In this document: one piece after another, positions 1 through 64,000 of the stretch
How positions within the stretch are numbered: position 1 is the stretch's first letter
How the letters are laid out: each line of letters starts with the position of its first letter
Source: Phytoactinopolyspora alkaliphila
Lineage (GTDB): Bacteria > Actinomycetota > Actinomycetes > Jiangellales > Jiangellaceae
NCBI RefSeq assembly: GCF_010550695.1
Contig: NZ_JAAGOB010000007.1
Span: 186,001 to 250,000 of the forward strand
DNA length: 64,000 nt
Direction of reading: 5' to 3'
The notes under the pieces: generated by a model
What the model was told of the DNA's origin: nothing
Database searches by the model: none
Seen by the model: the letters and a program-made list of their open reading frames with translations, nothing else
Made by a program: the position numbers and the translations under genes

Positions 1-314
1 CGGGCATCGGGAAGCCGGCGGCCGAACTGGCGGATCCGCTCGAACTTCTCCGCGTCGCGGCGCTTGCGCCATTGCGGATGGTAGATGTACTGGCGCCGGC
101 CGGCGTCGTCCACACCGACGGCCTGCAGGTGACCGTTCGGCCACGGACAGATCCGCACGTTCTTCCAGGCCGGCGGGATGACGAGTTCCTTGATCCGGCG
201 CAGCGTATCGTCGTCATCGAGGACGGACCCGTCGACGTCGTGATAGCTGAAGCCCCGGCCGCGCCTGCGGCGAGACAGGGCGGGACCTGCCGGGCTCCAT
301 CGGCGCAGCCGCAT
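1..314 (-). CDS. DNA topoisomerase IB, N-terminal part (runs off the left edge)
   Basis: The 104 visible codons read like the start of the short bacterial/poxvirus-type topoisomerase IB. After an Arg-rich leader come GFSYHDVDG, then IPPAWKNVRI followed by CPWPNGHLQAVG, and Q.IYHPQWR, which are conserved in the N-terminal DNA-clamp domain. The catalytic domain with the active-site Tyr lies outside the window. The enzyme would relax supercoiled DNA through a 3'-phosphotyrosyl intermediate. The ATG at 314 is the only sensible start. It lies 18 nt after the stop of the DUF6098 gene on the same strand, so the two probably share a transcript. Confidence 0.9.
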   Translation of the reverse strand, partial: MRLRRWSPAGPALSRRRRGRGFSYHDVDGSVLDDDDTLRRIKELVIPPAWKNVRICPWPNGHLQAVGVDDAGRRQYIYHPQWRKRRDAEKFERIRQFGRRLPDA

Positions 315-332
315 GTTTCCCCGTCCGCGCCG

Positions 333-767
333 TCAGTTCGTCGAGTCGCGAGCGACGTCGAAGCGTTCGGCGTAGTGGGATCGGGCTTCCTGGATCACCA
401 GGTCGTCCAGGCGCGCAACCGGCTCGATGTCGGTTACGAGAGGTTCATGGTCCGGACCGCGTCCGACGACTCGTCCGTGCAGGAGCCAGGCGTGCCGCCC
501 CTCGACCTCACTGAGATCGGCGTACTTGCAGACCCTTCGTGCCACCCAGTCGATGGGCGGGCGCGGCCACCACGGCTCGGGTTCGATGGTGGTGACGGAC
601 AGCCCAGGCATCTTCACCCCGGACTCGTAATCGAGGCTGCCTTGGCCGAACATGTCCGCTTCCGGCCCCTGTGACTGGCGGAGGTACAGCCCTGAGCGGC
701 ACCGCACCAGATCGGTGAGCGCCTGCAGATCTGGAACAAGCGGGAGGCCCCGCCCCTTCAGCAGCAT
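333..767 (-). CDS. DUF6098 family protein
   Basis: A 144-residue soluble protein. The run LVRCRSGLYLRQSQGPEAD, the later WWPRPPIDWVARRVCKYADL and the ending ARLDDLVIQEARSHYAERFDVAR match what I recall of the actinobacterial DUF6098 family. Its biochemical role is unknown. No signal peptide or membrane segment is present. It lies directly upstream of the topoisomerase IB gene. A GGGTAC box on the minus strand (778-783) sits 11 nt before the ATG and could be the -10 of a sigma-B-like promoter, with a weak GCAT 16 nt further upstream. The start is preceded by no clear Shine-Dalgarno. Confidence 0.75.
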   Translation of the reverse strand: MLLKGRGLPLVPDLQALTDLVRCRSGLYLRQSQGPEADMFGQGSLDYESGVKMPGLSVTTIEPEPWWPRPPIDWVARRVCKYADLSEVEGRHAWLLHGRVVGRGPDHEPLVTDIEPVARLDDLVIQEARSHYAERFDVARDSTN

Positions 768-900
768 GCGGTGGTCAGTACCCCGAGCATCGCATCCCTA
801 TGCGCAGGGCCTTCCGCTCGCACCGGTGATCATCAGCGGTGCTATGCCCGCCGAGGGCCAAGCTGAGCCGCCCTCCGCGGGCTGCCTACCGGAGCTGGGC

Positions 901-925
901 GTTTCATACCCTTTGGTCCGGGTAT
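901..925 (+). promoter_or_regulatory. Sigma-B-like promoter (GTTT-N15-GGGTAT)
   Basis: GTTT at 901-904 is followed after exactly 15 nt by GGGTAT at 920-925. This fits the actinobacterial general-stress sigma-B consensus GNNT-N14-16-GGGTA(C/T). It points at the gene starting at 979. Two minus-strand sites near 16.6 and 17.0 kb have the same GTTT-N15-GGGTAC arrangement. Confidence 0.7.
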
Positions 926-978
926 CTCGGCTCCTGGTGAGGCCGCGCCGGCGGCGTCGCAGACGTAAGGAGGCACAG

Positions 979-1578
979 ATGGATACCTGGATGTGGATCG
1001 TCCTACTGGTCGTGGTCGCGCTGATCGTGGCCGGCCTCGTATTTTTCCTGATGAAACAGCGGAGTTCGTCACAGTTGAAGAACCGCTTCGGTCCAGAGTA
1101 CGACCGCGCGGTGGACCGGGCGGACAACCGTCGCGAAGCGGAGGACCGCCTGCGTGAGGTGGCCGATCGCCGGGACCACATCGACGTCGTCCCGCTCACC
1201 GCTGCCGCCCGCCGTCAGTATGCGGCCGACTGGGACACGATCCAGCAGCGGTTCGTCGACGAGCCGGGACCCGCGGTGTCCGAGGCGGACGAGCTGATCG
1301 TCACAGTGATGGCGGAGCGGGGCTACCCCGTGGACGACTTCCACGAGCGAGCCGACATGGTCGCCGCCGATCATCCTGACGTCGTTACGCACTACCGCTC
1401 TGCCTACGCGATTCGCAAGCGGGGCCCGGAGGCCACGACCGAAGACCTGCGTGAGGCGTTCGTCCACTACCGGGCCCTGTTCGACAAGATGCTCCACGAC
1501 GAGACCGACGACGTCGGGGAGAACCGCAACGGCACGCCCAGCAGCCGCCGAGGAGGCCGACATGACAGCACACGATGA
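979..1578 (+). CDS. Single-pass membrane protein, stress-associated
   Basis: 199 residues. Residues 3-24 form one strong hydrophobic segment, followed by basic residues and a charged, helical cytoplasmic region rich in Arg, Asp and Glu. The C-terminal two thirds carries a WDTIQQRFVDEP...AV..AD.L module that recurs in the next gene, and the motif TTEDLREAFVHYRALFDKML shares TTEDLRxAxxxYRxxFxxxL with that gene too. I know of no assigned function; related proteins occur widely in actinobacteria. The start is fixed by AAGGAGG 6 nt upstream. The upstream sigma-B-like promoter suggests induction by osmotic or oxidative stress. The ORF stop overlaps the next gene by 17 nt. Confidence 0.8.
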   Translation: MDTWMWIVLLVVVALIVAGLVFFLMKQRSSSQLKNRFGPEYDRAVDRADNRREAEDRLREVADRRDHIDVVPLTAAARRQYAADWDTIQQRFVDEPGPAVSEADELIVTVMAERGYPVDDFHERADMVAADHPDVVTHYRSAYAIRKRGPEATTEDLREAFVHYRALFDKMLHDETDDVGENRNGTPSSRRGGRHDSTR

Positions 1579-1954
1579 GTACCGAGACGCCGCCGCCGGA
1601 ACCGACGAGCCGCGAAGCGGTGTGGAGTACGACGAGCCGCGAGGCGGCGGCGACATCGGCGAGCCGCGGCATGCCGGGGTGGACGGTGACGGTCCTCTGC
1701 TGCTGGGAGACTCGACCGACCTGGTCAGCCGCTGGGATCATGCCCAGTCCACCTTCGTGGACGATCCGAGGCTCGCTGTTCAGGAGGCTCGCGATCTTGT
1801 CGAGGACGTCCTAGGCAAGCTGGCCAGCAGTTTCGACGAGGAGCGCGGCAGGCTCGAGGCGACGTGGGAGGCGGGTGGAGAACCCACCACCGAGGACCTC
1901 CGTCAGGCCCTGCGCCGGTATCGCCTCTTCTTCGAGCGGCTGCTGGCCGCGTAA
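1562..1954 (+). CDS. Small soluble paralogue of the preceding stress protein
   Basis: 130 residues. The first 45 residues are a Glu/Pro/Gly-rich low-complexity tract with repeated DEPR and GEPR. The remainder repeats the domain of the previous gene (SRWDHAQSTFVDDPRLAVQEA near residue 56, TTEDLRQALRRYRLFFERLL at the end) but without the membrane anchor. A GAGGAGG ribosome site lies about 6 nt before the ATG, inside the upstream gene, so the pair is probably translationally coupled. A soluble partner for the membrane-anchored paralogue is an inference from this shared domain. Confidence 0.75.
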   Translation: MTAHDEYRDAAAGTDEPRSGVEYDEPRGGGDIGEPRHAGVDGDGPLLLGDSTDLVSRWDHAQSTFVDDPRLAVQEARDLVEDVLGKLASSFDEERGRLEATWEAGGEPTTEDLRQALRRYRLFFERLLAA

Positions 1955-1984
1955 CACACGGCGGCTGGATGCCGGGGAGTCCGG

Positions 1985-2284
1985 CTACGCCGGGGAGCCC
2001 GCCTTGCGATGGACGAGACGCTCGATATACGTCTCCAGAATCGACCGGGGCGGGCTCGTCCCTGCCGGGTGCACTTCGATGTTCCCCTGGTAGAGGATCA
2101 CCTGGCGGTTCGGATATGTGCGCTGCGCCAGTTCGACGTCGCGCTCGTCGAACGCCCCGGAGAAAACCAGGACGCCGTCGTAGAGTTCGGCTTTCTCCGC
2201 CCCGGTCGGCCAGCGTCTCTGGAAGGCCTCCGGGGTGAACGGTTCGTCGGGGGAGGGCAGGTCGGGTCCGCTCATGTCCCGCAT
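1985..2284 (-). CDS. Conserved hypothetical protein, possibly Uma2-like fragment
   Basis: About 99 residues. The core reads FTPEAFQRRW...AELYDGVLVFSG..DERDVELAQRTYPNRQVILYQGNIEVHPAG. The DGVLVFSG strand resembles the beginning of Uma2-type nuclease-fold proteins, but the length is only about half of that family and the catalytic region is missing. It could therefore be a truncated relative or an unrelated small family. Two in-frame ATGs (2284 and 2275) are possible and neither has a clear ribosome site. It is convergent with the gene ending at 1954. Confidence 0.55.
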   Translation of the reverse strand: MRDMSGPDLPSPDEPFTPEAFQRRWPTGAEKAELYDGVLVFSGAFDERDVELAQRTYPNRQVILYQGNIEVHPAGTSPPRSILETYIERLVHRKAGSPA

Positions 2285-2362
2285 CGTAGGCCGCGCGGCG
2301 CTCCTGCGGGTGGAGGACCACGCACCTCGTGTCACGGTTCCGAATTCACTGCCGTGCGCGCG

Positions 2363-5272
2363 TCACCCTTCTCCCGGCGGAAGGTGCGCGGCGAGGACCT
2401 CCGCGAGATGACGGGCGCGGATCCCGGCCAGCTGAGCAAGCTGTGTGCGGCAGCTGAAGCCGTCGGCGACGTAGACGGCGCCGGCCGGTGCGGATTCCAC
2501 GGCGGGCAGCAGTTTCAGCCCGGCGATGCCGGCCGAGATCTGTGCATGCCCGTCTTCGAATCCGAAGTTGCCGGCCAGTCCGCAGCAGCCGTCCTGCATT
2601 CCCCGCGGGTCGATGCCCGCGTGGGCCATCAGTCGCTGATCGGCCTCGAATCCGAGGACGGAGCTCTGGTGGCAGTGCACCTGCCCGGTCGCCGGAGCGC
2701 TGATCGACGGTGGCGCCCACTCCGGGGCGAAGCGTTCCAGCGCCTCGGCCAGCGTCACCACGTGCGAGCGGAGATAGCGGGTAAAGCCGGTGTCGCCCAG
2801 GACCGCCGTGGCCTCGGAGCGCAGCATCGCCGCGCAGCTCGGCTCCAGTACCACGATCGGCCAGCCGTGGCTCCTCGGTGCGTCCAGCGCCTTCTCGCTG
2901 CGCCGGAGCGCGCTCGCGGCCATGCCGAGCTGGCCGGTCGAGAACCAGGTCAGTCCGCAGCAGACGCCTCCGCGGGGCACGTGCACCTCCAACCCGGCGG
3001 CCTCGAGCACGCGTAGCCCCGCGTGGAGGACCTCGGGCGCCAGGTAGTTGCCGAGGGTGTCCGGCCACAGCACGACCTTCCGCGTGTTCGTGGGAGATCC
3101 GGCACTCGTGGGTGCCTCGCCCGACGCGCGACGAGCCGGGCGGCCGCCGCTCGCGCTCGGCCGGGCGGAGAGGAAGGAGCGGCGGGCGAAGCGCGGAATG
3201 GCCCGTGCTCTGTCGATGCCGCCCAGCCGCTTGAGGACCGGCTGAAGCCGGGACGAGGCGACGGCGTTCACTATGCGTGGCATATGTGTGGCGATTCTGG
3301 CCAGGACCGGCAGCCAGCCCAGCGAGTAGTGGGCGAGCGGGCGGATCCGGCGGCGATAGTGCTGGTGCAGGAATTCCGCCTTGTACACGGCCATGTCGAC
3401 GCCCACCGGGCAGTCGCTCGCGCAGCCCTTGCAGGACAGGCAGAGGTCCAGCGCCTCCCGGGCGTCCTCGGAGCGCCAGCCGTCCGGCACGGCTTGCCCG
3501 GAGACGATCTCCTGCAGGATCCGGGCCCGGCCGCGGGTGGAGTGCTTCTCCTCGGCGGTGACCAGCCAGCTGGGGCACATGACCGCGCCGTCTCCGGAGC
3601 GGCATTTGCCGATGCCGACGCAGCGGCGCACCGCCCGGGTGAGGTCGCCGTCGTCGTCGGGATAGTGCAGCCGGGGAGCCGGCAGATCGATCGGGCCGGC
3701 GCTCCGGTAGCGCAGGTGCTGGTCGATGTCCGGCGGGTCGACGACGATCCCGGGGTTGAGGATGCCGGCCGGGTCGAAGATCCGGGCGAACTCGGCGAAC
3801 GAGCGGATCACGCCCGGCGAGTACATCCTGGACAGGAGGGCGGACCGGGCCAGCCCGTCGCCATGTTCTCCGCTGAGGGATCCGCCGTGTGCGACGACGA
3901 GGTCCGCGGCGTCCTCCACGAACGATCGGAATCGGGCCACGCCGCCGGCGCTCAGGAGGTCGAAGTTGATCCGGACGTGGATGCAGCCCTCGCCGAAGTG
4001 ACCGTAGCTCAGCCCACGCAGCCCATAGTTGCTCAGCAATGAACGGAACTGCCGCAGGTACGCACCGAGGTTCGCGGGCGGGACCGCCGCGTCTTCCCAG
4101 CCTGGCCAGGCCTCGCGGCCGGCGGCGTCGCGGGTGGCCAGGCCAGCGCCGTCTTTGCGGATACGCCACAGGGCGGCGCGCCGTCGTTGATCCACCACGA
4201 TCAGTGACGACTCCGCGGCACCCCAGGCTCTGCCCAGGTCGCGAAGCATGTCCTCCGCGCGTCGGCGGGCGTCGTCCGCGGTGTCCCCGCCCAGCTCCAC
4301 GAAGAGCCAGGCGTCGCCCGCCGGGAGACCTTCGCGGGAGGCGCCGGCCACGGCCAGAAGCTCGGAGTCCAAGCCCTCGACGGTGAGTGGTCCGTGGCTC
4401 AGAATCACCGGAACCACGTCCGCCGCGCCCGCGTCGTCGGAGAACCCCAGCACCACGAGGATCTGGTGCCGGGGCGGCTGCACCAAGCCCACGGTCGCGT
4501 CGAGCACGACGCCGCAGGTTCCCTCGGTACCCACCAGTGCCTTGGCCACCGACCGGCCGCGTTCCGGCAGCAGCCGGTCCACGCCGTAGCCGGACACGCG
4601 GCGGGAGAACGCGGCTAGTTCCTGCCGCCACAGGCCTCGGTTGGCCTGCTCGAGCCGGTCCAGTTCCCGATAGATGTCTCCTTCGTCGCCGGCGAGGTCC
4701 AGCTGGCGTGACCACTGCTCGGCGCTGTACTCCCCAGGTCGCAGGACCGTGCCGGAGGGCGTGAGCACGGTCAGCCGGTGGACGTTGTCGGCGGTGGTAC
4801 CCCACGCGACGGAGTGGTTGCCGCAGGCGTTGTTCCCGATCATCCCGCCGACGGTGCATCGACTGATGGTCGACGGGTCCGGCCCGAAGCGCAGTCCGTG
4901 GGGAAGGACCGCACGCTGGAGGTCGGCGAGAACGACGCCGGGTTCCACCCGGGCCGTGCGGGCTTCGGAGTCGACCTCCAGGATCCGGTTGACGTGCCGG
5001 GAGGTGTCGACCACGATCCCAGGCCCGATCGCGTTGCCCGCCACCGACGTGCCGCCGCCGCGCATCGTCAGCGGCGTACCCGTCTCCGCGCACAACGAGA
5101 CCGCTGTGGCGATGTCCTCGGTATCACGCGGGAACACGACAGCCAGCGGGATCCGGCGATAGTTGGACGCATCGGCGCCGTACATGGCGCGGGTTCCGGG
5201 CCGCGCGTCGACCTCGCCGTTCAGGCGGGCGGAGAGCGCCGTCACGACACCGGCGCCGGACGACTCGGGCAT
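2363..5272 (-). CDS. FAD-linked oxidase / (Fe-S) fusion dehydrogenase (D-lactate or glycolate type)
   Basis: 969 residues in one chain. Residues about 35-210 form an FAD-binding domain of the PCMH type (MRGGGTSVAGNAIG; CTVGGMIGNNACG), followed by the FAD-oxidase C-terminal domain to about residue 510. Then come two ferredoxin-type motifs (C-x5-C...CPS with EEKHSTRGRARIL, and CLSCKGCASDCP). Finally there are two cysteine-rich CCG motifs (GGVCCGLTWF, DGCCGLAGNFGFE). This is GlcD plus GlcF, or the Dld-type quinone-linked D-2-hydroxyacid dehydrogenase, as a fusion. It oxidises a 2-hydroxyacid at the membrane with electrons passing to the quinone pool; the exact substrate cannot be read. The ATG at 5272 places the FAD domain correctly; the open frame continues upstream through the inverted-repeat region and is not expected to be coding there. 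Confidence 0.9.
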   Translation of the reverse strand: MPESSGAGVVTALSARLNGEVDARPGTRAMYGADASNYRRIPLAVVFPRDTEDIATAVSLCAETGTPLTMRGGGTSVAGNAIGPGIVVDTSRHVNRILEVDSEARTARVEPGVVLADLQRAVLPHGLRFGPDPSTISRCTVGGMIGNNACGNHSVAWGTTADNVHRLTVLTPSGTVLRPGEYSAEQWSRQLDLAGDEGDIYRELDRLEQANRGLWRQELAAFSRRVSGYGVDRLLPERGRSVAKALVGTEGTCGVVLDATVGLVQPPRHQILVVLGFSDDAGAADVVPVILSHGPLTVEGLDSELLAVAGASREGLPAGDAWLFVELGGDTADDARRRAEDMLRDLGRAWGAAESSLIVVDQRRRAALWRIRKDGAGLATRDAAGREAWPGWEDAAVPPANLGAYLRQFRSLLSNYGLRGLSYGHFGEGCIHVRINFDLLSAGGVARFRSFVEDAADLVVAHGGSLSGEHGDGLARSALLSRMYSPGVIRSFAEFARIFDPAGILNPGIVVDPPDIDQHLRYRSAGPIDLPAPRLHYPDDDGDLTRAVRRCVGIGKCRSGDGAVMCPSWLVTAEEKHSTRGRARILQEIVSGQAVPDGWRSEDAREALDLCLSCKGCASDCPVGVDMAVYKAEFLHQHYRRRIRPLAHYSLGWLPVLARIATHMPRIVNAVASSRLQPVLKRLGGIDRARAIPRFARRSFLSARPSASGGRPARRASGEAPTSAGSPTNTRKVVLWPDTLGNYLAPEVLHAGLRVLEAAGLEVHVPRGGVCCGLTWFSTGQLGMAASALRRSEKALDAPRSHGWPIVVLEPSCAAMLRSEATAVLGDTGFTRYLRSHVVTLAEALERFAPEWAPPSISAPATGQVHCHQSSVLGFEADQRLMAHAGIDPRGMQDGCCGLAGNFGFEDGHAQISAGIAGLKLLPAVESAPAGAVYVADGFSCRTQLAQLAGIRARHLAEVLAAHLPPGEG

Positions 5273-5395
5273 CGCCGCGATCCTACCGCCTGGGAAGGCG
5301 CGGACGGTTGCGGTGCTGCCCGAGCTGGTCGGAGAAGGCGTCGGCTGAGTGGCGTCGGCACGTGGCGTGGGGCCTGGATCGCGTGTGTGTCGCTG

Positions 5396-5505
5396 CCTTT
5401 GCAATGCGCACACATACGCACATGCACAGGACTCCCTGTCGAAGCCTCGCGAAACCCGAGATCCCGACTCCGGAGGGCGTTGCGTATGTGTGCGCATTGC
5501 AAAGG
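5396..5505. repeat. 25-bp perfect inverted repeat with 60-bp spacer
   Basis: The arm at 5396-5420 (beginning CCTTTGCAATGCGCAC) is the exact reverse complement of the arm at 5481-5505 (ending GCGCATTGCAAAGG). The spacer has no T-run or obvious coding potential. The repeat fills most of the 345-bp gap (5273-5617) between the divergent dehydrogenase and nif3-like genes, which otherwise holds only the leaderless promoter of nif3. It may be a regulator target for two dimers, a cruciform, or a dispersed repetitive element. Confidence 0.85.
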
Positions 5506-5604
5506 ACGGCAGACCCAGGGTCCTGTGAACCAGGTTCCCTGACCGGAATCGGTGGACACCGAAGGACGCCAGCCACCTAGGTCCTCCGGTGCTTCGGGGC
5601 GCGT

Positions 5605-5617
5605 TAGGGTGGCGACT
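5605..5617 (+). promoter_or_regulatory. Leaderless promoter -10 of the nif3-like gene
   Basis: TAGGGT (5605-5610) lies 7 nt before the GTG at 5618 and there is no Shine-Dalgarno. This is the usual arrangement of leaderless actinobacterial transcripts, in which transcription starts at the initiation codon. Confidence 0.5.
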
Positions 5618-6799
5618 GTGCCTCAGTTAGCCGACGTCATCGCCATCCTCGAAGCGCACTATCCGCCGTCCAGCGCGGAATCCTGGGATGCTGTCGGTCT
5701 GGCGTGTGGGGACCCCGCCGCGGACGTTCGGCGCGTGCTGTTCGCCGTCGACCCGGTCGAGGCAGTGGCGGAGGAGGCGATCCAGTGGGGCGCCGACCTC
5801 ATCGTCACGCACCACCCGCTGTTCCTGCGCGGCGTGCACGGAGTTCCGGCGACGACGCCCAAGGGACGGCTCGTGCACCGGCTTATCTCCCACGGCGTCG
5901 CCCTGTACACCGCGCACACGAATGCTGACAGCGCCGGCGACGGTGTCAACGACGCCCTGGCCGGAGCGCTCGGGCTCAGGGGACTCCGCCCGTTGAACCC
6001 GCACGCGGGGGAGCAGCTGGACAAGCTGGTGGTCTTCGTCCCCGAACCCGACACGGCGCGGGTGCTCGACGCGCTCACGGCCGCCGGCGCGGGGGTGATC
6101 GGCGACTACGAGCGGTGCGCCTGGATGACCAGCGGCACCGGGACGTTCCGGCCGGGGCCGGGGGCAAACCCGACTATCGGGGAGGTCGGCGCCGTCGAGG
6201 AGGTGCCGGAGCACCGTGTGGAGATGGTGATGCCGCGCGGGTCCCGGACCGGCGTCGTCGCCGCCTTGATCGAGGCGCACCCGTACGAGGAGCCGGCCTA
6301 CGACCTCTACGAACTCGCGACCCTCCCGGCGGGCACTGGGCTCGGCCGGATCGGCGCGCTCGACGAACCGGAGACGCTGCGGTCGTTCACCCGGCGGGTC
6401 GCCGCCGCGCTGCCCGCCACGGTCGGCGGGGTCCGTGCCGCCGGAGACCCGGAACGGCTCGTGCGCACGGTGGCCGTCTGCGGTGGCGCCGGCGACTCGC
6501 TCCTCGACACCGCACGCCGGGCAGGCGTCGACGTGTACGTGACGGGCGATCTTCGCCACCATCCGGTGTCGGAGTCGTTGGACAACGGCGGTCCCGCTCT
6601 GGTCGACGTCGCCCACTGGGCGGGCGAGTGGCCCTGGCTGGAACGGGCCGCCGATCGCCTGCGAGCCGACATGGCGGATGCAGGTACTAGGGTGGAGACC
6701 CGCGTATCCGTGGCACCGACAGACCCGTGGACGCTGCACGAACCGTCCCGCCCGGCCGGGGCGCTCGTGCCCGAAGGAGGGACGAGCCCTGAACGTTGA
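5618..6799 (+). CDS. Nif3-like dinuclear metal centre protein
   Basis: 393 residues. Residues near the N terminus show ESWDAVGLACGDP, then VTHHPLFLRG with the paired His of the metal site, and ALYTAHTNADSA with the next ligand. The C-terminal half closes with DLRHHPV.E....G.ALVDVAHWAGEWPWLE, supplying the remaining ligands. A central insert of about 100 residues (P-II-like) is usual in bacterial members. The protein forms a toroidal hexamer with two metal ions per subunit. The family has been linked to GTP cyclohydrolase I type 2 activity but its role is unsettled. It heads a three-gene cluster with the zinc-ribbon and RNase H/phosphatase genes, the same order as Rv2230c-Rv2228c. Confidence 0.9.
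   Translation: MPQLADVIAILEAHYPPSSAESWDAVGLACGDPAADVRRVLFAVDPVEAVAEEAIQWGADLIVTHHPLFLRGVHGVPATTPKGRLVHRLISHGVALYTAHTNADSAGDGVNDALAGALGLRGLRPLNPHAGEQLDKLVVFVPEPDTARVLDALTAAGAGVIGDYERCAWMTSGTGTFRPGPGANPTIGEVGAVEEVPEHRVEMVMPRGSRTGVVAALIEAHPYEEPAYDLYELATLPAGTGLGRIGALDEPETLRSFTRRVAAALPATVGGVRAAGDPERLVRTVAVCGGAGDSLLDTARRAGVDVYVTGDLRHHPVSESLDNGGPALVDVAHWAGEWPWLERAADRLRADMADAGTRVETRVSVAPTDPWTLHEPSRPAGALVPEGGTSPER
6773..6780 (+). promoter_or_regulatory. Ribosome site that fixes a CTG start
   Basis: GAAGGAGG lies 8 nt upstream of CTG at 6789. No ATG, GTG or TTG occurs in this frame near the conserved start NVDPEAQLRLLDVQ, so the spacing supports initiation at CTG. Confidence 0.65.
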
Positions 6800-7532
6800 C
6801 CCCGAAGCCCAACTTCGCCTCCTTGATGTGCAAGGACTTGACCAGAAGCTGGACCAGCTCGCGCACCGGCGGAGGAAACTGCCCGAGGTGGCGGAGCTGG
6901 AAGCCGCGGCCGCCGAACACGCCCGCCTCAGCGACGCGCTGGTGGTGGCGCAGACTTCCGTCACCGATCTGGAACGCGAGCAGAAGCGCGCCGACGCCGA
7001 CGTGGAACAGGTGCGCGAGCGCAAGGCACGTGACCAGAAGCGGCTCGATTCCGGTCAGGTGTCCTCGCCGAAAGAGCTGGAGAGCCTGCAGCGTGAGATC
7101 GAGTCGCTCGATCGCCGGCAGTCCGACCTCGAGGACACCGAGCTCGACGTGATGGAGCGCCTGGAACAGGCACAGCAGCAGGTCGAGTCGCTCACCGCGC
7201 AGCGCGAGAAGGTCGGCCGGCGAGCACACGAGATCCAGCAGGCGCGGGATGCGCAGTGGGCGGAGATCGACAAGGAAGCCGAGGAGGCGCGGGGCAGGCG
7301 CTCCGAGCTGGCCGCGCAGCTTCCCGACGATCTCATGTCCTTGTACGAGAAGATCCGTGCCGCGCAAGGCGGTATCGGCGCGGCGGCATTGCGCCGGCGG
7401 ATGTGTGAAGGCTGCCAGATGCAGCTCGACCCGGCCGAACTGACCCGGATCCGCAGCTTCGCCGCCGAGGTGGTGATCCGGCACGACGAGTGCCGACGCA
7501 TCCTCGTCCGCGTTCCTGATTCCGGCCTGTGA
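6789..7532 (+). CDS. C4-type zinc-ribbon coiled-coil protein (Rv2229c-like)
   Basis: 247 residues. Residues about 15-175 form a long Glu/Arg/Gln-rich antiparallel coiled coil of the CT398/FlgZ-like type. It is followed by a small zinc ribbon near the C terminus: RRMCEGCQMQL, then VIRHDECRRILVR. Family members usually have Cys-x2-Cys in both halves; here the third Cys position is His (HDEC), giving a possible CCHC site. The start is best placed at CTG 6789, which overlaps the 3' end of the nif3 gene by 11 nt and has a strong ribosome site. The function is unresolved; related proteins have been proposed to bind nucleic acid or act as tethering factors. The next gene follows after 43 nt, so an operon is likely. 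Confidence 0.85.
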   Translation: MNVDPEAQLRLLDVQGLDQKLDQLAHRRRKLPEVAELEAAAAEHARLSDALVVAQTSVTDLEREQKRADADVEQVRERKARDQKRLDSGQVSSPKELESLQREIESLDRRQSDLEDTELDVMERLEQAQQQVESLTAQREKVGRRAHEIQQARDAQWAEIDKEAEEARGRRSELAAQLPDDLMSLYEKIRAAQGGIGAAALRRRMCEGCQMQLDPAELTRIRSFAAEVVIRHDECRRILVRVPDSGL

Positions 7533-7575
7533 ACCATCCCAGGGACTGTGAACCATTCCGGAGACGAAGGGTGAC

Positions 7576-8763
7576 ATGACGCGGTTGATCGTCGAGGCCG
7601 ACGGCGGCTCTCGTGGTAATCCTGGCCCCGCCGCGTTCGGCGCGCTGGTGCGCTCCGCCGACACCGGCGAGGTACTGGCCGAGGCCGGCGAGACCATCGG
7701 CGTCGCCACCAACAACGTCGCCGAGTACCGCGGGCTGATCGCCGGCCTGCGGATGGCCCGGCAGATCGATCCGTCCGCCCAGGTGGAAGCCCGCCTGGAC
7801 TCCAAGCTCGTGGTGGAGCAGATGTCCGGCCGCTGGAAGATCAAGCATCCCGGCATGCGCCCGCTGGCGCTGGAAGCACAGCGGATCCTCCCACCCGGTC
7901 AGGTGACGTACACCTGGGTTCCACGGGCTCAGAACGCGCACGCGGACCGGCTGCTGAACGACGCGCTGGACGGCAAGCCGGTCGCGCCGCACGAGGCTGC
8001 CGAGCATCCAGACGACGACGCGCCAGCCCTGCCCACCGAACCCGAGCCGTTCGACGCGAAGACGGAACCCGAGACCGCGACAACGCCGGACACGGTCCCG
8101 CCTCCACATCGGCTCGTCACCTGGTCGCCCGAGCTCGGCCCGCCCACCACCCTGGTGGTGGTCCGGCACGGGCAGACGGCGATGACCCGGGCGCGCGCGT
8201 TCAGCGGGGGTGGCACGGAGGGCCCGCCCCTCGACGAGGTCGGACTGGACCAAGCGCTGCGGGCCGGGACGATGCTGGCCGGGTCGGACGTGATGGCCGA
8301 CGTCGCGCCGGTGGTCGTCGCGTCCCCGATGCTTCGCACCCGGCAGACCGCGGACGCCATCGCCACACAGCTGGGTGTGGAGAAGGTCGGGGTCGACGAC
8401 GAGTGGCGCGAGTGCGAGTTCGGCGCCTGGGACGGGCTGACGCTGGGGGAGATCACTGAGCGCTACCCCGAGGACATCGCGGCGTGGTTCGCGTCGACGT
8501 CGTACCAGATGCCGGGCGGCGAGTCCTTGGACCAGATGACCGCCCGCATCGTCGCGGCCCGCGACCGGACCGTAGAGCTGTACGCCGGCCGGACCGTCGT
8601 CGTGGTGACCCACTCGATGCCGGTCCGCGCGCTGGTCCGGCTCGCGCTGGAGGCGCCGGCGTCGGCGATGTTCAAAGTCCAGCCGGCCCCCGGCTCGGTG
8701 ACCGAGATCCAGCACTACAGCGACGGCACCGTCGCACTGGCCGGATTCAACACGCGGCCCTGA
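7576..8763 (+). CDS. Bifunctional RNase HI / acid phosphatase
   Basis: 395 residues. Residues 1-135 are an RNase H fold: VEADGGSRGNPG holds the first catalytic Asp, NVAEYRGLI the Glu, RLDSKLVVEQM the next Asp, and NAHADRLLNDAL the terminal Asp region. A Pro/Glu/Thr-rich linker of about 55 residues follows. Residues about 190-395 are a histidine phosphatase (phosphoglycerate-mutase) domain with LVVVRHGQTAMT, SPMLRTRQTADAI, ECEFGAWDGLT and VVVVTHSMPVRAL. The two-domain order matches mycobacterial Rv2228c, which degrades RNA-DNA hybrids and carries a CobC-like phosphatase. It is the third gene of a conserved cluster. Confidence 0.93.
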   Translation: MTRLIVEADGGSRGNPGPAAFGALVRSADTGEVLAEAGETIGVATNNVAEYRGLIAGLRMARQIDPSAQVEARLDSKLVVEQMSGRWKIKHPGMRPLALEAQRILPPGQVTYTWVPRAQNAHADRLLNDALDGKPVAPHEAAEHPDDDAPALPTEPEPFDAKTEPETATTPDTVPPPHRLVTWSPELGPPTTLVVVRHGQTAMTRARAFSGGGTEGPPLDEVGLDQALRAGTMLAGSDVMADVAPVVVASPMLRTRQTADAIATQLGVEKVGVDDEWRECEFGAWDGLTLGEITERYPEDIAAWFASTSYQMPGGESLDQMTARIVAARDRTVELYAGRTVVVVTHSMPVRALVRLALEAPASAMFKVQPAPGSVTEIQHYSDGTVALAGFNTRP

Positions 8764-8777
8764 TTCTCCGCACAGGC

Positions 8778-8802
8778 GCTTAGACGGCGGCGCGGCGGGT
8801 AC
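8778..8802 (+). promoter_or_regulatory. Possible sigma-B-like promoter of the P-type ATPase gene
   Basis: GCTT (8778-8781), 15 nt, GGGTAC (8797-8802), with the ATG 10 nt further on. The -35 fits only the loose GNNT consensus, so chance is a real alternative. Confidence 0.35.
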
Positions 8803-8812
8803 CTCCGCGTCC

Positions 8813-11800
8813 ATGCTTGGTACTGCTGCGTCAATGCTCAGGGCCCCGGGCCGCCTCGCTGGCCGGGCCGCTATGGCCGGAGTGTCCGGCGCCGCGTTCG
8901 CCGCGGGTGTCGCGAAGGGCACGGCGACGTCGATCCCGCGCCTGGTATCGCAGTCGATGCACGCCGAGTCCGCCAGCCGGGAGGCCATGGATGCCGGCCG
9001 GGCGCTGACGGATCTGCATCCCAGGAGGCAGCACCGGCGAGTGTGGACAGGTCACGGAAGGGCGCACATCGAGGTCCGTGGCCTCGAGGGTGACCACGGC
9101 CGGCGGCTGGCCGAGCGGGTGCCCGCGGCTCTGCGGCGCGTGCAGGGGGTGCGCTGGGCGCAGATCAACGCGGTGACGGGGCAGGTGCTGGTGGCTTTCG
9201 ACGAGCGCCGGCTCGACGTCGAGACGTTGCTGAACACAGTGCGCGCGGTGGAGGGCGACCAGGGGACCCGGGAGGACGACTTCTCCTGGCGGCGTCCCAC
9301 GCATCCGGGCGACATGACGGCGGTCGTCGCGGTCGCGACCGAGCTCGCCGCCGATTGCGTCGGCAGCTCCGCCGCGCTGGTCCAGTCGGTGCTGCGGTTG
9401 CCGCCGCTGCCGCGCTGGGCGAGGGCGGGGATGGCAACGCTGGAGATCGAACGGGATCTGCGCCGCGGGATCAAGCGCCGGATCGGGCCGATCGAGACCG
9501 ACCTGGTGCTCACGCTGGCCAACGCGGCGGTCCACGGGCTGTCCCAGAGTGTCATGACGCCCGCTGTCGACGCGGTGTACCGCAGCACGCTGCTGGCTGA
9601 GGCATGGTCTCGCCGGCAGGCGTGGATCCGCCGCGAGCCGGAGCTGTCCGGTGCGGAGGATGCCGTGCCATCCGATGCGCCGAGCCCGCCTCCCCGGCCG
9701 GGTCCACGACCGAAGGGGCCTATCGAGGTCTGGAACGATCGGATCGGCCGCGGAGCACCGGCCGCGGCCGCGGGGGTGCTGGCGTTCACCCGGAGTCCCG
9801 GCCGCGCGGCCGACGCCCTGCTGGCCGCCGTGCCCAGGCCGGCCCGCTACGGACGCGAGGGCTTCGCCACCGCGGTCGGCCGGGATCTGGCCCGGCGAGG
9901 CGTGGTGCCGCTCAACGCCGGCGCGTTCCGCCGTCTCGACCGGATCGATGCCGTGATCATCGACTCACGCGTGTTGATCACGGCCGACGGCGAGATCGAC
10001 CCGCTGGCCGACGCCGTCCTCGACGCCGCGAGGTCTACCGGCGCCACCGTCGCGCTGACCAGCCGAGCGGAAGCAGAAGAGCTTCTGCCACGAGTGGACC
10101 ATGTGCTCAACGGCGTGCCACTCGCCGACGAGGTGCGCCGGCAGCAGGGTGACGGACACGGCGTCCTGGTGGTGACCGCGGCGGACGAGAGCGCCCTCGC
10201 GGCCGCGGACGTCGGCGTCGCCGTCACCCGGGGGGAAGGGAACTCCTACTGGTCTGCGGATGTGGTCTGCGGCGAGGACTTGGACGACGTGTGGCGCATT
10301 CTGCGCGCCACCGCGGCGGCGCGCGGGGTGAGCGAGCGAGCCGTGCGCCTGGCTCAGGCCGGCTCGGCGCTGGGCGCCCTGCATGCCCTGGTCGGTGACC
10401 GGCGGCGCGGACTGGCACGTGGCTTCGCCCCGGTTCAGGTGGCGGCGCTGGTGGCCCTGATCAGTGGAACCGTGTCCGGTCTGCGCGCCACCCGTGGCGG
10501 CTCCCCTCGTCCGGTGGTGCACGTCCCGTGGCACGAGCTGCCGGGCACCGACGTCTACACCAGGCTCCGTGCCGGCCGGCCGGGCGGCGGGCAGGACGGG
10601 GCGGGCACCGTTGAACCGCCCAGGCGCGACCGGGCGCGGAGCGACGCGCGGGGCCTTCGTGCGCGACGCTGGGGAGAGCCCGCACGCCTCGCCGGGGCGG
10701 TGTTCCAGGAGCTGCGCGATCCGCTCACCCCGGTGCTCGCGGGTGGAGCCGTGGCGTCGATGATCGTCGGATCCGGCATCGACGGTGTGCTGGTCGGCGC
10801 CGTCATGACGGGTAACGCGCTGATCAGCGGCGTCCAGCGGGTGAGGGTGGAGCGAGCGTTGCGCGGGCTCCTCGCCGAGCAGGAGGTACAGGCCCGCCGC
10901 GTGCTCGTCGAGAGTCTGGACCGGATCGACGACGCGCCCGTGGAGAAGACTCCGGCGCGTGCGTTGATGCCTGGCGACGTGATCGAACTGCGCACGTCCG
11001 ACGTGGTGCCGGCCGACGCGCGGCTGCTGCGGGCAGCGGAGCTCGAGATCGACGAGTCGACATTGACCGGTGAGTCGATGCCGGTGGCCAAGGACACCGA
11101 GCCGACACCTGGGGCGCCACTGGCCGAGCGCACCGGCATGGTGTTCGAGGGAACCACGGTCTTGGCCGGTTCAGCCCACGCCGTCGTCGTGGCGGCCGGC
11201 GCATCCACCGAGGCGGGGCGCGCCGCGCGGATAGCGGGACACGCCCCGCAACCGGTGGGCGTTCAGGGCCGCCTGCACGAGGTGACTCGGGTGGCGCTGC
11301 CGATGACGGCACTGGGCGGGGCTGCGGTGGCCGGCATCGGGTTACTGCGGGGGATGCCGCTGCGCCAGGCGGTCGCCGCGGGCGTGTCGGTGGCCGTGGC
11401 CGCCGTGCCCGAAGGCCTGCCCCTGGTCGCCACGGTGGCGCAGGCCGGGGGAGCGCGCCGGCTGTCCCGGCAGAACACGCTGGTCCGCACGTCCCGGGCG
11501 CTCGAGGCGCTGGGCCGGGTCGATGTGGTGTGCTTCGACAAGACGGGCACGCTCACCGAGGGCCGGCTGAGCCTCACTCGGCTGGCGACGCCGGAGGGCG
11601 ACGTCGAACCCGGCGGAGTCGACGCCGCACGCCTGCTCGCCGCGGCAGCGCGCACCTGCCCGCAGACCGATACGCAAAGCATCGCCAAGCTCGCCCACGC
11701 CACCGACCGCGTGGTGCTGGAAGCCGCCCACGAGGCAGGCGACGTGCACCGGAACGGGTGGCAGCCGGTCACCGAGCTGCCATTCCAGGCTCAGCGCGGC

Positions 11801-13057
11801 TATTCGGCGGCACTCGGGCGGATCGACGGCGGCTCGGTGCTGGTGGTCAAGGGTGCACCGGAGGTGGTGCTGCCGCTGTGTGGCACCGACGCTGGCGCGT
11901 CCGGCAAGGCCGAGCGGCTGGCGGGTGAAGGGCTGCGAGTCCTGGCCGTGGCACAGCGCCGGGACGGCTTGCCCGAAGACACCGACGACCTCGAGCCGCT
12001 CGTCTGCGAACTGGAACTGCTCGGCTTCGTCGGCATCGCCGATTCCGCCCGGCCGGAGGCGCGGGATACGGTCCAGGCGATCACCGGCTCGGGTGTCCGC
12101 GTCGTCATGGTGACCGGCGACCACCCGGAGACCGCACGGGCGACGGCGGCGGCCACGGGCATCGCCAACGGCGCGGTCGTCACCGGTGCCGAGCTGGACC
12201 GGATGAGCGAATCCGAGCGGGCGCGCAAGGTTGCGGAGTCCACGGTCTTCGCGCGGGTCTCGCCTGAGCAGAAGGTGCAGATCGTCGCGGCGTTGCAGCA
12301 GGCCGGCCGCGTCGTCGCCATGATCGGTGACGGTGTCAACGACGCTGCCGCCATCCGGCTCGCCGACGTGGGCATCGGAGTGCGTGCACGGGGGTCGACC
12401 TCGGCGCAGTCCGTGGCCGACCTGGTCCTGCCGGACGCCGACATCACACAGGTCCATGGCGCGCTTCTCGAGGGTCGTGCGCTATGGCGGCGGGTACGTG
12501 ACGCGGTGTCGATCCTGGTGGGCGGCAACGCCGGCGAGGTGGGCTTCATGGTGATCGGCACGGCGCTGGCGGGGCGTGCACCGATCACCACCCGGCAGAT
12601 GCTGCTGGTCAACATGCTCACCGACATGTTCCCCGCGCTGGCTGTGGCGCTGGCCTCCGGCCGGAACGACGAGGACGACGGCAAGCCCGTCGGCGCTATT
12701 CTCGGCAAGCCGCTGGCCAAGGCCGTCGCCGTCCGCGGAGCGGCGACCGCGCTGGGCGCCACGCTGGCCTGGACCGCCGGGCGTTGGACGGGACGCAGAA
12801 GCCGGGCCGGGACGATGGGCCTTGCCGCTCTCGTTGCCACGCAGCTCGCCCAGACCCTGGTGATCGGTCGGCACAGCCGGCTGGTGGTGGTGACGTCGGT
12901 GGCGTCGTTCGCCGCGCTGGTGGCCATCATCCAGACGCCCGGGGTTAGCCAGTTCCTGGGTTGCACGCCGCTCGGACCGATGGCCTGGGGGATGGTGCTC
13001 GCCGCCGCGGCGGCCGGGACCGTCGTCGCCGTGAGGCGGGGGAGTGCGGCGCAGTGA
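8813..13057 (+). CDS. Giant cation-transporting P-type ATPase (CtpI-like) with degenerate N-terminal ATPase domain
   Basis: 1,414 residues, far longer than an ordinary P-type ATPase (650-900). Residues about 84-147 resemble a heavy-metal-associated fold but lack the CxxC. Residues about 371-500 look like a dead P-domain: AFRRLDRIDAVIIDSRVLIT parallels the active ALEALGRVDVVCFDKTGT, and ALTSR and ADVGVAV stand where TGDHPET and ADVGIGV occur. The active copy is C-terminal: TLTGES at 750-755, membrane motif AVPEGLP at 864-870, phosphorylation motif DKTGT at 909, and MIGDGVND near 1,171. The PEGLP signature resembles calcium-type rather than copper-type pumps; the ion is unknown. It sits in the inner membrane. 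M. tuberculosis CtpI/CtpH have a comparable size. It ends 3 nt before the convergent MarR gene. Confidence 0.9.
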   Translation: MLGTAASMLRAPGRLAGRAAMAGVSGAAFAAGVAKGTATSIPRLVSQSMHAESASREAMDAGRALTDLHPRRQHRRVWTGHGRAHIEVRGLEGDHGRRLAERVPAALRRVQGVRWAQINAVTGQVLVAFDERRLDVETLLNTVRAVEGDQGTREDDFSWRRPTHPGDMTAVVAVATELAADCVGSSAALVQSVLRLPPLPRWARAGMATLEIERDLRRGIKRRIGPIETDLVLTLANAAVHGLSQSVMTPAVDAVYRSTLLAEAWSRRQAWIRREPELSGAEDAVPSDAPSPPPRPGPRPKGPIEVWNDRIGRGAPAAAAGVLAFTRSPGRAADALLAAVPRPARYGREGFATAVGRDLARRGVVPLNAGAFRRLDRIDAVIIDSRVLITADGEIDPLADAVLDAARSTGATVALTSRAEAEELLPRVDHVLNGVPLADEVRRQQGDGHGVLVVTAADESALAAADVGVAVTRGEGNSYWSADVVCGEDLDDVWRILRATAAARGVSERAVRLAQAGSALGALHALVGDRRRGLARGFAPVQVAALVALISGTVSGLRATRGGSPRPVVHVPWHELPGTDVYTRLRAGRPGGGQDGAGTVEPPRRDRARSDARGLRARRWGEPARLAGAVFQELRDPLTPVLAGGAVASMIVGSGIDGVLVGAVMTGNALISGVQRVRVERALRGLLAEQEVQARRVLVESLDRIDDAPVEKTPARALMPGDVIELRTSDVVPADARLLRAAELEIDESTLTGESMPVAKDTEPTPGAPLAERTGMVFEGTTVLAGSAHAVVVAAGASTEAGRAARIAGHAPQPVGVQGRLHEVTRVALPMTALGGAAVAGIGLLRGMPLRQAVAAGVSVAVAAVPEGLPLVATVAQAGGARRLSRQNTLVRTSRALEALGRVDVVCFDKTGTLTEGRLSLTRLATPEGDVEPGGVDAARLLAAAARTCPQTDTQSIAKLAHATDRVVLEAAHEAGDVHRNGWQPVTELPFQAQRGYSAALGRIDGGSVLVVKGAPEVVLPLCGTDAGASGKAERLAGEGLRVLAVAQRRDGLPEDTDDLEPLVCELELLGFVGIADSARPEARDTVQAITGSGVRVVMVTGDHPETARATAAATGIANGAVVTGAELDRMSESERARKVAESTVFARVSPEQKVQIVAALQQAGRVVAMIGDGVNDAAAIRLADVGIGVRARGSTSAQSVADLVLPDADITQVHGALLEGRALWRRVRDAVSILVGGNAGEVGFMVIGTALAGRAPITTRQMLLVNMLTDMFPALAVALASGRNDEDDGKPVGAILGKPLAKAVAVRGAATALGATLAWTAGRWTGRRSRAGTMGLAALVATQLAQTLVIGRHSRLVVVTSVASFAALVAIIQTPGVSQFLGCTPLGPMAWGMVLAAAAAGTVVAVRRGSAAQ

Positions 13058-13060
13058 CGC

Positions 13061-13564
13061 TCACCCGGCGGCCTGCCCAGGCGGAGCGGTAGCCGCGTCG
13101 GCAATCCGCTGCCGGAAAGGCCGCCGGCTCAGCGCGTCCAGCGCCTCGTCGATGACCCGGCTTAGCGGAAACGAGAGTTCGGCGTCGAGGGTCGCTGCGG
13201 CCCGGGTTGTGGCCGTCCACTCCGTGTCCAGGACAGGCAGCAGCCGTCTCGCCCGCGGGGTCAGCGTCACGATGCGCTGGCGTGCGTCGTCGCCGGTCCG
13301 CAGTTTTACCAGATCTTCCTTGACCATGTGTGCCACCGTCTGGCTGACTGCGGAGTGGGTGACGCCGACCGCGCGGGCCAGGTCGCGGATGGACGAGTCG
13401 CCGGCACTGGCCAGGGCACGCAGGATCGGCGTGAAACGCGGCCGGAACCCCGGGAGGCCGAGGTCGGCATAGGCCGCTGCCACGCCGCCCTCCATCAGCT
13501 CGAGCAGGTGCCGGAGCCGGGTTCCCAGGAAGCCGGCTCCGGCGCGAGGGTCGTCGTCGGTCAC
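13061..13564 (-). CDS. MarR family transcriptional regulator
   Basis: 167 residues. The winged helix covers residues about 45-115: SSIRDLARAVGVTHSAVSQTVAHMVKEDLV is the HTH, and the wing follows with DARQRIVTLTPRARRLL. The dimerisation helices flank it. The start is GTG at 13564. It is divergent from the aminopeptidase gene, with a 41-bp gap that holds one perfect palindrome, so autoregulation and control of the neighbour are the natural reading. Its ligand is unknown. Confidence 0.88.
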   Translation of the reverse strand: MTDDDPRAGAGFLGTRLRHLLELMEGGVAAAYADLGLPGFRPRFTPILRALASAGDSSIRDLARAVGVTHSAVSQTVAHMVKEDLVKLRTGDDARQRIVTLTPRARRLLPVLDTEWTATTRAAATLDAELSFPLSRVIDEALDALSRRPFRQRIADAATAPPGQAAG

Positions 13565-13574
13565 CCGTGTAATA

Positions 13575-13588
13575 TAACAGCGCTGTTA
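13575..13588. promoter_or_regulatory. Palindromic operator in the MarR/aminopeptidase divergon
   Basis: TAACAGCGCTGTTA is a perfect 14-bp palindrome in the 41-bp gap between two divergent genes. Size and position suit one MarR dimer. Confidence 0.65.
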
Positions 13589-13605
13589 GAAGTCATTCGA
13601 GAAGA

Positions 13606-14601
13606 ATGAGGAGCGTTGTGTCCGACCTCTATGTGCCCACCGAGGCGACCCAGCGAGGTCTGCTCGACGCGGGCGACGGCAATCGCATGTATTGGGAGAC
13701 CTCCGGCAGTCCGGACGGCGTGCCCGCACTGATCGTGCACGGTGGCCCCGGAACCGGCTCGGTGCCGAGCCTGCGGCGGTACCTGAACCCGGACCAGTAT
13801 CGGGTGATCAGTTTCGACCAGCGCGGATGCGGCCAGAGCGTCCCGCACGCCAGCGACCCCTCGGCCGACATGAGCGTCAACACCACCGAACACCTTCTCG
13901 GCGACATGGAGCGCCTGCGTGAGCACCTGGGCATCGAGCGCTGGGTGCTTTTCGGCGGATCGTGGGGATCGACGTTGATCCTCGCGTATGCCGAGCGGTA
14001 TCCGCGGCGCGTGTCCGGGATCGTACTGGCCGGGGTCACCACCAGCAGGCGTAGCGAACTGGAATGGCTGTATGAAGGTCTCGCGCGGTTCTTCCCGCGG
14101 GAATGGGAACAGTTCCGGGCCCAGGTTCCCGCGGTGTTCGCAGGCGATGTCGTCGCCGGGTACGCACGGCTGATGGAGGATCCGGATCCGCAGGTGCGGG
14201 AGCGGGCCGCGCACGCGTGGGTCGCCTGGGAGGACGCCGTCGTCTCCATGGAGCACCAGGGCAAGCCGGACGCTTACAGCGATCGCCCACACCACGCGTT
14301 GCTCGCGTTCGTGCGCATCTGTGCGCACTATGCAGCCAACGGCGCGTTTCTCGAAGACGGCGTCCTTCTCCGCGATGCCGGCCGCTTGGCCGGAATCCCG
14401 GGCGTGCTGGTCCACGGCCGTCTTGACCTGGGCGCTCCGCTCCAGATCGCGTGGGAGCTGTCCCGCGCGTGGCCGGACGCCGGACTCAGGATCGTGGACG
14501 ACTCCGGCCATACGGGGAGCGACAGCATGCGCCGAGAACTCCGCGACGCCCTTGACGCCATGGTCCAGAAGGTGGTTCAGGAAGTGCCGGCCGGGCCGTA
14601 G
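13606..14601 (+). CDS. pip: Proline iminopeptidase (alpha/beta-hydrolase, peptidase S33)
   Basis: 331 residues. HGGPGTGS near residue 43 forms the oxyanion hole, DQRGCGQS follows, and GGSWGSTL near residue 120 holds the nucleophile Ser. The helical cap (about 140-245) carries WVAWEDAVVSM, typical of prolyl aminopeptidases. HGRLDLGAP supplies the Asp and DDSGHTGS the His. The enzyme removes N-terminal proline from peptides in the cytoplasm. ATG 13606 has no good ribosome site. GTG 13618 has GAGGAG 4 nt upstream and may be the true start. Expression is probably controlled by the divergent MarR. Confidence 0.88.
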   Translation: MRSVVSDLYVPTEATQRGLLDAGDGNRMYWETSGSPDGVPALIVHGGPGTGSVPSLRRYLNPDQYRVISFDQRGCGQSVPHASDPSADMSVNTTEHLLGDMERLREHLGIERWVLFGGSWGSTLILAYAERYPRRVSGIVLAGVTTSRRSELEWLYEGLARFFPREWEQFRAQVPAVFAGDVVAGYARLMEDPDPQVRERAAHAWVAWEDAVVSMEHQGKPDAYSDRPHHALLAFVRICAHYAANGAFLEDGVLLRDAGRLAGIPGVLVHGRLDLGAPLQIAWELSRAWPDAGLRIVDDSGHTGSDSMRRELRDALDAMVQKVVQEVPAGP

Positions 14602-14651
14602 ACGTGCCCGTCCGGCGCCCGAGGACGCCACCGAGGCAGTGTTGGTACGTG

Positions 14652-15233
14652 TCAGCCCTGGTCACGCCGCACGTTCTGCACGGACTCCTGCCCGGTGTCC
14701 TTGATGTCCTGGGCAGCTGATGTGCCTTCCTCACGCACCGTCTGGGCGCCCTCGGCGGCGGTGGACTTCACCGACTCCATGGCTTGCTGGGCCGGTTCAC
14801 GCATGTCCTCGGCCATTTCCTTCGCCACATCTGTGGCCTGGTTGGCCATGTCCTGGGCGTACTCCTTGACCGTGCCGGCCGCCTGGCGTTCTTGCTTGGA
14901 CGCCGGGATGATCGCCGACGCCAGCCAGCCGACGCCGAAGGCGACGAGCCCAGCCGCAAGGGGGTTGCCCTCCGTGCGCTCCCGGACCTTGGTGGGCGCG
15001 TCGGTCATGGTGTCCTTCACCGAGTCCACAGGGGAGCCGCCCCCGGAACCCACGTCGGGCATGGCGCCCATGACACGTTCGCGCGCGCTGGACATCGCGC
15101 CCTGGACTCGGCTGCGTTGCCGTTTCACTACGGAGCCGGGGCTGACCCGGTCACGTACGGCGTCCACGTTCTCGCTCAGGTCGGTTCGCGTCCGCTCAAT
15201 GTCCGCGCGGATCTGATCGGGGTCGTTTGTCAT
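14652..15233 (-). CDS. DUF3618 protein, third gene of the membrane module
   Basis: 193 residues. The N terminus DPDQIRADIERTRTDLSENVDAV is the DUF3618 signature. A single membrane segment follows near residues 95-113 (AAGLVAFGVGWLASAIIP), then a long Ala/Glu/Lys amphipathic helix with 11-residue periodicity (late-embryogenesis or apolipoprotein-like). The ATG overlaps the stop of the Holin-X gene as ATGA, and AGGAGG lies 7-8 nt upstream. It probably lies at the membrane and acts with its two upstream neighbours. The biochemical function is not known. Confidence 0.85.
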   Translation of the reverse strand: MTNDPDQIRADIERTRTDLSENVDAVRDRVSPGSVVKRQRSRVQGAMSSARERVMGAMPDVGSGGGSPVDSVKDTMTDAPTKVRERTEGNPLAAGLVAFGVGWLASAIIPASKQERQAAGTVKEYAQDMANQATDVAKEMAEDMREPAQQAMESVKSTAAEGAQTVREEGTSAAQDIKDTGQESVQNVRRDQG

Positions 15234-15649
15234 CGTCGTTCCTCCTGTCCCTTCAAGGCATCGGGAATCTGCTTCACAGTTTCCGCCGTCTTGGGCGTGC
15301 CCTTGATCTTGCGCATTTCGGTCCTGCCGAGCGCGGCCAGCACCCCCGCGATCACAGCCCAGATTGCGGCGACGATGACGGCGGCCCAGGCGTGCCCGGC
15401 GAGGTCGCCCAGGCCCCACCACAGTGCGACGGAGAGGAACAGCAACGCCATCCAGCCTCCGAGAGCGGCGCCGCTGAACATACCGGCTCCCCGCCCGGCG
15501 CGGCTGGCAGACTGCTGCATCTCGGCCTTCGCCAGCTCCACTTCCTGCCGCATCAGAGTCGACAGATCTTTGCTCACGTCAGCCAGCAGCTCACCGAGCG
15601 ACGCGTCGGGTCGTGCGGAGCCAGAGGTGTCGGGCGGCGTGTCAGCCAT
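15230..15649 (-). CDS. Actinobacterial Holin-X family membrane protein
   Basis: 139 residues. SLGELLADVSKDLSTLMRQEVELAKAEM is the amphipathic N-terminal helix of the phage_holin_3_6/Holin-X family. Two membrane segments follow (about 63-83 and 88-110), and a basic cytoplasmic tail ends in GQEERR. The name is historical; these chromosomal proteins are not lysis holins. The ATG at 15649 overlaps the end of the upstream gene by 8 nt, and its stop overlaps the DUF3618 start by 4 nt. Confidence 0.85.
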   Translation of the reverse strand: MADTPPDTSGSARPDASLGELLADVSKDLSTLMRQEVELAKAEMQQSASRAGRGAGMFSGAALGGWMALLFLSVALWWGLGDLAGHAWAAVIVAAIWAVIAGVLAALGRTEMRKIKGTPKTAETVKQIPDALKGQEERR

Positions 15650-16523
15650 CGCGATCCACCGCCTGGGAGTGGCCACTCGGGGCCGCCCTGTGCTGGCCGC
15701 CGATGTCCCGAGGACCCGGCGTCGGCTTCACCGGCTGGTCCGTGGTGGCGGTAGTCGGGCCTCCCAGCAGCGGGTCGGCCGGGTTTCCGGGTGTGGGCGT
15801 CGTGGGCCGCTCAGGCATGGGCTGGTCGGGCCGCGAAGCACCGAGGGGCGCCTGGCCGGTACCCGGCATGCCCGCACCATCGGATGGACCCTGTTGCCCG
15901 GACCTCCCGCCTGCCTCACCCTGCGTTGCCTTACGCTCCTCCGCGGTTCCCCGGGTCAGGCGGCCGGCTAGTACTCCGGCGCCGGCGGCCAGGAGGAGGA
16001 ACGTGCCAGGACGCCGGCGGGCGAACGACTTGACCTCGTCAATAAGGTCCCCCGGCTGACGGTGCTCCAGCCACTGCGCCGCGTCACCGGTCCGGCGCGA
16101 CGCCTCACTGACAAGCCGTGCCGCGGTGCCGGACTGGTCCGAACTCTCCGCCATGGTGCGCAGCTCGTCGGACAGCGTGCGCAGGTTGTTCACCGTCCGG
16201 TCCTTCTGCTGGTGGGCTTGGTCGGCGAATTCTTGCTGCGCCTGGCCGGCCAAGTCCCGAAGCTGGTGTCGCGCCTCGTCCACTACGTGGCCGGCTTCCT
16301 CCTTCGCCACCCCGGCGACGTGCCGGCCGGACTCGGCGGCGGTGCCGCCCACTCGTTCAGCTTCGCCTTTCGCGATATCCCTGGTAGACGACTCAGTCGA
16401 CGACGCACCGGGGTCTCTTGGCGTGCCGGACGGTGGTGCACCGGCGTCTCTCGGCGTGCCGGACGACGACATACCCGGATCCACGGGCGTACCACGGGCT
16501 TCGCGCCCTGGTTGATCAGACAT
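15642..16523 (-). CDS. Long amphipathic-helix membrane protein, first gene of the module
   Basis: 293 residues. The first 50 are low-complexity with repeats of SGTPRDxGA. Residues about 55-165 are an Ala/Glu/Arg/Gln-rich amphipathic helix with apolipoprotein/DUF883-like character (GGTAAESGRHVAGVAKEEAG). SFARRRPGTFLLLAAGAGVLAG is a predicted membrane segment near 185-205. The C-terminal 80 residues are Pro/Gly/Thr-rich. GGGGAG lies upstream of the ATG. It leads a transcript with the Holin-X and DUF3618 genes and has a sigma-B-like promoter about 80 nt upstream. The role is unknown; membrane or nucleoid protection under stress is a guess. Confidence 0.8.
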   Translation of the reverse strand: MSDQPGREARGTPVDPGMSSSGTPRDAGAPPSGTPRDPGASSTESSTRDIAKGEAERVGGTAAESGRHVAGVAKEEAGHVVDEARHQLRDLAGQAQQEFADQAHQQKDRTVNNLRTLSDELRTMAESSDQSGTAARLVSEASRRTGDAAQWLEHRQPGDLIDEVKSFARRRPGTFLLLAAGAGVLAGRLTRGTAEERKATQGEAGGRSGQQGPSDGAGMPGTGQAPLGASRPDQPMPERPTTPTPGNPADPLLGGPTTATTDQPVKPTPGPRDIGGQHRAAPSGHSQAVDRDG

Positions 16524-16603
16524 GGCTGCAGCTCCCCTCTGCTGTCGCGGCCGGTGTTTTCCGGACCGCACGCGGTTCGGCTCGTTGCCGATAGCCCGAC
16601 CGG

Positions 16604-16628
16604 GTACCCGGATCGGTTCGCCCGAAAC
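16604..16628 (-). promoter_or_regulatory. Sigma-B-like promoter of the three-gene membrane module
   Basis: On the minus strand GTTT (16628-16625) is followed after 15 nt by GGGTAC (16609-16604). It is 81 nt upstream of the ATG at 16523 and matches the promoter at 901-925 in spacing and sequence. Confidence 0.7.
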
Positions 16629-16742
16629 CACTGGGCAGGCAAGGTATGGGCGGTCACAGGCCGCCGTGGCAGGGCTGTAGCAGAGGGGCGAAGTCAGCCG
16701 GACCACTCGGCGCGCACAGCCGGGAGCCAGGCGTTCTAGTAG

Positions 16743-16925
16743 TTATCGCGTGGGTGGCGGGGGACCAGGGGTCGGGGTCGCCGGATCGTCCGGTTTCGGA
16801 TCCGCAGGAGGGCCTGGGGTCGGGGTCTCCGGTGGGTCGGTCGTCGGCGTGGGCGTCGGCCCCGGCTTCGGGTGAGGTTCGGGCTGATCCGGCTGGTTTC
16901 CCTCGTGGCCTGGTTCGTGAGACAT
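16743..16925 (-). CDS. Small proline/threonine-rich protein
   Basis: 60 residues, almost half Pro or Thr, built from variations on TPTPGPP and DPxTPTPGPP after an acidic, Gly/Gln-rich N terminus (MSHEPGHEGNQPDQPEP). No signal peptide or membrane segment is present, so it is a disordered cytosolic peptide if translated. AAGGAG lies 10 nt before the ATG, and a sigma-B-like promoter lies at 17011-17035, which together support it as a real gene. Confidence 0.6.
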   Translation of the reverse strand: MSHEPGHEGNQPDQPEPHPKPGPTPTPTTDPPETPTPGPPADPKPDDPATPTPGPPPPTR

Positions 16926-17010
16926 GGCGGAACTCTCCTTGGGATACGGGCATGCGCCCTGGTGCGCCTGCCGTTGGCCGTACGCCGGCGCGCATGCCAT
17001 CAAACGTCTC

Positions 17011-17035
17011 GTACCCCGGCCCGCCCAGGCGAAAC
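17011..17035 (-). promoter_or_regulatory. Sigma-B-like promoter of the 60-residue Pro-rich gene
   Basis: On the minus strand GTTT (17035-17032), 15 nt, GGGTAC (17016-17011). It predicts a 5' leader of roughly 80 nt before the ATG at 16925. Confidence 0.65.
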
Positions 17036-17121
17036 GTGCTGCACGGCGCCGCGACGGTGTTGGTTGCGACGTGTCCACTCGCTGGCCACGACCACTACGG
17101 CTGACGATCCCCGGGCCCATC

Positions 17122-17127
17122 TATGAT
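17122..17127 (+). promoter_or_regulatory. Leaderless promoter -10 of the AlkZ-like gene
   Basis: TATGAT is 6 nt upstream of the ATG at 17134 and there is no Shine-Dalgarno. Confidence 0.55.
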
Positions 17128-17133
17128 CAACCG

Positions 17134-18234
17134 ATGGGTGTGACCATTGCTCGGGAGGATGTGCTGGGTTTCCGCGTGCGTGCTCAGCAGCTGGACCGCC
17201 GCAATGGGCCGTTGTCCGAGACCGCCGTGTTCGATGCGGGTGTGCAGGACACGAGACCGGACGGCGGGCTGTGGGCGCTGGCCATCCGAGGTGTCGACGT
17301 GGCGGCACTGCCCGGCGACGAGCTCGCCGGGGTGTGGACGATTCGCGGCGCGCCACACCTGTACCGCCGTGCCGACCTGCCCGCCGTCGCGAAGGCTGTC
17401 TGGCCGTGGTCCGAGGCTGACGCCGGGAAGCGGATCTTCGATGCGGCGAAGCCGCTGCGGGAAGCGGGCATCGACGCGCTCGCGGCATTGGACGTGGTGG
17501 CGTCGGCCATGCGCTCGGTGGTGACCGAGCCGTTGGTCAAGGGCGAGGTGTCCACGCGGGTCAGCCGCATGATGGATCCGCCGTATCTCCGGTTCTGCCG
17601 TTCTTGTGACGCCACGCACCTGTACGAGCTGCCGTTCCGGCTGGCAGCGCTGCGGGCGGGGCTGGAACTGCAGGCTGGGACGTCGCCCCCGGTGCTGGAA
17701 CCGATACCCGGTTTCGAGCCGGCCGCTCGCACGCCCGAGCAGTACGACGTCGTCCGTACCTACCTACGCTTGCTTGGCCCAGCGACGCCCAAGCAACTGG
17801 CCGAGTATCTCGACTCGCCGATCAAGGAGGTCAAGGCGCACTGGCCGGCCGACGCCGTGGACGTCACGGTCGACGGCGAGACGCGCTCGGCACTCTCGGC
17901 GGACATGGATGCGCTGACGGCCGGCCCGGCCCGGACGACACAACTTCTGGGACCCTACGACCTCTACCTTCAGGGACGGGACCGGGCCCTGCTGGTGAGT
18001 GATGCCGCACGAGCGAAGGTGCTGTGGCCCGTGCTCGGCCGGCCGGGTGGGGTGCTCGTCGACGGAGAGATCGCCGGCACGTGGCGGCCGCGCAAGGTCG
18101 GGAAGAAACTGAAGGTCCAGATCGGCATGTGGACGAAGGACTCAGCACGCCTGCGTGGCGCGATCGCCGAGGAGGCCGAACGGCTGGCGGCTTACCGAGG
18201 CGTCCCTCTGGCAGACGTCGATTTCACTGCCTGA
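17134..18234 (+). CDS. Winged-helix DNA-binding protein, AlkZ-like (HTH_42)
   Basis: 366 residues. The sequence follows the HTH_42/YcaQ architecture of three winged helices: GLWALAIRGVDVAAL and WTIRGAPHLYRRADLPAV in the first 90 residues, YVRLLGP-type helix EQYDVVRTYLRLLGPATPKQLAEYL near 205-230, and the C-terminal RALLVSDAARAKVLWPVLGRPGGVLVDGEIAGTWR block. AlkZ and YcaQ are DNA glycosylases that remove interstrand crosslinks or alkylated bases, but many actinobacterial relatives are uncharacterised. The gene is a single unit with a leaderless ATG start. Confidence 0.85.
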   Translation: MGVTIAREDVLGFRVRAQQLDRRNGPLSETAVFDAGVQDTRPDGGLWALAIRGVDVAALPGDELAGVWTIRGAPHLYRRADLPAVAKAVWPWSEADAGKRIFDAAKPLREAGIDALAALDVVASAMRSVVTEPLVKGEVSTRVSRMMDPPYLRFCRSCDATHLYELPFRLAALRAGLELQAGTSPPVLEPIPGFEPAARTPEQYDVVRTYLRLLGPATPKQLAEYLDSPIKEVKAHWPADAVDVTVDGETRSALSADMDALTAGPARTTQLLGPYDLYLQGRDRALLVSDAARAKVLWPVLGRPGGVLVDGEIAGTWRPRKVGKKLKVQIGMWTKDSARLRGAIAEEAERLAAYRGVPLADVDFTA

Positions 18235-18258
18235 CCTGCGTGTGGGAGGCTCCGCGAT

Positions 18259-19053
18259 GTGGGAAGGCCGCATAGCCAGGACCGGGCCCAGGTTCGGCTG
18301 GAGTGGGGGCTCGCCGGCGCGTCGGCTGTGTCCGTAAACGCGACGTACACCGTCGTCGTCGATGTTCTGAGCTTCACTACGACGCTGAGCGTGGCCACGG
18401 ATGCGGGCATAGATGTGTATCCCTATCGGTGGAGGAACGCCTCGGCGCTCGACCATGCGCGGAAGCACGGCGCGACGCTGGCTGTTGGTCGCCTGGAGGC
18501 CAGGGATTCGGAGAATGCCGCAGAGGTCAGCCTGTCCCCGCAGGCCGTTCGGGCGGCGAGTGGGTTGCGGCGCATCGTGCTGCCGTCACCGAACGGATCA
18601 ACGATCAGTGTTGAACTGGCCGAGGCCGGCGCGAGGGTTCTAGGAGCGTGTCTGCGTAATCACAGCGCCGTGGCTGACTGGTTGTCAGCGCGGTTCCGCG
18701 ATTCGCCGGGATCCGCCGTAGCCGTGATCGCAGCGGGGGAGCGGTGGCCCGACGGTTCTCTGCGACCCGCCGTGGAGGACCTATGGGGCGCGGGCAGTGT
18801 CATTACGGTGCTGCGCGAGCGGGGTGTCACGGACTTCAGCCCGGAGGCGGAAGCGGCTGCGGCGGCGTTCGGTGCCGTACGTCCCCACCTGGCAGACGCA
18901 TTGATGACGTGTAGCAGTGGTCGCGAGCTGTGTGAAGCGGGGTTCTCCGGAGACGTCGCGGTGGCGGCTGAGGTGGACACCAGCGAGTCCGTTCCCGTTC
19001 TGGTGGACGGGCGGTTCGTCGATGCGGCGCGCCACGCAGGCCAGTCGGTCTAA
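18259..19053 (+). CDS. ComB-like 2-phosphosulfolactate phosphatase family protein
   Basis: 264 residues. HSQDRAQVRLEWGLAGA at the N terminus, VVVDVLSFTTTLSVATDAG near 32-50, LPSPNGSTIS near 115 and the C-terminal MTCSSGRELCEAGFSGDV follow the ComB superfamily. ComB hydrolyses 2-phosphosulfolactate in coenzyme M synthesis in archaea. Actinobacteria do not make coenzyme M, so the substrate here is probably another phosphorylated acid. The start is GTG at 18259 with GGAGG 8 nt upstream. Confidence 0.82.
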   Translation: MGRPHSQDRAQVRLEWGLAGASAVSVNATYTVVVDVLSFTTTLSVATDAGIDVYPYRWRNASALDHARKHGATLAVGRLEARDSENAAEVSLSPQAVRAASGLRRIVLPSPNGSTISVELAEAGARVLGACLRNHSAVADWLSARFRDSPGSAVAVIAAGERWPDGSLRPAVEDLWGAGSVITVLRERGVTDFSPEAEAAAAAFGAVRPHLADALMTCSSGRELCEAGFSGDVAVAAEVDTSESVPVLVDGRFVDAARHAGQSV

Positions 19054-19231
19054 TCCTCAGGGGGCGGGCCGTTCGTGTGGGTGGTGTCGGACCCGTGCAG
19101 GCGTGGCGCGAGGTACTTGTGTGTGGCGCCGTGTGAATGCCGACCGCTCACGCGTCGGGGCCGGAGATGGTGAACGCCGCGGCACTCTACACATGCTCGT
19201 TGTCGGAACGCTGAGTCACCAAAAGTTAACG

Positions 19232-19260
19232 TTGAGGCGTTTTCAGCCTTCGCATATGCG
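19232..19260 (+). promoter_or_regulatory. Possible promoter with a CGCATATGCG palindrome
   Basis: TTGAGG (19232-19237), 17 nt, TATGCG (19255-19260). The -10 lies in the 10-bp palindrome CGCATATGCG (19251-19260). It is in an AT-richer 268-bp gap upstream of the VOC gene. No other feature is seen in that gap. Confidence 0.35.
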
Positions 19261-19321
19261 ACAATCCGTGCGAATATAGCGAGGTCGATCGTCCGGCCTA
19301 CACGCAGTGAACGGAGCGTTC

Positions 19322-19798
19322 ATGGGAGCGGGACTCGTGCGAATCCAGCAGGTGAAGGTCCCAGTCTCGGACTTGCAGCGCAGTGTCACCTGGTATCGAT
19401 CGCTGCTCGGGCTAGACCTGATGCGCGAGTTCATCGAAGAGGGCGAGCCTACCGGTGCGGTCCTGGTCGACCGCGAAGCTGGCTTCCTCATCGGCCTTCG
19501 GCGGCGCGACGCGGTCTCGGGGAGTCCGCGATTCCCTGGATTCGACCTGTTCACAATGGGGCTCTCGTCCGTGGAGGCGCTCGACGAGCTTGCCGCTCAT
19601 TGTGACGACGTCGGCATCGAGCACGGTGAACTGCTCGACCGTGGACCGGACGGAACCCAGCTCGACATCCCCGACCCCGACGGCACCGTGATCCGCTTCC
19701 TGTCGCCGCTGGGAGATGACGGGCCCGCGTTCGCTGGGGTCGAGCTCAGCGCCGCGGGCCAGATGACCTTCTACAGCACGCCGCGGCTCTCCATCTGA
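19322..19798 (+). CDS. VOC family (glyoxalase-fold) protein
   Basis: 158 residues. VKVPVSDLQRSVTWYRSLLGLDL at the N terminus and GTQLDIPDPDGTVIRFLSP near 117-135 are the two halves of a VOC module. A metal-dependent dioxygenase, lyase or antibiotic-binding role is possible. The usual second-strand His/Glu ligands are only partly present. ATG 19322 is preferred over GTG 19307 because GGAG lies 5 nt upstream. Substrate unknown. Confidence 0.8.
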   Translation: MGAGLVRIQQVKVPVSDLQRSVTWYRSLLGLDLMREFIEEGEPTGAVLVDREAGFLIGLRRRDAVSGSPRFPGFDLFTMGLSSVEALDELAAHCDDVGIEHGELLDRGPDGTQLDIPDPDGTVIRFLSPLGDDGPAFAGVELSAAGQMTFYSTPRLSI

Positions 19799-19838
19799 AG
19801 CACCTGCGGCGGTGGAGGGTCGATTGCCGATCGGCCGG

Positions 19839-20552
19839 TCAGCCGTCGCGGCCCTGCCACGTGGTGATGCACGCCTCGTTGCCTTCGGCATCGGCCAGGA
19901 CCCAGAAGGCCGGGGCGTTGGCGTCAGAGCGCAATGTGCCGCCTGCTGAGAGCGCTGCTGCGATCCGGTGCTGGGCCTCGTCATGCGGGACGGAGATGTC
20001 GAGGTGGATGCGGTTGCGCTGCGGCCGGGACTCGTCCATCTGCTGAAACCAGATGGCCGGGCTCTGTCCGAGAGGGTCGACCAGTGGATCGGCCGGTCCG
20101 GTGCGGCCCGGCTCGTCGTCGTAGCCGAGAATCGCCTTCCAGAACGGCCGGACGGTGGGGATGTCCATGGCGTCGATGGCGATCTCGATGATCTGGACCG
20201 ACCGCAGCGACTCGTCTCCGACGTCAGGCGTGGTCCGGAGTTCGAGGTCGGTCACCGCCGACGAGATGCGCTCCGCCAGGTCGGTGTCGCGTGCGGTGAC
20301 CGTCGCCGCCGACAGCGATTGCAAGGTGAACACGACGCGATCACGGCGTAGGTCGATCCGCAGATGCTCGTCGGCATGTGACCGCGCCACGTCGATGGCC
20401 AGTGCCGCGACGTCGGCGGCATGGGCGATCGAGGCGACCGGGACCGTGGTGCGCAGGGTGCCGAGGACATAGCGCCACCCCAGGTCAAGGACGGCGGCGG
20501 AGGCTTCGTGGCGGCTCAGCTCGCGCTCCGGGCCGTCAGCTCGTTCGCTCAT
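19839..20552 (-). CDS. Pterin-carbinolamine-dehydratase-like / VOC fusion protein
   Basis: 237 residues. Residues about 10-105 resemble the pterin-4a-carbinolamine dehydratase (PCD/PhhB) fold: VLDLGWRYVLGTLRTT, AALAIDVARSHADEHLRIDLRRDRVVFTLQS, TARDTDLAERIS. Residues about 118-235 form a VOC module (IEIAIDAMDIPTVRPFWKAILGY; RIHLDISVPHDEAQHRI; FWVLADAEGNEACITTW). The HHP active-site motif of PCD is replaced by SHADEH, so dehydratase activity is doubtful. Similar fusions are common in actinobacteria without an assigned reaction. Confidence 0.8.
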   Translation of the reverse strand: MSERADGPERELSRHEASAAVLDLGWRYVLGTLRTTVPVASIAHAADVAALAIDVARSHADEHLRIDLRRDRVVFTLQSLSAATVTARDTDLAERISSAVTDLELRTTPDVGDESLRSVQIIEIAIDAMDIPTVRPFWKAILGYDDEPGRTGPADPLVDPLGQSPAIWFQQMDESRPQRNRIHLDISVPHDEAQHRIAAALSAGGTLRSDANAPAFWVLADAEGNEACITTWQGRDG

Positions 20553-20632
20553 CGCACCATGATGGCACTGCCGGAAGCCTGCGAAGGCCTACGCCCCATC
20601 TTCACAGGGCCACCCACCGTCCCCGTTCGACC

Positions 20633-20684
20633 TTGACATGCAGCCATATGGCTGCCTATATTGAACGGGCAGCTAGACGGCTGC
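20633..20684 (+). promoter_or_regulatory. ArsR-SRPBCC promoter with tandem GCAGC-N6-GCTGC operators
   Basis: TTGACA (20633-20638), 18 nt, TATATT (20657-20662). The spacer contains the perfect palindrome GCAGCCATATGGCTGC (20640-20655). A second GCAGC-N6-GCTGC copy (20669-20684) lies just downstream of the -10. Both are within 70 bp of the regulator's ATG, so they are probable autoregulatory sites. Confidence 0.75.
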
Positions 20685-20701
20685 ATATACGAGGTGAGGC
20701 A

Positions 20702-21490
20702 ATGGATGCAGTGTTCAAGGCGTTGGCCGATGCGACCCGTCGTCGGCTTCTGGACAGCCTGAACTCACACGACGGGCAGAGCCTGCGGGAGCTGTGTTCC
20801 GAGATGGAGATGGCCCGGCAGTCGGTCAGTAAGCACCTGGCGGTGCTGGAAGAGGCCAACCTCGTCACCACCGTGTGGCGGGGGAGGGAGAAGCTGCATT
20901 TCCTCAACCCCGAGCCGATCAATGCCATCTCCGAGCGTTGGATCAATCGATACCACCGTGACCGCATCCATGCCCTCGCCGACCTGAAGAGAGCCCTGGA
21001 GGAACCGATGAGCAAACCCGAATTCGTCTACACCACCTACATCGACACCACGCCGGAGAAGCTGTGGCAGGCGCTGACCGATCCCGCGTTCACCCGCCGC
21101 TACTGGGGTCTGCATTTCGAGACCGACTGGCAGGTGGGATCCACGATGGCTTGGGTCATGGACGACGTGACGATGCAAGATTCGGCTCAGGTGATCCTGG
21201 AGTCGGAACCGCCCCGCCGGCTCTCCTACACCTGGCACACCGTGACGCCCGAGTTCGCCAAGGCGCAGGGGATGAGCGAGGAATTGCGCGAGAAGCTCGG
21301 CGATGAGGCTCGATCGAAGGTGACGTTCGACATCGAGCCGATGGGGCAGGCGGTCAAGCTGACCGTCGTGCACGACGGCTTCGAGCCAGGCAGCGTGATG
21401 CTGGAGATGGTCAGCGGTGGCTGGCCGGAGCTGCTGTCCGGCCTGAAGACCCTCCTGGAGACCGGATCACCGCTGCCGGCCAGCGCCTGA
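20702..21490 (+). CDS. ArsR-type HTH / SRPBCC (AHSA1-like) fusion protein
   Basis: 262 residues. Residues 1-95 form an ArsR winged helix: VFKALADATRRRLLDSL, LRELCSEMEMARQSVSKHLAVLEEANLV as HTH, TVWRGREKLHFLNPEPI as wing. Residues about 105-258 form an SRPBCC/AHSA1 hydrophobic-pocket domain (FVYTTYIDTTPEKLWQALTDPAFTRRYWG; FEPGSVMLEMVSGGWPELLSGLKTLLE). Usually these are two adjacent genes; here they are one chain, so the pocket may sense the ligand. GAGGTGAGG precedes the ATG. Two operators in the promoter imply autoregulation. A hairpin terminator follows. Confidence 0.88.
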   Translation: MDAVFKALADATRRRLLDSLNSHDGQSLRELCSEMEMARQSVSKHLAVLEEANLVTTVWRGREKLHFLNPEPINAISERWINRYHRDRIHALADLKRALEEPMSKPEFVYTTYIDTTPEKLWQALTDPAFTRRYWGLHFETDWQVGSTMAWVMDDVTMQDSAQVILESEPPRRLSYTWHTVTPEFAKAQGMSEELREKLGDEARSKVTFDIEPMGQAVKLTVVHDGFEPGSVMLEMVSGGWPELLSGLKTLLETGSPLPASA

Positions 21491-21507
21491 GCGTCTCTGG
21501 GCAAGAG

Positions 21508-21543
21508 GCTGTGGACCTCGTCGCCGTTGATGAGGCCCACAGC
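21508..21543. terminator. Bidirectional hairpin between convergent genes
   Basis: GCTGTGGACCTC (21508-21519) pairs with GAGGCCCACAGC (21532-21543) with one mismatch and a 12-nt loop. It lies between the ArsR-SRPBCC gene and the convergent oppD. No T-run, as is normal in high-GC actinobacteria. Confidence 0.6.
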
Positions 21544-21560
21544 AGTGTGGAGCCTAGCCG

Positions 21561-22676
21561 TTACCCCGCTGTCTCCTCCACGTTCGCCTCCGGTTCAGCT
21601 GCCGGCGCGGGGTTCCAGCACGAGAACGTCCTCGTCTCAACTGTCCTCGTGATGGGTAGCTCGTCGGCGCAGGGGTCCAGCGCATGGGTGCAACGGTCCC
21701 GAAAGTGGCAACCGCTCGGAAACTGCCCGACCGACGGTGTCTCACCGGGTATCGGCCACAGCGGGTGCGTCAGCGTCCGCTCGACTGGTGAATCAGCCAG
21801 CTGATCGGGGTTGGCCTTGATGAGGGCCTGGGTGTAGCGATGTCGTGGCTGGTCGACGACGACGCGGCTCGGCCCCCGCTCCATGAGCTGTCCGCCGTAC
21901 AGGACGGCGACGTCGTCACACATGGATCGGACGACGCCGAGATTGTGGCTGATGAGCAGCAGCGACATGCCCTGCTCGTCGCTGAGGCGCACCAGCAGGT
22001 CGAGGATCTCCGCCTGCACGTTCACGTCAAGTGCCGAGCTGGGCTCGTCGGCGATGAGGAGCCTGGGCCGGCACGCGATGGCGATGGCGATCATGACCCG
22101 CTGGCGCTGCCCGCCGGAGAGCTGATGCGGAAAGCGCCGCCGGAGCCGCTCAGGATCGGGCAGCTGCACCTGTTCCATCAGCTCAAGGACCCGTTCCCGG
22201 CGCTCGCGGCGTGACGTGCGGTGGTGCATCCGCAGAGCTTCGTCGATCTGCCGCCCCACCTTCATGACGGGGTTGAGGGCGCTGGCCGGGTCCTGCAGGA
22301 CGACACCGACCTCGGACCCACGGATCCGGTTGAGCTGCCGGTCAGGCATGCCAATGAGCTCGAGGCCCTCCAGCCGGACCGATCCGGTGACCCGTGCGAC
22401 GCGCGGCTGCAGGTCCAGCAGGCTCAGTGCGGCGACGGTCTTGCCGGCGCCGGACTCACCGATGAGGGCGACCCGGCGGCCCGCAGGGATGTCGAGCTCC
22501 CTGATCGCGACGACCTGGTGCTCGCCGATGCTCACGACGAGATCCCTGATCTCCATCAGCGGAGCGGCGATGCTCTGCGGTCTGTCCAGCGAGGCGGACG
22601 GCTGGTCGTCTGGCGTGGCCGACCGCTGGATGTGCCCCGTGGCACCCTGCCGGGCGGCGGGCGTCGTCGCTGTCAT
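21561..22676 (-). CDS. Peptide/nickel ABC transporter ATP-binding protein (OppD/DppD-like), orphan
   Basis: 371 residues. Walker A GESGAGKTVA near residue 75, Q-loop VVLQDPASALNPVMKVG, signature LSGGQRQRVMIAIAIACRP, Walker B LLIADEPSSALD, and switch LLLISHNLGVV. The C terminus has the oligopeptide extension with a Cys-containing CHFRDRCTHALDPCADE motif, typical of OppD/OppF. It would energise import of oligopeptides. No permease, binding protein or second ATPase lies next to it, so it must serve a distant system or be a remnant. The GGGAGG ribosome site supports ATG 22676. The N-terminal 35 residues are low complexity. Confidence 0.88.
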   Translation of the reverse strand: MTATTPAARQGATGHIQRSATPDDQPSASLDRPQSIAAPLMEIRDLVVSIGEHQVVAIRELDIPAGRRVALIGESGAGKTVAALSLLDLQPRVARVTGSVRLEGLELIGMPDRQLNRIRGSEVGVVLQDPASALNPVMKVGRQIDEALRMHHRTSRRERRERVLELMEQVQLPDPERLRRRFPHQLSGGQRQRVMIAIAIACRPRLLIADEPSSALDVNVQAEILDLLVRLSDEQGMSLLLISHNLGVVRSMCDDVAVLYGGQLMERGPSRVVVDQPRHRYTQALIKANPDQLADSPVERTLTHPLWPIPGETPSVGQFPSGCHFRDRCTHALDPCADELPITRTVETRTFSCWNPAPAAEPEANVEETAG

Positions 22677-22694
22677 CTCCACCTCCCGGCCAAA

Positions 22695-22733
22695 AGATGA
22701 AATAATAGTTTCATCTATCTGGCTGGAGGTCAA
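22695..22733 (-). promoter_or_regulatory. Promoter and AGATGAAA-N6-TTTCATCT operator of the OppD gene
   Basis: The inverted repeat at 22695-22716 has 8-bp perfect arms around TAATAG. On the minus strand it contains TATTAT or ACTATT as -10, and TTGACC (22733-22728) is a possible -35, 18-20 nt upstream. A repressor bound here would block the gene, but none is encoded nearby. The remaining gap to 22920 holds nothing recognisable. Confidence 0.6.
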
Positions 22734-22920
22734 CACAGGAGACGTCCACGCCGGGGCGTGTGGACCAGGCCCGGGATCGTAGGCTCCGGCGACACCGAAC
22801 TGCGGTGACCTGGCAACGAGGGGTGCGCCCAGCTGAGGACGGCGAGGGTGCGGGCCGTCGCTGCGGCACCTGGGCCCGCGGGAGCGCATCGACGGTCAGG
22901 CCGGCGCGCAGCCCGACCGT

Positions 22921-23427
22921 CTACTGGAGTGCGCGCCGCGCTGCCGTCAGCGCCTGACGGGAGGACCGTGCCTGGTCCGCCGGCGCACCGACACGTTCTC
23001 TCAGCTCCAACGCCGCACCGAAATGGTGCTCCGCCTCGGCGAAACGTTTCTGGTCGAACAGCGACTTCCCATAGTGCTGATGGGCGAAGGCCAGGAGGGC
23101 GTCGTCGCGCAGAGCGGCGGCTTCGGTCAGGGCGCGGGTGAACAACTCGTCTGCTTCATGGAAACGCTCCAGCCACTGCAGCACGTGCGCAAGGCGGAGC
23201 GACGCCGCCAGCCGCGGACGGCCATCCTCGGTCGTCAGTTCGACCGCCCGACGGCCGAGCTCCTCGGCTTCCTCGAGCCGGCCGAGAATACGCAGGAGGC
23301 TGACGCGTTCTCCGACCGCCCGGAGGTCGTCCGTGTGCGGGGCTTGTGTGAGGACCCGAACCCGATGCTCGGCAGCCGAGCGGTCGTCGAGCACCTCACG
23401 CAGCGTGTGATCGTCTATCTGGTACAC
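22921..23427 (-). CDS. Tetratricopeptide-repeat protein
   Basis: 168 residues, entirely helical repeats. TPR-like units are LLRILGRLEEAEELGRRAVEL, RLAHVLQWLERFHEADELFTRAL and AHQHYGKSLFDQKRFAEAEHHFGAAL. Such proteins are scaffolds; no partner domain is present. The start is GTG at 23427, preceded by no clear Shine-Dalgarno. It is divergent from the BAAT hydrolase gene with a strong dyad in between. Confidence 0.82.
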   Translation of the reverse strand: MYQIDDHTLREVLDDRSAAEHRVRVLTQAPHTDDLRAVGERVSLLRILGRLEEAEELGRRAVELTTEDGRPRLAASLRLAHVLQWLERFHEADELFTRALTEAAALRDDALLAFAHQHYGKSLFDQKRFAEAEHHFGAALELRERVGAPADQARSSRQALTAARRALQ

Positions 23428-23485
23428 AGGCTCAGATTAGGCGAGGACCGCCCAGCTCCGCCGAGCTGCACGAAGCGTTGACTAC

Positions 23486-23519
23486 CGACATTGTCCGGGC
23501 TATCACCCGGACAATGTCG
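23486..23519. promoter_or_regulatory. 14-bp perfect dyad in a divergent intergenic region
   Basis: CGACATTGTCCGGG (23486-23499) is followed by a 6-nt loop and its exact complement CCCGGACAATGTCG (23506-23519). It lies between the divergent TPR and BAAT genes and could be a shared operator. Confidence 0.6.
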
Positions 23520-23549
23520 ATTCGCCGTCCAGACCCCGGCCAGTGCCTC

Positions 23550-23555
23550 TAGCCT
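23550..23555 (+). promoter_or_regulatory. Leaderless promoter -10 of the BAAT-like gene
   Basis: TAGCCT is 6 nt before the GTG at 23562 and no Shine-Dalgarno is present. Confidence 0.45.
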
Positions 23556-23561
23556 GGCGAT

Positions 23562-24398
23562 GTGGAGACGACGCTGGAGAATCCGGCAGGCCTGCTCGTC
23601 CGGCCTGACGGCGGCGGGAATGGTACCGGGGCCCTGGTGCTCGCCGGTTCGAGCGGTCGGGTCGAGGTGGACCGGGTGCGGTTGCTGGCCAGCGCAGGTG
23701 TCACAGCCATGTCGATCCAATGGTTCGGAGGTGAAGGGCAGCCGCCCGGCATCTGCGAAGTGCCGCTGGAGACGTTCGGCGCAGCGCTGGACCGGCTCGG
23801 CGAGTTGTGTTCGAGGCTGGTGTTGATCGGCACGTCCAAAGGCGCCGAGGCGGCGCTGCTGCTCGCCGCCGTGGATGCACGTGTCGATGCCGTGGTGGCC
23901 TTCGCGCCGTCGCACGTCGTGTGGTTCAACTCGGGTCCGGGTAGGGACGGGAAATTGCGTCCGGCCCGCTCGTCGTGGACGCGCGACGGTGAACCGCTTC
24001 CCTTCGTGCCACCGGACGACGACGCCCGGAGCATCCTCGGCGATCCGCCGGCCTTCCGTGGCGTGTACCACCAGAGCCTCGCCACCTCCGCGGGCCACGT
24101 GCCGGCGGCGACGATCCCGGTGGAACGCATCGCCGGCGATGTGGTCCTGGTGGCCGGCGAGGACGACCAGGTGTGGGACAGCGCCGCGTTCGCTCGCGCG
24201 ATCGCTGACCGCCGAGAACGCCACGGTCTGCATACGACGCTCGTCACCCATCCGGAGGCCGGGCACAGGGCGGTCCTACCAGGAGAGCCCACGCCGACCG
24301 GCGGGACGCGGATGCTGCGGGGAGGAAACCCCGAGGCTGACGCCGCGCTGGGCAGGCTCGCTTGGTGGGAGCTGACGAAGGTGCTGCCACTCAGCTGA
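23562..24398 (+). CDS. Acyl-CoA thioesterase/BAAT C-terminal-like alpha/beta-hydrolase
   Basis: 278 residues. VLIGTSKGAEAALLLAA near 87-103 contains the nucleophile elbow GTSKG, as in BAAT enzymes, which have a Ser or Cys here. LVAGEDDQVWDSAAFA near 205 gives the acid, and VTHPEAGHRAV near 232 the His. PGxxPAFRxxY-type segment GDPPAFRGVYHQSL and the flexible acidic region also fit BAAT C-terminal domains. The family includes acyl-CoA hydrolases and dienelactone-hydrolase-like enzymes; substrate unknown. Confidence 0.8.
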   Translation: METTLENPAGLLVRPDGGGNGTGALVLAGSSGRVEVDRVRLLASAGVTAMSIQWFGGEGQPPGICEVPLETFGAALDRLGELCSRLVLIGTSKGAEAALLLAAVDARVDAVVAFAPSHVVWFNSGPGRDGKLRPARSSWTRDGEPLPFVPPDDDARSILGDPPAFRGVYHQSLATSAGHVPAATIPVERIAGDVVLVAGEDDQVWDSAAFARAIADRRERHGLHTTLVTHPEAGHRAVLPGEPTPTGGTRMLRGGNPEADAALGRLAWWELTKVLPLS

Positions 24399-24437
24399 GT
24401 GTCGGCACGTTCGTCCGGCAGTGGCTGGTGCAGGGCA

Positions 24438-24830
24438 CTAGAATCGGGCCATGACGTCCCTGATCCAGTCGAGGCTGGCCGGGGTACTGGAGTAGTTGCC
24501 GTAAGTGCAGCGGCTGTCGCCGCTGGACGTGAGACCGACCTGAGAGCGCTTGCCGTCAACGAGCTGAACAAGCGGCCCATGGTTGGCGCGGACCTTGGAG
24601 GTCGAGACCTGTACGACGCCGCCGCCGCTCGAGCGGTTGAGGCTCTTCACTCGGACGGTGAGTGCGGAGTTGGGAATACGCACGCCGTCGGAGTAGACGC
24701 AGTGCCTGGCGGTGAGGATTCACCGGTTGTGCACGATCGACGCTGAGCACTTGTACCTGCCGTTCGCGTGGAGAGTAGCCATTCCTCGGGATGATGTGGC
24801 AGGTTCTCCGCCGACAATCGGTTGCGCCAT
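24438..24830 (-). pseudogene. Degraded trypsin-like serine protease
   Basis: In one minus frame the mature start MAQPIVGGEPA is followed by KCSASIVHNR, an in-frame TGA at 24722-24720 where Trp is usual, and ILTARHCV with the catalytic His. It continues through VRIPNSALTVRV and then jumps directly to the protein's C terminus, NHGPLVQLVDGKRSQVGLTS, followed by GDSRCTYGNYSST and LDWIRDVMARF. The Asp region and the GDSGG box with the catalytic Ser are missing, consistent with an internal deletion of some 70-90 codons. No signal peptide remains upstream in frame. A non-functional S1 protease relic is the best reading. Confidence 0.8.
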
Positions 24831-24874
24831 GTGAGACCGCTCCGGCGAGGGCGCACTCGGCGCGTTGCCATGAT

Positions 24875-24889
24875 TACCCCCTCGGGGTA
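24875..24889 (+). promoter_or_regulatory. CsoR-type copper operator
   Basis: TACCCC-CTC-GGGGTA is a perfect palindrome of the CsoR (TACCCC...GGGGTA) type. A weaker ATACC-N7-GGTAT dyad follows at 24905-24921. It controls the copper genes downstream; no csoR gene is in this window. Confidence 0.75.
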
Positions 24890-24946
24890 TGGTGTGGAGG
24901 CGAGATACCTATGCCGGGTATACGTTACCGGCGTGAAGTGAGTCTG

Positions 24947-24985
24947 ATGACCAATCGATGCGAAAACTGGATGGCTCTTCGATGA
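24947..24985 (+). CDS. Possible 12-codon leader ORF coupled to the copper gene
   Basis: ATG at 24947 with an AAGTGAG-like site 4-5 nt upstream encodes MTNRCENWMALR. Its TGA overlaps the ATG at 24982 (ATGA). It includes a Cys and a Trp. It may be a translational-coupling leader, but the alternative start at 24958 for the downstream gene would make it accidental. Confidence 0.35.
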   Translation: MTNRCENWMALR

Positions 24986-26058
24986 AGACATCGAGCAAGC
25001 TTGCTGCCTATACAGGCGTACTGGCCGTGGCCTTCGCCGGCGCCGCCGGTCTCGGCAATCTGACCGGCAGTCCGATCGAGCGTCCGCCGGCTCACGAACC
25101 GACCGGGCACGCCGCCGACGCAGACGACGTCTCGGCCGCCGGTAGCGACGCCGGCGGAAGCAGTGACGTCCAGGAGGATGGTCATGCCGACCCGGGAGAT
25201 GGGCACGGCGACCAGGAAGATGGGCACGGCGACCACGGCTCCGCCCCGGCTCCCGCCGAAGCGCCCCCGGGCCTGCAGGTGTCCGAGCACGGTTACACCC
25301 TGTCCGCGATCGAGGCTCCGGAGCGAGCGGGCGACGCGGGCCAGTTTCGCTTCCGCATCCTGGGGCCGGACGGCGAACCGGTGACCGAGTTCACCGAAGC
25401 CCACGAGAAGGACCTGCACCTGATCGTCGTGCGCACCGACACGGCCGTGTACCGGCACGTGCATCCGGAGCTGGACGCGGAGGGTGTGTGGTCGATCGAC
25501 TGGGAGTGGGCGACGCCGGGAACGTACAAGGTGTTCGCGGATTGCACACCGACGGACCTCGGCGCCGGGCTGACCCTGGCGCGTACCGTCGACGTTCCCG
25601 GAGGCTACGACGTCGAGGTGCCGGCTGAGAGCGCGGTCGCCGACGTGGACGGCTACACGGTCACGCTCGGCGGGGACATCGCGGCGGGCCAGACCTCTGA
25701 GGTGACGGCGACCATCGAGCGCGACGGTGAGCCGGTCACTGATCTGGAGCCCTATCTGGGTGCTTATGGCCACCTGGTCGCGTTGCGCGAGGGCGATCTT
25801 GCCTACCTGCACGTCCATCCGGAGGGCGAGCCTGGTGACGGGATCACCGAGCCCGGCCCGGACGTCACCTTCTACGTCGAGGCGCCGACCTCGGGCACGT
25901 ATCGCCTCTTCCTCGACTTTCAGGTGGACGGACAGGTCCGCACGGCCGACTTCACGCTGACAGCCGGCGGGAGCGGCAGCGAGGCGGCAGGCGACGAGCC
26001 GAGCGACGACGAGCCGGTGCACGACGAAGAAGACGGTCATGGCCACGCCGATGGCTAA
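24982..26058 (+). CDS. Exported His-rich copper-associated protein
   Basis: 358 residues. The N terminus (MKTSSKLAAYTGVLAVAFAG) is a signal or anchor helix. Residues about 60-95 are Asp/Gly/His-rich with repeated EDGHGD-type units, and the C terminus ends HDEEDGHGHADG, both suited to binding soft metals. The folded part is duplicated: a beta-domain at about 105-215 with LIVVRTDTAVYRHVHPE, and a second at about 225-320 with LVALREGDLAYLHVHPEG. The paired HVHPE motifs are likely metal ligands. It lies 24 nt upstream of the copper ATPase gene, behind a CsoR operator, so periplasmic-side copper buffering is the likely role. An upstream in-frame ATG at 24958 is an alternative start. Confidence 0.82.
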   Translation: MKTSSKLAAYTGVLAVAFAGAAGLGNLTGSPIERPPAHEPTGHAADADDVSAAGSDAGGSSDVQEDGHADPGDGHGDQEDGHGDHGSAPAPAEAPPGLQVSEHGYTLSAIEAPERAGDAGQFRFRILGPDGEPVTEFTEAHEKDLHLIVVRTDTAVYRHVHPELDAEGVWSIDWEWATPGTYKVFADCTPTDLGAGLTLARTVDVPGGYDVEVPAESAVADVDGYTVTLGGDIAAGQTSEVTATIERDGEPVTDLEPYLGAYGHLVALREGDLAYLHVHPEGEPGDGITEPGPDVTFYVEAPTSGTYRLFLDFQVDGQVRTADFTLTAGGSGSEAAGDEPSDDEPVHDEEDGHGHADG

Positions 26059-26082
26059 CATGGCAAGGACGGAGACTTTCTG

Positions 26083-28380
26083 ATGACTACTGAGACAGCG
26101 AGCGACGCCGACGGCGCCACGAGTGCCGCCGTCGCCACGTCCCGAGTAGAGCTCGTCATCGGCGGAATGACCTGCGCGTCGTGCGCGGCTCGGATCGAGA
26201 AGAAGCTCAACCGGGTGGACGGGGTGACCGCATCGGTGAACTTCGCCACCGAGAAGGCAAGGGTCGAGTACACCGGCGACATCACCCCGCAGGACTTGGT
26301 CGCGGTGGTGGAGCAGACCGGCTATCAGGCGGAGCTTCCTCCCGAGCCGGACGACTCTCGGCCGGACGCGGGAGAGCCCGCCGCCGAGGACCAGCACGGC
26401 CGGGAGCTGGCGGCACTCAAGAACCGGCTGATCGTCAGCGTGGTCCTCTCGGTACCCGTGATCGCCCTGGCCATGGTCCCGGCCTGGCAGTTCGAGTACT
26501 GGCAGTGGCTGTCCTTCACCCTCGCCGCGCCGGTGGTGGTGTGGGCGGGCCGGCCATTTCACAAGGCAGCGTGGGCCAACCTCAGGCATGGTGCCGCCAC
26601 GATGGACACTCTCATCTCCATGGGTACCAGCGCGGCGTTCCTGTGGTCGGTGTACGCGCTGTTCTTCGGCACGGCGGGCGAGCCGGGGATGTCTCACCCG
26701 TTCGAGCTGACCATCGCCCGGGTGGACGGCTCGTCGCAGATCTATCTCGAAGTCGCTGCGGGGGTGATCACGTTCATCCTCCTGGGGCGATACTTCGAAG
26801 CTCGCTCGAAGCGGCGCGCGGGCGCGGCTCTGCGAGCGCTGATGGAGCTCGGGGCCAAGGAGGTCACTCTGCTCCGCGAGGGGCGCGAGGTGCGTGTCCC
26901 GGCGGCTGAGCTCGCGGTGGGCGACGAGTTCGTTGTCCGGCCTGGGGAGAAGATCGCCACGGACGGCGTCGTCGTCGACGGCTCGTCGGCGGTGGACGAA
27001 AGCATGCTCACCGGTGAGTCGGTGCCGGTGGAGGTAGGCGTCGACGATCGCGTTGTCGGTGCCACGGTCAACGCGGGCGGGCGGCTCGTGGTGCGGGCCA
27101 CGCGCGTCGGCGCAGACACCCAGCTCGCCCAGATGGCCAAGCTCGTCGAAGAGGCGCAGACCGGCAAGGCTGCGGTCCAGCGGCTGGCTGACAGGATCTC
27201 CGCGGTCTTCGTGCCCATCGCCATCGGGATCGCGATCGCCACGCTGGGATTCTGGCTCGGCACCGGTGACCCGCCGGCTGCGGCGTTCACGGCCGCCGTG
27301 GCGGTATTGATCATCGCGTGCCCGTGCGCGCTGGGGCTGGCCACGCCGGTAGCCCTGATGGTGGGCACCGGACGCGGCGCTCAGATGGGCGTGCTGATCA
27401 AGGGCCCCGAGGTGCTGGAGTCCACCCGCCGCGTCGACACCGTGGTGCTGGACAAGACCGGCACCGTCACCACTGGGCAGATGACTCTGGTCGACGTCGT
27501 CGTCGACGAGGGAACCACGGAGGACGAGGCCCTGCGGCTGGCCGGTGCGCTGGAGAACGCGTCCGAGCATCCCATCGCGCAGGCGATCGCCAAGGGCGCG
27601 CAGCAGCGCGTCGGCGAGCTCGCCACGGTGGAGTCGTTCGAGAACGTCGAGGGCCGTGGCGTCCAGGGCATCGTGGATGGGCACGCCGTGGTCGCCGGCC
27701 GGGAGAGCCTGCTCGCGGACTGGTCCCAGCATCTGAGCCCGTCGCTTAAACAGGCCAAGGCGGTGGCCGAGGGCGAAGGTAAGACCGCCGTCGCGGTCGG
27801 CTGGGACGGCGAGGCGCGGGGGATTCTCGTGGTCGCCGACGCGGTGAAGCCCACCAGTAAGGAGGCGATCGCTCAGCTGCGCCGCCTCGGACTGACCCCC
27901 ATCCTGCTCACCGGCGACAACGAGACCGTGGCCCGCACAGTCGCGGCCGAGGTCGGCATCGACGAGGTGTTCGCCGAGGTGCTGCCGAAGGACAAGGTCG
28001 ACGTTGTGCGACGGCTGCAGGACGACGGCAAGGTGGTGGCGATGGTCGGCGACGGCATCAACGATGCCGCCGCGCTCGCGCAGTCCGACCTGGGCCTGGC
28101 GATGGGCACGGGGACCGACGTCGCCATCGAGGCGAGCGATCTGACCCTGGTGCGGGGCGACCTGCGCGCGGCCGCCGACGCTATCCGGCTGTCCCGCAAG
28201 ACCCTCGGCACCATCAAGACCAACCTGATGTGGGCGTTCGGCTACAACACGCTCGCCATCCCGATCGCCGCGGCGGGCCTGCTGAATCCGATGCTGGCCG
28301 GGGCGGCGATGGCCTTCTCGAGCGTGAGCGTCGTGATGAACAGCCTACGGTTGCAGCGGTTCGCCTCGGCCATCGACTAA
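26083..28380 (+). CDS. copA: Copper-exporting P1B-type ATPase
   Basis: 765 residues. An N-terminal metal-binding domain has [16 protein letters not shown] (Cys31, Cys34). Eight membrane helices are expected. TLTGES-type motif [11 protein letters not shown] lies in the actuator domain, [13 protein letters not shown] holds the Cys413-Pro-Cys415 transport site, DKTGTVT has the phosphorylated Asp near 457, [12 protein letters not shown] is the P1B nucleotide-binding HP motif, and [12 protein letters not shown] is the hinge. This set is that of Cu(I) exporters. It moves Cu(I) out of the cytosol and is probably co-transcribed with the exported His-rich protein. Confidence 0.95.
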
Positions 28381-28431
28381 GGGCGTGGTGGCGTGCGGGT
28401 CCGTCCGGGTCTCTCTTCGGCTCGGAATAGC

Positions 28432-29139
28432 CTATCCGGTGAACGCGGGCGGACCTGCGGCCTCGGAGGTCTGACGCGGTACGGCGGTGTTCGGCTCGGC
28501 CCGCCACAATGCCCAGGCGAGCCAGGCCGAACCGACGGTCAGAAGGACGCCGTGTGCGATCCGGACCGGTGCGGGCCCGAAGAACTGGGGAATGAACAGG
28601 ACGAAGCCGAGGGCCACGAGCGAGCCGCTGTGCCGTGCCAGCACACCTGAACGGCGCACCGCGAGCGCTGCATGTACGGCCGCGACGGCGAGCACCACCA
28701 GGCCGGTGACGAACATGGTGGCCGCGGTGGGGTCGAACCGCACGGCGTCGGTCACGTCGAGGAGGTCGAACGAGGCGCCGTCGCGGTGCGCCGCGGCGAC
28801 CGCATGCAGGCCGAACGTCTCGGCGCCGTAGTAGGGGAGTGTCAGGCCCGTCCCGATGATGCCCGCGACCACCGCCTTGCGCCCAGCGTTCTGGCCGGGT
28901 GTGCCCTGTACTGCGCTGCGAACTGCCAGGAAGCCCAGGGTCACGAGCACGAAACCGAGCATCGCGCACAGGTGCGAGACGATCCACCAGGCCGAGCTGA
29001 GTGCCTCCTCGGCTCCCGCGACAGTGGTCTCGTCACGCCATGGGCGCACGGCGTTGTAGAGGAAGAACAGGACACCTGCCAGGGCGAGGGCACCTGCGCC
29101 GAGCCGTCGCTGGGAGGGGGGCGTGGTGTGCGTGGACAT
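28432..29139 (-). CDS. Polytopic membrane protein of unknown function
   Basis: 235 residues with about six hydrophobic segments (roughly 14-32, 52-72, 92-108, 139-160, 171-190, 195-212). There is a short charged loop with GAETFGLHAVAAAHRDG between the third and fourth. I cannot place it in a named family. It is convergent with copA and has its own regulated promoter upstream, so it is not part of the copper operon. Confidence 0.75.
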   Translation of the reverse strand: MSTHTTPPSQRRLGAGALALAGVLFFLYNAVRPWRDETTVAGAEEALSSAWWIVSHLCAMLGFVLVTLGFLAVRSAVQGTPGQNAGRKAVVAGIIGTGLTLPYYGAETFGLHAVAAAHRDGASFDLLDVTDAVRFDPTAATMFVTGLVVLAVAAVHAALAVRRSGVLARHSGSLVALGFVLFIPQFFGPAPVRIAHGVLLTVGSAWLAWALWRAEPNTAVPRQTSEAAGPPAFTG

Positions 29140-29214
29140 GTGTGCTCCTGAGGCGAGTGGGGCGCGGCCGGTGCCCGAGACGACGCTGGCTCGGCGGTTC
29201 TGAGCGAATCGACG

Positions 29215-29252
29215 ATAGCTATAAAGCTATGAGCAATAGCCAACGTAGTCAA
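29215..29252 (-). promoter_or_regulatory. Promoter with an ATAGCT-N4-AGCTAT operator
   Basis: On the minus strand TTGACT (29252-29247), 17 nt, TAGCTT (29229-29224). The inverted repeat ATAGCT-ATAA-AGCTAT (29215-29230) covers the -10. It serves the membrane protein gene starting at 29139; the regulator is not nearby. Confidence 0.65.
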
Positions 29253-29273
29253 GCGTCCGGCCCACGGTGGTTG

Positions 29274-30068
29274 TCAGCGGGTCTCGACGTGGGTGACGAC
29301 GATATCGAGCAGCCAGGGCCGCGCCGGGCGTTCCGGCTCGGTGAGTTCGGCCTTCCAGCCCAGTTCCGCCAGAAGATCGGCGACGTCTACCGGTCTCCGG
29401 GGCACCGCCGGGGACTCGAGCAAGGCGCGCACCACGCGTCCCTTCGTCGCCTTGCTGTGGTGACTGACGACGCTGCGCTTGCCGTCCCGCTCGTGCAGCA
29501 CGCGAATCCGGACGCTGCGCCCGGTCAGCGACGGGTCCGGCCGCCAGAACGCCTCGTAAGTGGTCGAGCGCAGATCGATGACGACGCCGTCGCCGGCCGC
29601 CGGCGCAAGCACGCCGGCGAGCTTGGGACGCCAGTGGCCAGCGAGCGTGCCGACGGACGGGAGAGTGACGCCGCCGCCCAGACGGTAGGCGGGAATCCGG
29701 TCGGCGGGCCGCAGGGCGCCCCAGAGACCGCTCATGACGACGAGTCGCTCGTCGGCGCGGCGGGAGGCGTCGTCGTTCAGCGAACCCAGGCCGAGGGCGT
29801 CGAAGAGCACGCCGGCGTACACGTCACGGGCGGGAGCCGCGGGCGTCTCCATGAGCGCGGCGTTGCGGCGGACGTCGTCGGCCTGCTTGGGGCCGAGCCC
29901 GAGGGTCTCGACGGCTCGCCGCGGGCTACGCGTGCACAGGCGCATCAGCGCGGTCAGGACCTTCCGCCGAGCGGACGTGAGCTCCGGGAACGAGAGCGAC
30001 TCGACGTCCACGAGCCGGCCTGATTCGGAAACGGCCTTGCCTTCAGATGGCGGCAACAGGATCAGCAC
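29274..30068 (-). CDS. yaaA: Peroxide stress protein YaaA (DUF328/UPF0246)
   Basis: 264 residues. LILLPPSEGKA at the N terminus is the family hallmark. It is followed by YAGVLFDALGLGSL, VMSGLWGALRPADRIPAYRL, GDGVVIDLRSTTYEAF and VVSHHSKATKGRVVRALL, all in the expected order. E. coli YaaA lowers free iron and protects against hydrogen peroxide; a DNA-binding fold is reported. The start is GTG at 30068. The C-terminal 45 residues diverge, as is usual for actinobacterial members. Confidence 0.92.
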   Translation of the reverse strand: MLILLPPSEGKAVSESGRLVDVESLSFPELTSARRKVLTALMRLCTRSPRRAVETLGLGPKQADDVRRNAALMETPAAPARDVYAGVLFDALGLGSLNDDASRRADERLVVMSGLWGALRPADRIPAYRLGGGVTLPSVGTLAGHWRPKLAGVLAPAAGDGVVIDLRSTTYEAFWRPDPSLTGRSVRIRVLHERDGKRSVVSHHSKATKGRVVRALLESPAVPRRPVDVADLLAELGWKAELTEPERPARPWLLDIVVTHVETR

Positions 30069-30081
30069 ACCAGCACCCTAC

Positions 30082-30131
30082 GTGGCACGTCCGGGCCTGC
30101 GTGGCACGCTCCCGAGGTGGCGCGTGGCACG
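30082..30131. repeat. Three GTGGCACG direct repeats
   Basis: GTGGCACG occurs at 30082, 30101 and 30124 in the gap between divergent yaaA and the GlyRS gene, and once more at 36592. The copies are 19 and 23 bp apart. They may be regulatory or a dispersed short repeat. Confidence 0.5.
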
Positions 30132-30252
30132 CCCGGCACCGGGACGCCGTTGAAGACGCGCCACAATCTCGCCCCACCGGGTTTGGGGGAGAGTGACGAC
30201 TCGCAGCAAACGATTCGTGCTCAGGGGGTCTTCGGCCATAGGCTAGTGGCCC

Positions 30253-33264
<3,012 letters not shown>

Positions 33265-33270
33265 CCGGTA

Positions 33271-33296
33271 GCCCGCCTCGTCTCCGGGCGGCGGGC
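33271..33296. terminator. Hairpin between convergent glyS and Gfo/Idh genes
   Basis: GCCCGCC (33271-33277) pairs with GGCGGGC (33290-33296) across a 12-nt loop. It lies 7 nt past the GlyRS stop. Confidence 0.5.
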
Positions 33297-33320
33297 GCGG
33301 CACGGCGACGATGCGGCGGT

Positions 33321-34436
33321 TCAGCGCGCGGGGAGCCCCACCGTCTCGCGCACATCCCGCCAGCTCTTCAATACGGCGCGGACGGCATCGTGCTGTTCCG
33401 CGTCGGTGGCCTGCGCGTGTGCATCGGCGAGGACGTCCTCGATCACGGTCCGCGTTCCGGTCAGCGCGGACTGGACGGCCGACTCGACCATCGCGAGGCT
33501 CAGCACATTGCCGTGTGCCTCCCCGGACGGCGTCGTACCGGTGCGCAGGGCGTGAACGAACTCGGCGAGGGCGCCGGAGATCTGCTCGGGCACTGCCGGG
33601 GCCCGGCGTGCCTCGCCGGCGGTGCCCGTGCGGCCGGGCATGTCGACGGTGGGGGAGCCGTCGCCGTCCCAGAGCGCGCTCCCAGTCTGCGCGCTGATTC
33701 GCCATCGCCCGTTCCACGAGGTCTCGTAGCCGGGACTGCACCAGCTTCCGGTGTAGACGAACTGCGCACCACCACTGAACTCGAAGACCGCCGTGGCCGC
33801 AGCATCACCGTCGTACCAGCTCCACGGCGGGTTGTACGCCTGGCAGTAGACCGCGACGGGTTCCTGGCCGACGAGGTGACGAGCAGCGTCGAAATGGTGG
33901 ATCGCCATGTCCACCAGCAAGGGGTGCGCCATCCGCTCCCGGAACCCGCCGAAATGTGGAGCTTTGAAGAACTCGCAAGTCACGGTCCCCACGACACCCA
34001 AGCTCTCCACCAGCCGGCGCAATTCGGCGAAGCCGGCGAAGTAGCGGCGAGACTGGCTGATCATCAGCAGCCGGCCCGTCGCCTCCGAGGCGGCCACCAT
34101 CGACAGCGCGCCGGCGACCGTTGGGGCGATCGGCTTCTCACACAGCACCGGAAAACCGGCGGACATCGCCTCCAGGTTCACCGGATGGTGAGCCTCCGGG
34201 ATGGTGACGTTGACGACGGCGTCGGCCGCCACCGTGTCAGCCAGGGCGGCGAGTGAGGTCGCGGTCGGCAGATCGGGCAGCCCGGCCGTTTCGGCCGATC
34301 GGCGGGCCACGTCGATGTCGAGGTCGACCAGGCCCACCACTTCAGCGTCGGGCGACTCCGCGATGGTGCGCAGCCATGCGAGACCCATGGCTCCAGCCCC
34401 GACCTGGATCATCCGGACAGGTTCAGATGGGTTCAT
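33321..34436 (-). CDS. Gfo/Idh/MocA oxidoreductase, partner of ThuA
   Basis: 371 residues. The nucleotide-binding motif is IQVGAGAMGLAWL. CEKPIAPT near 98 holds the catalytic Lys of the EKP motif, and MAIHHFDAARHL near 180 the active-site His. The C-terminal half is the alpha/beta substrate domain. It would oxidise a sugar or polyol with NAD(P). The gene lies 12 nt after the ThuA gene, the same arrangement as the rhizobial ThuA-ThuB pair that makes 3-keto disaccharides, so a keto-sugar role is likely. Control is presumably by the divergent LacI. Confidence 0.88.
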   Translation of the reverse strand: MNPSEPVRMIQVGAGAMGLAWLRTIAESPDAEVVGLVDLDIDVARRSAETAGLPDLPTATSLAALADTVAADAVVNVTIPEAHHPVNLEAMSAGFPVLCEKPIAPTVAGALSMVAASEATGRLLMISQSRRYFAGFAELRRLVESLGVVGTVTCEFFKAPHFGGFRERMAHPLLVDMAIHHFDAARHLVGQEPVAVYCQAYNPPWSWYDGDAAATAVFEFSGGAQFVYTGSWCSPGYETSWNGRWRISAQTGSALWDGDGSPTVDMPGRTGTAGEARRAPAVPEQISGALAEFVHALRTGTTPSGEAHGNVLSLAMVESAVQSALTGTRTVIEDVLADAHAQATDAEQHDAVRAVLKSWRDVRETVGLPAR

Positions 34437-34448
34437 CGTCGTCGCCGC

Positions 34449-35234
34449 TCAGCGCTTCAGGGCGCCTTCGTAGCCGCGGCCGGCGAAGAACTCGCCCGTC
34501 TCGTAGCGCAGAAGAGTCGGCGCGGAGCGTTCCGGCCGGTCCGAGCGGGCCCACTCGACGCCGTTGGCGATCACCTTGCGGATGTCCTTGTGGTGGTAGA
34601 CGGGGTACTCCTGGTCGCCGGGGGAGAAGTAGAAGATCCGGCCGTGCCCCCGGCGGAAGGTGCAGCCGCTGCGGAACACCTCGCCTCCGGAGAACGAGCT
34701 GATGAAGATCAGCTCGTCGGGCGCGGGGATGTCGAACTGCTCGCCGTACATCTCCTGCGCGTCCACGATGATCGGATGCGACACACCCTGCGCGATGGGG
34801 TGGGTGGGGTCCACCGTCCAGACCAGCTCACGGTCGTTCTCGTTACGCCACCGCAGGGTGCAGCTGGTGCCCATGAGCTTGCGGAAGATCTTCGACCAGT
34901 GCCCGGAGTGCAGCACGATCAGCCCCATGCCGGACAGCACGTGCTGGTGCACACGGTCCACCACCTCGTCGGCGACCTCCTCATGGGCGGCGTGACCCCA
35001 CCAGAGGAGAACGTCGGTGCCGGCGAGCACATCCTCGGTCAGCCCGTGCTCGGGATCGTCGAGGGTGACCGTGGTGACCACGGCGCGGTCCCCGAGGTTC
35101 TCCTCGATTCCTTCCTTGATGGTGGTGTGCATGCCGTTCGGGTAGATCTCGGCGACCTCGGGCTCGAGCTGCTCGTGACGGTTCTCGCCCCAGACGACGA
35201 CGCGGATGGTGTCGGGCTTCGACGTGGTGCTCAT
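34449..35234 (-). CDS. ThuA domain protein (trehalose-utilisation type)
   Basis: 261 residues. [43 protein letters not shown] and [16 protein letters not shown] follow the class I glutamine-amidotransferase-like fold of ThuA proteins. In Sinorhizobium ThuA works with an oxidoreductase to metabolise trehalose-type disaccharides; the exact reaction is not settled. No signal peptide is seen, so it is cytoplasmic. AAGGAAC precedes the ATG at 35234. It is the first gene of a two-gene transcript governed by two LacI-type operators. Confidence 0.88.
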
Positions 35235-35283
35235 GGAGTCCGTTCCTTGTGGCGTAGGGAGTGTGGGCTCGGCTCCCGGTAGG

Positions 35284-35299
35284 GGCAAAGCGCTTAACC
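35284..35299. promoter_or_regulatory. LacI-type operator 1, thuA side
   Basis: GGCAAAGCGCTTAACC is centred on the AAGCGCTT palindrome. It is just downstream of a minus-strand promoter: TTGACA (35341-35336), 18 nt, AAGAAT (35317-35312). It would block thuA-side transcription. Confidence 0.75.
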
Positions 35300-35349
35300 C
35301 CGGTTGTAGAGATTCTTTGCCCGGCCGCACCGGTGTGTCAAGCGGCCAT

Positions 35350-35365
35350 GGCAAACCGCTTAACC
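35350..35365. promoter_or_regulatory. LacI-type operator 2, lacI side
   Basis: GGCAAACCGCTTAACC differs from operator 1 in one base. It overlaps the -35 of the regulator's own promoter (TGGCAA at 35349-like, 17 nt, TAGACT at 35372-35377), so autoregulation is likely. Confidence 0.75.
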
Positions 35366-35423
35366 GGGCTCTAGACTGGGGGCCGCCACGAGCCGCGTGG
35401 CCGAGCTGGACGTAGGTGGAGAC

Positions 35424-36443
35424 ATGGCAACGATGCGCGAGGTCGCCGAACGCGCGGGCGTGTCGATCGCCACGGTGTCCTTCGTCGTCAACAACACCAA
35501 GCCGGTCTCGCCGGCCACCCGTGAACGTATCGAGGCGGCGATGGCCGAACTCGGCTTCCGGCGCAACGTCGTCGCCCGTGCCCTGGCCAGCCGTCGCACC
35601 CGCATCCTGGCGATGGCCTATCCGGCCCTCCAGCATCGGCTGGGAAGCACCGCCATGAGCTTCGTCACCAGTGCGGCCAGCGCCGCGAGCGAGCGCGAGT
35701 ACCACCTGGTGCTGTGGCCGGTGGACAACGACGGTGTCGAGCTCACCGAACTGATTCGGCAAGGACTCGTGGACGGCATCGTGCTGATGGAGGTGCTGCT
35801 CGACGACGCCCGTGTGGACGCCTTGATCTCGACCGGCACCCCGTACGCGATGATCGGGCGTACGGCGGACCCGGCCGGACTGCCGTACGTCGACATCGAC
35901 TTCGACGCGACGGTGGACACGGCCCTCGACCACCTCCAGAGTCTCGGGCATCGGGAGATCGCGTTCGTCTCTGAGCGCCCTCCCTCGGAGGAGTTCCGGG
36001 CGTACGGGGCGAAGGTCCGTGCGGAGGCGGCGTTCCGCGGCAGCTGCGAGCGCCGCGGCCTGGAGCCGATCATCTTGGAATGCGCGCAGAACGCCGCGGG
36101 AGGAAGGAAGGCCGCCGGCGAGCTGCTTCAGGCACGGCCACGGACCACCGCGGTGGTGATCATGAACGAGCATGCCGCCTTCGGGGTGGTGTCGGGTCTG
36201 GCTCGCTCGGGCGTTCGGGTGCCGGAAGACGTCTCGCTGCTGTCGGTCAGCACGTCGTCGGACATGGGCGCCATGGCCGACCCGGTACTGACGATCATGC
36301 GCTCGCCCGGAATCCACCTGGGGCGACTCGCGGTGCAGCTGCTGCTGAGCCAGCTTGACGGAGGCGAGGCGCCCAGCACCCGCTTGCTGCCGTGCGAGCT
36401 GCACCAGGGGGAGTCGACCGCGCCCGCGCGCGTACGCGGCTGA
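35424..36443 (+). CDS. LacI family transcriptional regulator
   Basis: 339 residues. The HTH and hinge are residues 1-60: [34 protein letters not shown] and [18 protein letters not shown]. The rest is a periplasmic-binding-protein-like sugar domain with [28 protein letters not shown] and the C-terminal [12 protein letters not shown]. The start is fixed by GGTGGAG and by alignment of the HTH. It is divergent from the ThuA-Gfo pair and flanked by two near-identical operators. The inducer is unknown but a sugar or keto-sugar is expected. Confidence 0.93.
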
Positions 36444-36467
36444 CGGTCGTGATGAGCCAGTCGCTTC

Positions 36468-36600
36468 GTGGAAGCTTACGGCCGTTGCTTGACGTCGTGT
36501 GGAAGCGTGGTGTCGTCGGGGTGACAATGTGGAAGCTTGTGGTGGTTGTGCTCGGGTCATGTGGAAGCTTGTGGCGGTTTGCCCCTTCTTCGTGGCACGC
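36468..36600. repeat. GTGGAAGC repeats at about 31-bp spacing
   Basis: GTGGAAGC(T/G)T-like heads begin at 36468, 36499, 36529 and 36561, at intervals of 31, 30 and 32 bp, and a GTGGCACG variant begins at 36592. The tails differ. They fill the gap between convergent lacI and arsR genes. Four phased copies look organised rather than random, but no known element matches. Confidence 0.6.
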
Positions 36601-36633
36601 GCTCGCGCCACGACGCGCGTGAACAGCTACCAG

Positions 36634-37008
36634 TCAGCCGAGTCGGTGCACGTGGTGGGGGTCGTGCTCCTCGGGATGCTCGCCCTTGGCGTGATCGGCG
36701 TGGAAGAGCGCCTGCTCCAGCAGCTGGCGGACGTGCGTGTCGGCGGCGTGATAATAGATGAACGTGCCGTCGCGCCGGCTCTCCACCAGGCCGGCCAGCC
36801 GTAGCTTGGCGAGGTGCTGACTCACCCCGCTGGGGGTGGATTCGACCACGTCGGCGAGACAGCTCACCGACGATTCGCCCTGCAACAGCGCCCACATGAT
36901 CTTGATCCGGGTGGGATCCGCGAGCATCCGGAGCGCGCGGGCCGCGCCGTCGACCTGATCAGCCGTCGGCATGTGGAAGTCCGGGACGCGGTCATGCATG
37001 CCCGCCAT
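36634..37008 (-). CDS. ArsR/SmtB zinc- or cobalt-sensing repressor
   Basis: 124 residues. The winged helix runs from about residue 22 to 87 (ALRMLADPTRIKIMWALL, SCLADVVESTPSGVSQHLAKLRLAGLV, RRDGTFIYYHA). Asp90, His92, His103 and His106 form D-x-H-x10-H-x2-H, the alpha-5 metal site of CzrA/SmtB zinc sensors. The tail adds further His (HPEEHDPHHVHRLG). It is divergent from a CDF exporter, whose promoter contains a matching dyad. It therefore probably represses the exporter until zinc or cobalt accumulates. Starts at 37008 or 36999 are both possible. Confidence 0.9.
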   Translation of the reverse strand: MAGMHDRVPDFHMPTADQVDGAARALRMLADPTRIKIMWALLQGESSVSCLADVVESTPSGVSQHLAKLRLAGLVESRRDGTFIYYHAADTHVRQLLEQALFHADHAKGEHPEEHDPHHVHRLG

Positions 37009-37040
37009 CTTACGTCGCTGCCTATGTACCTGCGTGATTA

Positions 37041-37060
37041 CGCATATACGTATACTTGCG
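37041..37060. promoter_or_regulatory. ArsR/SmtB operator and leaderless promoter of the CDF gene
   Basis: CGCATATACGTATACTTGCG has the perfect core TATACGTATA and CGCA/TGCG flanks. Its TATACT (37051-37056) lies 8 nt before the ATG at 37065, so the operator covers the -10 of a leaderless promoter. Confidence 0.7.
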
Positions 37061-37064
37061 GGTT

Positions 37065-38237
37065 ATGAGTCATCATCGGGCCGTCAACCGTGCCGGGAGA
37101 CCCTTCGAGTCTGACGACACCGCTCTCCATGCCGACCGATACCTGCACGATCGTGAGCATGAGCAGGGCCATGACGGCGACCACCAGCACGACGACGACC
37201 ACCAGCACGCCCACGGACACGGGCACGGAGGCGGGCACGGAGGCGGGCACGGAGGTGGGTCGTCATGGTGGAGGCGGCTCGCCCACGCGATACAGCCGCA
37301 CTCGCACGACGCGAACGCGGCGATCCAGACCGCTGAGGAAGCCAGCGCGGCCGGCATCCGCGCGGCATGGGTCGGTCTCGCCGGGATGATGGCGACGGCC
37401 GGGCTGCAGCTCGTGATCGTCGCGGTCAGCGGTTCCATCAGTCTTCTTGCCGATACGGTGCACAATCTGGGGCACGCCGTGACCACGATCCCCCTGCTGA
37501 TCGCTTTCCGGCTGGGCCGGCGGCCGCCCACGTCGCGGTACCCGTACGGCTTCCGGCGGGCAGAGGACCTCTCCGGCGTGCTGATCGCGCTGGTCATCGC
37601 AGCTTCAGCGGTCCTGATCATCGTCGAGTCAATCGATGCGCTGATCAGTCCGCGGGAACTCGCCAATCTGGGCTGGGTGCTGGCGGCCGGGCTGGTAGGC
37701 GCCGCGGGCAACGAGATCGTTGCCGTGTACCGGATCCGTGTCGGTCGGCGCATCGGCTCCGCCGCGCTGATCGCCGAGGGCAATCACGCGCGGGCGGACG
37801 GCCTGACGTCGCTGGTCGTGGTGGCCGCCGTCGCGGGGGTGTGGCTGGGCTACCCGCAGGCGGATGCGGTGGCAGGGTTGCTGGTGGCCGGCGCGATCGT
37901 GTGGATCCTGGTGAGCTCCAGCAGATCGGTCTTCCGGCGGTTGATGGACGGGGTCGACGACGGGACGCTGCGGCGCATCGCGTCGGTGGCGGCCGGGGTG
38001 GAGGGGGTGCGCGGAGTGGGCCGGGTTCGTGCCCGCTGGACAGGGCACCGGCTCGAGGCCGACCTCGACGTCGTCGTCGACGGCACGGTCAGCATGGCCG
38101 AGGCCGACGCTGTCGCGGCTGAGATTCACGATGCCCTGCGCCACGGTGTACGCCACCTGGAACACGCCGTCATCTGCCTCCGCCCGCCCATGATCATTGA
38201 CGATGGCCTACCGGATCGTGTGCACGATCGCCAATGA
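37065..38237 (+). CDS. Cation-diffusion-facilitator metal exporter
   Basis: 390 residues. The first 75 residues are His/Asp/Gly-rich (HDGDHQHDDDHQHAHGHGHG and GGGHGGG units). Six membrane helices follow from about residue 102. Helix II has LADTVHNLGHAVTTIP: the usual H-x3-D metal pair is H-x3-H here. Helix V has GNHARADGLTSLVV with the standard H-x3-D. The C-terminal cytoplasmic domain (about 310-370) is the usual metallochaperone-like fold. It exports divalent metal, most likely zinc, across the cytoplasmic membrane by proton exchange. The gene is controlled by the divergent ArsR. Its 3' end lies inside a dispersed hairpin repeat. Confidence 0.92.
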   Translation: MSHHRAVNRAGRPFESDDTALHADRYLHDREHEQGHDGDHQHDDDHQHAHGHGHGGGHGGGHGGGSSWWRRLAHAIQPHSHDANAAIQTAEEASAAGIRAAWVGLAGMMATAGLQLVIVAVSGSISLLADTVHNLGHAVTTIPLLIAFRLGRRPPTSRYPYGFRRAEDLSGVLIALVIAASAVLIIVESIDALISPRELANLGWVLAAGLVGAAGNEIVAVYRIRVGRRIGSAALIAEGNHARADGLTSLVVVAAVAGVWLGYPQADAVAGLLVAGAIVWILVSSSRSVFRRLMDGVDDGTLRRIASVAAGVEGVRGVGRVRARWTGHRLEADLDVVVDGTVSMAEADAVAAEIHDALRHGVRHLEHAVICLRPPMIIDDGLPDRVHDRQ

Positions 38238-38244
38238 TCATGGG
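38187..38244. repeat. Inverted repeat with CCCATGATCATTG arms
   Basis: CCCATGATCATTG (38187-38199) and its exact complement (38232-38244) are separated by 32 nt that themselves contain GATCGTG-TG-CACGATC. The TGA of the CDF gene (38235-38237) lies in the right arm. The same 13-mer arms recur at 39363-39420 on the far side of the next gene. Confidence 0.85.
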
Positions 38245-38343
38245 GAAGGGGGCGTGTCCACAAGGTGACCTTCATCGGTCCAGTCATCCACAGATCGCGG
38301 ATGACCCGTGGGTTTGCGGTGCGGTCCCCGTCAGCATCTGGGC

Positions 38344-39369
38344 ATGGACACGAGTTTCGACCTGCGCGGCGTCACGCCCTCCGGCCTTGCCGCGAGCGGC
38401 CTGTACCTACCGCCGTCCGTGCCGTTCCGTGCCAAGCTCGAGGAGCTCGTGCAAGCGCAGCACGGCACGGTCAGCCGTCGCCAGCTCGCCGACTGCGGTG
38501 TTACCGATCGGCAGATCTTCCGCTGTCTCCGATCGGGCCGCTGGCGCCGAGTGCACGTCGGCGTCTACGCGACGTTCACTGGGCCGCTGACGTTCAGCGC
38601 GCGCGTGTGGGCGGCATTGCTGCGGGCCGGCCGGGGTGCGGTGGCGAGTCATCAGACCGCCGCCTATCTCGACGGCGTGTGCGACGAGCCGGGGACGATC
38701 ATCCACGTCACCGTGCCCGCAGGACGGCACGTCCGGGGGCGGATCGAGGACGTCCGGGTCCACTACGCCCACCGGCTGGGCCGGACGCGTCATCCGGCGA
38801 GAAGCCCACCTCGCACCAGGGTGGAGGAGACCGTACTGGACCTGGTAGACGTCGCGGCGCGGCCTCGCGACGTCGAGTCGTGGGTGACGCGTGCCTGCCA
38901 ACGACGCCTGTCCAATCCCGAGCGGCTGGCCGAGGCGCTCGGGCTGCGCAAGAAGATCCGCTGGCGGCCGCTCCTCGAGAGCATGCTGTCTGACGTTGCC
39001 GAAGGTGCTGAATCGCCCCTTGAGCTGCGCCATCTCCGGCACGTCGAACGAGCGCACGGTCTGCCCAGAGGTCACCGCCAGCGACGCGTCGCCGGCAATC
39101 GAGTCATCTGGATCGACGTCGACTACGACGAGTACGCGCTCCGGGTGGAGCTCGACGGGCGGGTCGGCCACGTCGAGGAGGGCCGGTTCCGTGACCGGCG
39201 GCGCGACAACGCCGCCACCGTCGGTGGCCATGCCACCTTGCGCTATGGACACGCCGAGCTGTTCGCCGATCCCTGCGGGGTCGCGGCCGAGCAGGCACGC
39301 GTGCTCGCTGCGCGCGGATGGGCCGGGACCCTTGGCCGATGCGGACCTGACTGCGCCGCCTTCCCATGA
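38344..39369 (+). CDS. AbiEi-type winged-helix / DUF559-like nuclease-fold protein
   Basis: 341 residues. An AbiEi-4-like winged helix lies near residues 30-95: LVQAQHGTVSRRQLADCGVTDRQIFRCLRSGRW, then GVYATFTGPL. The middle domain is the antitoxin-type ASHQTAAYLDGV...HVTVP region. The C terminus resembles a DUF559/VSR-type PD-(D/E)xK domain: IDVDYDEYALRVELDG, then DRRRDNAAT and ATLRYG. Proteins of this type are abundant in actinobacteria as single genes. No AbiEii-like toxin lies beside it, so it is not a complete toxin-antitoxin pair. It is bracketed by two copies of a hairpin repeat. Confidence 0.82.
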   Translation: MDTSFDLRGVTPSGLAASGLYLPPSVPFRAKLEELVQAQHGTVSRRQLADCGVTDRQIFRCLRSGRWRRVHVGVYATFTGPLTFSARVWAALLRAGRGAVASHQTAAYLDGVCDEPGTIIHVTVPAGRHVRGRIEDVRVHYAHRLGRTRHPARSPPRTRVEETVLDLVDVAARPRDVESWVTRACQRRLSNPERLAEALGLRKKIRWRPLLESMLSDVAEGAESPLELRHLRHVERAHGLPRGHRQRRVAGNRVIWIDVDYDEYALRVELDGRVGHVEEGRFRDRRRDNAATVGGHATLRYGHAELFADPCGVAAEQARVLAARGWAGTLGRCGPDCAAFP

Positions 39370-39422
39370 TCATTGGCTTTCCCTGACCCCGTCGGGTGCA
39401 GAAAGGCCAATGATCATGGGAA
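39361..39422. repeat. Long hairpin with CCCATGATCATTGG arms
   Basis: TTCCCATGATCATTGG (39361-39376) pairs perfectly with its complement (39407-39422). CTTTC/GAAAG extends the stem by 5 bp after a 1-nt bulge. The loop is 19 nt. The stop codon of the AbiEi-like gene is in the left arm. It can serve as a terminator and is a second copy of the element at 38187-38244. Confidence 0.85.
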
Positions 39423-39437
39423 GGGTCGCGATGGGTC

Positions 39438-39466
39438 TGGACCGTCGGCGCGGCGTGGCCTATGCT
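39438..39466 (+). promoter_or_regulatory. Candidate promoter of the ROK/ABC/Gfo operon
   Basis: TGGACC (39438-39443), 17 nt, TATGCT (39461-39466). A loose AT-rich dyad, ATTAAG...CCTAAT (39472-39495), lies between the -10 and the GTG at 39514 and could be the ROK operator. Confidence 0.45.
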
Positions 39467-39513
39467 CTTCGATTAAGCCAATGCCCTTTACCTAATGAGG
39501 GCAGAGGAAGGCG

Positions 39514-40821
39514 GTGAAGAAGAGCGTGGAGCTGACAGGTCCGTCCGCGGAGCGGCTCGCCAACACTCAGCGGGTCATCGCCGCGCTAGGCCCGCACGGC
39601 CGGCTGACCTTGGCTGACCTGCGTTCTGCCACGGGATTGTCGCGGCCGACCCTCAGTGCCATCCTCAGCGAGCTCATCGACGACGGCTGGATCGTCCAGG
39701 GGGACGCACGTAGCGGCATGGGCGCCGCGCCTGGCCGTCCGGCCCGTCCCTATTCAGTCAACCCGGATGCCGGATTTGTCGCGGGCGTAGACATCGGCCT
39801 CCATAAGGTGCTGGTCGTCATCGCAGACTGGACGGGCGCCGTCCGGCATCAGCTCCGGCATGATCTCGACCCGGGGGCTCCCGGCGACGAGCGGGTGGTC
39901 AAGGTGCAAGCGGCCGTCAGCCAGGCCACCGCTGCGCTGAGCCTGCGCGTGGACCAGCTCATCGGCCTCTGCCTGGGCGTGCCGGGCATCGTCGACGAGT
40001 CGGGCCGGATCACCCGTTCCTCGGTAATCCCCGACTGGACCGGCTTCCACGTGGGCCGGTCCTTCTCCCACTGGTCCGGTTGCGCCGTCGACGTGGTGAA
40101 CGACGCCAATCTCGCCGCGGCCGGGGAGCGCTGGGCCGGCGCTGCCAGGCTGCGCGACGACGTGATCTACGTCCTGGCCGGGCGCCGGGTCAGTGCCGGA
40201 CTGATCCTGGGCGGCCAGGTGCACCGGGGTCGCAACGGAGCCAGCGGCGAGATCGGATCGGCGCCGGCCCTGTTCGTCGACCCGCCGGCGATACTCCTCG
40301 GTGAGGCGGCCGGGCAGGAGGATCCGCGTATTCCGGAGGTCTTCAGGCAGGCCGGCGCAGGTGACCGCGAGGCGAGGCGGCGGATCGCCGAGCTCTGCGA
40401 CCGGCTCGGATTCGTCGTGGAGATGCTGGCCAAGACCCTCGATCCGGACATCGTCGTTCTCGGTGGCGGACTGAGCCTGGCGGGAGCGCCGCTGCTCGAT
40501 GGAGTGCGGTCCGCGGTCACGCTCAATGCTGACGTCTCCCCGCCGATCGTCCTCGGTGAGCTGGCCGAGACGGCGGTCGCTCTGGGAGGAGTCCACGTGG
40601 CCATCGTCTCGGCCGCCCGGGCCGACGCGCGGCTCCAACCGCTGGTCAGTGCCCGCGCCACGTGGCCCGATTCACCGGCGGGTTTCCACCCCGCGGGCGC
40701 TGACCTGGGCAGAACCGGCTCGGCCGCCGCGGCAAGCGAGCTACCACCCGGAGAGACGGTGCCTATCGCGGATTCAGCGGCCGACCCAGCCCCACGATCC
40801 GACGAAGGGAGAACGGGATGA
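39514..40821 (+). CDS. ROK family transcriptional regulator
   Basis: 435 residues. An N-terminal winged helix (residues about 14-60, LADLRSATGLSRPTLSAILSELIDDGWI) precedes a ROK domain: FVAGVDIGLHKVLVVIADW, CLGVPGIVDESGRI, DVVNDANLAAAGERW and VVLGGGLSLAGAPLL. The usual zinc-binding cluster and the sugar kinase phosphate loop are degenerate, so it is a repressor rather than a kinase. The C-terminal 50 residues are Pro/Ala-rich. GTG 39514 has GAGGAAGG upstream. Its stop overlaps the ATG of the binding-protein gene. It is thus the first gene of the operon it presumably controls. Confidence 0.9.
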   Translation: MKKSVELTGPSAERLANTQRVIAALGPHGRLTLADLRSATGLSRPTLSAILSELIDDGWIVQGDARSGMGAAPGRPARPYSVNPDAGFVAGVDIGLHKVLVVIADWTGAVRHQLRHDLDPGAPGDERVVKVQAAVSQATAALSLRVDQLIGLCLGVPGIVDESGRITRSSVIPDWTGFHVGRSFSHWSGCAVDVVNDANLAAAGERWAGAARLRDDVIYVLAGRRVSAGLILGGQVHRGRNGASGEIGSAPALFVDPPAILLGEAAGQEDPRIPEVFRQAGAGDREARRRIAELCDRLGFVVEMLAKTLDPDIVVLGGGLSLAGAPLLDGVRSAVTLNADVSPPIVLGELAETAVALGGVHVAIVSAARADARLQPLVSARATWPDSPAGFHPAGADLGRTGSAAAASELPPGETVPIADSAADPAPRSDEGRTG

Positions 40822-42080
40822 GACGCCGAGCTTTCCTGCGCGCCGCCGCGGCCGCGCCTGCCGCCGCCGTGCTCGGGTGCTCGTCGTCCAGCGACGACGA
40901 CCGCCAGCACGGGCATGCGTCGATCTCCTACGGCATGTGGGACCAGCTCCAGGTTCCGGCGATGCACGAGGTGATCGCGGCCTTTCGGAAAGAGCATCCG
41001 GACATCGACGTCACCATCCAGCTGACACCGTTCAGCACGTACTGGACGCGGCTGCAGACCTCGATCACCGGAGGCGGCGCCGCGGATGTGTTCTGGATGA
41101 ACGGCCCGAACATCCGCCGCTTCTCGCACTACGGCACGCTCCTGCCGATCTCGGACCGGCTGGCGGCGGACGGCGTCGATCTCGCCGACCACCCAGACAA
41201 TCTCGTCGACCTTTACGCCTACCAAGGCGAGCAGTTCGGCATCCCGAAGGACTACGACTGCATCTCCCTGTACTACAACACCGAGCTGTTCGACGAGGCC
41301 GGCGTGCCGTATCCGGACGACACCTGGACCTGGGAGACGGTGCGCGAGGCGTGCCGGGAGTTCCGCGTGCCTAGCCGGGGGCAGTTCGGCATCAGCTCGG
41401 CGCTGGACCGGCAGCGCAACCTCTATCCGGCGATCTTCCAGAACGACGGCTGGGTGGTGGATGGGCGCGAGTCCGGATTCGCGGACGAGCGCACTATCGG
41501 CGGCCTGGAGTTCTGGACCGATCTGATCAACGCGGACCTGGCGCCCAACGCGATGGCCACCGCGGACACCACCGGACGTTCTCTTTTCCTCGGCGGGAAG
41601 CTGGCGATGTACTACGGACTGCCGAACGACGCCGTGGAGGCGTACGACGACGAGGCGGTCCGGGAGAGAACGGACATCGCGGTGCTCCCGCAGGGGAGCA
41701 GCCGGGGCAACGTCATCCACGGCCTGGCCAACGTGATCAATGCGCGTACTCCGTTTCCAGATGCCGCCTACGAGTTCGTGAAGTTCATGGCCACCCGTGA
41801 GGTGGGCGAGATCCAGGGCGCCAGCGGCACCATCCTGCCGAGCTTCGCGGGAACCGAGTCCGGCTATGTCGACTCCAAACCCGAGTTCAACCTGCGGGCG
41901 TTCATCGACCAGATCCCGGACTGCATCGCGTATCCGATCTCCATGGACACCAACACGTGGGAGAACCAGCAGTACACCCTTCTCGGCGACGCCTGGATCG
42001 GCGATCCGGGCCGCTCGGTGGCTGACGCCTCCCATGCCCTGGCCTCGGCGATGAACCTCGTCCTCGAACAGGAGCCGTGA
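40818..42080 (+). CDS. Sugar ABC transporter solute-binding lipoprotein
   Basis: 420 residues. MRRRAFLRAAAAAPAAAVLGC has a twin-Arg start and a lipobox ending at Cys21, so it is a Tat-exported lipoprotein. SYGMWDQLQVPAMHEVIAAFRKEHPDI and the later VIHGLANVINARTPFPDAAYEFVKFMAT are typical of family 1 carbohydrate-binding proteins. It delivers a sugar to the two permeases that follow. ATG 40818 overlaps the ROK stop (ATGA). The sugar cannot be told from the sequence. No ATPase gene is in the operon; a shared MsmK-type ATPase elsewhere is likely. Confidence 0.92.
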   Translation: MRRRAFLRAAAAAPAAAVLGCSSSSDDDRQHGHASISYGMWDQLQVPAMHEVIAAFRKEHPDIDVTIQLTPFSTYWTRLQTSITGGGAADVFWMNGPNIRRFSHYGTLLPISDRLAADGVDLADHPDNLVDLYAYQGEQFGIPKDYDCISLYYNTELFDEAGVPYPDDTWTWETVREACREFRVPSRGQFGISSALDRQRNLYPAIFQNDGWVVDGRESGFADERTIGGLEFWTDLINADLAPNAMATADTTGRSLFLGGKLAMYYGLPNDAVEAYDDEAVRERTDIAVLPQGSSRGNVIHGLANVINARTPFPDAAYEFVKFMATREVGEIQGASGTILPSFAGTESGYVDSKPEFNLRAFIDQIPDCIAYPISMDTNTWENQQYTLLGDAWIGDPGRSVADASHALASAMNLVLEQEP

Positions 42081-42082
42081 GC

Positions 42083-43033
42083 ATGGCAGTACCAACCACC
42101 GCGTCCACCCCGGCCACACCCGCGCCCGCCCGCCGCCGTCGCTCCATCCGCTCGGGCGGGCGGGCAGGACTGATCGGCTACCTGTTCATCGCTCCGGTCG
42201 GCATCGGACTGCTGGTGCTGTACATCTATCCGGCGGTGGCGACCTTCGCGCTCAGCTTCACCGACTGGGGTCCGTTCGGCGGCAACACGTTCAACGGGTT
42301 CGCCAACTATGTGGCCGTGTTCCGCAACGACCTCTTCTGGCGCTCGCTCGGCAACACGCTGCTCTACATGTCGATCGGGCTGTTCGTGATCCCCATCGCC
42401 ATCGTCATCGCCACGCTGCTGAACAAGCCGGGATTGCGCGGAGTGGGTGTTTACCGGACGCTGTACTTCATCCCGTTCGTCACCCTTCCGGTGGCCAGCG
42501 GCATGGTGTGGAAATGGCTGTACAACGGCGACTACGGGCTGATCAACGCATTCCTTGGCAATTTCGGCATCTCGGGCACCTACTGGGTGGCCAACCCGGC
42601 CACCGCGTTGATGGCGATCGGCATCGTGCAGGTCTGGTCCCAGATCGGGTACTACCTGGTGATCTTCATCGCCGGAATCAAGGCGATCCCGCAGACGTAC
42701 CTTGAGGCGGCCGAGCTCGACGGCGCCGGGCCGTTGCGCCGCTTCTTCACCGTGGTGCTGCCGCTGCTCAGCCCAAGCATCTTCTTCTGCTCGGTGATCA
42801 ACGTGATCGCCACGTTGCAGATCTTCGACCTGATCTACGTCATGTCGCAAAGCTCCAGCGCCAATCCGGCGTTCAACTCGGCTCAGTCGATCGTGACGCT
42901 CTTCTACCAAATGGCGTTCGTGGAGAACAACAAGGGCAACGCCACCGCGCTCGCGTTCTTGCTCATGCTGCTGATCGCGGCTTTGACCGCTGTGCAGTTC
43001 CGGCTGCAGAAGAAGTGGGTGTTCTATGACTAG
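42083..43033 (+). CDS. Sugar ABC transporter permease (MalF-like)
   Basis: 316 residues with six membrane helices after a basic N terminus (APARRRRSIRSGGRAG). The EAA-type motif EAAELDGAGPLRRFFTVVLPLLSP near 212-235 contacts the ATPase. ATG 42083 is chosen because AGGAG lies 8 nt upstream. A GTG at 42077 that overlaps the previous stop is too close to it. It forms the membrane channel with the next gene, which starts 8 nt before its own stop. Confidence 0.92.
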   Translation: MAVPTTASTPATPAPARRRRSIRSGGRAGLIGYLFIAPVGIGLLVLYIYPAVATFALSFTDWGPFGGNTFNGFANYVAVFRNDLFWRSLGNTLLYMSIGLFVIPIAIVIATLLNKPGLRGVGVYRTLYFIPFVTLPVASGMVWKWLYNGDYGLINAFLGNFGISGTYWVANPATALMAIGIVQVWSQIGYYLVIFIAGIKAIPQTYLEAAELDGAGPLRRFFTVVLPLLSPSIFFCSVINVIATLQIFDLIYVMSQSSSANPAFNSAQSIVTLFYQMAFVENNKGNATALAFLLMLLIAALTAVQFRLQKKWVFYD

Positions 43034-43913
43034 CACGACGACGCCGGCCTCCACCGCAGCCGCGCACCCGGCCCGGTGGCGCGGATCGGCACGCGGCACC
43101 TGGGCCGGCAGCGTGATCACGCACGCCGTGCTGATCGCCGGCGCCGTGGTCATGGTGTTCCCGTTCGTCTGGCAAGTGCTCACCGCGTTCAAGACGCAGG
43201 CGGAGGCGGTGGCGGTACCCGTGCAGGTCTTCCCATCCCGGTGGGAGTGGGCGGTCTTCACCGAGATTTTCGACGTGCTGCCTTTCGCCGAGCAGCTGCG
43301 CACGTCGGCAATCGTGGCGCTGGTGCGCACCGTCGGACAGGTACTGCTCTGCTCCCTTGCGGCGTACGCTTTCGCCCGGCTGCACTTTCGAGGCCGGGAG
43401 CTGCTGTTCGCGCTGTTCCTGTCCGTGCTGATGGTCCCCGGCCAGTTGCTGATCCTGCCCCAGTACGAGCTGATGGTCAGCTTCGGCCTGCTCAACACGA
43501 TCCCGGCGTTGATCCTTCCCGGCCTGTTCTCCGCGTTCGGGACGTTTCTGCTCCGGCAGTTCTTCCTGACCATCCCGGCCGAACTGGAGGAGGCGGCACT
43601 GATCGACGGGGCGAGCCGGTTGCGGATCTACTGGAGTGTCATGCTGCCATTGGTGCGCCCGGCCTTGGCGGCTCTCGCGGTCATCACCATGATGAACTCG
43701 TGGAACGACCTCCTCTGGCCCCTGGTGGTGAACACCGATCCGAACGTGATGCCCATCAGCGCCGGGCTGACCACGTTGCAGGGCCAGTTCCAGACCAACT
43801 ATCCGGCGCTGATGGCCGGCGCGCTGCTGGCGAGCCTGCCGATGCTGCTGGTCTTCCTGGTGTTGCAGCGCCAGTTCGTCCAGGGCATAGCGCTCACCGG
43901 GAGCAAGGGATGA
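43026..43913 (+). CDS. Sugar ABC transporter permease (MalG-like)
   Basis: 295 residues, six membrane helices. The motif EEAALIDGASRLRIYWSVMLPLVRP near 190-214 is the MalG EAA loop. MMNSWNDLLWPLVVNT follows. It pairs with the preceding permease. The start overlaps that gene by 8 nt, and its stop overlaps the next ATG (ATGA). Confidence 0.92.
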   Translation: MTSTTTPASTAAAHPARWRGSARGTWAGSVITHAVLIAGAVVMVFPFVWQVLTAFKTQAEAVAVPVQVFPSRWEWAVFTEIFDVLPFAEQLRTSAIVALVRTVGQVLLCSLAAYAFARLHFRGRELLFALFLSVLMVPGQLLILPQYELMVSFGLLNTIPALILPGLFSAFGTFLLRQFFLTIPAELEEAALIDGASRLRIYWSVMLPLVRPALAALAVITMMNSWNDLLWPLVVNTDPNVMPISAGLTTLQGQFQTNYPALMAGALLASLPMLLVFLVLQRQFVQGIALTGSKG

Positions 43914-45103
43914 ATGAGAGACGGCAATTGAGACTCGGCGTGGTCGGCGTCGGCGTGCGCGCGGAGCTGGCGAGGCACGCCGGCCAGGCAGGTGGCCGCG
44001 TCGTCGCCTGTGCCGACCCGGCTGCCCGGGCCCGGGATACGGCGCGGGAACTGTTCGGCCCGGAGACACGTGTCGTCGCCGACCACCGCGACCTCGTGGG
44101 TCACGGGCTGGACGGGGTGTTCGTCACAAGCCCGGACCACACGCACGCGCGGGTGGCCATCGACTTCCTGCGCGCCGGTGTCGCCGTCTACCTGGAGAAG
44201 CCGATGGCGACCACGGTGGAGGACTGCGACGCCATCCTGCGGGCCGCCCAGGCCTCTGGCACGCTGCTCTTCTGCGGGCACAACATGCGCTACATGCCGG
44301 TCATCGAGACGATGAAGTCCCTGCTGGACGCCGGGGAAATCGGTGAGGTGAAGACCGTGTGGTGCCGGCATTTCGTCGGCCACGGCGGCGACTTCTACTT
44401 CAAGGACTGGCACGCGGAGGCGGCGAAGTCGACCGGGCTGTTGCTGCAGAAGGGTGCGCACGACATCGACGTGATCCACTGGCTCGCGGGGGCGCACTCG
44501 GACCTGGTGACCGGCATGGGCGCGCTCCAGGTCTACGGGGACGTGACCGACCGCAGGGACAATTCCGGCCGCCGGATGCGAGAGTGGTTCGACGTGGGAA
44601 ACTGGCCGCCGGCCGACGCCCGCGAGCTCAACCCGGTGATTGACGTGGAGGACACCTCGATGATCCACATGCGGCTGGCCAACGGGGTACTGGCCAGCTA
44701 CCAGCAGTGCCACTTCACGCCGGACTACTGGCGGAACTACACGATCATCGGTACCCGAGGCCGGATGGAGAACTTCGGTGACACCGTGGACGCGGAGATC
44801 CGTCTCTACCAGCGGCGCTCGGACTACGACCCGGTCGGCACCCGGGTCGTCCCCGTGCCGCGTGGCAGCGGCGGGCACGGCGGCGCCGACGCGGCCGCCG
44901 TCGCCGAGTTCCTGGCCGCGATCACGGGCGAGGCGGTACCGCGCACGCATCCGCTCGACGCACGTGCCGCCGTCGCGACGGGCGTCGCGGGCACCGCGTC
45001 GATCCGGACCGGTTCGGTGCCGATCCGCATCGATCCGCCAAACCTGACCCACGAGGCCGAAGTCCCGGCAGCACGAACCCACAACAGCGAGGAGCACACG
45101 TGA
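43910..45103 (+). CDS. Gfo/Idh/MocA oxidoreductase 1 of the sugar operon
   Basis: 397 residues, the longest of the three. LGVVGVGVRAELARHAG is the nucleotide-binding loop; LEKPMATTVEDC holds the EKP Lys. KGAHDIDVIHWLAG gives the active-site His. A C-terminal Gly/Arg-rich segment DRRDNSGRRMREWFDVGNWPP is an insertion in the substrate domain. It should oxidise an imported sugar or glycoside with NAD(P). AAGGG lies upstream, and the start overlaps the permease stop. Confidence 0.88.
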   Translation: MNERRQLRLGVVGVGVRAELARHAGQAGGRVVACADPAARARDTARELFGPETRVVADHRDLVGHGLDGVFVTSPDHTHARVAIDFLRAGVAVYLEKPMATTVEDCDAILRAAQASGTLLFCGHNMRYMPVIETMKSLLDAGEIGEVKTVWCRHFVGHGGDFYFKDWHAEAAKSTGLLLQKGAHDIDVIHWLAGAHSDLVTGMGALQVYGDVTDRRDNSGRRMREWFDVGNWPPADARELNPVIDVEDTSMIHMRLANGVLASYQQCHFTPDYWRNYTIIGTRGRMENFGDTVDAEIRLYQRRSDYDPVGTRVVPVPRGSGGHGGADAAAVAEFLAAITGEAVPRTHPLDARAAVATGVAGTASIRTGSVPIRIDPPNLTHEAEVPAARTHNSEEHT

Positions 45104-46116
45104 GAAACACCGACGGTCCGGTCGACGTCGCACTGATCGGGGCGGGAGGCATCGCCGGCGTTCATCTGGCCGGATGGCTGGCCCTGGGCGCCCGCGTCCG
45201 GGTCTACTCGACGGCCGACGCGGAGCGACTGGTGGCCGGGCACCATCTCGCCGAGGTGGCGCCGAGCCTGCAACACGCGCTCGACGGTGCTGACGTCGTG
45301 GATGTCTGCACGCCGACTTTCGCCCACCCGGACGTCGTACTCGCCGCCGCGGCGGCCGGCTGCGACGTGGTCTGCGAGAAGCCACTCGCCTCCACCAGCG
45401 CCGTCGCGGCGGAGATGGTCGACGCCTGTGAGCGTGCCGGCGTGCGGATTTTTCCGGCGCACGTGGTGCGGTTCTTCCCCGAGTACACCGCCATGCAGCG
45501 GCACGTGGCCGCAGGCGGCGTCGGCGATATCGCCGTTCAGCGCTTCACCCGGTCCGGCTCCCGGCCGGTGCGGGACTGGTTCGCCGACGACGACCTCAGC
45601 GGCGGCATCGTCATGGACCAGATGATCCACGATCTCGACTTCGCCCGGTGGACCGCCGGCGAGGTGGAGCGCGTCTTCGCCCGCCGGGCCGTCGGCCCCG
45701 ACGAGGGCGGTGTCCGCGGCGTGGTGTCCGCGCAGGCGATCCTGACTCACGCCAGCGGCGCCGTCAGCTACGTGACCGGCACCTGGGCGGCGCCGGGATC
45801 CACGTTCCGCACGACGTTCGAGGTAGCCGGCACGGGCGGCATCGTTCACCACGATTCCGTGGCCCGGGCGCCGCTGGCGATCGACGGTGGAGCCGCGGGG
45901 GAGTCCCGGGGCCTGTTGCCGGGCACGGCGTTCACCGAGAGCCCGTTCCTCACGGAGCTGCGGGCATTCCTCACGGCGTTCCGCGGGGGACCACCGCCGC
46001 CGGTGAGCGCACACGACGGCGTGCAGGCGGTACGGCTCGCCGAGGCGGCCAACGCCTCGATCGCGAGCGGCCAGGCAGTTGAGCTGAGCAACGACGACGT
46101 GGAGGTTCTCGCATGA
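45100..46116 (+). CDS. Gfo/Idh/MocA oxidoreductase 2 of the sugar operon
   Basis: 338 residues. VALIGAGGIAGVHLAGWLAL is a classical Rossmann loop, CEKPLASTSAVAA the EKP motif, and VMDQMIHDLDFARW the catalytic His region. It is only distantly similar to its two neighbours, so it is not a recent tandem duplicate. The GTG start overlaps the preceding stop (GTGA). Confidence 0.88.
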   Translation: MRNTDGPVDVALIGAGGIAGVHLAGWLALGARVRVYSTADAERLVAGHHLAEVAPSLQHALDGADVVDVCTPTFAHPDVVLAAAAAGCDVVCEKPLASTSAVAAEMVDACERAGVRIFPAHVVRFFPEYTAMQRHVAAGGVGDIAVQRFTRSGSRPVRDWFADDDLSGGIVMDQMIHDLDFARWTAGEVERVFARRAVGPDEGGVRGVVSAQAILTHASGAVSYVTGTWAAPGSTFRTTFEVAGTGGIVHHDSVARAPLAIDGGAAGESRGLLPGTAFTESPFLTELRAFLTAFRGGPPPPVSAHDGVQAVRLAEAANASIASGQAVELSNDDVEVLA

Positions 46117-47117
46117 AGATCGGTGTGTTGTCCTTCGCCCACCTGCACGCGGCGTCGTACGTGCAGAATCTGCTCGCCATGCCGGACGTCGACGTGCTGG
46201 CGACCGACCCCGGGCATGCCGAGCGTCCCGGTGAGAGCGGCGGTCCCGAACTGGCGGCCGAGTTCGGCGTCGACTACGTCGACAGCATCGACGGGTTGCT
46301 GGCCTGGCGTCCCGATGGCGTCGTCGTCTGCTCGGAGAACGCCCACCACCGAGCACACGTCGAGCGCGCCGCCGCCGCGGGAGCGCACGTGCTCTGCGAG
46401 AAGCCGCTGGCCACGTCGGTGGCCGACGCGGAGGCGATGGTGCGTGCGTGTGCCGAGGCCGGAGTCCACCTGATGGTGGCGTACCCAGTGCGGTTCTCTC
46501 CGGCGTTCACGGCGTTGCGTGAGGCGGTGGAGAAGGGTGCGGTGGGCGCGGTACGGGCGATTACCGGGACCAACAACGGCCGGCTGCCTGCCGGGCGGGC
46601 GTGGTTCACCGATCCGGCGCTTGCCGGAGGCGGAGCCATGACCGATCACACTGTGCATGTCGCTGACCTCGTCGACTCGCTGCTGTCCGGAACTCCGGCG
46701 GTCAGCGTCTACGCCCAGAGCAACCGGGTGCTGCATCACGACGACGTCTCGGTGGAGACGGCGGGCCTGGTCTCGGTCGAATATGAGAACGGCGTGGTGA
46801 TGACCGTCGACTGCAGCTGGTCCAAGCCGGATACCTACCCGACGTGGGGCGGGCTGACCCTGCAGGTGGTCGGCTCGGCCGGCGTGGCGGACATGGACGC
46901 GTTCGGGCAGCGTGTGGACGGGTTCGCTGCCGAGCAGGGGACCCAGGTCTGGCTGCCGTACGGCGCCGGCGCCGACGACGCGCTGCTGGACGCGTTCCTC
47001 GAAGGCATCCGCACGGGCGTACCGCCACAGCCTGACGGCATGGTGGGTGTGCGCACCGCACAGATCGTGGAGGCGGGTTACGCCTCTGCCGCATCGGGCC
47101 AGCCTGTCCGCCTCTGA
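46113..47117 (+). CDS. Gfo/Idh/MocA oxidoreductase 3 of the sugar operon
   Basis: 334 residues. The N terminus MKIGVLSFAHLHAASYVQNL replaces the usual GxGxxG loop with SFAHLHA; a known sub-branch of the family has this start. CEKPLATSVADAEAMV and MTDHTVHVADLVDSL hold the EKP Lys and the His. Its start overlaps the previous stop (ATGA). It ends the operon, followed by a strong hairpin. A role in a different step from the first two, such as reducing a keto intermediate, is an inference. Confidence 0.86.
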   Translation: MKIGVLSFAHLHAASYVQNLLAMPDVDVLATDPGHAERPGESGGPELAAEFGVDYVDSIDGLLAWRPDGVVVCSENAHHRAHVERAAAAGAHVLCEKPLATSVADAEAMVRACAEAGVHLMVAYPVRFSPAFTALREAVEKGAVGAVRAITGTNNGRLPAGRAWFTDPALAGGGAMTDHTVHVADLVDSLLSGTPAVSVYAQSNRVLHHDDVSVETAGLVSVEYENGVVMTVDCSWSKPDTYPTWGGLTLQVVGSAGVADMDAFGQRVDGFAAEQGTQVWLPYGAGADDALLDAFLEGIRTGVPPQPDGMVGVRTAQIVEAGYASAASGQPVRL

Positions 47118-47142
47118 CCGCCGTCGGGAAATCGGTCGTTGT

Positions 47143-47182
47143 GTCCTGCAGGCCGTGGCCCCCACGCCACGGTGTGCAGGAC
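47143..47182. terminator. Strong bidirectional hairpin terminator
   Basis: GTCCTGCA..CCGTGGC (47143-47159) pairs with GCCACGG..TGCAGGAC (47166-47182), a 15-bp stem with one 2-nt internal mismatch and a 6-nt loop. It is between the convergent Gfo operon and the ammonia-lyase-like gene. Confidence 0.8.
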
Positions 47183-47211
47183 GCTGCGCCGCGACCGGCG
47201 GGCAGAGTTCG

Positions 47212-48738
47212 TCACGACGAGCCCGCGAACCGCTTCCGCAGGAGTTCGGTGACGCGGCGGTGAACGTCACCCGGCAGCGTGCCTGTGGGTATTCGGCCGA
47301 GTTCCTCATGCAAGGCGGCGACGAGCTGCCGGGTACCCGTACCCAGCCGATCGGGGACCACCGGGCCCAGGAGGGTGACCGCGATCAGCAACTCGACGAC
47401 GAGTAGATCCTCGACGATGCCGGCTGCCTGCTCCGTCATCGTGAGTGCTTCGGCTGCGTTGGATGCGTGGTCCTCGATGGCGAGATCGAGCGGGGGGACG
47501 TCGAGCGTCACCGGCTGGGCAAGGTGACGCAGCCGGGTGTAGCGCGCCGCGGCCGGGTAGCGCAGCCCGAGGCCGGCGAACGCCGGGGGCGCGCCGTCGG
47601 CCAGTGGGGGACCAGTGGCGTCCGCGCCGGGCGTCCCGAGCGACGTGACCGCGGTGTCCCACAGGTGACCCATCCGCCGCTCGGAGAGCAAACCGACGTG
47701 GCCCAGGGCGACACGCAATGACTCCGCTGCCAGCGCGACGTTCATTGGGTGGAAGTTGCCGTTCGAGAGAACTCGCCTCGATGCGACGTCGACGAGCGGA
47801 TTGTCGGAGGCAGCGTTCAACTCGGCCACCACCGCGTCGGCGGCGGCCATCAGAACGTCCCTGCATGCCCCGTGGACCTGCGGAACCACGCGGAAGCTGA
47901 GTGGGTCCTGGACCGACAGGCCGGTGGCGGCGTCTGCCTGAGAGCCGCCCGACAGCGCACGCCGAATCCGCTCCGAGGTGATCTCCTGCCCCTTGCTCCC
48001 GCGCGCCGATGCGACCGCGGACTCGACGACGGAAGGGTTGGCATGCACGGCCTGCATCGAGGTGGCGACGATGAGGTCTGCCAGTGTCAGCAACCGATCC
48101 AAACGGCGGACGAGCAGCGCCCCGTACCCAACCGACAGCGCATTCGATGACATGAGCGCCAGAGCGTCCTTGGGCTCCAGCGTCACGGGCGCGAGATCTG
48201 CCGCCTGAAGGGCCTCAGCGGCACTCAACTGGCGCCCGTCCATCTCCACGTCGCCTCGTCCCAGCAGGACCCGTGCGACCAACGCGAGTTGCCCGAGATC
48301 ACCCGCGCCCACCGAGCCGTCGCGGGGGATCAGCGGGTGGATCCGATGGTTGAGCAGGGCGGCAAGGCTCTCGGCCACCGCGACGGAGACACCCGCACCA
48401 CCTCGTGCGAAGCCATTCAGGCGTGCCGCCATGCCAGCCCGGATCCGTTGCGCCGGTAACGGAGGACCCATCGCTCCGACGTGCATTTCGACGAGCACCG
48501 GCTGCCACGCGCGGAGGTCGGCCAGCGGCAGTCGTTCGTCCCGTGCATGACCGACACTCGTCGTCACCCCATAGATCGCCTCGCCACGGGCGATCGCCTC
48601 ATCGAGCACACGGCGGCTTTCGGCGATGCGTTCAATCGCATCAACTGTCAACTCGACCGACGCGCCGTCGGCGACAGAAATGAGCTCGTCAAGTGTCATT
48701 GGATCGGCTGAGATCCGGACGGAGCCTGCTGAGACCAT
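47212..48738 (-). CDS. Aromatic amino acid ammonia-lyase homologue lacking the MIO Ser
   Basis: 508 residues. The fold is that of histidine/phenylalanine ammonia-lyases: IYGVTTSVGHARDER near 55-69, ALMSSNALSVGYGALL, DPLSFRVVPQVHGACRDV, ELNAASDNPLVD and LSNGNFHPMNVALA. In functional enzymes GSVGASGDLAPLA cyclises Ala-Ser-Gly into the MIO electrophile. Here residues 141-152 read GSVGAGDLGQLA, one residue shorter, with no Ser. MIO therefore cannot form in the usual way, and the protein may have a different reaction or be non-catalytic. ATG 48738 has GGAGGG upstream. A same-strand DUF4037 gene lies 83 nt upstream. Confidence 0.85.
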   Translation of the reverse strand: MVSAGSVRISADPMTLDELISVADGASVELTVDAIERIAESRRVLDEAIARGEAIYGVTTSVGHARDERLPLADLRAWQPVLVEMHVGAMGPPLPAQRIRAGMAARLNGFARGGAGVSVAVAESLAALLNHRIHPLIPRDGSVGAGDLGQLALVARVLLGRGDVEMDGRQLSAAEALQAADLAPVTLEPKDALALMSSNALSVGYGALLVRRLDRLLTLADLIVATSMQAVHANPSVVESAVASARGSKGQEITSERIRRALSGGSQADAATGLSVQDPLSFRVVPQVHGACRDVLMAAADAVVAELNAASDNPLVDVASRRVLSNGNFHPMNVALAAESLRVALGHVGLLSERRMGHLWDTAVTSLGTPGADATGPPLADGAPPAFAGLGLRYPAAARYTRLRHLAQPVTLDVPPLDLAIEDHASNAAEALTMTEQAAGIVEDLLVVELLIAVTLLGPVVPDRLGTGTRQLVAALHEELGRIPTGTLPGDVHRRVTELLRKRFAGSS

Positions 48739-48821
48739 CGGCCCTCCACCGCACGTGGTGCGACAACCAGCTACGCCTTGACTTCTACCACGACGTGGGC
48801 CCTCGTTGTCAGCTAACGGCA

Positions 48822-49886
48822 CTAGTTCTCAGGGCGCTCGCGGCTGGGGCCCGTGGACCGCTCGTCGGCATAGAGCGCTACGAGCCGCCGTGCGCGCCCT
48901 TGTGCGAGAACGTCGGTGGCATCCACGAACTGGTCCACCGACCCCACGAGCGGCAACTGCCGGAGGAAGCCGTCGGCTATTCCGGCCCGACAGGCGTGCG
49001 CGAACCGTTCGCTGGCCAGAACCCGGAACGGCCGGTTGTGAAACGGGCGCACGCGGGCGTCGAGGGGCTCGTGCAGACCGAGCTCGTTGTGCCGGCGCGC
49101 AAGCAGCTCGAAGGCTTCCACAAGTGCCTCCTGGCGTACCGGGAAGCCGGTCGCGGCGATCGCGGCTTCGAGCGGAGCATGAAGATCGGCCGCTACCGGC
49201 AGCGCCGCGAAGGCGGTACCGAACCACTTGGAGTACGGCCAGTAGGTCCGCTCGATCAGGAACGCGAGGCGCATCAGCTCGCGAACCAGGCGGCCGGCGA
49301 CGAGCTGGGACCCGAGCTGGTCACCGACCTCCGCCGTGCGCCCGACGAAGTGCTCCTCCTGGCTGAGCCGCTGCCACTGGCAGGCGAGAATCCACCGCCA
49401 TACATGATCCGGGTAGTAGGCGAGCGCTTCGCGCACAGACCCGAGCTCGCCGTCCGGGTCCGCGTACACGGCGCCGCGCACCACGCCGAGCAGCTGCTGC
49501 TGAGGAACGACGAGCCAGTCGACGACGCGCATGACCGGCCGCGGATCCAGCCCGAGCTGGCCGGCGAGCCACGAGCCGATGTCGACGACCTCGACGTGGT
49601 GCTGGACCCGCTCGTCGTCCCACCCGTAGGCGACGTCCCAGCCGCGGAAGGTCGCCGGGAGCCCGTCGTCGAGCACCTGGGTGACGGCGCTGACGTCGTG
49701 GTTGTCCACGAAGATCTGCAGCCGCGGGCCCCAGCCATGATCCGTGGACCGAGAGGTGTCGTAGCCCAGGACGTCTGAGCCCCAGCCCAGCAAGGCGGCG
49801 CTGTGCCGGAATGGCCGGATCAGAGGTTCGACGACATCCGCATAGAAGGCGGCGTTGAGTTCGAGTCCGGGCGTGAAGTCGGCCAT
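48822..49886 (-). CDS. DUF4037 domain protein (nucleotidyltransferase-like)
   Basis: 354 residues. The N terminus (ELNAAFYADVVEPLIR, AALLGWGSDVLGYDTSRSTDHGWGPRLQIF) is a minimal nucleotidyltransferase fold: GSDVLGYD and DHGWGPRLQ resemble the GS...D-x-D metal site. The C-terminal DUF4037 part is helical (YPDHVWRWILACQWQRLSQEEHFVGRTAEVGD; LMRLAFLIERTYWPYSKWFG). The substrate is unknown; aminoglycoside or similar small-molecule transfer is a family-level guess. ATG 49886 is the only reasonable start. Confidence 0.85.
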   Translation of the reverse strand: MADFTPGLELNAAFYADVVEPLIRPFRHSAALLGWGSDVLGYDTSRSTDHGWGPRLQIFVDNHDVSAVTQVLDDGLPATFRGWDVAYGWDDERVQHHVEVVDIGSWLAGQLGLDPRPVMRVVDWLVVPQQQLLGVVRGAVYADPDGELGSVREALAYYPDHVWRWILACQWQRLSQEEHFVGRTAEVGDQLGSQLVAGRLVRELMRLAFLIERTYWPYSKWFGTAFAALPVAADLHAPLEAAIAATGFPVRQEALVEAFELLARRHNELGLHEPLDARVRPFHNRPFRVLASERFAHACRAGIADGFLRQLPLVGSVDQFVDATDVLAQGRARRLVALYADERSTGPSRERPEN

Positions 49887-50042
49887 GCGGTCACGCGCCG
49901 TGACAGGCCGTGGTGAGTTGCGGATCGGTGCGATCGGACTGGCACATGTGCATACGCCGGACCGTAGCGAGGCGCCGCGGCAGCCTCAACAAGTTTTCCG
50001 CACGTTGTGGTCATGCTGGCTCGCGTGGTAGCTGCGCTGACC

Positions 50043-50062
50043 TACTACGACGTCGCGTAGTA
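50043..50062. promoter_or_regulatory. TACTACG-N6-CGTAGTA dyad
   Basis: Seven-base arms around ACGTCG, partly overlapping a possible -10 (TAGTAT, 50058-50063), 49 nt before the ATG at 50112. The form resembles BlaI/CopY-type operators. The rest of the 225-bp gap shows nothing else. Confidence 0.45.
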
Positions 50063-50111
50063 TCGATGGGGAATTCCATCATGACGGCCAACGGAGAGGA
50101 CGCGAGGAACG

Positions 50112-50489
50112 ATGACGGCAGTGACGCTCGTAGTTGGAGGTCTGCTGACGCTGGCGGGGATCATCGCGTATGTCGCGACCGATGCGGCGAGCATGACGGC
50201 GTTGATCCCCAGCGCGGTGGGCATCCTGATCGCGATCTGTGGGTTTCTCGCGCTCAAAGAGCCACTGCGCAAGCACGCGCTGCATGCGGCCATGGTGGTC
50301 GCATTGCTGGGCGCGCTCGGCTCATTGATGAACGTCGCCAAGATCGGTGACCTGATCGACGGCACCGCGGAACGACCCGGAGCGATCATCGTCAGCATCA
50401 TCATGCTCGTGGTGCTCGTCGGATACCTTGTGCTCGGGATGCGGTCCTTCCGCAACGCGCGCCGGCAACGGGTGGGGGAGAGCAGCTAG
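50112..50489 (+). CDS. Small four-helix membrane protein
   Basis: 125 residues with hydrophobic segments at about 3-22, 29-49, 56-75 and 90-110, and a basic C terminus (SFRNARRQRVGESS). The pattern is that of small actinobacterial membrane proteins without an assigned role. GAGGAA precedes the ATG. Confidence 0.75.
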   Translation: MTAVTLVVGGLLTLAGIIAYVATDAASMTALIPSAVGILIAICGFLALKEPLRKHALHAAMVVALLGALGSLMNVAKIGDLIDGTAERPGAIIVSIIMLVVLVGYLVLGMRSFRNARRQRVGESS

Positions 50490-50563
50490 CCGACCGCATG
50501 GTCGCGCCGCGTGTCGGCCGTGGATGTCGGCCCCCAGGAGATTCCTGGCGCGGATGCGCCGCG

Positions 50564-51520
50564 CTACGTCCCGGCGAGCCGTTCCACCACCGGCGCCAGC
50601 GGATCGATCTCGCCCACCATGATGGAGCTGATGCCGAACCGCTCGCGCATTTCGATGAACTTCTGCGTCAGGCCGTCGATAGAGCCGATGAACGCGTGTG
50701 GTGACTCCAGCACGTCGTCGGCGGTGACTTCCACACCCGTCCGCTTGGACAGCTGCTCGGCGCGTTCCTTGGCGGCTGGCCGGGCCTGGTTGGTGACGAT
50801 CACTGGACCGGCGGTGGGGTAGGCGTTCAGTTCGATCTGATCGAAGCGGTCACCGGCGGCTGCTTTGATCCATGCGATCTTCTCCTCGGTGCCCGCCGCG
50901 GTGATGCTGTGCGGATCCGGCACGGTGCCGTCCTTCGCGGTACGCATGAGTCGTGGGGCCAGGCCGATGATGTCAGCCTGCTGCCCCGCCATGGTGAGGA
51001 TCTTGCGGCCGCCTCCTCCCACGAAGATGGGCGGGTGCGGCCGCTGCGTGGGCTTGGGGAAGCCGTCGTGTCCGGCGATCGTGTAATGCGTGCCGTCGAA
51101 CGAGAACGGGCCCTCGCCGAAGCATCCCTTCAGCACGGCTATGGCCTCGCCGAGTCGTTCGACCCTGGTGCCCGCGGGATCGAAGCGGACCCCGACGGCG
51201 TCGTACTCGGCGCGGTTCCAGCCGGCGCCGATCCCGATCTCCAGGCGCCCGCCGGACAAGACGTCAAGACTGGCGAGGTCCTGGGCGAGGACCGCCGGAT
51301 GGCGAAGATCCACATTGAACACGAAGGTGCCGACTCGCACTCTCTCGGTGACGGCCGCCACCATGGTGAGCAGTGGAATCGGAGCGTGCTGCTCGATGAG
51401 GTGGTCCGGCAGGACGAGGACGTCGTAACCGATGGCCTCCGCGCGGCGAGAGGTCTCGGTGAGCTCACGAGTACCGGCCACGCCGGGAGCGACGTGACCG
51501 AGGAAACGGAAGGGGCGCAT
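50564..51520 (-). CDS. LLM class F420-dependent oxidoreductase
   Basis: 318 residues. The luciferase-like fold is shown by FRFLGHVAPGVAGTRELTE, VLVLPDHLIEQHAPIPLLTMVA, ATERVRVGT-type TERVRVGTFVFNVDLRHPAVLAQDLASLDVLSGGR and GIGAGWNRAEYDAVGV. The spacing matches F420-utilising actinobacterial members. It would transfer hydride between F420 and an unknown small molecule. ATG 51520 (MRPFRFLG) is chosen from the family N terminus; the ribosome site is weak. Confidence 0.9.
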   Translation of the reverse strand: MRPFRFLGHVAPGVAGTRELTETSRRAEAIGYDVLVLPDHLIEQHAPIPLLTMVAAVTERVRVGTFVFNVDLRHPAVLAQDLASLDVLSGGRLEIGIGAGWNRAEYDAVGVRFDPAGTRVERLGEAIAVLKGCFGEGPFSFDGTHYTIAGHDGFPKPTQRPHPPIFVGGGGRKILTMAGQQADIIGLAPRLMRTAKDGTVPDPHSITAAGTEEKIAWIKAAAGDRFDQIELNAYPTAGPVIVTNQARPAAKERAEQLSKRTGVEVTADDVLESPHAFIGSIDGLTQKFIEMRERFGISSIMVGEIDPLAPVVERLAGT

Positions 51521-51668
51521 ACGAGACACGATCTCATCCGTCCGGCAGGCCGGGACCGGCGCCAGCGGAACGGCGACCTGCTCGGCGCCTTGGTAGTCTC
51601 GGGTCGCCCGTGTGAGTGGACGGTACGTGGGTTCCACGGTGAGCGGACGTCCGGGGAGGCATGGCGAC

Positions 51669-51898
51669 GTGGCGGAGAGCACTGTTGTGCTCGGCTTCCC
51701 CTTTCGAGGGCGCTGGCTGGCGCGCAACAGCCCGGCTCGCCGGGTACCCAGCCACGGCACGCATGCGTTCGGCGTGACATATGCCATCGACTTCATCGCC
51801 GTCGACGATCGCGGGCAACCACGTGGTCATCGCGCTCGGTGGCGGTGGGCCATCGTGGACGCCTAGGTCGCGGGGTCGGAACGGTCAGCGACGACGAC
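51669..51898 (+). pseudogene. M23 peptidase family remnant
   Basis: From a GTG at 51669 one frame reads VVLGFPFRGRWLARNSPARRVPSHGTHAFGV then YAIDFIAVDDRG, the conserved N-terminal part of an actinobacterial M23 protein, including the zinc-binding SHGT...YAIDF. The frame then loses similarity and stops at 51866. In the next frame GNHVVIAL (51814-51837), which normally lies some 60-80 residues later, appears at once. A deletion plus frameshift has removed most of the catalytic domain, including the HxH. The following DHFR-like gene is on the other strand. Confidence 0.75.
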
Positions 51899-52480
51899 TC
51901 ACTTCACTATGCGGTACCTAAGATGGGTCGCCGACGGGGTGCTGACCACGTTCGCCACCTCGAGCTGAATGTGGCCATCACCCATGTGATCAAGAAGCCG
52001 GAGGCCTTCTCCGAAGACCACTGGCACCAGATGGATGCCGATCTCATCGACCAGTCCGGCCGAAACGAACTGACCCCCGATGTCCGGGCCACCCATCACG
52101 TAGATGTCCTTGTCGCCGGCGGCCTCGCGTGCCTGCCGTAGGGCGCTTTCGATCCCGTCGGTCACGAAGGTGTAGACGCCACCTTCGGGGACGTCGTCGG
52201 GCGGCTGATGTGTCACGACGAACAACGGCACCCGGGCGGCACCGGTCGGTCCGTTCGGCCCCCACCAGGAGATCGAGTCGTCGTAGGTCCGCCGCCCGCC
52301 GATGAAAGCGCCGCCTTCCGCCGCGGCGGCGGTCAGAAGTTCGCTGCTGGCCGGGTCGCTGCCCATCGCCCACTCGTGCAGGCGCTCACCGCCCTTGCCG
52401 AGCGGCTCCTCCGGCGTGCTGTCCGTCGCCTTGACGAACCCGTCGACTGACATGCTCATGTCAAAGATCACCTTGCCCAT
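51899..52480 (-). CDS. Dihydrofolate reductase/RibD C-terminal family protein
   Basis: 193 residues. MGKVIFDMSMSVDGFV, GGAFIGGRRTYDDSISWWG, VPLFVVTHQPPDDVPEGGVYTFV and YVMGGPDIGGQFVSAGLVDEI belong to the DHFR-like/RibD family. These small NADPH-dependent reductases are numerous in actinobacteria and their substrates are mostly unknown. GAGAGGAG precedes ATG 52480. It is divergent from the SARP regulator. Confidence 0.9.
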   Translation of the reverse strand: MGKVIFDMSMSVDGFVKATDSTPEEPLGKGGERLHEWAMGSDPASSELLTAAAAEGGAFIGGRRTYDDSISWWGPNGPTGAARVPLFVVTHQPPDDVPEGGVYTFVTDGIESALRQAREAAGDKDIYVMGGPDIGGQFVSAGLVDEIGIHLVPVVFGEGLRLLDHMGDGHIQLEVANVVSTPSATHLRYRIVK

Positions 52481-52520
52481 GGGACTCCTCTCGTGAACCG
52501 CTTGTGCGGTATGAACGCCA

Positions 52521-52590
52521 GAGTGGCAAACCTCGAGTGGCAAAGTTGTGTCAGAAGAGTGAAACTCGCTGCGCTCACGGAAGGGATACT
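52521..52590 (+). promoter_or_regulatory. SARP promoter region with GAGTGGCAAA direct repeats
   Basis: GAGTGGCAAA occurs at 52521-52530 and 52535-52544. SARP proteins bind direct repeats; this spacing (14 bp) is not the usual 11 or 22 bp. GATACT (52585-52590) is 6 nt before the GTG of the SARP gene, a leaderless-type -10. Confidence 0.45.
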
Positions 52591-52596
52591 GTCCGC

Positions 52597-55362
52597 GTGC
52601 TGACCGTCGCGTTGCTGGGGCCACTGCAGGTGTCGCAGGCAGGGGAGCCCGTCGAGTTGCCGGCCGGGCGGCTGCGCGCGCTGCTGGCCGCGCTGGCGAT
52701 GTCGGCCGGCAGCACCGTACCGACGAGCACGCTGGTAACCGCGGTCTGGGGCAGCGATCCGCGCGGCGACCCACACGCCAATGTCCGCACGAACATCAAG
52801 CGGCTGCGCCGTGTCCTAGGGCAGGCCGAGGGCCAGGTGATCGAGGCACGGCCGGGCGGCTATGCGCTGTTAGCCGATCCGCACGACGTGGACGCGCTGT
52901 GCTTCACGCACCTTCTCGATGAGGCCCGGATGGCGCCGGAACCAGAGGCCGAACGGACGCGGCTGGCGGCCGCGCTCGCTCTGTGGCGGGGCATTCCGTT
53001 CGACGGCATCCGATCGGACTGGCTGGAACAGTCGGTGGCCCCGGCCCTGCAGGAGCGCTACCTGGCCGCGCTCGAACGGCGAGTCGACCTGGACCTCGCG
53101 GGAGGGTCGCGTCCCGACCCTGCCGAGCTCGCCGAACTTGCTGAACGGCATCCACTGCGGGAATCGCTCTGGGTGCGGCTACTCCGGGTCCTGGCTTCGG
53201 CCGGCCGTCCCGCCGAGGCGCTGGAGCGATACGAGACGGTTCGTCGGCGGCTCGCCGACGAGCTCGGCACCGATCCCAGCCCTGAACTCCGCGGAGTCCA
53301 CGCCGACCTCCTCGTAGGCGACGCTCCTCCAAGCGGACGCGTCGTGCCCCGGCAGCTGCCGGCGGCCGTGGACGGATTCTCCGGGCGGGAATCCGCGCTG
53401 ACCGCGTTGGACTGCCTGCTCGGTCCCTCGGACGAGCCCGGGTCCCTCCCGCCATCGGTCGCGGTGATCACCGGCACCGCGGGCGTGGGGAAGACTACGC
53501 TTGCCGTGCATTGGGCGCACCGAGTCGCCGAGCACTTCCCGGATGGTCAGCTCTACGCTGATCTGCGCGGATACGATCCGTCGGCCGAGCCCGCGCAACC
53601 GGCGACGGTTATCCGCGAGTTCCTCGACGCGCTGCAGGTGGCGTCGCAACGAATCCCGGACGGGGCGGTCGCGCAGGCCGGGCTCTTCCGTAGTCAGATG
53701 GCCGGGCGGCGGATGCTCGTGCTGCTGGACAACGCCCGCGACGCCGACCAGGTCGTTCCGCTCCTGCCGGGGGCCCCTGGTTGCTTGGTGCTGGTCACCA
53801 GCCGGGATCACCTTGCCGGCCTGACCGTCACGTATGGTGCGCGTCCTGTTGCCCTGGACCTGCTGCAGCCGGACGAGGTGCGGCGGCTGCTGGCTCGCCG
53901 CCTGGGTCACGACCGGGTCGCCGCCGAGCCCGCCGCCGTCGAAGAGATCACGCGCCGGTGCGCCGGCCTGCCGCTCGCCCTCGCGATCGTCGCCGCCCGC
54001 GCGCGTATGCACCCTGGCCATTCACTCGCTGCCCTCGCCGGAGAACTCCGGGACGTTCTCGGTGCGCTGGGCCACACTGCCGATGTCAGGGCGGTCTTCT
54101 CGTGGTCGTACGGGGCGCTCGGCGAGCTGGAGGCGCGGGTGTTCCGGCTGGCCGGAGGGTTGCATCCCGGTCCCGGTTGCACGATCGACGCCGCTTCCAG
54201 CCTGGCGGGCATCCCGGTCTCGCGGGCCCGAGCGGCACTGGCTGTCCTGACCCGTGTCAGCCTCCTCACTGAGGACATTCCGGGCCGTTTCTCCTGCCAC
54301 GACTTGCTGCGCGCATACGCTACCGAACTCTGCGCGACTCACGACGCTGATCGTGACCTGGCGCGGCGGCGCATGGTCGACCATTACGTTCATTCGGCGT
54401 ACGGAGCCGCACGCCAGCTTCATGGGCAGCTCGGGGGCATCGCCCCCGGCGAGGCCGGGCCGGGAGTCTCGGTCAGCGGCTTTGCCGGAGCCGACGCGGC
54501 GATGTCCTGGTTCACGGCCGAGCGTTCCGCCCTTCTGGCCGTGCTCGACCTCGCCGGCCGGCTCGGCCTCGACGAGCACGTCTGCCGGTTGGCGCAGACG
54601 ATGTTCTTCGCTCTTCACCGTCAGGGCCGCTGGCACGACCGGGCCGAGACTCAGAGGACGGCCGTGGCAGCCGCCCAGCGGCTGGGCGATCCGGTGGAAG
54701 AAGTCCGTGCGCACCGCGATCTCGCCTGGGCACTCGCCGACCTGGGCCGCTTCGACGATGCCCACGGCAGCCTCGACACCGCTTTGGAACGTGGACACGA
54801 TGATCGCGGCGGTGAGGCGTGGACGCACCACTACCGCGACCTCGTGTACACCATCCAGGGCCGGGACGCCGACGCGCTGGTCGCCGCGCGCCGCGCCTAC
54901 GACATGTTCGATCAGCTCGGGGACGAGTCCGGGCAGGCCCTCGCGCTGACCAGCATCGGCTGGCACCATGGCCGCCTGGGGAACTACGGGCAGGCACGCG
55001 AACTGTGCGAGCATGCGGTGGTCCTGCACGAGAAGCTCGGCAACATTGCGTTCGAAGCCCACACGTGGTCCTGCCTCGCCGACACCCATCTGCGGCAGGG
55101 CGACGACACCGCGGCCGCCACGTGCTACCGCCGGGCACTCGAGCTGTTCCGGCGGACGGGTGACCTGTACGCGGAGGCCAGCATCCTCGCGCACGTCGGT
55201 GCTTGTCACCACCGCGCCGGGGATCACACGGCGGCCGACGAGCAATGGCGCCGCGCTCACGCCCTCCTCTCCGAGCGCGACCCGTCCACCACCGACCAGA
55301 TCCACCGCCAGCTGGAAAGCATCGACAGGGCCGCAGCCAATGCTTTCCAGCTGTGTCGCTGA
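52597..55362 (+). CDS. AfsR/SARP-type regulator with NB-ARC and TPR domains
   Basis: 921 residues. Residues about 1-80 form a winged-helix OmpR-like DNA-binding domain (LTVALLGPLQVSQ; SAGSTVPTSTLVTAVWG; IKRLRRVLGQ). Residues about 85-240 form the bacterial transcriptional activator domain (ALERRVDLDLAGG; ESLWVRLLRVLASAGRPAEALERY). The NB-ARC ATPase starts near 270: Walker A TGTAGVGKTTLAVHW, Walker B RRMLVLLDNARDADQV, and VTSRDHLAGL. The C-terminal 350 residues are TPRs. It is an AfsR-like regulator that responds to nucleotide and a partner. GTG 52597 is chosen from the domain start. There is no biosynthetic cluster next to it. Confidence 0.92.
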   Translation: MLTVALLGPLQVSQAGEPVELPAGRLRALLAALAMSAGSTVPTSTLVTAVWGSDPRGDPHANVRTNIKRLRRVLGQAEGQVIEARPGGYALLADPHDVDALCFTHLLDEARMAPEPEAERTRLAAALALWRGIPFDGIRSDWLEQSVAPALQERYLAALERRVDLDLAGGSRPDPAELAELAERHPLRESLWVRLLRVLASAGRPAEALERYETVRRRLADELGTDPSPELRGVHADLLVGDAPPSGRVVPRQLPAAVDGFSGRESALTALDCLLGPSDEPGSLPPSVAVITGTAGVGKTTLAVHWAHRVAEHFPDGQLYADLRGYDPSAEPAQPATVIREFLDALQVASQRIPDGAVAQAGLFRSQMAGRRMLVLLDNARDADQVVPLLPGAPGCLVLVTSRDHLAGLTVTYGARPVALDLLQPDEVRRLLARRLGHDRVAAEPAAVEEITRRCAGLPLALAIVAARARMHPGHSLAALAGELRDVLGALGHTADVRAVFSWSYGALGELEARVFRLAGGLHPGPGCTIDAASSLAGIPVSRARAALAVLTRVSLLTEDIPGRFSCHDLLRAYATELCATHDADRDLARRRMVDHYVHSAYGAARQLHGQLGGIAPGEAGPGVSVSGFAGADAAMSWFTAERSALLAVLDLAGRLGLDEHVCRLAQTMFFALHRQGRWHDRAETQRTAVAAAQRLGDPVEEVRAHRDLAWALADLGRFDDAHGSLDTALERGHDDRGGEAWTHHYRDLVYTIQGRDADALVAARRAYDMFDQLGDESGQALALTSIGWHHGRLGNYGQARELCEHAVVLHEKLGNIAFEAHTWSCLADTHLRQGDDTAAATCYRRALELFRRTGDLYAEASILAHVGACHHRAGDHTAADEQWRRAHALLSERDPSTTDQIHRQLESIDRAAANAFQLCR

Positions 55363-55439
55363 CTCGGCAAGCGGGGTGTTTGCCCGGTGTCGGCGCCGGG
55401 GGACGGTGCGCGACCGGATCGACGCCGGCATCGCCGGAT

Positions 55440-58325
55440 TCAGCGGCGAAGGAGGTACGACGGGCCGGCGATCCCGCCAGGTCGGTCAGCGGAGGGCTGC
55501 GGATCTGCGACGGAGATGACAATCGAGTTGGTGCCGGCCTTGAGGAACGGGCCTGCATGGAACTCCCAGACACTCGTGGTTGTGCCGTCCGCCGCTACCT
55601 GAAGCTCGTGATCGTTGACCCACGCGCGTGCCGTACCGTTCAGCCGGGTGAACAGCAGCCGTGAACCTCGGCTGATCTGGCTGCCATTGAGCCTGATGTC
55701 CGCTCGATAGGCCAAGCCACCCTGGTAGTAGCCGAGGCCTTGTTGCGGCCAGGTGCGGCTGCGGGTCTGCACCGTCATCCACAAGCTCTCGGTGGGAATC
55801 ACGCTCTCCCACAGGCCGACGTTCGCGCAGTCTCCTCTCGGGTCCACCATGGCGAACCAGGTGTCCGGCAGTTCGGTCTCGACGTGTCGGCCCGCGAGAT
55901 CCACCGCGACGGGGGGAATCGGGACATCCAGCTGGCGGTAACCGTCGCCCCGCCGGTACGGAGCGGGCGCCGTGGCCGGCTCGACGACGTCCGGACTCGC
56001 CCAGATGAAGGCAGGGCCGGTCAGCCCGCCTGTACCCAGCTCTTGCAGCCTGACGTTAGTGATCTTGAGCGTGATCTCATCATGACCGTCGAAGTGGAGG
56101 AAGCCGGTGACGTCGAACTCCCACGGCTGGAAGACCCTGCTTCCGGCCACCAGCGGCACCTCGTGCCCGTTGACCCACACCCGCGCTGATTCATCCAGCG
56201 AACCGAGCCAGAGCGTGAGCTTCCGGCTGGACCAGGTCGGATCGACGGTGACCGTTGTCCGGTACCACATCACGCCTCGGTAGTAGCGAAGCCCTTGGGC
56301 GGACCACGACCCGCCTCGCGTACGCAGCTCACGCCAGGTGTCCGTCGGCACGTCGACGGCGTAGACCTGATCGGCCTCGGCGTCGTCGTTCTGATCGAGC
56401 AGAGCCGACCAGGTGTCCGGCAGCATCGCGGCGATCTGATTCGCGCCGGAGGACCTGTCCGCGGCTTGGCTGACCGGATCGCTGAACAGGTTCAGGAAGT
56501 TTCTCCGCAGCGGATACAGGGCCACCGGCTTGTGGCTCACAGCTTCGGTGAAGGCGTCAGCAGCGTTCTCATGCTCGGCCTTCGCCTCCGCGAACTCCAG
56601 GTCGCGCCAGTGCCGCAGGGACTTCAGGAAGGCATCACCGACATCAAAAGCGAGGCGGGCGACGTGCACCCGGTCGACGATGCCGTCGTCGCCGGTGCGT
56701 GCGGCCATCGACTCAGCCGCGGACAGCTCGTCGTCGAGCGAGGTCATCAGCTGTGCCGGGAAGATCTCGGTGTGATCGAACCAGCGCCCCGCCGAGTACG
56801 GAGCCTCGGCCATGGCATCACTGATCGCCGCGTAGTACCGCGCCATCGGTGCGGCCGCCGGACCATACGCCGCCGTCATGAACTCCCGCAGAATCGGCAC
56901 CGGGTTGGCGTCGGTCTGCCACATGAGTTTGGTGGCGAGGTAGAAGGCTGGAGCGTCGTACCCCCAGCTGGCCGAGACCTCCACCCGCAGCCCTTCTGAC
57001 GAGCCGTGCTCCACCATCAAGGGGAACTCGTCCCGGGCGGGACCGATGCCGCTGAACGGCAACCCTGGATCGGCCAGGTTGAATAGGTATCCGCGGTAGC
57101 TCCACGCGTCCACCAGCTCGCTCCAGCGGTCCGCCAACCGGAGGAAGTACCGCCGTTCCCACCCTGCGGGGTCTGCCGCCGAGTGCATCCGGTCGACGTT
57201 GATCGGAGCCAGCGCCGGGACGATCTTGCGATTCGGAATCTCCCGGACGGGCGGCAGCATGTACGTGTCGTAGCAGAAGAAGGCCAGTCCGACGTCCGGG
57301 TAGTCCTGCTGCACGTCGTCGAGCACCAGATTGAAGAACTTGATGTACCGGTCCGTCACGCTCGGCAGTCCGGCCAGCGTGTCGTAGTCGCCGGCGTCCC
57401 AGTCGCTGGTGCCGAAGCCGTGGCCGTCGGCCGGGCCCATCCGCAGGAACCGCAGGTCCGGATTGTCGGCGAGGAGCGCCCTGGCGGCCGCGATGGCACG
57501 GCGGAGAACCTCTGGATGGCTCACGTCCAGCTGAGCCGTCGGCTGGCCGTTCTCAGTCATGAACAGTTCGGGCTCGGTTGTCCTGTTCGCGGGGGGCAGC
57601 AGCGGAATGCCGTGCGCGTTCCACGACGTGCCACGCAGCCGGTGACGGCGTGCCCATTCGACGCCCTCATAACGGTCGACGCCAGGAGGTAGGGTGCTCA
57701 GATAGTTGTCGACGAAGTGCATCTGGCGGCTGGCGAATGTCGGAATCTGCACCGTGTCCTGAATCGTCGCCTTGAGCGTGGTGGACTCCGGCGCTACCGT
57801 CCCGTGCGGGCCGGGCATCAGCCAACGGATTCCCAACTGCTCCAGGAGCTCGTAGGCAGCGAACAGTGTCCCGTCGTCGTCCACGCCGGCCATCTGAATG
57901 GCCGACCGCCCGACGATCAACCGGAACGAGTCGCCGCTGTCCTCGACCGGCTCGAGGTCATCGGCGATCGGATCCGGACATGCCCGCCCGATGAATATCG
58001 GGACGCCGGAGACGCCGGAGACGCCGGAGACGCCGGAGACGCCGGCGTCGTCGTTGGCGACGGGCAAGGTGGCGCCGGTGATCAGTTCGATATGTGCTTG
58101 CAGCTCGTCGGCGGCCAGCAGCTCCTTCTCGGTGGCATCCGCGGCGACGACGATGACCGATCGCGGTCTGCCCTTGTCCACCAGGGCCGGCCCCGATGGC
58201 CGGTCAGCCGGACGCAGTGCGGAGGCTGCGGCCGGCGCCGAGAGGCTCGCGGCCACGGCGGCGAAGGCCGTCGCCACGCTACCCCGAAGGACGGTTCTCC
58301 GGTCGATGGTCGGTTTCTCGTTCAT
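55440..58325 (-). CDS. Tat-exported DUF4838 protein, glycoside-hydrolase-like
   Basis: 961 residues. The N terminus has a twin-Arg signal (TIDRRTVLRGSVATAF). Residues about 55-600 match DUF4838 proteins: VIVVAADATEKELLAADELQAHIE, AAYELLEQLGIRWLMPGPHGTV, WARRHRLRG, ISDAMAEAPY. The fold resembles family 67/115-type glucuronidases. The C terminus has two related jelly-roll domains, each starting LPDTW and holding GLxYYxGxxxYRxxI, probably carbohydrate-binding. A short GVS repeat lies near residues 95-108. It is the last gene of the polysaccharide operon and would act outside the cell on glucuronic-acid-bearing glycans. AAGGAG precedes the ATG. Confidence 0.85.
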   Translation of the reverse strand: MNEKPTIDRRTVLRGSVATAFAAVAASLSAPAAASALRPADRPSGPALVDKGRPRSVIVVAADATEKELLAADELQAHIELITGATLPVANDDAGVSGVSGVSGVSGVPIFIGRACPDPIADDLEPVEDSGDSFRLIVGRSAIQMAGVDDDGTLFAAYELLEQLGIRWLMPGPHGTVAPESTTLKATIQDTVQIPTFASRQMHFVDNYLSTLPPGVDRYEGVEWARRHRLRGTSWNAHGIPLLPPANRTTEPELFMTENGQPTAQLDVSHPEVLRRAIAAARALLADNPDLRFLRMGPADGHGFGTSDWDAGDYDTLAGLPSVTDRYIKFFNLVLDDVQQDYPDVGLAFFCYDTYMLPPVREIPNRKIVPALAPINVDRMHSAADPAGWERRYFLRLADRWSELVDAWSYRGYLFNLADPGLPFSGIGPARDEFPLMVEHGSSEGLRVEVSASWGYDAPAFYLATKLMWQTDANPVPILREFMTAAYGPAAAPMARYYAAISDAMAEAPYSAGRWFDHTEIFPAQLMTSLDDELSAAESMAARTGDDGIVDRVHVARLAFDVGDAFLKSLRHWRDLEFAEAKAEHENAADAFTEAVSHKPVALYPLRRNFLNLFSDPVSQAADRSSGANQIAAMLPDTWSALLDQNDDAEADQVYAVDVPTDTWRELRTRGGSWSAQGLRYYRGVMWYRTTVTVDPTWSSRKLTLWLGSLDESARVWVNGHEVPLVAGSRVFQPWEFDVTGFLHFDGHDEITLKITNVRLQELGTGGLTGPAFIWASPDVVEPATAPAPYRRGDGYRQLDVPIPPVAVDLAGRHVETELPDTWFAMVDPRGDCANVGLWESVIPTESLWMTVQTRSRTWPQQGLGYYQGGLAYRADIRLNGSQISRGSRLLFTRLNGTARAWVNDHELQVAADGTTTSVWEFHAGPFLKAGTNSIVISVADPQPSADRPGGIAGPSYLLRR
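58002..58046. repeat. 9-bp tandem repeat (GACGCCGGA x5)
   Basis: Five head-to-tail copies of GACGCCGGA (last one ends GGC) encode GVS units in the DUF4838 protein. Length-variable tandem repeats in frame like this can expand or contract. Confidence 0.85.
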
Positions 58326-58363
58326 CTCAACTCCTTGTGGAGGGCTGCGATCGGAAACGGTGA

Positions 58364-60337
58364 CTACGTGTCAGGTGTGGCGATGTGCAGGTCACGCCCG
58401 CTGAACTCGGGCACGAGGTCGTCCAGCGGGCAATGCACGGCCATGCCCGGGATGACGTGTTGCCACATGCTCTGCGGGCCGTGCAGGCGGTTCTGGACGA
58501 CGGATTCGGGGTCCAGAGGCGGCGTCTCGAGCTCTATCCGACGTATCCGCGGTTCGATCGCGGCGGCCAGGTAGCCGAAGAAGGCGCCCGCGCCCGTACC
58601 GAAGAAATGAATCGGGGGAGTGCCGAGAACGGTGAGCTGTTCCTGCCCGAGGAACTCGACGGCCCGCAAGACGTCGAACACGCGCGCGGCGGCAAGGCTG
58701 TCGCCCAGCCAGATGAGGTCGGTCATCAGCTTGTAGACCGTGCCGTAGTTCTCCTCGAGCGGAAAGGGGTTGATCGGATGCGGTGCCAGCGCGCCGACGC
58801 CACGCACGTCGAGGGCGAGTACGCCGATCCCGCGCCCCGCCCGCTCGGCCAGCCAGGTGGTCCGGTCCGCAAGCTCCTCCGTTCCACCGTCGAAGCAGGC
58901 GATCTCCACCGCCGTCGTCGGCTCCTGAGCGGGCCGGACAAGAACACCGGCGCTCAGCACGTCGACCTCTGACCACCACACCGCTTTCCGGCTCACCAGC
59001 TCGACGGCGCCGACACGATGGCGTTGCGACGGCTGCCATCGGGCGAAGAACTCCGCAGGGGTACGCCGTTGCTCGCTCACCCGGTCGGTCAGCCATTGTG
59101 TGGGGGACGACGAGCGGGTTGACCGGAGCAGATCGAAGCGGCCCCGGTTGAGTTCGAAGACCTGGTTCACGTCCGGATGATCGAGCCGAATCTGCCCCGA
59201 GGCAGTGCATTGAAGCTCTGCTTCGGGGATGGGCTCGGGCGCGGCATGATCGACCGGAGCCGCCGCATCGTCACCCACGTGCCGGACGAAGAACTCCGTC
59301 GCTGCCCGGCCTAGCTCGGCACGTAAACCGTGTGGATGATCAACGCGAACATGACCGAGCCCGTCCGGGTTGCCGAGGATCCGGTACACCCGGCCGGCCC
59401 GTTCAACCGTGTCGACCGCACCTTCCACCGGGAAGAAGTCGTAGTTCGCGGACATCACCAGGACCGGGCGTGGTGCCATGGCGATCAGGAAGTCCTCGTG
59501 GTCGATGCCGATGTGGGCGCCGCCTGGAAGGATCTGTTCGGCGTCCTGGGCACCGCCCGACCACTGGTACGAGCTTCTGGACATGATGAAGCAGCCCAGG
59601 GCGGCGGCGGTGATGCGCGGCTCGGCGAGCATCAGCCAGGTCGCCTGAGTGGCGCCCCCACTGTTCCCGGCCACGCCGATGCGCGCCGGGTCCACCTCCG
59701 GCCGCGCGCACAGATAGTCGATCGACCGGCGAGCGTCGTCGACGAAGTACCTGGCGATGGTGTCGCCGATCCACCAGCACTGCACGCCCGCGTGGTTGTG
59801 TTCCACCACGTTGGGACGGACCTCTTCGCGGCCGGCAGAGTCCAGGTAGCTCTGACGCTCGCCGTGGCCGATCGAATCGATCGCCAGAACCACCAGCCCG
59901 TTGCGAGCCAGCCGAGCGCAGAACGATTGGTACCGCCGTGCCGCCTTGCCCGCTTCGGAGTGCCCGGACAGGAAAAGGACCGCGCCGGTGGGTTCACCGG
60001 TGTTCCGCGGCAGATAGAGGTTGGCCGTGACGAGTCGCCCGGAACCCATCTCCAGCACGAGCTTCTCGATCAGGAAGGAAGGTCGTGTCACGGTGCCGGT
60101 CAGTCGGGCAACCGGCACCGGACGGTCGGTGGGAAGGCCGCCGAGGGCTGAGTCGGCATACTCGCGAAGGATCTTCTGCCGGGCACGGACGTCCTCGGCT
60201 GTGCGCAGCGAATCGTTCGCCGCCCGCCCGGCGTCGATCTGTTCCGCCGTGCGCGCGTAGACATTCATCTGCACCTGCAGCGACGGGTCATAGAAGCCGT
60301 CGAGGCACGGGCCGAAGCCACCGATCCGAACACCCAC
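58364..60337 (-). CDS. Tandem alpha/beta-hydrolase (acetylxylan-esterase-like)
   Basis: 657 residues in two alpha/beta-hydrolase halves. The N-terminal half has VLFLSGHSEAGKAARRYQSF, AIDSIGHGERQ, and the elbow GVAGNSGGATQATWL with Ser226. SANYDFFP (Asp300) and a later VDHPHG (His334/336) can complete the triad. This half resembles acetylxylan/glucuronoyl esterases. The second half (about 430-657) repeats the fold (ALDVRGVGAL) but its elbow is HFFGTGAGAFFG, Gly582 in place of Ser, so it should be inactive. No signal peptide is evident, so it is cytoplasmic. It lies between the beta-helix and DUF4838 genes of one operon. GTG 60337 is the start. Confidence 0.82.
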   Translation of the reverse strand: MGVRIGGFGPCLDGFYDPSLQVQMNVYARTAEQIDAGRAANDSLRTAEDVRARQKILREYADSALGGLPTDRPVPVARLTGTVTRPSFLIEKLVLEMGSGRLVTANLYLPRNTGEPTGAVLFLSGHSEAGKAARRYQSFCARLARNGLVVLAIDSIGHGERQSYLDSAGREEVRPNVVEHNHAGVQCWWIGDTIARYFVDDARRSIDYLCARPEVDPARIGVAGNSGGATQATWLMLAEPRITAAALGCFIMSRSSYQWSGGAQDAEQILPGGAHIGIDHEDFLIAMAPRPVLVMSANYDFFPVEGAVDTVERAGRVYRILGNPDGLGHVRVDHPHGLRAELGRAATEFFVRHVGDDAAAPVDHAAPEPIPEAELQCTASGQIRLDHPDVNQVFELNRGRFDLLRSTRSSSPTQWLTDRVSEQRRTPAEFFARWQPSQRHRVGAVELVSRKAVWWSEVDVLSAGVLVRPAQEPTTAVEIACFDGGTEELADRTTWLAERAGRGIGVLALDVRGVGALAPHPINPFPLEENYGTVYKLMTDLIWLGDSLAAARVFDVLRAVEFLGQEQLTVLGTPPIHFFGTGAGAFFGYLAAAIEPRIRRIELETPPLDPESVVQNRLHGPQSMWQHVIPGMAVHCPLDDLVPEFSGRDLHIATPDT

Positions 60338-60377
60338 TACGCTGTCCTTTCTGCGATTCGCTCGTTCGATGTTCAGG

Positions 60378-61967
60378 TCAGGTGTTCGGAATGTCGCCGA
60401 CGGGTCCGGTGACCGATCCCCAGCGCACCGTGGGACCTGTCACATGCGTCCGACGCCCGTCGGACCCGTTGGTCACGGTCACTCCGGAGGTGAGGATGGA
60501 CCAGCGGGTCGTCGTTCCAGCCGGCATGTCTTCGGTGAACCGGCAGCCGGCGACCACCGCGCCGTAGATCCGGGATTGGTACGAATCCGCGGTGACCCCG
60601 GCGTGACCGTGCAAGAAATCGCAATCCGTGAGTCTCTTGATCGCCGAGTTCGAGGTGAAGTAGATGCCCCGGCCACCGCGAGCGATGAACGTGCAGGCGG
60701 TGTAGGCGACATTCTGTCCGGTATTCCCGGAATCGGACAGAATGACTCCGGCCGCCCCTTCGCGATACACCTGGCCATTGGTCCATGCCCGGTCTTCGAA
60801 CAGACATTCCGTATAGCGCGCCGCGAGGCTGAGATCGCTTGAGCCGTAACCGACATTCGCCGCGCCGTAGAACCGGCACCCCCCGAACTTCATCCCGGGG
60901 TAATTCGTGTAACAGCTGTATGTGGTGGTTCCCCAGAACGTGCAGTCTTCAAAGCTTGAGTGGCCGGCCTCGCCATATTGGTCATTGGCGGCGTTGAGGC
61001 CCCACCCGGCATTGTCGATGAACTCGCATCCGATGAAGAGCCCGTCGAACGTGACACTGCTCTCCGGCTCGATGTCTACGCCGGCGGCGGGTGCAGACCG
61101 GATGGCTCCGCGTCCGGTGTGATTGAACGAGCAGTTCACACAGGTCAGGCCTCGTCCACCGGTCCAGGACAGTCCCTGCCGGCCGTTGTACTCGGACACC
61201 ACGTTGGTGAGCGTGTGCGGCGTAGCCGGGCTGGCACTGGTCAGGCCGCCATAACCGATGGTGACACCGTCCAGTGCGTGATGATGTGAGTACACATTGG
61301 TGATGGCCACGTCACTGCACCTGAGGATGCGGATGCCGGTGCCCTTCATCTGCCGCCCGGTGTCGCCCCACCGGCCGCCGAGCACGAGGTTCGCGCTGTT
61401 GCCGTCAAGCTCCAAGCCGTCGATGGCGACGTTGGTGCTGCCTTCGACGCCGATCATCCAGCGCACCTCGGCCGCGTAGGCCTCGTCCCAGAAGGAGCCT
61501 GAGCCCGGCGGGTTGAACACGGCGCCGGTTTCGGGATGGAACGAGCCGTAACGCAAACCAGAGGCCAGCCGCATGGTGGCGCCGGCACCTTCGATCCGCA
61601 GGTACTGCACGGGCGTGGTCCGTGGAATGAAGAAGATGTCCTGCATCGGGTAGTACGGGGTGCCGGGGCTGCTGTCCACACCCTGGATGCCCACGATGTA
61701 GGTGGCGGGCGGGATGATCAGCGTCCCGCCACCGGCCGCGATGATCGCTGCTGCCGCGGCCTGGAACGCGGCCGTGTCGTTGGTCTGACCGTTACCCACG
61801 GCGCCGAAGTCGGCGCGGAGATCGAACGTGGGGTACTGGGCGGCCAGGTCCGACGCCGGAGACGACGCGCCGGCCGTTGCGAGCGACGCCGTCGCCAGCC
61901 CCGCGACGGGAGCCAGCGCCGCCGCTCCGAGGAAGGATCTGCGGCTCAAGCCAGAAGAAGTGCTCAT
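60378..61967 (-). CDS. Tat-exported right-handed beta-helix protein (pectate-lyase-like)
   Basis: 529 residues. SRRSFLGAAALAPVAG is a Tat signal. FDLRADFGAVGNGQTNDTAAFQAA is the start of the pectate-lyase superfamily 3 (GH28-like) fold, and residues 120-510 form repeated beta-helix coils with GLELDGNSAN, NVYSHHHALDGV and CTFWGTTTYSC-type turns. Such proteins include polygalacturonases and lyases; no full catalytic signature can be confirmed. It sits downstream of the two permeases. ATG 61967 is supported by GAGAGGAC and the Tat motif. Confidence 0.85.
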   Translation of the reverse strand: MSTSSGLSRRSFLGAAALAPVAGLATASLATAGASSPASDLAAQYPTFDLRADFGAVGNGQTNDTAAFQAAAAAIIAAGGGTLIIPPATYIVGIQGVDSSPGTPYYPMQDIFFIPRTTPVQYLRIEGAGATMRLASGLRYGSFHPETGAVFNPPGSGSFWDEAYAAEVRWMIGVEGSTNVAIDGLELDGNSANLVLGGRWGDTGRQMKGTGIRILRCSDVAITNVYSHHHALDGVTIGYGGLTSASPATPHTLTNVVSEYNGRQGLSWTGGRGLTCVNCSFNHTGRGAIRSAPAAGVDIEPESSVTFDGLFIGCEFIDNAGWGLNAANDQYGEAGHSSFEDCTFWGTTTYSCYTNYPGMKFGGCRFYGAANVGYGSSDLSLAARYTECLFEDRAWTNGQVYREGAAGVILSDSGNTGQNVAYTACTFIARGGRGIYFTSNSAIKRLTDCDFLHGHAGVTADSYQSRIYGAVVAGCRFTEDMPAGTTTRWSILTSGVTVTNGSDGRRTHVTGPTVRWGSVTGPVGDIPNT

Positions 61968-62046
61968 GGTGCGTCCTCTCTCCGGGCGCATGGCACGCCC
62001 TGTCTGTCAGTACGGACTTCTGCTCGTTGGGTCGCTGGGCGCCAGG

Positions 62047-62964
62047 TCACTTGACGGCGCCGGCCACCATGCCGGACTCGATTTGCCGCTGGAAGACGAT
62101 GTAGACCACGAGGACGGGGATCATGGACAACGTCAGGCCGGCGAACAGGCCGCTCCAGTCGCTCGCGTATTCCTGGCTCACGGCGAGCGACGCCAATCCC
62201 TGCGCTATCACGTATTTGTCTGGGTCCGTCTGAAGCACCAGAGGTAACAGAAACTGATTCCACTGGCCGATGGTGACGAATATGCCGACACTGATCATTC
62301 CTGGCCGGGCCATCGGCAGCATCACCCAGAAGAATGCCCGCCAGTGGCCGCAGCCGTCGATGAAGGCGGCGTCGGCTATGGAATCCGGGAGGGTGCGGAA
62401 GTAGGCGGTGAGAAAGAACACCGCGAATGGCAAGTAGTAGGCGGTATAGATCAAGGCCAGGCCGGGGAGCGAGTTCGCCAGTTGCAATGATCGCGCCACG
62501 AAGAACAGCGGAACGATGGCCAGGAATACCGGAAACGTCAGGCCCGCGACGAACAGGAAATAGATCACTCGGTTGCCCGGGAACGGATACCTGGCGATGA
62601 CGTAGGCCACCAGAGACCCCAGCCCCAGAGTGAGGATCACCCCCAGGGAGACGACGACCGCCGTATTGAGGAAGTACTGCCCGATGTTCGCCGTGGTCCA
62701 AGCCCGAACGAAGCTGTCCAGGCTGAACGATCCGGGTAAGGACCATGCGCTGGTCAGGATCTCGTCGTCGGACTTGAAGGAGTTCAGCACCGTCCAGAGC
62801 AACGGCAGGATGACGAGGACGGCCCAGGTCAGCAGGAAGGCGTGGGAGAAGACGTTGAGGGTACGCCCTCCAATGTCCGCCTGGTCCCGCCCGCTGCGTC
62901 TGGGCGGTTCGGTGCGCGCGGGAGGCTTCGGGTCGAGTGCTCGAGGCTGGCTGTGGACGCTCAT
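62047..62964 (-). CDS. Sugar ABC transporter permease (MalG-like) of the polysaccharide operon
   Basis: 305 residues. Six membrane helices follow a basic N terminus. The EAA loop ADAAFIDGCGHWRAFFWVMLPMARP lies near 208-232. GQWNQFLLPLVLQTDPDK follows. It is the second permease of the transporter whose binding protein lies at the window edge. It starts 9 nt after the first permease stops. Confidence 0.92.
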   Translation of the reverse strand: MSVHSQPRALDPKPPARTEPPRRSGRDQADIGGRTLNVFSHAFLLTWAVLVILPLLWTVLNSFKSDDEILTSAWSLPGSFSLDSFVRAWTTANIGQYFLNTAVVVSLGVILTLGLGSLVAYVIARYPFPGNRVIYFLFVAGLTFPVFLAIVPLFFVARSLQLANSLPGLALIYTAYYLPFAVFFLTAYFRTLPDSIADAAFIDGCGHWRAFFWVMLPMARPGMISVGIFVTIGQWNQFLLPLVLQTDPDKYVIAQGLASLAVSQEYASDWSGLFAGLTLSMIPVLVVYIVFQRQIESGMVAGAVK

Positions 62965-62973
62965 CGACGGCTC

Positions 62974-63891
62974 CTAATACACCACGCGGTCACGCCGCAT
63001 GAATCGCAACGTGATCACCGCCAGGACGATGGTCACGACGAACAGGGCGACTCCCAGGGCGGTGGCATATCCGAACCTGCCGTGCTCGAAAGCCGTCAGA
63101 TAGATGTAGTTGCCCAGCACCTGGGTGGAGTTGTTGGGACCACCCGACCCACCGGCCGCCGACATGACGTTGACGATGGCGAACATGTCCAGCGCGTTGA
63201 TGCCGGCATAGACGAGCGCGACCTGAACGGTGTCCCAGATCAAAGGCACCGTGATCCGCCAGAAGATGCGCCAGCGGCTCGCGCCGTCCAGCATCGCAGC
63301 CTCATACATGTCAGGCGGAATCGATCCGATCGCGGCGGTGAACACCAGCACGTAGAACCCGACCGAAACCCAGACAATCACGGCCAGGATCGCCCAGTAC
63401 GCCGTCCTGGTGCTCCCCAGCCAGTTCACCGGATCGATACCGATAAGCCCGAGGAAGCCATTGAGCAGCCCGTTGCCGGTGGGATCGTAGACGAACGACC
63501 AGAGGACACCGATCACGGCAATGGACAGCAGATGCGGAAAGAAGTAGACGATGCGATAGAAGGACGCGCCGCGCACACCTTGTACCGCGGCCTTCTTCGC
63601 CCGGCCGGCCACGTTCAGCATCGTGGCGAAGAACAGGCCGAGCCCGATCGAGAACACCGGCAGCACCACTGCGGCGAGAAGGTTGTGCCTCAGCGAGATC
63701 CAGAAGACCGGGTCCTTCAGGAGCCGCTCGTAGTTGGCCAGCCCGATGAGCCGTCGTTCCGATGTGTAGCCGCTCCAGTCGGTCAACGAGACATAGAACG
63801 ACTGCAGATACGGCCAGAGAACAAGCACGGCGTAGAGCACGATCGGGCCAGCCAGCGCACCGACGATGAAACGGTATCTTCCCTGCCGCAT
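62974..63891 (-). CDS. Sugar ABC transporter permease (MalF-like) of the polysaccharide operon
   Basis: 305 residues, six helices. YEAAMLDGASRWRIFWRITVPLIWD near 201-225 is the EAA loop. FVSLTDWSG-type segment FYVSLTDWSGYT lies in the first periplasmic loop. ATG 63891 is chosen because it follows the binding-protein stop by 7 nt. A longer frame would run into that gene. Confidence 0.9.
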   Translation of the reverse strand: MRQGRYRFIVGALAGPIVLYAVLVLWPYLQSFYVSLTDWSGYTSERRLIGLANYERLLKDPVFWISLRHNLLAAVVLPVFSIGLGLFFATMLNVAGRAKKAAVQGVRGASFYRIVYFFPHLLSIAVIGVLWSFVYDPTGNGLLNGFLGLIGIDPVNWLGSTRTAYWAILAVIVWVSVGFYVLVFTAAIGSIPPDMYEAAMLDGASRWRIFWRITVPLIWDTVQVALVYAGINALDMFAIVNVMSAAGGSGGPNNSTQVLGNYIYLTAFEHGRFGYATALGVALFVVTIVLAVITLRFMRRDRVVY

Positions 63892-63898
63892 GGATGCG

Positions 63899-64000
63899 TC
63901 AGTCTCGCTGGAACTTGGTGACGGAGTCGTCGTCCTTGACGGCGTCGGCTGCGCTCTGGCATTGCTGTGCCCACTCGTCGGGGTTGATCTCACCGGTCAT
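63899..64000 (-). CDS. Sugar-binding protein, C-terminal end (runs off the right edge)
   Basis: 33 codons and a stop: MTGEINPDEWAQQCQ...AVKDDDSVTKFQRD. This is the usual tail of a family 1 sugar-binding protein (GEI.P.EW...C). It is the first visible gene of a minus-strand operon with the two permeases. Confidence 0.75.
   Translation of the reverse strand: MTGEINPDEWAQQCQSAADAVKDDDSVTKFQRD

Follow-up and report, generated by a model that had tools for sequence, protein, structure and literature searches.

The window analysed here is a 64,000-nucleotide stretch of Phytoactinopolyspora alkaliphila DNA. One of its ORFs encodes a double-length P-type ATPase whose architecture is almost certainly that of a dead P1B-like N-terminal half (N-half) followed by an intact type II C-terminal half (C-half). 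The ORF and its parts are as follows, with the evidence for each in brackets.

8813..13057, + strand: whole ORF, 1,414 aa, a fused P-type ATPase, FUPA24 / CtpH-CtpI type (Pfam, homologues)
9050..9250, + strand: HMA-like domain, residues ~80-146, without the metal-binding CxxC (Pfam, profiles, hhalign)
9311..9643, + strand: helical region replacing P1B MA/MB/M1/M2, residues 167-277, of low hydrophobicity (AlphaFold, VIA, hydropathy)
9644..9715, + strand: short loop, residues 278-301, at the place of the actuator (A) domain (model, motif absence, hhalign)
9716..9892, + strand: M3/M4-like helices, residues 302-360 (alignment, conservation, hydropathy)
9920..10282, + strand: pseudo-P-domain, residues 370-490, with ADVGVAV retained (alignment, profiles, AlphaFold, fold comparison, conservation)
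9977..9997, + strand: point at which the nucleotide-binding (N) domain has been deleted, residues 389-395 (insert list, 38 homologues)
10280..10492, + strand: M5/M6-like helices, residues 490-560; as in P1B, no further helices follow the P-domain (model, hydropathy)
10520..10687, + strand: linker joining the halves, residues 570-625 (two-half model, with low confidence at 591-620)
10700..13036, + strand: intact type II (P2A-like) cation pump, residues 630-1408 (Pfam PF00122/PF00702/PF00689, TIGR01522, motifs)

Homologues of the ORF are 1,395-1,979 aa long and spread over many actinobacteria; a plasmid search returned a single remote match. No clear family of conserved neighbour genes was found, the crude ORF clusters being mostly antisense frames. 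The window also contains a P1B (heavy-metal) ATPase, at 26083-28380.

Conservation was scored in an unbiased set of 38 homologues collected without motif selection, and the loss of catalytic residues on one side of the protein, with their conservation on the other, was observed directly. The C-half carries TGES, PEGLP, DKTGTLT, KGAPE, TGD and GDGVND as well as the M5/M6 residues N, E, N, T and D. D909, K910, T911, D1103, D1173 and D1177 are each present in 38/38 C-halves, as are PEG and the M5/M6 cation-site residues, and L869 is found in 34/38 with M in the other 4. The best-scoring model for this half was TIGR01522 (PMR1-type Ca) at 356.7 bits, below its cut-off of 798.3. The C-half is a complete P2A-like pump, with Ca2+ or Mn2+ as its probable substrate.

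The original prediction placed a second, catalytically dead P-domain in the N-terminal part of this protein, based on a by-eye pairing of short motifs. These motifs lie where the pairing requires, with LDRIDAVIIDS and LGRVDVVCFDK starting at residues 375 and 900, ALTSR and VTGDH at 414-418 and 1100-1104, and ADVGVAV at 465-471. The claimed loss of Lys-Thr-Gly-Thr and GDGVND is equally evident: DKTGT is changed to DSRVL, with SRV following D384 where KTG is expected, TGD reads TSR, and TAADES occupies the place of GDGVND. DKTGT occurs in 0/38 N-halves of the unbiased set and GDGxND likewise in 0/38, with position 384 being D in 28, H in 9 and E in 1. A second, pattern-selected set gave 66/66 conservation of D384, a figure that is biased because the peptide patterns of that set include the pseudo-active-site D, and we replaced it with the 38-sequence set. 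W480, a residue that P1B pumps do not have at this position, is kept in 35/38 N-halves.

By itself the by-eye match is weak, since single-sequence BLASTP between the pseudo- and active P-domains gave an E of only 0.059, which is not significant. Pfam found no match in the pseudo-P region alone, and profile and structure comparisons were therefore required. The profile of the pseudo-P-domain scored 101 against P1B (E 3e-13), 54 against the protein's own C-half (E 2e-6) and 38 against P2A, with column-shuffled controls reaching at most 19 and 25. Structure prediction, by which the original prediction had proposed to stand or fall, yielded a HAD/P-domain fold in an AlphaFold model of residues 76-570 (pLDDT 89.4, pTM 0.88). 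The profiles and the model thus uphold a second, dead P-domain.

This P-domain is part of a whole degenerate P1B ATPase at residues ~80-560, in which an HMA-like domain, helices, the P-domain and just two final helices follow in order, the A domain being absent and the N domain deleted. The HMA-like domain was detected by Pfam (HMA_2, E 8e-4), by hhalign to P1B (E 6e-7) and by profile matches to CopZ/CopA HMA domains; its CxxC is absent from 38/38 N-halves. The helical region at 167-277 was unrecognisable by profile alone, and the VIA alignment covers it from model residue ~90 onward. At the A-domain position the model has a 24-residue loop that forms a coil between two helices, hhalign gaps the A domain, and there is no GD..P.D/TGES motif in the N-half. 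The M3/M4-like helices contain charged residues and have hydropathy values of -0.6 to 0.4. The P1B CPC ion site reads VPRPAR here, with P341 kept in 37/38, and across the 38 homologues the CPx position reads P-K/R-A/P, which is not the metal site of a working pump. Many of these homologues carry inserts of ~60-105 residues at the N-domain site. The profile of the M5/M6 piece alone was not significant. Overall, none of the CPx, DKTGT, GDGxND or TGE actuator-domain features of a working P1B ATPase is found in the N-half.

We next consider where this half came from. The whole N-half profile aligned collinearly with P1B over 492 columns including the HMA domain (E 1.7e-14), versus 254 columns, confined to the P-domain region, with the protein's own C-half. 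Against PDB sequences (E 1) it matched copper/zinc P1B pumps and HMA/CopZ domains (CopA, ATP7B and CopZ type) apart from some weak, unrelated rows; SERCA-type chains were absent from these matches. A fold search with the N-half model placed ATP7B, CopA and ZntA in the top rows, with VIA Z values of 18.3 for P1B structures vs ~15.5 for the best SERCA rows; because other P-type pumps follow closely (Z 15-17 vs 18), structure alone cannot settle the ancestry. In a P-domain tree the N-halves form one group (100/99) adjoining P1B (89/97). These observations suggest that the N-half very likely descended from a P1B pump and not from a duplication. The original prediction had proposed an ancient duplication, that is, an internal copying of the same type II pump with one copy becoming degenerate. 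Such an event would account for a P-domain in both halves and for the pairwise resemblance of motif positions, and the P-domain tree is by itself compatible with it, as a topology with the dead domain beside the C-half was not rejected by the AU test (p 0.23), and long branches meet in this tree. However, a copied type II pump does not account for the HMA-like domain and the two-helix C-terminal end, for a collinear P1B match along the whole half with a P-domain score nearly twice that of the C-half, or for PDB profile matches that include P1B chains and lack type II pumps. We thus disfavour duplication and regard it as very unlikely. The P1B score of 101 versus 54 for the C-half favours a type I/type II fusion, and a degenerate P1B (type I) half joined to a complete type II pump is probably the best overall explanation of the protein.

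In the mechanism that we propose, the P1B ancestor would have lost its actuator domain, nucleotide-binding domain, catalytic motifs and metal site, and its membrane helices much of their hydrophobicity, with the fold retained. The C-terminal ~780 residues would be the working pump that performs ATP-driven transport, and the N-terminal ~570 residues would form a non-catalytic partner that is part of the same chain, has a regulatory or stabilising effect and packs against it. A regulatory or scaffold role of the dead half is our tentative proposal, favoured with slightly less than even confidence. The earlier suggestion that this half was kept for regulation is plausible, the N-half being conserved, under coding constraint and diverging in step with the pump, and a heterodimer-like fold of the two halves is possible from the two-half model (pTM 0.79, with packing assessed from pTM alone).

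Several measurements bear on this role. Twenty-eight N-half columns are at least 90% identical across the phylum, and dN/dS between two Phytoactinopolyspora species is ~0.35 for the N-half and 0.24 for the C-half. Mean distances are 0.64 for the N-half vs 0.49 for the C-half, and the distances of the two halves are correlated (Mantel r 0.91), as expected if one old fusion was inherited as a unit. An N-half that diverges faster and has lost its N domain step by step would fit a neutral relic that is slowly decaying, but the conserved columns, the dN/dS value and the confidently predicted fold make this highly improbable. It is somewhat unlikely that the dead half is purely a structural or membrane-assembly scaffold without a regulatory role. 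That reading agrees with a fold retained although the active and metal sites and the hydrophobicity of the membrane part have eroded, and with N-half distances that co-vary with the pump, while conserved residues foreign to P1B pumps, such as W480, and N-halves that occur without an adjoining pump count against it. Stand-alone N-half genes of this sort are present in Streptomyces, Microbispora, Pseudonocardia and Halosaccharopolyspora genomes that also have fused copies, and thus the N-half need not act on its own fused pump. Two Streptomyces stand-alone copies are 75% identical with a dN/dS of ~0.36, although the dN/dS figures rest on few, saturating comparisons. Action in trans, for instance as an independent sensor or through other P-type ATPases, with fusion only one arrangement, would suit these genes; given that most family members are fused and that the stand-alone copies may be truncated relics, we consider it quite unlikely. 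More speculatively, and with considerable doubt, degenerate P1B pseudo-pumps may be functional non-catalytic modules in actinobacteria, fused (FUPA24) or stand-alone in trans. They would then be a class of pseudoenzymes among the P-type ATPases, keeping the fold without phosphorylation, ATP binding, metal binding or much membrane hydrophobicity.

The C-half resembles P2A Ca2+ ATPases (PMR1/SPCA, LMCA1, SERCA) in having every motif as well as the cation-site residues of M4/M5/M6, whereas it scores under the curated Ca2+ ATPase subfamily cut-offs, and we know of no P1B half in these subfamilies. The N-half shares its fold and its order of HMA domain, helices, P-domain and two last helices with CopA, ZntA and ATP7B, but differs from them in lacking the A domain, N domain, CPC, CxxC, DKTGT and GDGxND and in its much less hydrophobic helices. 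The closest known system is FUPA24, whose M. tuberculosis members are CtpH (Rv0425c) and CtpI (Rv0107c). Chan et al. in 2010 reportedly described this family as a fusion of a type I with a type II ATPase in which only the type II part is functional. CtpH and CtpI form FUPA24, being twofold longer with functional motifs only C-terminal (PMC3573892). CtpH has a part in Ca2+ pumping (PMC9180918), and a 2023 review called the substrates and functional-pump status of both M. tuberculosis FUPA24 pumps open (PMC10654040). The ORF belongs to FUPA24 (TC 3.A.3.24; CtpH, CtpI), the M. tuberculosis proteins being represented here by full-length homologues in two named Mycolicibacter genomes and by mycobacterial rows in the family set that have PEGM and DKTGTLS, variants reported for CtpH (PMC3573892). 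In accord with FUPA24, the window protein is about double length, its pump begins near residue 630, and its DKTGT, TGES and GDGVND lie only at 752-1177. A type I-derived N-half is indicated by the profile, PDB and fold comparisons, with the tree supportive but not decisive. Unlike many relatives that keep 60-105 residues, the window protein has no N-domain remnant. The basic FUPA24 architecture is not new; the stand-alone dead halves of Streptomyces and other genomes, the stepwise N-domain loss and the conserved non-catalytic residues possibly are. Recognizing the long N-terminal segment of FUPA24, a family that includes two M. tuberculosis pumps, as a dead P1B pump in its entirety allows constructs to be designed with clear domain borders and poses a question on P-type pseudo-pumps that can be tested.

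The ORF at 8813-13057 (+) encodes a 1,414-aa protein in which Pfam detects an intact P-type ATPase at residues 701-1405; its sole hit in the N-terminal half is to HMA_2, at residues 82-144, and is weak. The second, degenerate P-domain (residues 370-490, here the pseudo-P-domain) is a piece of one entire dead pump, as the order of parts from N- to C-terminus illustrates:

HMA-like domain without CxxC
Helices at the position of MA to M2
24-residue loop at the position expected for the actuator domain
M3/M4-like helices, with VPRPAR at the position of the P1B CPC
Pseudo-P-domain, lacking its nucleotide-binding domain (deletion at residues 389-395)
Two M5/M6-like helices
Disordered linker
Complete type II pump

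In 38 homologues collected without motif selection, neither DKTGT nor CxxC occurs in any N-half. With a simple hydropathy cut-off, N-halves have 0-3 candidate membrane segments per protein compared with 4-9 in P1B pumps. Many relatives retain a 60-105-residue remnant at the site of the nucleotide-binding domain. The remnant is gone in Phytoactinopolyspora and in a number of other members, most Streptomyces-type sequences among them; this domain was therefore lost stepwise. The upstream neighbor of the ORF (7576-8763) fuses an RNase H-like domain to a histidine phosphatase domain.

The motif correspondences between the two P-domains noted in the original prediction are real and lie where it placed them, even though single-sequence BLASTP between the domains gave an E of 0.059, below significance. 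The N-half compared with an in-window P1B pump as single sequences gave an E of 0.003; this control, encoded at 26083-28380 about 13 kb downstream, is an ordinary complete heavy-metal ATPase (765 aa, TIGR01525 611 bits). With a family profile of the pseudo-P-domain, P1B pumps scored 101 and the family's own C-half 54, while column-shuffled controls did not exceed 25. The profiles thus settle what two single sequences could not. AlphaFold modeled residues 76-570 with a pLDDT of 89.4 and a pTM of 0.88 (59 homologues as input), and a fold search with this model returned P-type ATPases, with ATP7B, CopA and ZntA at the top; the isolated CopA P/N-domain crystal structure (3a1d) matched over 112 columns at 26% identity. 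Collectively, profile, model and fold search confirm a second, catalytically dead P-domain.

Where the original prediction saw an ancient duplication, we instead favor an eroded heavy-metal pump fused to a working type II pump, as the likeness to P1B exceeds that to the C-half. Over 492 columns, the N-half is collinear with P1B pumps along its full extent (E 1.7e-14), whereas its alignment with its own C-half is confined to the P-domain region. A search of PDB sequences with the N-half profile retrieved P1B pumps of the copper and zinc types, as well as their HMA or CopZ domains, but none of the many SERCA-type chains included. In a P-domain tree the N-halves form one group (100/99) beside P1B (89/97); however, long branches meet in this tree, and an AU test does not reject the grouping of N-halves with the C-half that duplication would produce (p 0.23). 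Taken together, the collinear alignment and PDB matches, with the tree read under this caveat, therefore make a type I-type II fusion very probably the origin.

Of 396 genomes sampled across the phylum, 44 have a match to the N-half, although a few of the lowest-scoring hits come from HMA domains in ordinary pumps. Among Streptomyces genomes it occurs in 72 of 199. The window's own genus has it in 4/5 genomes, and the 15 other genomes sampled from the family lack it. With P. halotolerans providing the nearest named locus (66% identity), this genus is most likely Phytoactinopolyspora. Dead halves also occur as stand-alone genes, each ending directly past the M6-like helix, in Streptomyces sp. 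TP-A0356, a second Streptomyces genome, Microbispora siamensis, a Pseudonocardia MAG and Halosaccharopolyspora lacisalsi. Each is a degenerate P1B half in its own locus:

L115, 5395-7545
L116, 5647-7716
L145, 5578-7722
L169, 5869-7530
L258, 1411-3933

No catalytic half lies within several kilobases of these five copies. Four of the five genomes, searched whole, have fused copies too, and fused-length frames were also seen in the fifth (the second Streptomyces). Two stand-alone Streptomyces copies are 75% identical with a dN/dS of ~0.36. We found no published description of stand-alone dead halves.

Some loci are irregular. In L256 (Streptomyces, reverse strand) N-half and C-half lie in different, adjoining frames, either a split gene pair or a frameshift. 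In a sister Phytoactinopolyspora species (L046, genome G015) the orthologue is broken across three reading frames, reflecting either an assembly fault or a pseudogene. FUPA24-like genes in Balneolales MAGs (L179, L186), bins assigned outside Actinomycetota, represent either transfer or mis-binning.

Between two Phytoactinopolyspora species dN/dS (Nei-Gojobori) is ~0.35 in the N-half, compared with 0.24 in the C-half, which places the dead half under coding constraint. Phylum-wide, 28 columns of the N-half are at least 90% identical, among them W480, a residue that P1B pumps lack at this position, and N-half and C-half distances correlate with an r of 0.91. A model of residues 165-1364 reached a pTM of 0.79, higher than we would expect for two independently placed halves, and hints that the dead half may pack against the pump.

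All catalytic motifs and the cation residues of M4/M5/M6 are intact in the C-half of 38/38 homologues, except PEGM in four. The best NCBIfam match of the C-half, under the curated cut-off, is a PMR1-type Ca2+ ATPase, and we infer a putative Ca2+ or Mn2+ pump.

FUPA family 24 reportedly arose by fusion of two ATPase genes, one of type I and one of type II, and only the type II part is said to remain functional. The architecture is thus already known, and the 8813-13057 protein is a further FUPA24 member. M. tuberculosis CtpH and CtpI belong to this family (TC 3.A.3.24); they are twofold longer, their functional motifs lie in the C-terminal region, and their transmembrane segments are described as unclear (PMC3573892). 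They were listed in 2023 as an isolated, uncharacterised group (PMC10654040), and CtpH is reportedly involved in Ca2+ pumping (PMC9180918). Mycobacterial members of our homologue set carry two motif variants reported for CtpH, PEGM and DKTGTLS (PMC3573892).

What the first reader, a model, noticed from the sequence alone, without database searches (positions are those of the whole stretch)
55440..64000. Polysaccharide operon linking ABC uptake to a beta-helix protein, an esterase-like protein and DUF4838
Six minus-strand genes with short gaps (7-79 nt). Two products carry Tat signals. The set suggests decoration-removing enzymes for acidic plant polysaccharides such as glucuronoxylan or pectin, with DUF4838 as a candidate glucuronidase.
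Basis: partly seen in the sequence, partly recalled or inferred. Interest (0 to 1): 0.55.

Follow-up and report, generated by a model that had tools for sequence, protein, structure and literature searches.

The report
Sugar-import operon with glucuronidase-like enzyme
A soil-type actinomycete carries a self-regulated six-gene kit for importing and trimming a decorated, probably acidic, sugar chain, including an exported enzyme shaped like known glucuronidases but belonging to a family whose substrate is not settled; it is a good candidate for bench testing rather than a surprise.

Summary
In detail: six minus-strand genes (substrate-binding protein, two permeases, beta-helix, alpha/beta hydrolase, DUF4838), gaps 7, 9, 55, 40 and 38 nt; the binding-protein gene runs past the window end. 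A divergent LacI regulator and a 13-bp-period direct-repeat operator lie just outside; with up to two mismatches the operator occurs only at this operon, in 7 of 7 operon-bearing genomes and 0 of 3 others. The genus is Phytoactinopolyspora. The five-gene core was found in 7 of 23 genomes searched, DUF4838 in only 2 of these 7. In 3 of the 7 the core is followed by Gfo/Idh/MocA, SDR, KdgD-type and enolase-superfamily genes, pointing to a sugar-acid end product. The DUF4838 model matches GH115 alpha-glucuronidases best (Z 17.8-19.5, about 500 residues), with one invariant Asp near GH115's essential Asp. The hydrolase's best solved relative is a uronate methylesterase. Against a pure uronate reading, the binding protein passes the NgcE (GlcNAc/diacetylchitobiose) cut-off, and one paper labels a DUF4838 protein GH163, an endo-beta-N-acetylglucosaminidase. 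Verdict: real, coherent, ordinary in kind, substrate unproven; the glucuronidase guess is plausible on fold, not shown.

The parts
63899..64000 (-). 3' end of substrate-binding lipoprotein gene, NgcE family, Tat-like signal; the rest lies outside the window (to 65335). Beyond it: operator-like direct repeat at 65459-65482 and divergent LacI-type regulator from 65510 or 65594 to 66646 (+)
   Evidence: (TIGR03851 536.1 bits, cut-off 399.65)
62974..63891 (-). ABC permease 1 (UgpA/GlcT-like), ATG start 7 nt after the binding-protein gene
62047..62964 (-). ABC permease 2 (UgpE/GlcU-like)
60378..61991 (-). exported (Tat-like signal) right-handed beta-helix protein, candidate lyase/hydrolase/epimerase; conserved H236-H238, D241, R271, Q272, D306, E308, E310
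58364..60337 (-). probably cytoplasmic (no signal seen) alpha/beta hydrolase, candidate uronate/acetyl esterase; S226, D300, H336 invariant in 13 of 13; degenerate second alpha/beta domain without Ser
55440..58325 (-). exported (Tat-like signal) DUF4838 glycosidase-like protein: GH115/GH67-like residues about 44-627, GH2-type sugar-binding jelly roll about 620-779, second jelly roll about 812-960

Best explanation
This is a locally regulated glycan-scavenging operon. SHOWN by sequence: a LacI-type regulator next to a direct-repeat operator found only here, an ABC sugar importer without its own ATPase gene, two proteins with Tat-like signals (beta-helix, DUF4838) and a serine alpha/beta hydrolase that keeps its triad. 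INFERRED: the exported enzymes cut or strip a decorated, uronic-acid-bearing oligo- or polysaccharide outside the cell (DUF4838 as an exo- or debranching glycosidase of GH115-like build, using D300 and possibly E449); the binding protein and permeases import the released oligosaccharide, energised by a shared ATPase; the cytoplasmic hydrolase removes an ester (methyl or acetyl) from it; the sugar acid then enters an oxidative route (dehydrogenase, enolase-type dehydratase, KdgD) that is encoded in the operon in some relatives and, by homologues, elsewhere in this genome. The imported sugar induces the operon by releasing LacI.
For: Core order conserved in 7 of 23 genomes searched; operator found at this operon only, 7 of 7 operon-bearing and 0 of 3 other genomes, up to 2 mismatches, reversed-pattern control 0. 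In 3 of the 7 the core is followed by Gfo/Idh/MocA, SDR, a KdgD-type protein (NF002958 403.8 bits vs cut-off 278) and an enolase-superfamily protein. DUF4838 model (pLDDT 79.8): first 11 Foldseek PDB hits all GH115, Z 17.8-19.5 over about 500 residues; profile hits to GH67 E 8.7e-8 and GH115 E 9e-5; profile-profile match to GH115 over 453 columns, prob 93.9, E 1.6e-7, negative control prob 0.1. D300 and E449 are the only invariant acids in 18 DUF4838 sequences. Hydrolase: best PDB hit 6goc E 6.9e-8, which is BT1017, active on methyl-GalA and methyl-GlcA.
Against: The binding protein scores as NgcE, whose two studied members bind GlcNAc and its dimer, and its best PDB hit 9h0n comes from a study of milk-oligosaccharide uptake built on lacto-N-biose. 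A DUF4838 protein is labelled GH163 endo-beta-N-acetylglucosaminidase in print. The superfamily also holds hexosaminidases (GH84, GH20 among the Foldseek hits), so fold does not give specificity. The window's own operon lacks the KdgD-type/enolase genes; its genome's best KdgD match is elsewhere at 52% identity. The SDR has no solved uronate dehydrogenase among its 5 hits at 1e-10; the enolase-type protein is below the cut-off of every NCBIfam model listed, and the KdgD-type protein is below the stricter KdgD equivalog cut-off (291.4 vs 373.95).
Confidence: 0.5

Rival explanations
1. HexNAc-glycan system: DUF4838 is a GH163-like endo-beta-N-acetylglucosaminidase that releases GlcNAc-containing oligosaccharides, which the NgcE-type importer takes up; the beta-helix and hydrolase strip other decorations. 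The substrate would be an N-glycan-like, hyaluronan-like or bacterial envelope glycan.
For: TIGR03851 over cut-off; NgcE proteins bind GlcNAc/(GlcNAc)2 (passages); a DUF4838 protein labelled GH163 (passages); profile hits to GH84 O-GlcNAcase N-domain E 2.8e-5.
Against: Three paralogues in this genome pass the same NgcE cut-off, two of them in unlike gene contexts, so the model does not fix the ligand; the seven operon binding proteins are 63-95% alike and only 40-45% like the two paralogues; no HexNAc catabolic gene was recognised among the operon genes scanned; KdgD-type genes in 3 of 7 point to sugar acids.
Confidence: 0.22
2. Mixed acidic glycan with both uronate and HexNAc (glycosaminoglycan-like or bacterial exopolysaccharide): both sets of clues are right at once.
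For: NgcE-type binding protein together with KdgD-type/enolase partners and a glucuronidase-like fold; a Burkholderia DUF4838 gene sits in an exopolysaccharide locus.
Against: No known glycosaminoglycan lyase family recognised; the beta-helix protein matches only general models over cut-off.
Confidence: 0.15
3. Oxidative deglycosylation route: partner Gfo/Idh/MocA and FAD oxidoreductases oxidise a sugar or glycoside and the hydrolase acts on a lactone or ester intermediate; uronates are not involved.
For: A Gfo/Idh/MocA gene lies in the same stretch as the hydrolase in 10 of 14 hydrolase loci inspected; its model hits include inositol 2-dehydrogenase and glycoside 3-dehydrogenase (below cut-off); FAD_oxidored and xylose-isomerase-like genes are neighbours in relatives.
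Against: The window's own operon has neither oxidoreductase; the KdgD subfamily acts on 5-dehydro-4-deoxyglucarate, a uronate-derived acid (family name).
Confidence: 0.1

Closest known systems
GH115 alpha-glucuronidases (BoAgu115A, wtsAgu115A, BtGH115A)
   Same: Same order of N-terminal domain, TIM barrel and helical domain (Z 17.8-19.5); an invariant Asp after strand beta4 one column from GH115 Asp332/Asp303 (residue roles).
   Different: 10-13% identity; no PF15979 match; in the profile alignment Arg328, Glu375, His422 and Asp424 are not kept; C-terminal jelly rolls of GH2 type.
GH67 alpha-glucuronidases
   Same: N-terminal domain and overall fold; best sequence-profile hit in the PDB.
   Different: No match to a GH67 catalytic model; only 8 of 18 sequences match Glyco_hydro_67N, not the window protein.
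GH163 (endo-beta-N-acetylglucosaminidase)
   Same: A DUF4838 protein carries this label in PMC9870897.
   Different: No GH163 reference sequence was at hand; the relation of this subfamily, with GH2-type jelly rolls, to it is untested.
NgcEFG importer of Streptomyces (GlcNAc / N,N'-diacetylchitobiose)
   Same: Binding protein over the TIGR03851 cut-off; one binding protein and two permeases, no ATPase gene.
   Different: Linked to glycan-modifying enzymes and a LacI regulator; ligand unknown.
BT1017 uronate methylesterase of Bacteroides
   Same: alpha/beta hydrolase with a conserved Ser, Asp and His; best solved sequence relative (E 6.9e-8).
   Different: No DUF3826 domain found; a second degenerate alpha/beta domain; no export signal seen.

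Membership tests
GH115 | Match to the family model PF15979 | tested here: not met
   Pfam scan of the window protein lists DUF4838 and GH2-type domains, no PF15979; none among the 10 families matched by the 18 sequences of A6.
GH115 | Build of N-domain, TIM barrel, helical bundle | tested here: met
   VIA-align Z 17.8-19.5 with 7 GH115 entries over about 500 residues; AF2 pLDDT 79.8.
GH115 | Essential active-site residues (BoAgu115A D206, R328, D332, E375, H422, D424) | tested here: inconclusive
   D300 falls one column from D332; the others are not kept across the family in the profile alignment, which is coarse (residue list).
GH67 | Match to GH67 models | tested here: not met
   Window protein matches no GH67 model; 8 of 18 sequences match the N-domain only.
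GH163 | Similarity to a characterised GH163 enzyme | not testable with these tools
   No chain named GH163 in the PDB search; founding paper not held.
DUF4838 (PF16126) | Score over the curated cut-off | tested here: met
   88.4 bits vs 26.6.
NgcE (TIGR03851) | Score over the curated cut-off | tested here: met
   536.1 bits vs 399.65; but two other paralogues in the genome also pass.
NgcE (TIGR03851) | Binds GlcNAc or diacetylchitobiose | not testable with these tools
   Needs a binding assay.
LacI-family regulator | LacI DNA-binding and ligand domains | tested here: met
   PF00356 and PF13377 over cut-off; a conserved repeat beside the gene is found only at this operon, binding not tested.
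CE15 glucuronoyl esterase | Match to a CE15 model over its cut-off | tested here: not met
   GCE_fung 16.7 bits vs cut-off 27, covering only part of the model; nucleophile motif GNSGG.
BT1017-type methylesterase | Catalytic Ser-Asp-His set | tested here: met
   S226, D300, H336 invariant in 13 of 13 homologues aligned; the roles of D300 and H336 are assigned from position, not from a structure.

The most novel reading that the evidence does not exclude
DUF4838 proteins with GH2-type jelly rolls are a separate, so far undescribed branch of the GH67/GH115 superfamily, alpha-glucuronidases or other uronidases with an active site of their own (D300, E449), carried as an exchangeable module together with a beta-helix enzyme and an FAD or Gfo/Idh/MocA oxidoreductase across Actinomycetota, Bacillota and other phyla.
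Probability: 0.3. Interest if true: 0.6.

Novelty: new variant of a known kind. Interest (0 to 1): 0.4.

Why it matters
DUF4838 is a domain whose substrate is unsettled: Pfam still calls it unknown, one paper calls a member GH163, and its fold points to glucuronidases. This operon gives a compact test: one regulator, one operator found nowhere else in the genome, one importer, three enzymes. Measuring what the binding protein holds and what DUF4838 cuts would help settle the family and could add a uronidase useful for plant or microbial polysaccharides.

Tried and rejected
Tried without result: close-relative scan of genome contigs with the DUF4838 protein alone (none); viral contigs for the beta-helix protein (none); AF2 of the beta-helix protein (pLDDT 43.3), not used for any fold search; DUF4838 searches on plasmids gave only weak matches, one region read. 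The 396-genome phylum search with the single protein found only the window's genome and the domain search found DUF4838 over cut-off in 3 of 396; both are samples. Families not shown in the VIA list are not thereby excluded, as the GH2-type domain fills most rows.

Considered and rejected: GH115 or GH67 membership (models not matched); CE15 (partial sub-threshold match, other nucleophile motif); the NgcE annotation as proof of a chitin substrate (three paralogues pass the cut-off); the convergent SARP-like gene at 52504-55362 as part of the operon (opposite strand). Literature: 'DUF4838' was found in 1 paper and 'PF16126' in 0; any absence of a described function rests on these two searches of an open-access library only. 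Papers: passages seen of PMC6167110, PMC9063842, PMC3879575, PMC7939467, PMC9870897, PMC12345172 and PMC9522356; PMC11180146, PMC8252862 and PMC7419316 were searched for terms with no hit; the rest are search listings only. What I know of the founding GH163 work is recalled, not read.

Full report
What is there. The window is part of a 5.5-Mb genome. A contig of a same-genus genome has the same length and match position as a Phytoactinopolyspora limicola record (616,469 bases), so the genus is Phytoactinopolyspora, family Jiangellaceae. On the minus strand lie, in order of transcription, a substrate-binding protein (mostly outside the window), two permeases, a beta-helix protein, an alpha/beta hydrolase and a DUF4838 protein, with gaps of 7, 9, 55, 40 and 38 nt. 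Beyond the window end there is a divergent LacI-type gene. The operon ends against a convergent SARP-like gene.

Regulation. Between the LacI gene and the first operon gene lies TGATTAAGCGC repeated with a 13-bp period, twice in Phytoactinopolyspora and three times in the four other intergenic regions read complete. A search with up to two mismatches in 10 genomes found it only at this operon, in all 7 genomes that hold the operon and in none of the 3 others; the reversed pattern gave none. This fits a one-target local regulator. That LacI binds it is inferred.

Conservation. The beta-helix gene was found in 7 of 23 genomes searched. In all 7 the five genes binding protein, permease, permease, beta-helix, hydrolase stand in the same order: at 90-98% identity in one Phytoactinopolyspora and at about 54-66% in five genomes of another genus of the family, presumably Jiangella. 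DUF4838 follows in 2 of the 7, the window's genome and its close relative, where the gene is frameshifted. In the five other genomes two further genes stand between LacI and the binding protein (gene maps); in the one examined by family they are an FAD oxidoreductase and a second beta-helix protein. In 3 of the 5 the core is followed by Gfo/Idh/MocA, SDR, DHDPS-type and enolase-superfamily genes (families scanned in one of the three, the others by homology or gene size and order). The DHDPS-type protein scores 403.8 bits for the 5-dehydro-4-deoxyglucarate dehydratase subfamily (cut-off 278) but below the stricter KdgD equivalog cut-off (291.4 vs 373.95). The enolase-type protein is nearest to talarate/galactarate dehydratase among models, below cut-off, and to 2ovl, an anhydrogalactonate cycloisomerase and talarate/galactarate dehydratase among structures. 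This is the main evidence that the imported sugar ends as a sugar acid. In the window's genome the best homologues of the Gfo/Idh/MocA and KdgD-type proteins lie elsewhere, at 53% and 52% identity.

DUF4838. Relatives were found in Paenibacillus, Planctomycetota, Gemmatimonadaceae, Lentisphaerae and others (12 loci), most with the GH2-type extension. Beside them are beta-helix homologues in two Paenibacillus loci, FAD oxidoreductases in two, and in P. limicola homologues of the second beta-helix, the Gfo/Idh/MocA and a GDSL protein. The AlphaFold2 model (17 sequences, mean pLDDT 79.8) gives GH115 alpha-glucuronidases as the first 11 Foldseek hits, followed by GH138, GH84, GH20 and GH67 among others. 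VIA-align gives Z 17.8-19.5 for 7 GH115 entries over about 500 residues, and Z about 16-18 for the jelly roll at 620-779 against GH2 beta-glucuronidases. For comparison, GH115 and GH67 themselves were reported at DALI Z 16.1 with no shared active-site residues (passage of PMC3879575). By sequence profile the domain hits GH67 (E 8.7e-8), GH84 (2.8e-5) and GH115 (9e-5), mostly through the N-terminal domain. A profile-profile comparison with three actinobacterial GH115 proteins aligns 453 columns (probability 93.9, E 1.6e-7); the beta-helix alignment as a control gives 0.1. D300 and E449 are the only acidic residues invariant in all 18 DUF4838 sequences, with R200, Y352, W401, W469 and R552 also invariant. 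In the profile alignment D300 is one column from GH115 Asp332/Asp303, the latter proposed as general acid. E449 falls at the end of the last barrel strand with no acidic GH115 counterpart there. So the family shares the superfamily but fails the models of GH115 and GH67.

The other enzymes. The hydrolase keeps S226, D300 and H336 in 13 of 13 homologues; its second alpha/beta domain lacks a serine. Its best solved relative is 6goc (E 6.9e-8), BT1017, which removes methyl esters from methyl-GalA and methyl-GlcA (passages). A Gfo/Idh/MocA gene lies in the same stretch in 10 of 14 hydrolase loci inspected; one further hit, at a contig edge, was not inspected. The beta-helix protein keeps a set of His, Arg, Asp and Glu residues in 9 of 9 sequences, and its motif region is matched by a phage tail-fibre structure (E 7.5e-10); the reaction is unknown.

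The importer. The binding protein exceeds the NgcE cut-off, but so do two other proteins of the same genome, 40-45% identical to it, whereas the seven operon proteins are 63-95% identical to each other. The two studied NgcE proteins are only 35% identical and both bind GlcNAc compounds (passages), so divergence alone does not exclude GlcNAc. No ATPase gene is in the operon; a shared ATPase is assumed from what is generally known of such importers.

Weighing. The sugar-acid genes, the glucuronidase-like fold and the uronate-esterase-like hydrolase point to an acidic glycan; the NgcE-type binding protein and the GH163 label (PMC9870897; by dbCAN) point to HexNAc. Both may hold if the glycan carries both.

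Noticed in passing
58002-58045: Perfect 9-bp tandem repeat, 4.9 copies, inside the DUF4838 gene, coding a GVSGVSG loop absent from the aligned relatives and of low model confidence.
   Followed up: partly
L018 7508-10361: The DUF4838 gene of the close relative is frameshifted near residue 421; pseudogene or sequencing error.
   Followed up: no
L005 (G000 contig C6): Second DUF4838 gene of the same genome with DUF2264, GDSL esterase, two enolase-superfamily genes, a DHDPS-type gene, Gfo/Idh/MocA homologues and an SBP_bac_5 binding protein: again sugar-acid-type neighbours.
   Followed up: partly
L021 (G000 contig C6): Another NgcE-type importer beside a large NAGPA-type phosphodiester glycosidase, a UTRA-GntR regulator and a GDSL esterase.
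   Followed up: no
60378-61991: The beta-helix family's NxRQG...AGxDIEP motif is shared with phage tail-fibre protein gp22 (7qoj).
   Followed up: partly
L116: A Burkholderia plasmid carries a DUF4838 gene inside an exopolysaccharide biosynthesis locus, so the domain is not tied to catabolic operons.
   Followed up: no
52504-55362: Convergent SARP/AfsR-like regulator with BTAD, NB-ARC and TPR domains.
   Followed up: no
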